From the IMG/VR virus record IMGVR_UViG_3300021378_001331, positions 1 through 21,532 of that record: DNA of 21,532 bases, one strand, 5' to 3'. Position numbers and translations under genes: made by a program. Source of the stretch: a virus. Below are positions 1 to 21,532 of the stretch, one piece after another. Numbering within the stretch: position 1 is the first letter of the stretch; each line of letters begins with the position of its first letter. The notes below the pieces were generated by a model. That model was not told where the DNA came from. It worked only from the letters and a program-made list of their open reading frames with translations, and did no database searches.

Positions 1-1
1 T

Positions 2-223
2 TTTAAACTTAAACAAGAACACGGTGAAGGCGAAAGTCATCGTTATTTGATATTTTTAGAAGATTGGAAACGTGGACACTATTATGAAGTACACGATCAA
101 CCTTTTACTAAATGGAAAGCAGGTGACTGGGTCAAATTTGGTATAGACGATTGGCACATAGCAGGTAATATGGGAGAGGAACCTTTTTATTCTGCACAGA
201 TTACGGTGTTAAAAAATGATTAA
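2..223 (+). CDS. 2OG-Fe(II) oxygenase-fold protein, C-terminal part (5' end outside window)
   Basis: An open frame runs in from the left edge and ends at TAA 221-223, giving the last 73 residues. It reads like the C-terminal half of a double-stranded beta-helix protein of the phage 2-oxoglutarate/Fe(II) dioxygenase type: LEDWKRGHYYEV, then a Gly-Asp turn, then DDWHIAGNMG (candidate distal metal His) and a final YSAQITV strand. The next gene shows the same order of strands and motifs, so the two look like tandem paralogues. In the position where dioxygenases usually carry the 2-oxoglutarate-binding Arg, this one reads PFY rather than NRY, so it may not bind 2-oxoglutarate normally. The HxD metal motif would lie upstream of the window and cannot be judged. 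It overlaps the next gene by 8 bases. Family assignment is by pattern, moderately sure. Confidence 0.6.
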   Translation, partial: FKLKQEHGEGESHRYLIFLEDWKRGHYYEVHDQPFTKWKAGDWVKFGIDDWHIAGNMGEEPFYSAQITVLKND

Positions 224-758
224 AGGACATATAGACCTTTCTTGGTTAGACGAGAGAGAATTATATCTTACAAAGTTTGTAGAAGAAACAAATACTGTTT
301 GGTCTGGAGGCTATTGGAAAGATAACAATATGGCAATACCAGATTATCCTACGGATGGTCCTATAGTATTACAAACATATGACGAATATGCCCCTGCATA
401 CGCACAAAAAATTCGAGAACTGTTCCCACAGATAGAACATTCCATGGTTACTGTAAATTGTATTAAACCAGGCAGATTCATAGGACCACATATAGATAAA
501 TTTTTTAGGCTGAACGATTTAGCAAAATTAAACAAATGGGATATACAAGGTAAGATACCTGTAAGGGTAAATGTATTTCTACAAGATAAAATTATGGGTC
601 ATTTTTTAGAAATAGAAGATTACTCTTTTCCGGAATATTGTAAGGGCGATTATACTTACATACTTAAAAACCAAGTACATTGTGTAAGTAATGTAAGTAA
701 TATAAATAGATATACATTACAAATAACAGGGTACGCAAAAACAGAGGACATTACATGA
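216..758 (+). CDS. 2OG-Fe(II) oxygenase-like protein
   Basis: 180 aa protein with the residue set of 2-oxoglutarate/Fe(II) dioxygenases: HID at residues 92-94 (HxD metal pair), His155 in NQVHCV (distal metal ligand) and Arg165 in NINRYTLQITG (2-oxoglutarate carboxylate). The strands between them (VRVNVFLQDKIMGHFLEI) fit the cupin-like core. Such genes are common in marine T4-like phages; substrates are generally unknown and could be protein, nucleotide or a carbohydrate precursor. It overlaps the preceding paralogue by 8 bases and the epimerase by 4 (ATGA), so the three are probably translated together. There is no convincing Shine-Dalgarno; the start was chosen because it gives a full N-terminus and overlaps the upstream stop. 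A TATAAATA sequence lies inside it at 701-708. Confidence 0.7.
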   Translation: MIKGHIDLSWLDERELYLTKFVEETNTVWSGGYWKDNNMAIPDYPTDGPIVLQTYDEYAPAYAQKIRELFPQIEHSMVTVNCIKPGRFIGPHIDKFFRLNDLAKLNKWDIQGKIPVRVNVFLQDKIMGHFLEIEDYSFPEYCKGDYTYILKNQVHCVSNVSNINRYTLQITGYAKTEDIT

Positions 759-1711
759 GAATATTTATAACAGGTGCAGACGGTTTTATTGGCCAACACA
801 TGGTTGAAAGACTTAAAGGCAAACATGAACTTGCATTTTTGACAGAAGATTTAAGAGACCATGCCAAGGTTGCTATGCAGATATCAACTTTTGATCCAGA
901 GGTAATTGTTCATCTAGCGGCTAGAACAGAAGTAGAAGATAGTTTTTACGAGCAAATTACATTTAGTGAAATAAATTATGTTGGTACAGTAAATTTAATT
1001 GAAATTGCTTCTAAACTAAAAAATTTAAAAAACTTTGTGTTTGCTAGTACAATGGAAGTATATGGCTGGCAACCAATAAGCGACTTAATTAGAGACGGAA
1101 AAGAAGAAAGTATTATTGCATTTAATGAAGCAACTCCTCCAAATCCAAATGCACCATATGCCGTTGCAAAATATGGGTGTGAAAAATACTTAGAGTACGC
1201 TCATAGAAGTTATGGGTTACCATTTACAGCAATACGTCAAACAAATGCTTATGGTAGAAAAGATAATGACTTTTTTGTTACTGAACAAATAATTACACAA
1301 ATGCTTAAGAACCCAGATGAGATAAATTTAGGTTACGGTGAGCCATACAGAAACTTTATTTACATTGATGATTTACTTGATGCTTGGGAATCTGTTATCA
1401 CAAATCCTGACAAGTGTGCAGGAGAAATATTTTGTATAGGACCTGATAATGCAATTAAAATAAAAGACTATGTAAAACTTATTGCAGATAAGTTAAACTG
1501 GAACGGACATGTAAATTGGAATACTAAGCCTAAAAGACCTGGTGAAATTTACTTATTAAATAGTACAAATCATAAAATTACTACAAGATTAGGTTGGGTT
1601 CCAAAAGTAGAATTAAGTGAAGGTTTAGATAAAACTATTGCAGTCTGGAAAGACATTGTAGAAAACGATCTCCCACATAATGTAGATAGGAAATTTTCCA
1701 AAGGAAAATAA
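755..1711 (+). CDS. NAD-dependent epimerase/dehydratase (sugar-nucleotide type)
   Basis: 318 aa extended short-chain dehydrogenase. It has the N-terminal Rossmann signature GADGFIG (residues 7-13, GxxGxxG), HLAARTEV after the third strand, an FAST segment with the catalytic Ser/Thr (98-99), and the catalytic YAVAK motif (Tyr135, Lys139). The C-terminal part has RNFIYIDDL and the Arg-Pro-Gly-Glu loop typical of UDP/GDP-sugar epimerases and dehydratases. It most likely acts on a nucleotide sugar in the host cytoplasm; the exact substrate cannot be read from the sequence. The ATG overlaps the stop of the dioxygenase-like gene (ATGA), indicating coupled translation. It may supply sugar precursors for virion or host-surface modification, which is inference. 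It is followed directly by a strong promoter for the next genes. Confidence 0.85.
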   Translation: MRIFITGADGFIGQHMVERLKGKHELAFLTEDLRDHAKVAMQISTFDPEVIVHLAARTEVEDSFYEQITFSEINYVGTVNLIEIASKLKNLKNFVFASTMEVYGWQPISDLIRDGKEESIIAFNEATPPNPNAPYAVAKYGCEKYLEYAHRSYGLPFTAIRQTNAYGRKDNDFFVTEQIITQMLKNPDEINLGYGEPYRNFIYIDDLLDAWESVITNPDKCAGEIFCIGPDNAIKIKDYVKLIADKLNWNGHVNWNTKPKRPGEIYLLNSTNHKITTRLGWVPKVELSEGLDKTIAVWKDIVENDLPHNVDRKFSKGK

Positions 1712-1715
1712 GTTC

Positions 1716-1743
1716 TTGACAAACTTCTAAATTTTGCTATACT
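1716..1743 (+). promoter_or_regulatory. Sigma70-type (early) promoter
   Basis: A perfect -35 TTGACA (1716-1721) and TATACT -10 (1738-1743) are separated by 16 bases. A TG dinucleotide one base before the -10 box makes it an extended -10 promoter. It starts immediately after the epimerase stop and lies 26 bases upstream of the ATG at 1770, leaving a short leader with AGGAG at 1759-1763. It should be read by unmodified host RNA polymerase, so the two genes behind it are probably early genes. Confidence 0.85.
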
Positions 1744-1769
1744 AGTGGTAATATTACTAGGAGTGGCAA

Positions 1770-2006
1770 ATGGACCTATACATCGCAGTTTCAATCTTTA
1801 TCGTTGCAAATAGCCTATATTTCTATAATTTAGGTAAAAAACAAGGCTTAACGGAAGGAAAATTTACTGGCATGATAAGTATTGTTCAGTTCTTAAAGGA
1901 AAAAAACGTCCTTAAAGATAAAAAAGATATAACAGGATATGAAAGATGGCCTGAGGCAATCAAAGTTTTATATGTTACTGCAAATCCTGATTTATTTGAA
2001 GACTGA
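1770..2006 (+). CDS. Small membrane-anchored protein, function unknown
   Basis: 78 aa. Residues about 3-22 (LYIAVSIFIVANSLYFYNLG) form one hydrophobic segment, followed by GKKQG and a hydrophilic helical tail containing KFTGMISIVQFLKEKNVL. The layout suggests a single N-terminal membrane anchor with a short cytoplasmic domain. A good Shine-Dalgarno (AGGAG, 1759-1763) sits six bases before ATG. It is the first gene behind the strong host-type promoter at 1716-1743, so early expression is likely. Its function is not recognisable; small conserved membrane proteins of this kind occur in marine T4-like phages. It is followed after 8 bases by the 382 aa gene. Confidence 0.75.
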   Translation: MDLYIAVSIFIVANSLYFYNLGKKQGLTEGKFTGMISIVQFLKEKNVLKDKKDITGYERWPEAIKVLYVTANPDLFED

Positions 2007-2014
2007 GACACTAC

Positions 2015-3163
2015 ATGGCAAAACGTAAAAAGAAAAGTTTATTTTTAATACCAGAACCAAACTGGGTAGAATTATCCAAACTTACAGACAATAAAGACAG
2101 GGAAGATGCATTTCAATCTGTATCTTATTTTGTGCATTCAGAAATTGACACTAAATCAAAATGCAAAGCAATGAAAAAATGGATTAAGGAAGAAAGCGGG
2201 TGGACTGACGAAGAAATTAAGTATACAACGACCACAGGTCTTGATCCTTGGTTGCAAATGTCAGGAAAGTATTGTTGGGTATATTATAAGTTAGGCTACA
2301 TGCCAGAAGGTCCTCTAAAGTATCTACATACAAATAGAAAGGAAGAGTTTTTAAAACTTGGTAAAAAATACTACAAAGAGTCTGTAGCGAAAAAAGAAGT
2401 AAAAGGAAGTAAGAAAGTTATTAGCATACAGGAAAGAATGTTTGAGCAAGTTTCAGAACTTATGGGAGACTGGGAGAGTATTGTTGATGATTTTATAGAT
2501 AGTCAAAATATAGATATTAAATCTTTTGACCCTTACAAAAGTATGCAAATATATAAGGGCGGAGTAGTAAAACCTGCCCATGCAAAAATTATTAAAACAC
2601 ATTTACAAAGTCATTTAGAGGAAGCACAGGAAGTTTTAGATTGGAAAGATCCAGACATAAAAGAAGGCTATGCTCATTTCAATTCTAAAATGCGTAAACA
2701 ATATTTAGAGTTTTATCAGAAAATAGATGTTGCATGTGATACATTTATAGAAACTGGTAAAGCCAAACGTAAACCTCGTAAGCCAAAAGTTATCAGTAGA
2801 GAAAAAATAGTTTCTAAGTTAAAGTATCAACTTAATGATTCTGAATTAGGAATAGCAAGTATAAATCCTGCAGAGATAATAGATGCTACTGAAGTTTGGG
2901 TGTACAATACTAAAACTCGTAAAATTGGTGTTTACAAAAAAGCAGAGTTATCAGGTGGTCTTACAGTTAGAGGTACCTCTATATACGATTATGAGGAAGG
3001 TACAAGTGTACAGAAGACACTAAGAAAACCAGCAGTACAATTAAAAGAATTTAAAGGTGCCGCAAAAACTAAAATGAACAATGCTTTTAGTAGCATTAAA
3101 GCAACAGAAATAAAACTATCAGGGCGTGTGAGCGATACAATTATCATTCTAAAAGCATTTTAA
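2015..3163 (+). CDS. Conserved phage protein of unknown function (382 aa)
   Basis: 382 aa with a basic N-terminus (AKRKKKS) and a helical, aromatic-rich N-terminal half (GLDPWLQMSGKYCWVYYKLGYMP). A Lys/Arg-rich linker follows at about residues 249-258 (KAKRKPRKPK). The C-terminal domain of short strands includes ATEVWVYNTKTRKIGVY and GGLTVRGTSIYDY. No catalytic motif is recognised. The basic stretches would suit nucleic-acid contact, but this is only inference. It lies 8 bases after the 78 aa gene and shares its early promoter. It has no obvious Shine-Dalgarno, so translation probably depends on the upstream gene. A late promoter for the neck gene begins right behind its stop. Confidence 0.7.
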   Translation: MAKRKKKSLFLIPEPNWVELSKLTDNKDREDAFQSVSYFVHSEIDTKSKCKAMKKWIKEESGWTDEEIKYTTTTGLDPWLQMSGKYCWVYYKLGYMPEGPLKYLHTNRKEEFLKLGKKYYKESVAKKEVKGSKKVISIQERMFEQVSELMGDWESIVDDFIDSQNIDIKSFDPYKSMQIYKGGVVKPAHAKIIKTHLQSHLEEAQEVLDWKDPDIKEGYAHFNSKMRKQYLEFYQKIDVACDTFIETGKAKRKPRKPKVISREKIVSKLKYQLNDSELGIASINPAEIIDATEVWVYNTKTRKIGVYKKAELSGGLTVRGTSIYDYEEGTSVQKTLRKPAVQLKEFKGAAKTKMNNAFSSIKATEIKLSGRVSDTIIILKAF

Positions 3164-3173
3164 TACAAATTTA

Positions 3174-3181
3174 GATAAATA
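3174..3181 (+). promoter_or_regulatory. T4-type late promoter, predicted leaderless
   Basis: GATAAATA, a one-base variant of the T4 late consensus TATAAATA, is followed by five bases (GTAGT) and then the ATG at 3187. With T4 spacing (motif at -13 to -6) the transcript would begin at the A of ATG. There is no Shine-Dalgarno in the gap. Confidence 0.7.
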
Positions 3182-3186
3182 GTAGT

Positions 3187-3945
3187 ATGGCACAAGATCA
3201 AATAGGATATAAAAGTCGAGAAGAACTTATTAAAGAGTTACAACTTCGTTTGGCTGACGGCATGGTTGATGTTGAATTAGACAGAGAGCATTATGACGTT
3301 GCTATAGACAAAGCAATTGGTATTTATAGACAGTTAAGTTCTGGTTCAGTAGAAGAAAGTATTATATTTTTCAATACGGAAAAAGATGTAACTGAATATA
3401 TTTTACCTGACGAGGTCATGGAAGTAAGAAGAATGTATCGTAGAGGTATTGGTACTAATAGTGGCGGTACAAACTTTGATCCTTTTGATGTTGCATTCAA
3501 CAATATGTATATGCTACAAGCAGGACAAATTGGTGGACTAGCAGTATTTGATGCCTTCTCACAATATAAAGAAACTTTAGGTCGTGTATTTGGTAGCGAA
3601 TACAACTTCCTTTGGAATAGAAATACTAAACAACTTAAAATTTTAAGAAACGTTAGACACGAAGAAGAAATTGCTGTTGGCGTATATAATTTTATTCCTG
3701 AAAGTATTATGCTAAGAGATGTCTATTCCAGCAATTGGTTAGGTTCTTATTCTCTAGCAATGAGCAAAATGATGTTAGGTGAAGCAAGAAGTAAATATGC
3801 TTCCGGTCTTCCAGGAGCAGGAGGAGCCATACAATTAAATGGTGATGCTCTTAAAAATGAAGCACAAGCAGAAATGCAAACACTAAAAGATAGTATACAT
3901 AATTATGAAGAGGGTAATACCCCTCTAGGATTTGTGATAGGATAA
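3187..3945 (+). CDS. 13: Neck / head-tail connector protein, gp13-like
   Basis: 252 aa. The N-terminal pattern (REELIKEL, then a run ending in DVAIDKAIGIYRQL, then an ILPDEVMEVRRMYRRGIG strand) and the C-terminal pattern (SLAMSKMMLGEARSKY, LPGAGGAIQLNGDALKNEAQ, closing PLGFVIG) match my memory of the gp13-type neck proteins of marine T4-like phages. gp13 helps close the filled head and joins it to the tail. The length is near that of T4 neck proteins (gp13 309, gp14 256 residues), so gp14 cannot be fully excluded. The start follows the predicted leaderless late promoter. The stop overlaps the dNMP kinase start by one base (TAATG). Confidence 0.6.
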   Translation: MAQDQIGYKSREELIKELQLRLADGMVDVELDREHYDVAIDKAIGIYRQLSSGSVEESIIFFNTEKDVTEYILPDEVMEVRRMYRRGIGTNSGGTNFDPFDVAFNNMYMLQAGQIGGLAVFDAFSQYKETLGRVFGSEYNFLWNRNTKQLKILRNVRHEEEIAVGVYNFIPESIMLRDVYSSNWLGSYSLAMSKMMLGEARSKYASGLPGAGGAIQLNGDALKNEAQAEMQTLKDSIHNYEEGNTPLGFVIG

Positions 3946-4607
3946 TGATAATAGGCATTTGCGGTTTTATCGGCAGTGGCAAAGATACAGTTGCTAATAT
4001 GTTTGTAGAACGTGGATGTGCTCATGATAGTTTCGCCGCCCCTTTAAAAGATTTATGTTCCAGTATTTTTGGTTGGGAAAGATACATGCTGGAAGGCGAT
4101 ACTGTTGAAAGCAGAGATTTTAGAGAAACACCTGACATGTTCTGGACTAGAAAATTAGGCGTTCCAAACTTTACACCAAGACTAGCATTACAACTATTAG
4201 GTACAGAAGTACTTAGAAACCATTTTGATCAAGACATTTGGCTTAGTAGTTTAGAATATAGAATAAGAAAGCAGGATGAAAGTGCTCCTTGTGTAGTTGT
4301 TAGTGATGCAAGATTTAGAAACGAGTTAGATCTTATAAAAGAAATGGGCGGTGTAGTTATTTGGGTACAACGTGGTGAATTACCTGAATGGTTTGATACA
4401 GCAAAAACGGCACACGAAAATGTTGTAAGCAGAAAGATAATGACTACAAAATACAGAGACATTCATGAAAGTGAATGGAATTGGGCAGGCTACCCAGTTG
4501 ATTACATTATTAATAATAATGGCACCCTCGAAGATCTAGCCAAGCAAGTAGAAGAAATACGAAACTGGAAAACAGGCGAATTTAAAGATATCCTACACAT
4601 TGTATAA
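3945..4607 (+). CDS. 1: Deoxynucleoside monophosphate kinase (gp1-like)
   Basis: 220 aa P-loop kinase resembling T4 gp1 (241 aa), which phosphorylates dNMPs to dNDPs for phage DNA synthesis in the host cytoplasm. The Walker A loop GFIGSGKD is at residues 7-14, followed by FAAPLKDL, TPRLALQLLGTEVLR, and VVVSDARFRNELD, the typical lid/nucleotide-binding segments of this family. The start overlaps the neck-gene stop by one base (TAATG), so it is translated by coupling and is co-transcribed with a late gene. A nucleotide-metabolism enzyme between neck and sheath genes is unusual relative to T4 order. Identification is firm at family level. Confidence 0.85.
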   Translation: MIIGICGFIGSGKDTVANMFVERGCAHDSFAAPLKDLCSSIFGWERYMLEGDTVESRDFRETPDMFWTRKLGVPNFTPRLALQLLGTEVLRNHFDQDIWLSSLEYRIRKQDESAPCVVVSDARFRNELDLIKEMGGVVIWVQRGELPEWFDTAKTAHENVVSRKIMTTKYRDIHESEWNWAGYPVDYIINNNGTLEDLAKQVEEIRNWKTGEFKDILHIV

Positions 4608-4611
4608 TACC

Positions 4612-4626
4612 TGCTAATACCTAGCA
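4612..4626 (+). repeat. Small inverted repeat after the dNMP kinase gene
   Basis: TGCTA and TAGCA (5 bp arms, 5-base loop) lie just behind the kinase stop, within a TAATACCT direct repeat. No T run follows, so it does not look like a terminator. Significance is low. Confidence 0.3.
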
Positions 4627-4657
4627 ATTCCGTAAATACAGTATAATTCATTATTTT

Positions 4658-4665
4658 GATAAATA
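4658..4665 (+). promoter_or_regulatory. T4-type late promoter of the sheath gene
   Basis: GATAAATA lies 44 bases upstream of the gp18 ATG. The expected start site near 4671 gives a leader of about 39 bases containing the 14-base palindrome at 4680-4693 and AGGAG at 4699-4703. This is the leadered late-promoter class. Confidence 0.7.
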
Positions 4666-4679
4666 AAGGTAATACGACA

Positions 4680-4693
4680 GTATTGTACAATAC
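4680..4693 (+). repeat. 14-base perfect palindrome in the gp18 leader
   Basis: GTATTGTACAATAC is its own reverse complement and lies between the late promoter and the Shine-Dalgarno of gp18. As RNA it could fold with a 5 bp stem and a GTAC loop; as DNA it could be a binding site. Only the symmetry is seen; a function is inference. Confidence 0.5.
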
Positions 4694-4709
4694 ATAATAG
4701 GAGAATAAA

Positions 4710-7508
4710 ATGGCAACATTATCATCACCTGGAGTAAGTGTAACAGTATCAGACGAGAGTTTTTATGCTCCTGCTGGTGCTGGAAGTGTACCTTTAATCG
4801 TTATTGCTACGGCACAGGACAAATCAAGTCCAGACGGTTCAGGTATATCAGCATATACAACTTCAGCAACAGCCGGAAAACTTTATCGAGTTTCTAGCCA
4901 AAGAGAGTTACTACAAAATTATGGTAATCCAGAATTTAAATCAAGCGGATTAACACAATTACACGGTAGCGAACAGAATGAATACGGTCTTTTATCAGCA
5001 TACAGTTTCTTAGGTATAGCCAATAGTGCATACGTTTTAAGAGCAGACGTTGATTTAAATGACTTATCACCATCTGCAACTGCACCTACATCTAAACCTG
5101 CTAACGGTAGTTACTGGTTAGATACATCAACATCAGTAATTGGTGTTAAAAAATGGGACGGTTCTGCATGGGTAAAACAAACAGTCAAAGTTCCAGCAAG
5201 TACAGATCTTACTGTTGGAGATATTCCAAAAGCATCATACGGTATGAAAAATGACTATGCAGTTGTATATTTTACAACAGCAGGTGCTACAAAGTCAGAC
5301 ATTAAAGTTTACCAAAAAACTAATGACACTACTTGGGACGTAATTGGTGATTCAGGTTGGGGAACTAGAACTTCTTCAGCAGATTTCCAAATAGGTGATC
5401 ACAGTGATTTACCTTCCACAAGACAAGGTGGTGGTTCACTAGTAGCAGGCGATGTATTCTTACAACAGAATTCATTAAGTAATGGTACCGATTTTAAAGT
5501 TAAACTATACAATAGCAACACTGGTTTATTTACAGACCAGACTGTATATGCAAGAAAAAGCATGTCAGATGCATATGGTACTAGTTTTCATGGTTCTAGC
5601 CCAGTTGTTGGAGATCTATTTGTAGATGTTGCAGGTGTTGGACAAGACAACGACTATGCATGGTTTACACCTAAAAGACATAACGGTAATAGCACTATTA
5701 GTGCAGAAAGTACAGCGGCATTAGACGGTTCTGAAGTTGTTATTTCATCACATGCGGCTAAAGTTAGTTTGATTATGAGAGTTAATGACGGTTCAAATGT
5801 TAATGTAACATTTACAACTGATACAGATGCAAACGGTAATGCAAGTGTTGATGACATGGTTATTGATATCAATACAGCACTAGCGGCGGCATCAAATGCA
5901 ACTAACTCAGCAAATGTTATTGCTTCTAATAATAATGGTAAGTTAAACATTTATAATAGTGATGGTAAAGATATTTTGCTTATGGCAGGTAACGTTTCTG
6001 GATTCGGTCCTGCACAACTTAACCTAACTGCAGATGTTCCTTACAGTAACTTTGAAGCATTAAGTTTCACAGCAAAAGCAACAGAATTAACTGGTGACTT
6101 AGCAGAAGGAATGCTATGGTATGACGCAACTGTAAGTACAAGCAAAGTTGATATTCTTTATAATAATGCAGGTTCTTGGGCAACTTATACAGGTGATGTA
6201 CAAGTTACTTCTACACAACCTACAAAACAAGCAGACGGTACTTCTTTACAGGTTAACGATTTGTGGATTGACGGTAGTGATTTAGAAAACTATCCTAAAA
6301 TTTACAAATATAGTTCTGCAAATGAATGGGTATTAGTTGACAATTCAGATCAACTTACACCAGCAGGTATAGTATTTGGTGACTTTAGAGCAACAAAAGC
6401 CGGTGCATTAATTAGTGAAGCAAATGGCCTTCCATCACCTACACTATATCCAAGTAACATCTTAGCATGGAACAAAATGGCAAGTGGCGGTAATGTCAAG
6501 AAATACGATAGTGCTTCTGGACTATGGAAAGACTACAGCGGTAATAAAGCAGATGGCTCACCTCACATGTTGAGAAAGGCACAGAGAAAAGTTATTGTAA
6601 CAGCACTTCAGGCGGCTCTTACTGCAAACCAAGATATCAGAAACGAAACAAACCGTTTCAATATTGTAGCAGTTCCAGGGTATCCTGAACTAGCAGATGA
6701 GATGATATCACTTGGTACAGATCGTAAGAATACAGTATTTAGTGTTATAGATGCACCATTAAGATTGGCCGCAGACGCAACAAGTACTTCAAACTGGATT
6801 AATAACAATGCAGTTACAACTGAAAATGGAGAAGACGGTTTAGTTACTAATTCACCATATGCGGCTGTTTACTATCCACATGGTTTATCAAGTAATCTAG
6901 ACGGTTCAAGTGTTATGGTTCCTGCTTCACATATGGCATTGAGAACATTAGCATTTAACGATCAGGTGGCTTTCCCATGGTTTGCACCAGCAGGATTCCA
7001 AAGAGGATTAGTAAGTAATGCTTCTGGAACAGGTTATCTTGACGCAACAACTAGCGAATTTGTAGCAGTTGCTTTAAGTGAAGGACAAAGAGATAGTCTT
7101 TACACTAACAAGATTAACCCTATTGGAAACTTCCCAGGCAGAGGAATTGCAGTATTTGGTCAAAAGACTTTAAACTCAGTTTCAAGTGCATTGGATAGAG
7201 TAAATGTTGCTAGACTTGTTGTTTATCTACGTGAACAGTTAGACGACGCAGTTAAGCCATTCTTGTTTGAACCAAACGATGAAGTAACAAGATCAAATGC
7301 TAAAGTAGTTGTTGATAGACTACTTGGTGAACTTGTTTCTCAACGTGGATTGTTTGACTTTGTTACAGTTTGTGACACAACAAACAATACAGCGGCAAGA
7401 ATTGATAGAAACGAATTGCATATTGACATAGCGATACAGCCTGTTAAAGCAGTTGAGTTTATATACATTCCAATTAGAATCCAAAATACATTGGGACAAA
7501 CAGGTTAA
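4710..7508 (+). CDS. 18: Tail sheath protein gp18
   Basis: 932 aa contractile tail sheath. The N-terminus (SSPGVSVTVSDES) and the C-terminal region hold the sheath hallmarks: QRGLVSNASG, LYTNKINPIGNFPGRGIAVFG, SALDRVNVARLVVYL, and a final strand region AVEFIYIPIRIQ used for subunit interlocking. T4 gp18 has 659 residues; the extra length sits at about residues 120-560. There, W/D-containing modules recur: 126-155 (NGSYWLDTS, KKWDGSAW), 463-492 (GMLWYDATV, NAGSW) and 503-542 (NDLWIDGSD, SANEW). These probably form protruding domains on the tail surface. A strong Shine-Dalgarno AGGAG (4699-4703) is six bases before ATG. The gene has its own late promoter and a terminator behind it, so it is expressed as a strong monocistronic unit. 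Confidence 0.93.
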   Translation: MATLSSPGVSVTVSDESFYAPAGAGSVPLIVIATAQDKSSPDGSGISAYTTSATAGKLYRVSSQRELLQNYGNPEFKSSGLTQLHGSEQNEYGLLSAYSFLGIANSAYVLRADVDLNDLSPSATAPTSKPANGSYWLDTSTSVIGVKKWDGSAWVKQTVKVPASTDLTVGDIPKASYGMKNDYAVVYFTTAGATKSDIKVYQKTNDTTWDVIGDSGWGTRTSSADFQIGDHSDLPSTRQGGGSLVAGDVFLQQNSLSNGTDFKVKLYNSNTGLFTDQTVYARKSMSDAYGTSFHGSSPVVGDLFVDVAGVGQDNDYAWFTPKRHNGNSTISAESTAALDGSEVVISSHAAKVSLIMRVNDGSNVNVTFTTDTDANGNASVDDMVIDINTALAAASNATNSANVIASNNNGKLNIYNSDGKDILLMAGNVSGFGPAQLNLTADVPYSNFEALSFTAKATELTGDLAEGMLWYDATVSTSKVDILYNNAGSWATYTGDVQVTSTQPTKQADGTSLQVNDLWIDGSDLENYPKIYKYSSANEWVLVDNSDQLTPAGIVFGDFRATKAGALISEANGLPSPTLYPSNILAWNKMASGGNVKKYDSASGLWKDYSGNKADGSPHMLRKAQRKVIVTALQAALTANQDIRNETNRFNIVAVPGYPELADEMISLGTDRKNTVFSVIDAPLRLAADATSTSNWINNNAVTTENGEDGLVTNSPYAAVYYPHGLSSNLDGSSVMVPASHMALRTLAFNDQVAFPWFAPAGFQRGLVSNASGTGYLDATTSEFVAVALSEGQRDSLYTNKINPIGNFPGRGIAVFGQKTLNSVSSALDRVNVARLVVYLREQLDDAVKPFLFEPNDEVTRSNAKVVVDRLLGELVSQRGLFDFVTVCDTTNNTAARIDRNELHIDIAIQPVKAVEFIYIPIRIQNTLGQTG

Positions 7509-7520
7509 GTTTTAACTTAA
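7505..7520 (+). repeat. Inverted repeat at the gp18 stop
   Basis: TTAAGT-TTTA-ACTTAA, a perfect 6 bp stem with a 4-base loop, starts at the gp18 stop codon, just before the terminator hairpin. It may add to termination or protect the mRNA 3' end; that role is inference. Confidence 0.5.
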
Positions 7521-7525
7521 ACTAT

Positions 7526-7554
7526 AAAAAGGGCGGTATTTACTGCCCTTTTTT
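7526..7554 (+). terminator. Rho-independent terminator after gp18
   Basis: AAAAAGGGC and GCCCTTTTTT arms flank GGTATTTACT. The stem extends inward by a G-T wobble and further pairs to a four-base loop, and it ends in a run of six T. It separates the sheath transcript from the tube gene, which restarts from its own late promoter 44 bases further on. Confidence 0.88.
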
Positions 7555-7597
7555 GTGAATAAATTATATACGCAGTTAACCTTTTTTGGGTCAAAGT

Positions 7598-7605
7598 GAT
7601 AAATA
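7598..7605 (+). promoter_or_regulatory. T4-type late promoter of the tube gene
   Basis: GATAAATA lies 31 bases upstream of the gp19 ATG. With T4 spacing the leader is about 26 bases and holds AGGAG (7626-7630). It follows the gp18 terminator, so gp19 is independently transcribed. Confidence 0.7.
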
Positions 7606-7636
7606 TTCGTATATAAAAGTTCGTTAGGAGAACAAT

Positions 7637-8275
7637 ATGGCAGTATCAAGTGCAACAACAGAAACTAAAAGCAAATTTGGTGTTCCAGTAACAGGTAATA
7701 CCGGTTCAGGCGTTTTAATGCCTAAACTAAAATATAGATTTAGAGTTAGTTTTTTAAACAATTTTGGTGGAAGTGCAGAAACTAAAGTTTTAACACAAAA
7801 CATCCAATCAGTATCTAGACCAAAGATCTCTTATGAAGAGCAGGTAATAGATAGTTATAACTCAAAAATTTATGTACAAGGTAAACATACTTGGGAACAA
7901 ATTAATGTTACTATTCGTGATGATATCACTAACCAAGTAGCAAAACAAGTTGGTGCTCAGGTGCAAAGACAGTTAAATCATTTCCAACAATCAACACCAG
8001 CATCTGGTAGTGACTATAAATTTGACATGCAGGTAGAAATACTTGACGGTGTTAATGCAGGTGCTACTGAAGTTTGGTTCCTTGAAGGATGTTTTTTAAC
8101 TAACGTTGATTACAGTGAAACGGATTATAGTGCGAGTGACGCCGTACAGATTACTCTACAGGTTAGATACGATAATGCAATCCACTTTGAAGGTGATAAT
8201 GACATTAACGGTAGAACTGTAAGTGGTAACCCATTCCCAGAAACAGTGAGCACAGGCACAGGAACATTAGGTTAA
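7637..8275 (+). CDS. 19: Tail tube protein gp19
   Basis: 212 aa tail-tube protein. It directly follows the sheath gene, as in T4, and has the family pattern: a beta-rich start LKYRFRVSFLNNFG, then VSRPKISYEEQVID, IYVQGKHTWEQINVTIRDD, and the C-terminal strand AVQITLQVRYDNAIHF. T4 gp19 is 163 residues; the extra length here is partly an N-terminal extension (AVSSATTETKSK) and a Gly/Thr-rich tail. It polymerises into the inner tube through which DNA passes. The start is fixed by AGGAG (7626-7630) six bases upstream. The TAA stop (8273-8275) lies inside a hairpin that also holds the ribosome-binding site of the next gene. Confidence 0.9.
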   Translation: MAVSSATTETKSKFGVPVTGNTGSGVLMPKLKYRFRVSFLNNFGGSAETKVLTQNIQSVSRPKISYEEQVIDSYNSKIYVQGKHTWEQINVTIRDDITNQVAKQVGAQVQRQLNHFQQSTPASGSDYKFDMQVEILDGVNAGATEVWFLEGCFLTNVDYSETDYSASDAVQITLQVRYDNAIHFEGDNDINGRTVSGNPFPETVSTGTGTLG

Positions 8276-8289
8276 GGAGTAATCCTTAA
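8272..8289 (+). promoter_or_regulatory. Hairpin covering the ribosome-binding site of the second tube-fold gene
   Basis: TTAAGGA-GTAA-TCCTTAA is a perfect 7 bp stem with a 4-base loop. It contains the gp19 stop codon, the AAGGAG Shine-Dalgarno and the first base of the next ATG (8289). When folded it would block initiation; a ribosome finishing gp19 would open it. This is the pattern expected for translational coupling at a reduced rate. Confidence 0.65.
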
Positions 8290-9596
8290 TGGAGTTTTTC
8301 AAATCAGGTAATAATCGGAAGTTCTTTCTTAAGGACTTCCGTAATGCCGAACATTACAAACCTGACATTGCTCCACCAAGACAGCAATTTCAAGGGTATG
8401 TAAATTTCATTATTAATAGAAGACTTATTTCCATGATGGAAGATACTTCTTCTTTTAGAACAAGAATTTCTTCTCTTGTTAGAACTGCAACATTGCCTGA
8501 GGTAACGTTCGCTACAGAAACTAAAAATTCATTTAATCGTAAAAAAATTATACAGATTGGAGTAGATCATAGTCCAATTAGTCTGACGGTTATGGATACA
8601 GTACAAAATGAATGGTTAACGTTATTCATGAAATACTACTCATATCATTATATGAACCCAAGAAATAAATTTGATGGTGACACACGAGACACATCTTTTA
8701 TGGGTGGTGACGCACATGGAGGATACCAAGCAGGACACTTTGGACTTCAAGGCGAAACTAATGGTAAAGGCTTCCAATGGAGTAGTAATGATTTTGGATT
8801 AGATTTAGGTGTTACTAAAAACTTTTTTGAAAGAATAGACCTAATCTTATATCATGGCGACAAAGGTGTTCAATATTCATTGTTCAACCCTATGATGAAA
8901 GGATTTTCAGGAAGTAGTATAGACTATTCCTCTAGTGAACTAATGGATTTTAAAATAGATTTTGAATATGAAAACTTTACTACAACTAATGTATATAATT
9001 TTTCTTTAGGTGAACAAGATTTAGCAAGGTTTGAAAATATGGCAGGTGCTAAATTACCTGGAATGGGGTCAATTAAAAAACCAGTTGCTTTAGATGATAC
9101 AAAGTTAAGTATTTTAAATGGAAAAGATGGAGACGGAAGATCTAGAACACAACAGCCTAAAACAGGTGGAAAAGAAACAGGCGTAGACAGTTACATGAAT
9201 ACGGATAAAATGTTTGATGATAGCAGTATACTAGTATCAGAATTAGCAGAAGGTTCTAATACTAACAGAATTTATACACCGGTTAAAAAAGCAGAAAGTA
9301 GTGGTAAAACAGGATTTGAAGGATTTAACAGTTGGTTAGAAGAATCTCCATTTGGTAGAATAGTAGACAGAGGATTGTCTGCTGTAATTAATGGACAAGA
9401 CACATCAGATATATTAAAACAAGCATTAACAGATGAAATTAATTATGCAATAACTAATGATTCAGATCAACGAGATATATTTAATAATGTTGAGCCTGGT
9501 AGTGAAAGCGATAAGCAAAATGACAGTGGTAACCAAAATGAATCAACTGAAACTAATAATTCTAATGAATCACCTTACATACCTTTAAGTTTTTAA
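8289..9596 (+). CDS. Second tail-tube-fold protein (candidate baseplate tube initiator)
   Basis: 435 aa. Residues about 35-250 follow a tube-like order: FQGYVNFIINRRLIS, SLVRTATLPEVTF, NSFNRKKIIQIGVDHSPISLTVMDT, ERIDLILYHGDKGVQYSLFNPMMKGF, and MDFKIDFEYENFTTTNVYNF. This suggests a gp19-related domain, as in the tube-initiating baseplate proteins gp54 and gp48 of T4. The remaining about 180 residues are hydrophilic and end in an Asn/Ser/Glu-rich tail. It follows gp19 by 13 bases with AAGGAG hidden in a hairpin. A second, 11 bp hairpin (8316-8341) lies within its first codons, so it is probably made in far fewer copies than gp19. Exact homology to gp54 or gp48 is not proven. Confidence 0.55.
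   Translation: MEFFKSGNNRKFFLKDFRNAEHYKPDIAPPRQQFQGYVNFIINRRLISMMEDTSSFRTRISSLVRTATLPEVTFATETKNSFNRKKIIQIGVDHSPISLTVMDTVQNEWLTLFMKYYSYHYMNPRNKFDGDTRDTSFMGGDAHGGYQAGHFGLQGETNGKGFQWSSNDFGLDLGVTKNFFERIDLILYHGDKGVQYSLFNPMMKGFSGSSIDYSSSELMDFKIDFEYENFTTTNVYNFSLGEQDLARFENMAGAKLPGMGSIKKPVALDDTKLSILNGKDGDGRSRTQQPKTGGKETGVDSYMNTDKMFDDSSILVSELAEGSNTNRIYTPVKKAESSGKTGFEGFNSWLEESPFGRIVDRGLSAVINGQDTSDILKQALTDEINYAITNDSDQRDIFNNVEPGSESDKQNDSGNQNESTETNNSNESPYIPLSF
8316..8341 (+). promoter_or_regulatory. 11 bp RNA hairpin just inside the second tube-fold gene
   Basis: CGGAAGT at 8316-8322 pairs with ACTTCCG at 8335-8341. The stem continues through a T-G wobble (8323/8334) and CTT/AAG to a TCTT loop (8327-8330). 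No T run follows, so it is not a standard terminator. It begins 27 bases after the ATG and could slow translation or mark an mRNA processing site. Confidence 0.55.
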
Positions 9597-9597
9597 A

Positions 9598-10032
9598 ATG
9601 AGTAGTTCTTTATATAATACATTTGGAAATGAAATAGAATACAAGGTATTACAATCAACGTTGACTACATTTTTAGAAAATGCAACCATTAAGTTTCCTT
9701 TACCTCAAGCAAGTTCTCAAATATTAGGTGATTTTTCTAGTAATTCAGCACAAACTTTAAATGGTCCATTGTTAGAACAAATATTTTTAAGATTGCAAAC
9801 TTTAGGTTTTAAGACTGCCAATGCTAAAGCATTATCAGTTGTTCTTATAAAAGTTGCAGAACAACAAAATATGAACCCAATGGATTTCTTTAGTATAAAT
9901 GAAAACACTTTAAATATAACAAAACAAGCCTATGATGCCATTAATGAATTAAGACCTAATGGCAACAGAGTAAACTTAGTTACACCTAAAAATAATTCTA
10001 AAAGTCCAGTAAGTAAACTTTTAAAGTCATAA
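9598..10032 (+). CDS. Small phage protein, possibly structural, function unknown
   Basis: 144 aa, one base after the preceding stop and one base before the gp4 ATG. It is largely helical by pattern (EYKVLQSTLTTFLENATI, GPLLEQIFLRLQTLGFKTANAKALSVVLIKVAEQQ), with a polar C-terminus (NNSKSPVSKLLKS). It has no signal peptide, membrane segment or catalytic motif. Lacking its own Shine-Dalgarno, it must be translated by coupling within the tail/head gene string. Its place between a tube-fold protein and the head-completion nuclease suggests a tail or neck component; this is inferred from context only. Confidence 0.6.
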   Translation: MSSSLYNTFGNEIEYKVLQSTLTTFLENATIKFPLPQASSQILGDFSSNSAQTLNGPLLEQIFLRLQTLGFKTANAKALSVVLIKVAEQQNMNPMDFFSINENTLNITKQAYDAINELRPNGNRVNLVTPKNNSKSPVSKLLKS

Positions 10033-10033
10033 C

Positions 10034-10504
10034 ATGGCCAAATATCAACAAGGCTTATATGAAGTTGCAAATACATCAAAGTTTGTAGGCACCAAACCAC
10101 CTAAGTACAGAAGCAGTTGGGAATTAGCATTTATGCGTATGTGCGATAGTCATCCTAATATACTTAAATGGGCAAGTGAAAATGTAAAGATTCCTTATAG
10201 AAGTCCTGTTGATGGCAAGTATCACAACTATGTTCCTGACTTTATGATACAATATCAAGACAAAGATGGCACTGAACATGTAGAACTTATAGAGATAAAA
10301 CCTGCTAATCAAACTACATTAGAGAATGCTCGTAGCAGAGGACAAGCCATACAAACACATATAAACGCCGCTAAGTGGACTGCGGCACAAGAATGGTGTA
10401 AACGTAAAGGCATACGTTTTAAAGTTATTAACGAAGATCAAATATTCTCAAATAAAAAACCTCGTAATAAAAAACAACGTATTGCTAAGAAGAGAGTCAA
10501 ATGA
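10034..10504 (+). CDS. 4: Head completion nuclease gp4-like
   Basis: 156 aa, close to T4 gp4 (150 aa), a head-completion protein whose family has been described as a nuclease. A PD-(D/E)xK nuclease core is visible: Glu30 in RSSWELAFMRMCD, Asp69 in YVPDFMIQY, and Glu87-Ile-Lys89 in VELIEIKPA, followed by a helix rich in Lys, Arg and Gln (AIQTHINAAKWTAAQEWC). The C-terminus is strongly basic (NKKPRNKKQRIAKKRVK), fitting DNA contact. The enzyme probably acts on DNA at the packaged head before tail joining. It has no Shine-Dalgarno and sits one base after the previous stop; its stop overlaps the next ATG (ATGA). Confidence 0.85.
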   Translation: MAKYQQGLYEVANTSKFVGTKPPKYRSSWELAFMRMCDSHPNILKWASENVKIPYRSPVDGKYHNYVPDFMIQYQDKDGTEHVELIEIKPANQTTLENARSRGQAIQTHINAAKWTAAQEWCKRKGIRFKVINEDQIFSNKKPRNKKQRIAKKRVK

Positions 10505-10992
10505 AAATATTTGAAATAGCAAATTCGATTGATCATAGATATATCATAAGAAAAATAATGATAGATAAAAAATGGCCAGCAGGACTTATTAAGGAAATTG
10601 AAGATGAATGGATAATGAAAGATCCCACAGCAGGTAAAGATGCCGTACAGTATATATCTAATTTAAAATTAATTAGCCCAACACCAGTAAAAATGCCTGT
10701 AGAAAAACTATTACAACATAAAGATAATATACTTCAAATGAAAAATTTACCCCAGGACATACTAGATAAAATAAAACAAAATCATCCAAATAGTCCCATA
10801 CCAAATAATATTAACAAAAACTTTGAAAAGAATCCTAACAGATATGATCAATATTCTAAAATGGACCCTTCTACAGCAAGACCCAGTGTAATGGTAGATG
10901 GCGCAATAGATTTTGGTGTAGGCAGATTCACAGCCGCATTAGTAAGAGGCGACCAGCACTTGAACGTTTGGCAATTACAAGCAAATAAATAG
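10501..10992 (+). CDS. Unknown phage protein, weak ParB/sulfiredoxin-like C-terminal motif
   Basis: 163 aa starting in the gp4 stop (ATGA overlap), so coupled to it. The N-terminal half is helical and charged; the middle is rich in Asn, Pro and Lys (residues about 92-118). The C-terminal segment at 129-157 (MVDGAIDFGVGRFTAALVRGDQ) has the strand-Gly-x-Gly-Arg-helix-Gly order seen in ParB/sulfiredoxin-like domains (usually DGxHR). However, the His is absent and the N-terminal part of that domain is not evident. I therefore do not claim the function. Its last codons (AAA TAG) form part of the next late promoter. It could be a head or packaging accessory by position. Confidence 0.5.
   Translation: MKIFEIANSIDHRYIIRKIMIDKKWPAGLIKEIEDEWIMKDPTAGKDAVQYISNLKLISPTPVKMPVEKLLQHKDNILQMKNLPQDILDKIKQNHPNSPIPNNINKNFEKNPNRYDQYSKMDPSTARPSVMVDGAIDFGVGRFTAALVRGDQHLNVWQLQANK
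10984..10991 (+). promoter_or_regulatory. T4-type late promoter of gp16, predicted leaderless
   Basis: AATAAATA is followed by five bases (GAAGT) and the gp16 ATG at 10997. The motif overlaps the TAG stop of the preceding gene. Spacing is identical to that at 3174, 14504 and 17303. Confidence 0.6.
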
Positions 10993-10996
10993 AAGT

Positions 10997-11479
10997 ATGA
11001 CTAAAAAATTAGAAGAAGAATTCAATTTACCTCCTATCGAAGAAGTAACTAATACTGACGAGGAAGTTGTACCTACTGTAGAAGAAACACAGGAAGTCAT
11101 AGAGGAAGTACAAGGTGCTTTAAGTGTTAGTGAAAAAATTAATTTAGCATTTAAAGAAGTTAAAGGTTTAGAAAGTCACGAAGTTGAAATGAACGACATA
11201 GCCAAGAAGGCTATAGAAAGTTATGAGCAACTGATGAGTTTAGGCATGAATGTTAGTGATATGGCGGCTGGTAAAGTATTTGCAGAAGCAAGTAACATGT
11301 TAAAGATAGCCTTAGATGCCAGTGATGCTAAAACAAAAGCAAAGTTACAACAAATAGACCTAATGCTTAAAAAAGCAAGAATAGATAAGTTTGATAACAA
11401 GGGCACAGAAACAGAAGCCGTTCAAGCAACTGTATTCGATAGAAATGATTTATTAAAAATTATTAAAGGCGAAAGTTAA
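10997..11479 (+). CDS. 16: Terminase small subunit gp16
   Basis: 160 aa, T4 gp16 is 164 aa. A very acidic N-terminus (residues 5-40) precedes two long helices (MNDIAKKAIESYEQLMSLGM and KVFAEASNMLKIALDASDAK) that fit the coiled-coil oligomerisation core. A C-terminal ATVFDRNDLLKII segment recalls the NATVF motif of T4 gp16 and probably contacts gp17. The small subunit recognises concatemeric DNA and regulates the large terminase. It is separated from gp17 here by about 3 kb with four other genes, whereas T4 has them adjacent. It is preceded by a late promoter with no room for a leader. Its stop overlaps tail-to-tail with a minus-strand gene. Confidence 0.75.
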   Translation: MTKKLEEEFNLPPIEEVTNTDEEVVPTVEETQEVIEEVQGALSVSEKINLAFKEVKGLESHEVEMNDIAKKAIESYEQLMSLGMNVSDMAAGKVFAEASNMLKIALDASDAKTKAKLQQIDLMLKKARIDKFDNKGTETEAVQATVFDRNDLLKIIKGES

Positions 11480-11586
11480 GGCCTAATCCACTCACCGTTT
11501 TTAAAAACAACAACTTCACCATACTGGTCTAAAGTGTACTCTCCTTCTGTAGGATTTTGGGGTTCTCTTACTTTAATTTTTGACAT
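11476..11586 (-). CDS. Minus-strand 36 aa protein, function unknown
   Basis: ATG is at 11586-11584 and the stop is TAA at 11478-11476 on the minus strand. The product is 36 aa and reads as a plausible folded mini-domain: SKIKVREPQNPTEGEY, then LDQYGEVVVFKNGEWIRP, i.e. a Gly-Glu turn, a VVVF strand and an NGEWI strand. Upstream on the minus strand is GCTAAATA (plus positions 11592-11599) followed by exactly five bases and ATG, the same geometry as the predicted leaderless late promoters of the plus-strand genes. It fills the gap between gp16 and the 231 aa gene, converging on gp16 with a two-base stop overlap. It is the only minus-strand gene I support in the window. Too short for firm identification. 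Confidence 0.65.
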   Translation of the reverse strand: MSKIKVREPQNPTEGEYTLDQYGEVVVFKNGEWIRP

Positions 11587-11591
11587 ACAAT

Positions 11592-11599
11592 TATTTAGC
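11592..11599 (-). promoter_or_regulatory. Late-type promoter of the minus-strand small gene
   Basis: On the minus strand this reads GCTAAATA, a variant of the late motif. The five bases ATTGT separate it from the ATG at 11586. It is divergent to the plus-strand late promoter at 11617-11624, with 17 bases between the motifs. Confidence 0.5.
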
Positions 11600-11616
11600 A
11601 AAAAAATTAATAATCT

Positions 11617-11624
11617 GATAAATA
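11617..11624 (+). promoter_or_regulatory. T4-type late promoter of the 231 aa gene
   Basis: GATAAATA lies 22 bases before the ATG at 11647. With T4 spacing the leader is about 17 bases and contains GGAG (11636-11639) seven bases before ATG. Confidence 0.7.
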
Positions 11625-11646
11625 AGTGTAACAACGGAGTTTAAAT

Positions 11647-12342
11647 ATGAAACTTAAAGAATATATAACAGAATCATTTAACAAAGAATACGGCTATAGA
11701 GTAAAGTTTGCCGCTGATTGTGGTTCTGATCAAATGGACATGTTAGAAAAATGTCTAGACAAATATAACTTAGTAAGTGCTACACCTTTTAAAAGAACAC
11801 CTATTGAAGAGAATCCAAAAGAATTTTACAGAGCAAAAGGTACACAATGTACATCAGAAGTATGTAGTACTGACATTATCTTAAAATACCCAGTCAACGA
11901 AAGAATACTAGAAGTATGGCTTGCAGTAAACATGGGCATGGATCACGAAAGAGTTCTTGCTTATGGTGTTAAAGATCCTAGAAGAATAGAATCTGAAATG
12001 GCTGAGATGAGAGCAAAAGAAGATGTAGACAGACAAGTTTCAGAAGAAGATGCATTACTAAACGATGAAAGCATGGAACATTACGAAAATGAAAATGCAG
12101 ATGTTGATTTTAAAGCAAACTTCTTTGGTGAAGAATACAATAAAAAGTTTTTAGAGGAATTAGCAAAAATTAAAGCAGAAAAAGGCGCAGACTACTTCCG
12201 TAACTATCCTAGTAAAGACGAATTAATGGGCGACGATCTAGCAGAATTAGGCTCTCAAATACACGGATTACCGAATATGGGTAGAGGTACAGAGTCAAGT
12301 AAAACTGTTGATGTTATCTCCCAAAGTAGTAAGAGGTCGTAA
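11647..12342 (+). CDS. Putative internal head/core protein with capsid-targeting N-terminus
   Basis: 231 aa. The first ten residues, MKLKEYITES, closely match the pattern of the T4 capsid-targeting sequence (MKTYQEFIAE in the internal proteins). They contain ITE, which fits the (L/I)-x-E rule of the gp21 prohead protease, so cleavage after Glu9 is predicted. An alpha/beta domain follows at about residues 16-105 (YRVKFAADCG, MLEKCLDKY, STDIILKYPV) with Cys25, 36, 68 and 73. A long charged helical region comes next (RIESEMAEMRAKEDVDRQ) and ends in a Ser-rich tail. It has its own leadered late promoter with a Shine-Dalgarno GGAG. The next gene starts two bases after its stop. The role is inferred; the family is not recognised. 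Confidence 0.6.
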   Translation: MKLKEYITESFNKEYGYRVKFAADCGSDQMDMLEKCLDKYNLVSATPFKRTPIEENPKEFYRAKGTQCTSEVCSTDIILKYPVNERILEVWLAVNMGMDHERVLAYGVKDPRRIESEMAEMRAKEDVDRQVSEEDALLNDESMEHYENENADVDFKANFFGEEYNKKFLEELAKIKAEKGADYFRNYPSKDELMGDDLAELGSQIHGLPNMGRGTESSKTVDVISQSSKRS

Positions 12343-12344
12343 AA

Positions 12345-13628
12345 ATGGCAGATAAGAATATTGTAGAGGCTGAACCAGTAATGAAAACTGGTGATATTAG
12401 TAGAATTAGAACATTAGGCGGAGCAGAAATGGCTGGCCTAATTACTAGTAGATTACAAAGTGCTAGAGCTCATTTACAGCAAGGTAAGGCACTACCAGCC
12501 GCAGAATCAGAACAAATAGAACTATTATTAGGCCTTTTAGACCCAATGATTGAAGCAGGGCATTTACCTAAGTTAATACAATTAAATAAAGTAGCAACTA
12601 AAGTAGTAGCCGATAAAAAAGCGGCAATGCAAAAAGATCTTGATGTACCTGCATGGCAAAGACAAGGTAAAACAAGAGCAGATATGGGTATCAATGATCC
12701 TGATGGCGGCAAAATACCAGGGCCTAATGAAATTGCTTCCGGACAAATAGAATCTATAGAAGAAGAACTTTCAAGAAATGCTGTAGAAAAAATGGTAGGT
12801 GATGATCCTGCATTAGCACAAAAGGTAATGATGGTTTACGATATGATGAAGAAAGGAGAGGGAATTCCACCTTCACATTCACAATCGTTTTTTCAGTTCA
12901 TTAAACCTGTTTTAGATAGTTTAACTGGCACAGATGCAGTTGCTAGTATTACAAGACATAAAGAAAAATTTGCACAAGATACACAACCACAAGATCAACA
13001 AGATCAACAAGATCAACAAGAACCACAACAACCTAATCAAGATGATCAACAACTTCAAGATATGGGACAAGAAAAAACACATAAAGATTTAGGAAAAGTT
13101 AGAGTTATTAGTTCTACTATGCCTAAAGCAGATGATGAGGCTATTGTTCAAACAGATGATGGTAAAGTAGTAAAAGTGAAACTAGCAGATTTAGAAGAAG
13201 GTATGGAAATAGAAACAATGGATTTAGATGAATTAAAAATGTTAGCAGGTCTTTCAGAAGCAATGAGCGATGCTTATGGTGATGCTGATTCTCCTGAAAA
13301 TGTTGAAGTTCAAGGTTCAGTAGAATTTAAGCAACATAAAAATACTGATAAAGGTTCAGTAAGTATTGAAGCAAGTGGCGATGATATGCAAGAACTTGCG
13401 AAGGTACTTAAAATGGCAGGGCTCACTTTACCTCAAGACATGTATAAAGATGAACCAGAAGCAGATGATGAACCAGAATCACATGATGAACCTGAAGTAC
13501 AAGTAGTAGAGCCAGATAGTGATGAAGAATCACCATGTGGCACTAGCGATGCAGACGCTTCATACTCAACAGATAAAGAAGTTTTAGTAAACTATATTAA
13601 AGATAAATTAGCAAAACGACTTTCATAA
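12345..13628 (+). CDS. Acidic, Gln-rich phage protein, candidate head core/structural protein
   Basis: 427 aa with an overall acidic composition. An N-terminal helical domain (residues about 1-95) and a middle helical part (to about 205) are followed by a Gln/Asp-rich linker, encoded by three tandem 9-base repeats at 12991-13017 (QDQ units). A compact strand-rich module comes next (GKVRVISSTMP, IVQTDDGKVVKVKLADLEEGMEI), then a second module, three DEPE repeats at about residues 369-385, and a short C-terminal helix (VLVNYIKDKLAKRLS). No enzyme motif is visible. The acidity, repeats and position behind a capsid-targeted protein fit an internal head or scaffold-like component, but I do not recognise the family. 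It is translated with the preceding gene (2-base gap, AGAGG upstream). Confidence 0.6.
   Translation: MADKNIVEAEPVMKTGDISRIRTLGGAEMAGLITSRLQSARAHLQQGKALPAAESEQIELLLGLLDPMIEAGHLPKLIQLNKVATKVVADKKAAMQKDLDVPAWQRQGKTRADMGINDPDGGKIPGPNEIASGQIESIEEELSRNAVEKMVGDDPALAQKVMMVYDMMKKGEGIPPSHSQSFFQFIKPVLDSLTGTDAVASITRHKEKFAQDTQPQDQQDQQDQQEPQQPNQDDQQLQDMGQEKTHKDLGKVRVISSTMPKADDEAIVQTDDGKVVKVKLADLEEGMEIETMDLDELKMLAGLSEAMSDAYGDADSPENVEVQGSVEFKQHKNTDKGSVSIEASGDDMQELAKVLKMAGLTLPQDMYKDEPEADDEPESHDEPEVQVVEPDSDEESPCGTSDADASYSTDKEVLVNYIKDKLAKRLS
12991..13017 (+). repeat. Three tandem 9-base repeats in a Gln/Asp-rich linker
   Basis: The unit AAGATCAAC occurs three times in a row, with a partial fourth copy, and codes for a QDQ-type linker. 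Such in-frame units can change number by slippage without breaking the gene. Confidence 0.8.
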
Positions 13629-13631
13629 ATA
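13624..13631 (+). promoter_or_regulatory. Possible late promoter at the SGNH-like gene (doubtful)
   Basis: CATAAATA overlaps the stop of the preceding gene and lies only one base before the ATG at 13633. With T4 spacing, transcription would begin inside the second codon, so it could not express this start. It may be a chance match in AT-rich sequence, or the spacing rule is looser here. Confidence 0.3.
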
Positions 13632-13632
13632 T

Positions 13633-14508
13633 ATGCTTACCGATCTATATGTAGACGGAACAAGTTATGCCTCAGGTTGGGGTAAAGGCCACGCAAGAAA
13701 CTTATTTAAAACATCGGATGCCTATTCCTGGGTAGACAGATTTTCAGAAATTACTAATTGTAACAATGTTTGGAATCACTCCTTAGTTGCAAAACCTTGC
13801 GATATGCAAGTATTTGATATACGAAACTTCTGCAATCAATACTACAATAAATTTAAAACATTTGATAAACTTTTTGTTATAGCAGAGTATTCTTATATTA
13901 CATATAGAAGTATAGGAATAGTTAAGGCAAGAGAAGGTATATTTAAAAATCAAGATATTATTCCTGTAGTAATGGCAAAAGGAACAGAAGTGAATTCTAA
14001 TGAAGCAGGAGGTTTTGGGTATATCATACAATATGTAAGAAAGAGCGATGATTATTTAAATATACAAGAACCTTTATTTGTAAAGATACCAGAAGAACAT
14101 ATAGATCCTGATGATGTAAATAGAGTAAAAGAATTTGCAACACAATGGTTGCTAACAAGATTTACAAATTATATAGAACATTTAGATTATATGTATAAAA
14201 ACCTATCCCTAATTAAAAACTTTTTAATTAAAAGAAATATTCCTTTTGTAATATATTCTGCCGCAGTATCTGATAATGCTCCAGAAAAAGTTTTTATCGA
14301 TCAAACTTTAAAAACATTAGCAAAAGATAAAAGGATTATTCCTTTAAAAGAGTTTTCTGGCAGAACATTATCTAAAAAATATTCTATTGAAGAATATACG
14401 GTACATCCTGATAAATTAGGCCATATGGCTATAGCTCAACATCTATATGACTGGATATTAAAACATAATCTACACAAAAAACCAAATCCAAGCATAATTA
14501 CTGTATAA
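13633..14508 (+). CDS. SGNH/GDSL-hydrolase-like protein
   Basis: 291 aa. The N-terminus LYVDGTSYASGWG (residues 5-17) resembles block I of SGNH hydrolases, with Ser11 as nucleophile candidate. AEYSYITYRS at about 84-93 resembles the block around the oxyanion residues. Near the C-terminus VHPDKLGHMAIAQHLYDWI (His258 onward) matches the His-containing block V (HPxxxGHxxIA). The usual Asp three residues before the catalytic His is not seen (Tyr255, with Glu254 next to it), so activity is uncertain. Enzymes of this fold remove acyl groups from sugars or lipids. It sits between head genes and the large terminase, and lacks a Shine-Dalgarno. Its stop forms part of the gp17 late promoter. Confidence 0.6.
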   Translation: MLTDLYVDGTSYASGWGKGHARNLFKTSDAYSWVDRFSEITNCNNVWNHSLVAKPCDMQVFDIRNFCNQYYNKFKTFDKLFVIAEYSYITYRSIGIVKAREGIFKNQDIIPVVMAKGTEVNSNEAGGFGYIIQYVRKSDDYLNIQEPLFVKIPEEHIDPDDVNRVKEFATQWLLTRFTNYIEHLDYMYKNLSLIKNFLIKRNIPFVIYSAAVSDNAPEKVFIDQTLKTLAKDKRIIPLKEFSGRTLSKKYSIEEYTVHPDKLGHMAIAQHLYDWILKHNLHKKPNPSIITV

Positions 14509-14511
14509 ATA
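14504..14511 (+). promoter_or_regulatory. T4-type late promoter of gp17, predicted leaderless
   Basis: TATAAATA, the exact T4 late consensus, is followed by five bases (GTAAT) and the gp17 ATG at 14517. It overlaps the TAA stop of the preceding gene. No Shine-Dalgarno fits between motif and ATG. Confidence 0.75.
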
Positions 14512-14516
14512 GTAAT

Positions 14517-16100
14517 ATGGCACGAGGAACAGCAGATACCAGTCTGGTTAAACAAGGCTATAGTAAAGTCGCATATACTCCAGATACTATACAAGATTTT
14601 AAGAATTGTGCAGATCCTGTGGGTGGTCCTCTGTATTTTATGACTAATCATGTAAAAATACAACATCCTACAAAAGGTGGTATAGATTTTGATCCTTTTA
14701 AATATCAGTTAGACTTAATAGAAAACTATAATAATTACAGATACAGTATTAATATGCTGGGCAGACAGATGGGTAAAACTACTGTAGCGGCAGGATACTT
14801 GCTGTGGTATGCTATGTTTAAGCCTGACAGTACAATATTAGTTGCGGCCCACAAACAAGCAGGTGCTCAGGAAATTATGCAACGTATTAGATATGCATAT
14901 GAAAGTGTGCCAGATCATATTAGAGCCGGTGTAACAGAATACAACAAAGGTTCTATGTCGTTTGATAATGGAAGTAGAATAGTAGCAAGTACAACAACAG
15001 AAAATACTGGTAGGGGTATGTCACTTACATTAGTATACTTAGATGAGTTTGCATTTGTGCCACAACGAATTGCGAGTGAATTCTGGACTTCTTTATCTCC
15101 CACTTTGGCAACTGGTGGTAAATGTATTATTACATCAACACCTAATAGTGATGAAGATACTTTTGCTATGATATGGAATCAAGCAAATAAACTTTTTGAT
15201 GAACATGGTAACGAGCAAGATGTAGGTGTTAATGGATTCAAACCTATGTTAGCGATCTGGGACCAACATCCAGATAGAGATGCCATATGGGCAACAGAAG
15301 AAAGAGGCAGAATTGGTGAAGAACGTTTTAAACGTGAACACGAATGTGAATTTGTTATATATGATGAGACACTTATAGACCCTTTAAAACTATTAGAAAT
15401 GAATGGAAAGGAGCCTATACTTAAAAGTGGGCAAGTAAGATGGTATAAACACCCAACACCAGAAGGCATATATGTATTGTCTTTAGACCCAAGTACAGGA
15501 ACAGGGGGCGATAACGCCGCCATACAGGTCCTAGAATTACCAAGTATGGTACAAGTAGCAGAGTGGTGCCACAATAAAACGCCCATAGAAGGGCAAATAA
15601 AAGTTTGTATGGAGATAATGCAATACATAAAAGACCAAGGAGCACCGCAGATTTATTGGAGTGTTGAGAACAATGCTATAGGTGAAGCCGCCCTAGTTGT
15701 AATTAGAGATACTGGAGAAGAAAACTTTCCAGGGGAAATGCTACATGAACCTAAAAAGGTACAAGGCAAGAAAGGACGTAGAGGATATTACACAACACAT
15801 AAAACAAAGATAGAATCTTGTTTAAATCTTAAACGATTAATTGAACACGATAAGATTAAATTAGGCAGTAAGATGTTAATGAGTGAGTTAAAGAATTTTG
15901 TATCCACAGCAAATACCTTCAAAGCAAAACCTGGACAATCAGACGATTTAGTTATGAGCCTTACCTTAGGACTTAGAATGATAGATTTTATAAGTACCTT
16001 TGAAGACGAGGTTTATAATGCTGTAAATAGTGGTCTTGGTTGGGACGACTTTAATTCAGATGATGACGACGACTGGGATCAACCTATGCCACTTATCTAA
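14517..16100 (+). CDS. 17: Terminase large subunit gp17
   Basis: 527 aa DNA-packaging motor and nuclease (T4 gp17 610 aa). The ATPase half shows Walker A GRQMGKT (residues 82-88), Walker B LVYLDE (172-177) and the coupling motif ITSTPN (about 205-210). The RNase H-like nuclease half shows Asp324 in LSLDPSTGTGG, Glu384 in SVENNAIGE and Asp476/477 in QSDDLVMS, matching the T4 acidic triad. The very C-terminus is acidic (NSDDDDDWDQPMPLI). It assembles on the portal and translocates DNA into the prohead, working with gp16. The stop overlaps the next start by one base (TAATG). Confidence 0.96.
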   Translation: MARGTADTSLVKQGYSKVAYTPDTIQDFKNCADPVGGPLYFMTNHVKIQHPTKGGIDFDPFKYQLDLIENYNNYRYSINMLGRQMGKTTVAAGYLLWYAMFKPDSTILVAAHKQAGAQEIMQRIRYAYESVPDHIRAGVTEYNKGSMSFDNGSRIVASTTTENTGRGMSLTLVYLDEFAFVPQRIASEFWTSLSPTLATGGKCIITSTPNSDEDTFAMIWNQANKLFDEHGNEQDVGVNGFKPMLAIWDQHPDRDAIWATEERGRIGEERFKREHECEFVIYDETLIDPLKLLEMNGKEPILKSGQVRWYKHPTPEGIYVLSLDPSTGTGGDNAAIQVLELPSMVQVAEWCHNKTPIEGQIKVCMEIMQYIKDQGAPQIYWSVENNAIGEAALVVIRDTGEENFPGEMLHEPKKVQGKKGRRGYYTTHKTKIESCLNLKRLIEHDKIKLGSKMLMSELKNFVSTANTFKAKPGQSDDLVMSLTLGLRMIDFISTFEDEVYNAVNSGLGWDDFNSDDDDDWDQPMPLI

Positions 16101-17311
16101 TGGCAACTTTTAATTTAAAAGGAAAAACTGTAACAATTCCTAACGGATATTCCCAAGAAGACACTATAAAAACATATAGGCACAAACGGCATAAACATCT
16201 TCCATTTACATTTACTTCAGAAGACACTTATAAAAAATATGCTATTGAGAGTGGTATATTTAATAGATATGATTTTTTCAAAAACATAGATAAGTTAATT
16301 TACCACATAGAATTTAGTAATGAACTTATTTTAGAGAAAATATTAACAGAAGATTTTCACTTTACAATACCCGATTATATTGTTAATGATAGCAACTACA
16401 ATATTGTTATAGATACAATTACTGCTGATTTATTACCTGATGTAAGCAGTACACAAGAAAATGATTTAGTTTTCCATAAGATTTTAATTAATACAATTAA
16501 AAAATATAATTTAAGTAAAGAAAGGTTTATAGTGTTAGGATATTATTATAATATAAATTCTTTAGAATTTACATATATCCCTATACATTATTTGTTTTAC
16601 TCTAAATATTCTTATGATCCTAATATTCTAGAGGATAAAATTAAACAAATAGAATCTCATACTAAAAGACAATTTAAAATATTATGTCTTAATAATAAAC
16701 CAAGAGAACATAGAATAGATTTATTTAATTATGCATTTCAAAATGATTTACTTAAAAGTAATCATCATACATTTGCCTCTACTGTAGAAAAATTAAGACA
16801 TTACACAACAAAAACATATCCGTTTGAGTATTTGCTTCCTTTTAATACAGATTTAACTTTACAAGAAAATAATTGGAGTGGAGCATTTGAACGTTACCAA
16901 ACTCTTGCAATAAATTCTTATGTTGATTTTAGTACAGAAACAAGATTTATAGAAAACGGCCCTATTATTTTAACAGAAAAAGCATCTCAATCTTTTAAAA
17001 ATGTTAAACCTTTTGTATATTGTGCAACACCTGGTTCCTTACAACTATTAAAAGATAAGGGATTTAAAACTTTTGATAAATGGTGGTCAGAAGAATATGA
17101 CAGCATTACTGATAATGAAGAACGTATGAACGAATTATGTAGGTTATACAAAGAATTGACTGAGTATTCTGATGAGCAATGGGTAGATATAATTTACGAT
17201 ATGAAAGATGTTCTAATACACAATTTTAATACCTTTAAACTACATCTAGAACAAGATACCATACTTGACAACATTAACAATCACTTTGAAAACAATCAAA
17301 TAGATAAATAG
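16100..17311 (+). CDS. Glycosyltransferase-like protein
   Basis: 403 aa, starting in the gp17 stop (TAATG), so coupled to terminase translation. The C-terminal half has the layout of exostosin/fucosyltransferase-like phage proteins: LCLNNKPREHRIDLF (195-209), IILTEKASQSFKNVKPFVYC (289-308), then ATPGSLQLLKDKGFKTFDKWW (309-329) and EEYDSITDNEERM. In such enzymes the Glu-Lys and Gly-rich loop bind the nucleotide-sugar donor. The N-terminal half (KHLPFTFTSEDTYKK onward) is more divergent and may bind the acceptor. It is probably cytoplasmic, with no signal or membrane segment. Base composition looks even more AT-rich than its neighbours. The assignment rests on motif memory; a role in modifying virion proteins or host glycans is inference. 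Confidence 0.55.
   Translation: MATFNLKGKTVTIPNGYSQEDTIKTYRHKRHKHLPFTFTSEDTYKKYAIESGIFNRYDFFKNIDKLIYHIEFSNELILEKILTEDFHFTIPDYIVNDSNYNIVIDTITADLLPDVSSTQENDLVFHKILINTIKKYNLSKERFIVLGYYYNINSLEFTYIPIHYLFYSKYSYDPNILEDKIKQIESHTKRQFKILCLNNKPREHRIDLFNYAFQNDLLKSNHHTFASTVEKLRHYTTKTYPFEYLLPFNTDLTLQENNWSGAFERYQTLAINSYVDFSTETRFIENGPIILTEKASQSFKNVKPFVYCATPGSLQLLKDKGFKTFDKWWSEEYDSITDNEERMNELCRLYKELTEYSDEQWVDIIYDMKDVLIHNFNTFKLHLEQDTILDNINNHFENNQIDK
17303..17310 (+). promoter_or_regulatory. T4-type late promoter of the 487 aa gene, predicted leaderless
   Basis: GATAAATA is followed by five bases (GTATT) and ATG at 17316. The motif overlaps the TAG stop of the glycosyltransferase-like gene. Confidence 0.7.
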
Positions 17312-17315
17312 TATT

Positions 17316-18779
17316 ATGTCAATTAATATGGAAACAGTAGCAGAAAAAACCTTTAATGTCTTGAAAGGCTTTGGCTTTGAAGTAAGAAGTTTTGATAAAG
17401 ACGGTAATCAGGTTATTAATCCAAAAGAAGCAACAAGGTTTGCTGTAGCAGAACCTAACTTACTTGCTAGATTAGACATTAAAGAAAAAGCATTACTATT
17501 AGCAACAAGTCAGGATTTAAGTGAAAGTCCTGTAAGAGATATGTTAAAAGAACTTGCACAAGATTATTTAATGAGTTTTGACTACAAAATATTTGACAAA
17601 AGAATTAAACCTAAAGGCGAAAAAGTAGATATCAAAAGAAATGCGGAGACTGACATGGCAGACGTTATGGAAGAAATTAATACTATAAGAAAATTATCAG
17701 GATTAGATCCAGTAGAAGAAAACACAAAAGATCCAGAAAGTAAATGTGACTGTGAATGCTGTTTAGGTTCAGGTATGGTTACTGACGGTAAAACATGTCC
17801 AAAATGTGATGGTGATGGTGAAGAGCCGGGCTTTGGTGGTACTAAAGCATACGAAGATAAAGAACAAGTTGCAGAAGCAAGTTTAGGTAAAATGACTGGT
17901 AGTAGAAAGTCCAGTTATCAACCACTAGCAGACAATGTTAAAATTATTGTTAGACATAATAAAGATGTAAACGAAGAAGTACGTGGTGCTAGAAGTAGAA
18001 ATATACATAGTATATTAATACAACGTGGTGAAGAAAAGTTTAAAATGGCAGAAAACAATTTACAGGCCGCAAGAGCAATGGCAAGACATTTGCACAATGG
18101 CGGAGAAACTTTTGACGAAATAGGCGAAGCAATTACAGAAATGTCAAAAGACTATGGCAAACTTAGAGAATTTGTTAGATATGTAAGAAAGGCTAACTTG
18201 GTTAACGAAACCAATGAAGAGTTTGTAGCATTAGCAGTAGAAAATATTAATGATATAAAAACAAACTTAAAAAGATTAAGTGGTGTTAAGTCTTATGCAA
18301 ATGCAGTAGAAACAGTTACAAATTATAACAATGTAGAATTGTTACAAGACGACTTAGATTTAGAAAGTAAATTTACAGAAACACATTTTGATGACAAAGT
18401 TGCAAATGTATTAGATAATTTAAAAGTAATGGCTAGTAAAAGAAATGCTTTTGAAAGTTACATTACAAACGCAATAGCAAACGAAACGTTTGAAAACATT
18501 AAAGATCAACTTAAAGAAGACGAGTTAATGGAATTTGATACACCTCATGCTAAACTTGGACATCAAGTTAGTAGATTAGGGTTTAATGCAAAAGACGAAA
18601 AACTTGGAAACTATTTACATAGCATTAGTAGTAAACTTAATGCTGGTGGACAACTAAGCCAATTCGAGTACGGCGCAATTAAAAGTAGTCTATTAAGTGC
18701 AGGTCAGCACAATGTACAAACTGCTCCTATGACAGCAACAGAGTCATATGAAGCATTTTTAGACCAGTTTATCATATAA
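17316..18779 (+). CDS. Conserved phage protein with a half DnaJ-type zinc motif, function unknown
   Basis: 487 aa. The N-terminal domain (residues 1-130) contains FGFEVRSFDKDGNQVINPKE and a helical part. At 144-168 there are two CxxCxGxG motifs (C146-C149-LGSG and C161-C164-DGDG), i.e. half of the four-motif DnaJ cysteine-rich domain, enough to bind one zinc; Cys144 and Cys148 are extra. A second domain at about 200-300 (DNVKIIVRHNKDVNEEVRG, RSRNIHSILIQRGEEKFKMA, ARAMARHLHNGGETFDEIG) is followed by a long helical C-terminal part. No J-domain is present, so this is not a DnaJ. The function is not recognised. It is transcribed from its own late promoter without leader and ends just before the gp32 promoters. 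Confidence 0.7.
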   Translation: MSINMETVAEKTFNVLKGFGFEVRSFDKDGNQVINPKEATRFAVAEPNLLARLDIKEKALLLATSQDLSESPVRDMLKELAQDYLMSFDYKIFDKRIKPKGEKVDIKRNAETDMADVMEEINTIRKLSGLDPVEENTKDPESKCDCECCLGSGMVTDGKTCPKCDGDGEEPGFGGTKAYEDKEQVAEASLGKMTGSRKSSYQPLADNVKIIVRHNKDVNEEVRGARSRNIHSILIQRGEEKFKMAENNLQAARAMARHLHNGGETFDEIGEAITEMSKDYGKLREFVRYVRKANLVNETNEEFVALAVENINDIKTNLKRLSGVKSYANAVETVTNYNNVELLQDDLDLESKFTETHFDDKVANVLDNLKVMASKRNAFESYITNAIANETFENIKDQLKEDELMEFDTPHAKLGHQVSRLGFNAKDEKLGNYLHSISSKLNAGGQLSQFEYGAIKSSLLSAGQHNVQTAPMTATESYEAFLDQFII

Positions 18780-18793
18780 TATTACGTTATAAA

Positions 18794-18801
18794 GATAAAT
18801 A
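18794..18801 (+). promoter_or_regulatory. T4-type late promoter upstream of gp32
   Basis: GATAAATA lies 15 bases after the 487 aa gene and 145 bases before the gp32 start. Late transcripts would contain the inverted repeat at 18808-18837 and all of the leader used by the early promoter. Confidence 0.6.
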
Positions 18802-18807
18802 AATTTG

Positions 18808-18837
18808 TTGGAAAGGTAAAGTAATTTAATTTTCCAA
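18808..18837 (+). repeat. Inverted repeat between the two gp32 promoters
   Basis: TTGGAAA and TTTCCAA, 7 bp arms with a 16-base loop. No T run follows. It would be present only in late or read-through mRNA, not in the early gp32 transcript. Confidence 0.4.
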
Positions 18838-18854
18838 TAGTTGTAAAAAAGTAC

Positions 18855-18883
18855 TTGACTTTTTTGCATCAAGGCATTATAAT
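18855..18883 (+). promoter_or_regulatory. Sigma70-type promoter of gp32-uvsX
   Basis: TTGACT (18855-18860, five of six consensus) and a perfect TATAAT (18878-18883) are spaced by 17 bases. It faces gp32 and should allow expression of gp32 and uvsX before late functions appear. Expected start is near 18890, giving a leader of about 57 bases. Confidence 0.88.
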
Positions 18884-18892
18884 AAAAAAACA

Positions 18893-18920
18893 GTTGTATC
18901 CTAAACACAGAAGGTACAGC
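18893..18920 (+). promoter_or_regulatory. Leader hairpin of gp32 mRNA (candidate autoregulatory site)
   Basis: GTTGTA pairs with TACAGC (one T-G wobble), then a bulged T, then CCT pairs with AGG around a 9-base loop AAACACAGA, nine pairs in total. It begins a few bases after the expected early start site and ends 14 bases before the Shine-Dalgarno. T4 gp32 represses its own translation through a structured leader; whether this hairpin does the same is inference. Confidence 0.45.
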
Positions 18921-18946
18921 GAAACATGGCATATAGGAGAAAAAAC

Positions 18947-19972
18947 ATGGCATCTTTAGCAGAAATCAGAGCAAAACTACAATCAATGGAATCTAAACCA
19001 GGCGGTGGTTCAAAAGCTCAAGGCGATAACGCAATATACCCATTTTGGAACATAGACGAAGGCACATCAGCAGTGATGAGGTTTTTGCCTGATAGTGATC
19101 CAAATAACACGTTCTTTTGGGTAGAACGACAAATGATCAGACTAACATTTCCAGGAGTGGCAGGCGGAGACGCAAGGCCAGTTACTGTACAAGTCCCTTG
19201 TATGGAAATGTGGAATGAGACATGTCCAATATTAACTGAGGTAAGACCTTGGTTCAAAGATCCTTCTTTAGAAGATATGGGTCGTAAATATTGGAAAAAA
19301 AGAAGTTACATTTTCCAAGGGTTTGTAAATGAAAATCCTTTAGATGAGACTTCACCAGAGAATCCAATTAGAAGATTTGTAATTGGTCCTCAAATATTTA
19401 ACATAATCAAATCAGCACTTATGGACCCAGAGATGGAAAACCTTCCAACAGACTATGTTGCAGGTACTGATTTCAGATTATCCAAAACAACCAAAGGTCA
19501 ATATGCAGACTATTCTACAAGTAAGTGGGCGAGAAAAGAAAGTGCTCTTACTGAAGAAAACTTAGCGGCAATTGATACACATGGTTTGTATAACTTAAAC
19601 GACTTCCTTCCAGCAAAACCAAGTGCTGAGGGAGTACAAGCAATTTCCGAAATGTTTGCGGCAAGTGTAGACGGGGAACTTTATGACCCTGCAAAGTGGG
19701 GTGATTTTTACAAACCCTACGGACTTGATACAGGAAGTAGCACACAATCAACAGTCGCTCCAGCTCAAACTGTACAAGCAACTGCAACAGAGAGTGTGGC
19801 ACCTGTAACAACACCTGCACCAGCAGTAGCGGAAACAACTGCACCAGCAGTAGAAACTCCTGCTCCAGCACCAGCGGCTGAACCCGTTGCAAGTGCTCCA
19901 GCAGAAGGAGACGCAGGCAAGAAGTCAGCAGATGACATTCTTAATATGATTCGTAACAGACAATCAAGTTAA
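18947..19972 (+). CDS. 32: Single-stranded DNA-binding protein gp32
   Basis: 341 aa from the ATG at 18947. I prefer this start over an in-frame ATG at 18926 because AGGAG (18935-18939) sits seven bases before it, and the resulting MASLAEIRAKLQ is a typical gp32 N-terminus. The core shows the marine T4-like gp32 signature: IYPFWNIDEGTSAVMRFLPD, TFFWVERQMIRL, VQVPCMEMW, RKYWKKRSYIFQGFV, NPIRRFVIGPQI, and DYSTSKWARKE. gp32 coats single-stranded DNA in replication and recombination and loads with UvsX. T4 gp32 binds zinc through one His and three Cys; here only two Cys and one distant His exist, so that site is absent. After residue about 250 comes an Ala/Pro/Thr-rich linker, then a short tip (SADDILNMIRNRQ) likely to contact partners. 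Confidence 0.93.
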   Translation: MASLAEIRAKLQSMESKPGGGSKAQGDNAIYPFWNIDEGTSAVMRFLPDSDPNNTFFWVERQMIRLTFPGVAGGDARPVTVQVPCMEMWNETCPILTEVRPWFKDPSLEDMGRKYWKKRSYIFQGFVNENPLDETSPENPIRRFVIGPQIFNIIKSALMDPEMENLPTDYVAGTDFRLSKTTKGQYADYSTSKWARKESALTEENLAAIDTHGLYNLNDFLPAKPSAEGVQAISEMFAASVDGELYDPAKWGDFYKPYGLDTGSSTQSTVAPAQTVQATATESVAPVTTPAPAVAETTAPAVETPAPAPAAEPVASAPAEGDAGKKSADDILNMIRNRQSS

Positions 19973-19981
19973 GGAGATATC

Positions 19982-21088
19982 ATGCAAAAACCATTTGACT
20001 TAACAAAGTTCAGAACCGGTTTAACTAAAAGCATTAGTGGAATTAGTGCTGGTTTCCATGACCCAAAGGATTGGATCAGCACTGGTAACAAAACATTAGA
20101 CTACCTAATAAGTGGGGACTTCAATGGAGGTATCCCACTAGGTAAAGTTAGTGTGTTTGCAGGTGAATCAGGTTCTGGTAAATCGTTTATATGTTCTGGC
20201 AACATTGTTAAAAATGCACAAGATCAAGGATGTCAAGTAGTATTATTTGACTCTGAAAATGCATTGGATGAACAATGGCTACAGGCATTAGATGTAGATA
20301 CGTCACCAGAAAAACTATTAAAAATTAGTGTTTCAATGATTGACGATGTTGCTAAAGCAATAAGTGAATTTATGAAAGACTATAAAAGCAATTATGGCGA
20401 TATGGCATATGAAGATATGCCTAAGTTACTGTTTGTTATAGATAGTTTAGGAATGTTGTTGACGCCTACAGACGTAACACAATTTGAGAAAGGTGATATG
20501 AAAGGTGATATGGGTAGAAAACCAAAGGCTTTGGCGTCTTTAGTTAGAAACACAGTTAACCAAATAGCACCCTTTCCAATTGGAATTGTAGCAACAAACC
20601 ACACTTATGCTTCGCAAGATATGTTTGACCCTGATGATAAAATATCAGGTGGACAAGGTTTTATATACGCATCAAGTATTGTTGTAGCAATTAAAAAACT
20701 TAAACTAAAAGAGGACGAAGCAGGAAACAAAGTTTCTACAGTACAAGGTATAAGAGCCGCCTGTAAAGTAATGAAGTCTAGATATAGTAAACCTTTTGAA
20801 GGTGTACAGATTAAGATTCCATATGAAACAGGAATGGACCCATATAGTGGTATGGTAGAAATGTTAGAAGCAAAAGAGATACTTACTAAAGTAGGTAATA
20901 AACTTTCTTATGTTTCTCCTGTAACAGGCGAAGAGATCAAAGAGTTCAGGAAAGGCTGGACTAATGATAAACTACAAGTAATTTTAGATGAATGGGGACA
21001 AAATCCTATGGCACAAGATGATGTTGTAGAGGATATTGACCCTGATGTTTTTGAACCAGATACGGAGGATTACACAGATGAGTCCTGA
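19982..21088 (+). CDS. uvsX: RecA-like recombinase UvsX
   Basis: 368 aa RecA-family recombinase (T4 UvsX 391 aa). It has Walker A GESGSGKS (residues 61-68), Walker B LLFVID (149-154) with the following SLGML, and the loop ATNHTYAS at about 204-211 in the place of the RecA L2-region signal. The C-terminal tail is acidic (DVVEDIDPDVFEPDTEDYTDES). It forms filaments on gp32-covered single strands and drives recombination-dependent replication and repair. A strong Shine-Dalgarno AAGGAGA (from 19971) precedes the ATG by five bases. It is nine bases behind gp32 and shares its promoters. The next gene overlaps its end by 11 bases. Confidence 0.95.
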   Translation: MQKPFDLTKFRTGLTKSISGISAGFHDPKDWISTGNKTLDYLISGDFNGGIPLGKVSVFAGESGSGKSFICSGNIVKNAQDQGCQVVLFDSENALDEQWLQALDVDTSPEKLLKISVSMIDDVAKAISEFMKDYKSNYGDMAYEDMPKLLFVIDSLGMLLTPTDVTQFEKGDMKGDMGRKPKALASLVRNTVNQIAPFPIGIVATNHTYASQDMFDPDDKISGGQGFIYASSIVVAIKKLKLKEDEAGNKVSTVQGIRAACKVMKSRYSKPFEGVQIKIPYETGMDPYSGMVEMLEAKEILTKVGNKLSYVSPVTGEEIKEFRKGWTNDKLQVILDEWGQNPMAQDDVVEDIDPDVFEPDTEDYTDES

Positions 21089-21308
21089 GGTAGCATTACT
21101 ATTAGACGCATGGGACACGATTAAATCGTTTGTCCCTGCAAAAGAAAGGCTTCATGTAGCAGAAGAACTACTTAGATCTTTTGAAGATCATGTTGATATT
21201 TCAGAAGCAGAAGACAATGCTAATGAGTTCGATTCTATTATGAAAGCCGCATTAATCAGCCACTTTGACATTGGGTTGGAAGATGAAGAAGACGAGGATT
21301 GGGATTAA
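21078..21308 (+). CDS. Small acidic phage protein downstream of uvsX, function unknown
   Basis: 76 aa from the ATG at 21078 (MSPEVALLLDAW). An ATG in the same frame at 21036 exists, but GGAGG at 21064-21068 lies nine bases before 21078, and the extra N-terminal residues come from uvsX overlap, so the shorter form is preferred. It is helical by pattern, with an acidic C-terminus (GLEDEEDEDWD). It overlaps the end of uvsX by 11 bases. Small acidic proteins near DNA-metabolism genes could be DNA mimics or partners, but nothing specific is recognised. Confidence 0.75.
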   Translation: MSPEVALLLDAWDTIKSFVPAKERLHVAEELLRSFEDHVDISEAEDNANEFDSIMKAALISHFDIGLEDEEDEDWD

Positions 21309-21311
21309 TTA

Positions 21312-21532
21312 ATGGCTACCCATTATAATAACATTGTTCAAGACTTAGGTAATATAGTTCCGGCGATCGAGTATTACGAAAAAGAACTGAACGAAGCAAG
21401 ATGGGAAGTCAAAATTAAGGGGAGTCTGGAAAAAGCCAGTTCTTCCCTTCCCGGCCTAACAGAGTTTCGCTTCAATCAACTACAAGAGATTGAAGCAATT
21501 CTCGAACATTTAAATATAGAACTTCGTAGAGA
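21312..21532 (+). CDS. Unknown phage protein, N-terminal part (3' end outside window)
   Basis: Starts three bases after the preceding stop and runs off the right edge, giving 73 codons. The product begins MATHYNNIVQDLGNIVPA and continues as a charged helical, possibly coiled-coil region (EYYEKELNEARWEVKIKGSLEKA, then LPGLTEFRFNQLQEIEAILEHL). Position behind uvsX suggests a recombination or replication accessory, but the sequence does not let me call UvsY. Its G+C content, especially around 21400-21460, looks higher than in the rest of the window. No Shine-Dalgarno is seen; translation is probably coupled. Confidence 0.75.
   Translation, partial: MATHYNNIVQDLGNIVPAIEYYEKELNEARWEVKIKGSLEKASSSLPGLTEFRFNQLQEIEAILEHLNIELRR

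Follow-up and report, generated by a model that had tools for sequence, protein, structure and literature searches.

A candidate T4-type prohead-targeting leader on a virion protein from marine jumbo-type phages related to PA5oct

Does a 231-aa phage protein that begins MKLKEYITES (direct translation of positions 11647–11676) carry a leader that targets it to the prohead and is removed there by proteolysis, as in T4? The gene lies in a 21,532-nucleotide fragment of viral DNA, all of which was analysed and is called the window here. A first-pass annotation, made from the letters alone, had proposed that this uncharacterised protein has a T4-style capsid-targeting sequence (CTS), is packed in the prohead, trimmed after Glu9 and possibly injected with the DNA. 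We examined the gene, its setting, its homologues and the leader itself; the features are collected in Table 1.

Table 1. Position and basis of the features discussed, in window coordinates.
Feature	Position	Strand	Basis
231-aa virion structural protein, PHROG_14802 family	11647..12342	+	Profile match and homologues
Ribosome-binding site GGAG	11636..11639	+	Direct reading; 7 nt before ATG of the 231-aa ORF
GATAAATA, T4-late-promoter-like motif	11617..11624	+	22 nt before ATG of the 231-aa ORF
CTS-like leader MKLKEYITE, residues 1–9, predicted amphipathic helix	11647..11673	+	Translation, AlphaFold, column statistics over 50 homologues
Predicted prohead-protease site Glu9/Ser10 in I7-T8-E9-S10	11671..11676	+	Conservation
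Predicted ferredoxin-like alpha/beta domain, about residues 15–108	11689..11970	+	AlphaFold; E-H-E-E-(H)-E-H-E, pLDDT mostly 60–79
gp4-like head completion protein (TnsA-like nuclease fold), syntenic anchor	10034..10504	+	PF08722, E 4.6e-22
Downstream neighbour, 427 aa, begins MADKNIVEAEP	12345..13628	+	Adjoins the 231-aa ORF
Large terminase (gp17-like)	14517..16100	+	PF03237, E 5.5e-17

The 21.5-kb window comes from a jumbo-type myophage and carries genes for its neck, tail and DNA packaging: a head-tail adaptor, a dNMP kinase, sheath, tubes, gp4, the 231-aa ORF and the large terminase. A gene for a ssDNA-binding protein follows the terminase, and then comes an ORF whose counterpart in G013, a 250-kb relative, matches the UvsX-like recombinase of Pseudomonas phage PA5oct. 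Gene order closely matches that of PA5oct, with which G013 has dozens of genes in common genome-wide, and the gp4-like gene has the same position in PA5oct, GAP32, CBB, 121Q and RaK2. Proteins of family PHROG_14802 occupy a conserved slot, with gp4 on one side and TerL or other structural genes on the other, after gp4 and one small gene. The 231-aa ORF fits this slot, two small genes separating it from gp4. The slot after gp4 is filled by the family in GAP32, Kaldavass, XaC1, Vibrio 2.275, 121Q and RaK2; Phosso has ribonucleotide reductase genes in between. On the minus strand between the 160-aa gene and the 231-aa gene (11476–11586) is a 36-aa ORF (MSKIKVREPQNPTEGEYTLDQYGEVVVFKNGEWIRP), 61–94% identical across many relatives, which is probably a real small gene in antisense orientation.

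The GATAAATA motif recurs no more than 40 nt upstream of the 231-aa gene in 42 of 47 distinct relatives. T4-late-promoter-like ATAAATA motifs also stand 1–125 nt before many other gene starts on the coding strand of the window (+ strand positions 3174, 4658, 7598, 10984, 11617, 13624, 14504, 17303 and 18794); several are 1–5 nt from the ATG and would leave almost no leader RNA.

Residues 2–144 of the product match the PHROG_14802 profile (E 5.5e-6), and PA5oct gp282 is a homologue (E 7e-8). There are 22 close relatives in IMG/VR and 88 matches among all loci searched. PA5oct gp282 is annotated 'structural protein, ESI-MS/MS', and CBB_210 was detected in phage CBB particles by mass spectrometry with 13 unique peptides and 60.5% coverage (PMC5259590). 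CBB_210 is a homologue by its record, lying directly after CBB_208 (head completion) and CBB_209 and matching GAP32_204. The family members PA5oct gp282, GAP32_204, CBB_210, RaK2 ORF047 and 121Q 557 have homologous bodies and a common genomic slot. By homology, then, the 231-aa protein is a member of a known virion protein family, and presence in the virion is shown for homologues. The description 'uncharacterised' holds for its role but not for its family, which is annotated and has members seen in virions; mass spectrometry of the PA5oct and CBB homologues supports the prediction that it is in the particle. We tentatively infer a location in the head, although the evidence would fit the neck or tail as well.

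The AlphaFold model of the full protein is poor overall (pLDDT 61). It places a helix at residues 2–11, at low pLDDT (53), ahead of the first strand at residue 15, and beyond the ferredoxin-like domain an acidic tail that is disordered or helical. Foldseek related the domain weakly to the ribosomal S6 and HPPK folds, with no match at E ≤ 0.001, and gave neither a function nor an informative structural relative; a PDB sequence search with the whole protein found no credible match. The calculated pI is 4.83, and 4.80 for the predicted mature form, so the protein is acidic.

In T4 IPIII, targeting depends chiefly on residues 4 and 7 and processing on residues 8 and 10; an Asp at residue 10 prevents processing yet leaves targeting intact (PMC9026906). 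The T4 sequences read from NC_000866 are MKTYQEFIAE, cut before A, for IPII and IPIII, and MAKINELLRE, cut before S, for gp24. The first-pass annotation had aligned MKLKEYITES with MKTYQEFIAE position by position. Without gaps this match is poor, with T4 Y4, F7, I8 and E10 opposite K, I, T and S. After a shift of one residue the same four determinants stand opposite L3, Y6, I7 and E9, and all four agree in type. Because the match appears only after the shift, the alignment was off by one while its substance survives. The targeting positions 4 and 7 then correspond to L3 and Y6, which are L/F and Y/F/L/I/H across 50 homologues, and the annotated protease site stands as a valid (L/I)-x-E motif, ITE followed by the small residue S.

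The resemblance to IPII and IPIII therefore lies in a short N-terminal amphipathic leader with hydrophobic, aromatic, Ile and Glu residues at the mapped positions and a small residue after the cut, although the window leader is one residue shorter. The proteins behind the leaders differ: T4 internal proteins are basic and variable, whereas the window protein is acidic, conserved and encoded in a structural module, its cut being predicted. The propeptide of T4 gp24 has the same geometry and also Ser at P1′, and is near-identical in style to leaders MKINDILKE and MKIKDILVE of relatives; gp24 is a shell protein at the capsid vertex, and the likeness concerns the leader. T4 Alt is cut near its N-terminus after ITE-6 (PMC5694885), at an identical tripeptide, but Alt is an injected ADP-ribosyltransferase and no such domain was found in the 231-aa protein.

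Could so short a match arise by chance, the N-terminus being simply the first helix of a structural domain and irrelevant to targeting? Taken alone, the window gives no significant signal: one of its 24 ORFs has such a leader, where internal windows predict 0.12 (P = 0.11). Conservation lifts the leader above chance, since (I/L)-x-E-(S/A) is kept in all of the 50 distinct marine homologues, a set with 25 different leaders. Residue 3 (P7) is L or F and P4 mostly Y; P3 is I or L, P2 varies among A, T, S, N and K, P1 is E in 50/50 and P1′ is S or A in 50/50. In a 29-sequence alignment E9 is the sole invariant column of residues 2–12. The AlphaFold helix also lies outside the domain core, and similar leaders recur on other virion-module genes (below). 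Chance resemblance is accordingly improbable, even though the loose pattern [LI]xE is unenriched at the N-termini of PA5oct virion proteins (11/93 versus 26/274 others, P = 0.32).

Fixed P1 and P1′ with a free P2 is the pattern that a protease of (L/I)xE specificity would be expected to leave, but it falls short of proof of cleavage because K13, E14 and R18, past the site, are as invariant as E9 in the 50 marine homologues. The closest rival to a cleaved T4-type leader is an uncut one: a docking helix for a scaffold, portal or neck partner, still present on the mature protein, with (I/L)xE(S/A) as incidental helix chemistry. Equal conservation of residues beyond the site fits such a helix better than a disposable propeptide. 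So does the wider family, across which the site is not kept: most PHROG_14802 proteins have no Glu at P1, while the marine lineage always has it. Among distant homologues, Glu is kept in GAP32, CBB, 121Q and Vibrio 2.275, with LTE at the site in CBB and 121Q; P1 is Asp in RaK2, Kaldavass and XbC2 (LTD), BF and Hallingskeid (LID) and PA5oct (YYD), Ser in Munch (LTS) and Phosso (LSS), and Ala in XaC1 (LTA). In RaK2-like phages and PA5oct the amphipathic start thus persists as P1 drifts, on homologues that are virion proteins, and the distant homologues that lose the Glu keep the helix. These proteins have no Glu, and in T4 an Asp there prevents processing (PMC9026906), so the family does not share cutting as a trait; cleavage would at best be confined to some of its members. 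Proteins at the gp67 position of relatives G010 and G013 likewise start MRLDEF or MRLIEF without LxE. Against an uncut helix stand the fixed Glu and Ser/Ala in 50/50 marine homologues beside a variable P2, and the recurrence of Glu at residue 9 on non-homologous proteins that begin MKINDIITE, MKIKDILVE, MKINDILKE and MLIRDIINE. We regard the uncut helix as a serious contender, though somewhat less probable than cleavage in the marine lineage. In one close relative (L010, around 5147–5180) a 27-nt deletion between two AAAGAATA repeats removes KEYITESFN, the site included; it may be a natural variant or an assembly error.

A cut at Glu9 would require a prohead protease. The window ends short of the protease module, and the gene was seen in relatives: S77 proteases (PF03420) are encoded in G010 (E 1.4e-29), G013 (3.3e-27) and G015 (7.8e-26), and a head maturation protease is annotated in PA5oct.

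Other proteins with MKLxEY-like starts, sought in relatives as the first-pass annotation had suggested, were found in the virion module. In PA5oct they include MKINDIITE (then G), on an MS-detected protein adjoining the portal, and MKIKDILVE (then S), also MS-detected. G005 has MKINDILKE (then A) and MLIRDIINE (then T), G009 has MKINHILKE (then Y), and G013 has MNLNDVISE (then A), MLIKDIITE (then T) and MLIREIVTE (then G). Starts of the form M[KRE]h-x-[DENQ]h are found on 7/93 MS-detected versus 2/274 other proteins of PA5oct (P = 0.0013), and in G013 on the products of 6/50 structural-block versus 2/224 other genes (P = 0.0006), both P values being optimistic because the motif was picked after the data had been seen and homologous families recur in the two sets. 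The strict full pattern, with Glu at residue 9, is weakly enriched in PA5oct (2/93 MS-detected versus 0/274 others). In the pooled relatives the strict T4 pattern was not significant (2/145 versus 1.31 expected); only narrower variants and the M[KRE] motif were. As a positive control, the T4-derived pattern applied to 73 kb of T4 recovered IPII, IPIII and gp24. It also matched gp2 (MAIFQIINES; L141:12062–12886, minus strand) and gp61.1 (MKTFKEFIKE; L140 near 19130, minus strand).

In relatives, the slot downstream of the 231-aa gene often encodes CTS-like leaders, such as MKINHILKE, MKIDNFITEA and MNLNDVISEA, and 11 of 47 distinct N-termini there match h-x-x-h-h-x-E; these cannot be counted as independent because the slot proteins join in one loose cluster. 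It is a hypervariable virion-module slot, with products of 126–600 aa and N-termini that differ between close relatives. Elsewhere, between gp4 and a PHROG_16202-like gene, lies the gene for a leader-bearing 221-aa protein, MKITEI...NDTWYHGTPSKKG (L037:12223–12888, minus strand; G005 50223–50888). Its WYHGTP motif suggested an ADP-ribosyltransferase, YHGTP being reminiscent of such enzymes, but this reading was dropped as no family match was found.

The resemblance to T4 also raised two narrower readings. One is an injected internal protein of the IPI–III or Alt type, packed with the DNA, trimmed and delivered to act in the host. A CTS-type leader and homologues in the virion would both suit it. 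T4 internal proteins, however, are basic and poorly conserved (PMC9026906), whereas this protein has a pI of 4.8 and is conserved, holding the same slot of the structural module even in distant jumbo phages; T4 gp24 shows, moreover, that the same leader type can belong to a shell protein. The proposed injection with DNA is therefore unsupported, and we consider it slightly less probable even than a chance resemblance. The other makes the protein a relative of the T4 DNA-end protector gp2, which adjoins gp4 and has the same type of start, so that start type and neighbour gene are common to both. Profile similarity is absent (hhalign probability 0.1–0.2%), which leaves this kinship highly improbable.

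Our preferred reading, to which we give a probability of about 0.5, is that the 231-aa protein is expressed late and belongs to the virion of marine jumbo-type myophages whose lineage is related to PA5oct. Residues 1–9 would form a short amphipathic helix acting like a T4 capsid-targeting sequence, with L3 and Y6 docking the protein on the prohead core. I7-x-E9 would then be offered to a T4 gp21-type (S77) protease, which would cut between Glu9 and Ser10 during head maturation, and the ferredoxin-like domain and acidic helical tail would remain in the head. We infer the docking and the cleavage; of the two, a prohead-targeting leader is likely and trimming after Glu9 in the marine lineage is plausible from sequence conservation. 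The first-pass proposal of such a leader has in its favour the T4-matching determinants, the conserved site, the S77 protease in three relatives and the recurrence of leaders. A broader idea is offered tentatively, as doubtful: in the PA5oct-related marine jumbo lineage a leader M[KN][IL]x[DE][ILY][IL]xE, with Glu at residue 9, might mark unrelated head proteins, roughly 5–10 per genome, as a shared code for admission to the prohead and trimming, some descendants (RaK2-like) having kept the docking helix and lost the cut.

As a single observation, the leader on the 231-aa protein is ordinary. Short T4-like leaders would make a useful contrast to the giant phage SPN3US, since propeptides there are mostly much longer (PMC5694885). 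If the reading is right, the natural series of Glu, Asp, Ser and Ala at the cut site would let targeting and cleavage be told apart, sequence would serve to predict which proteins are packaged in the heads of a little-studied jumbo-phage lineage, and T4-type capsid targeting would reach phages as far from T4 as the PA5oct group.
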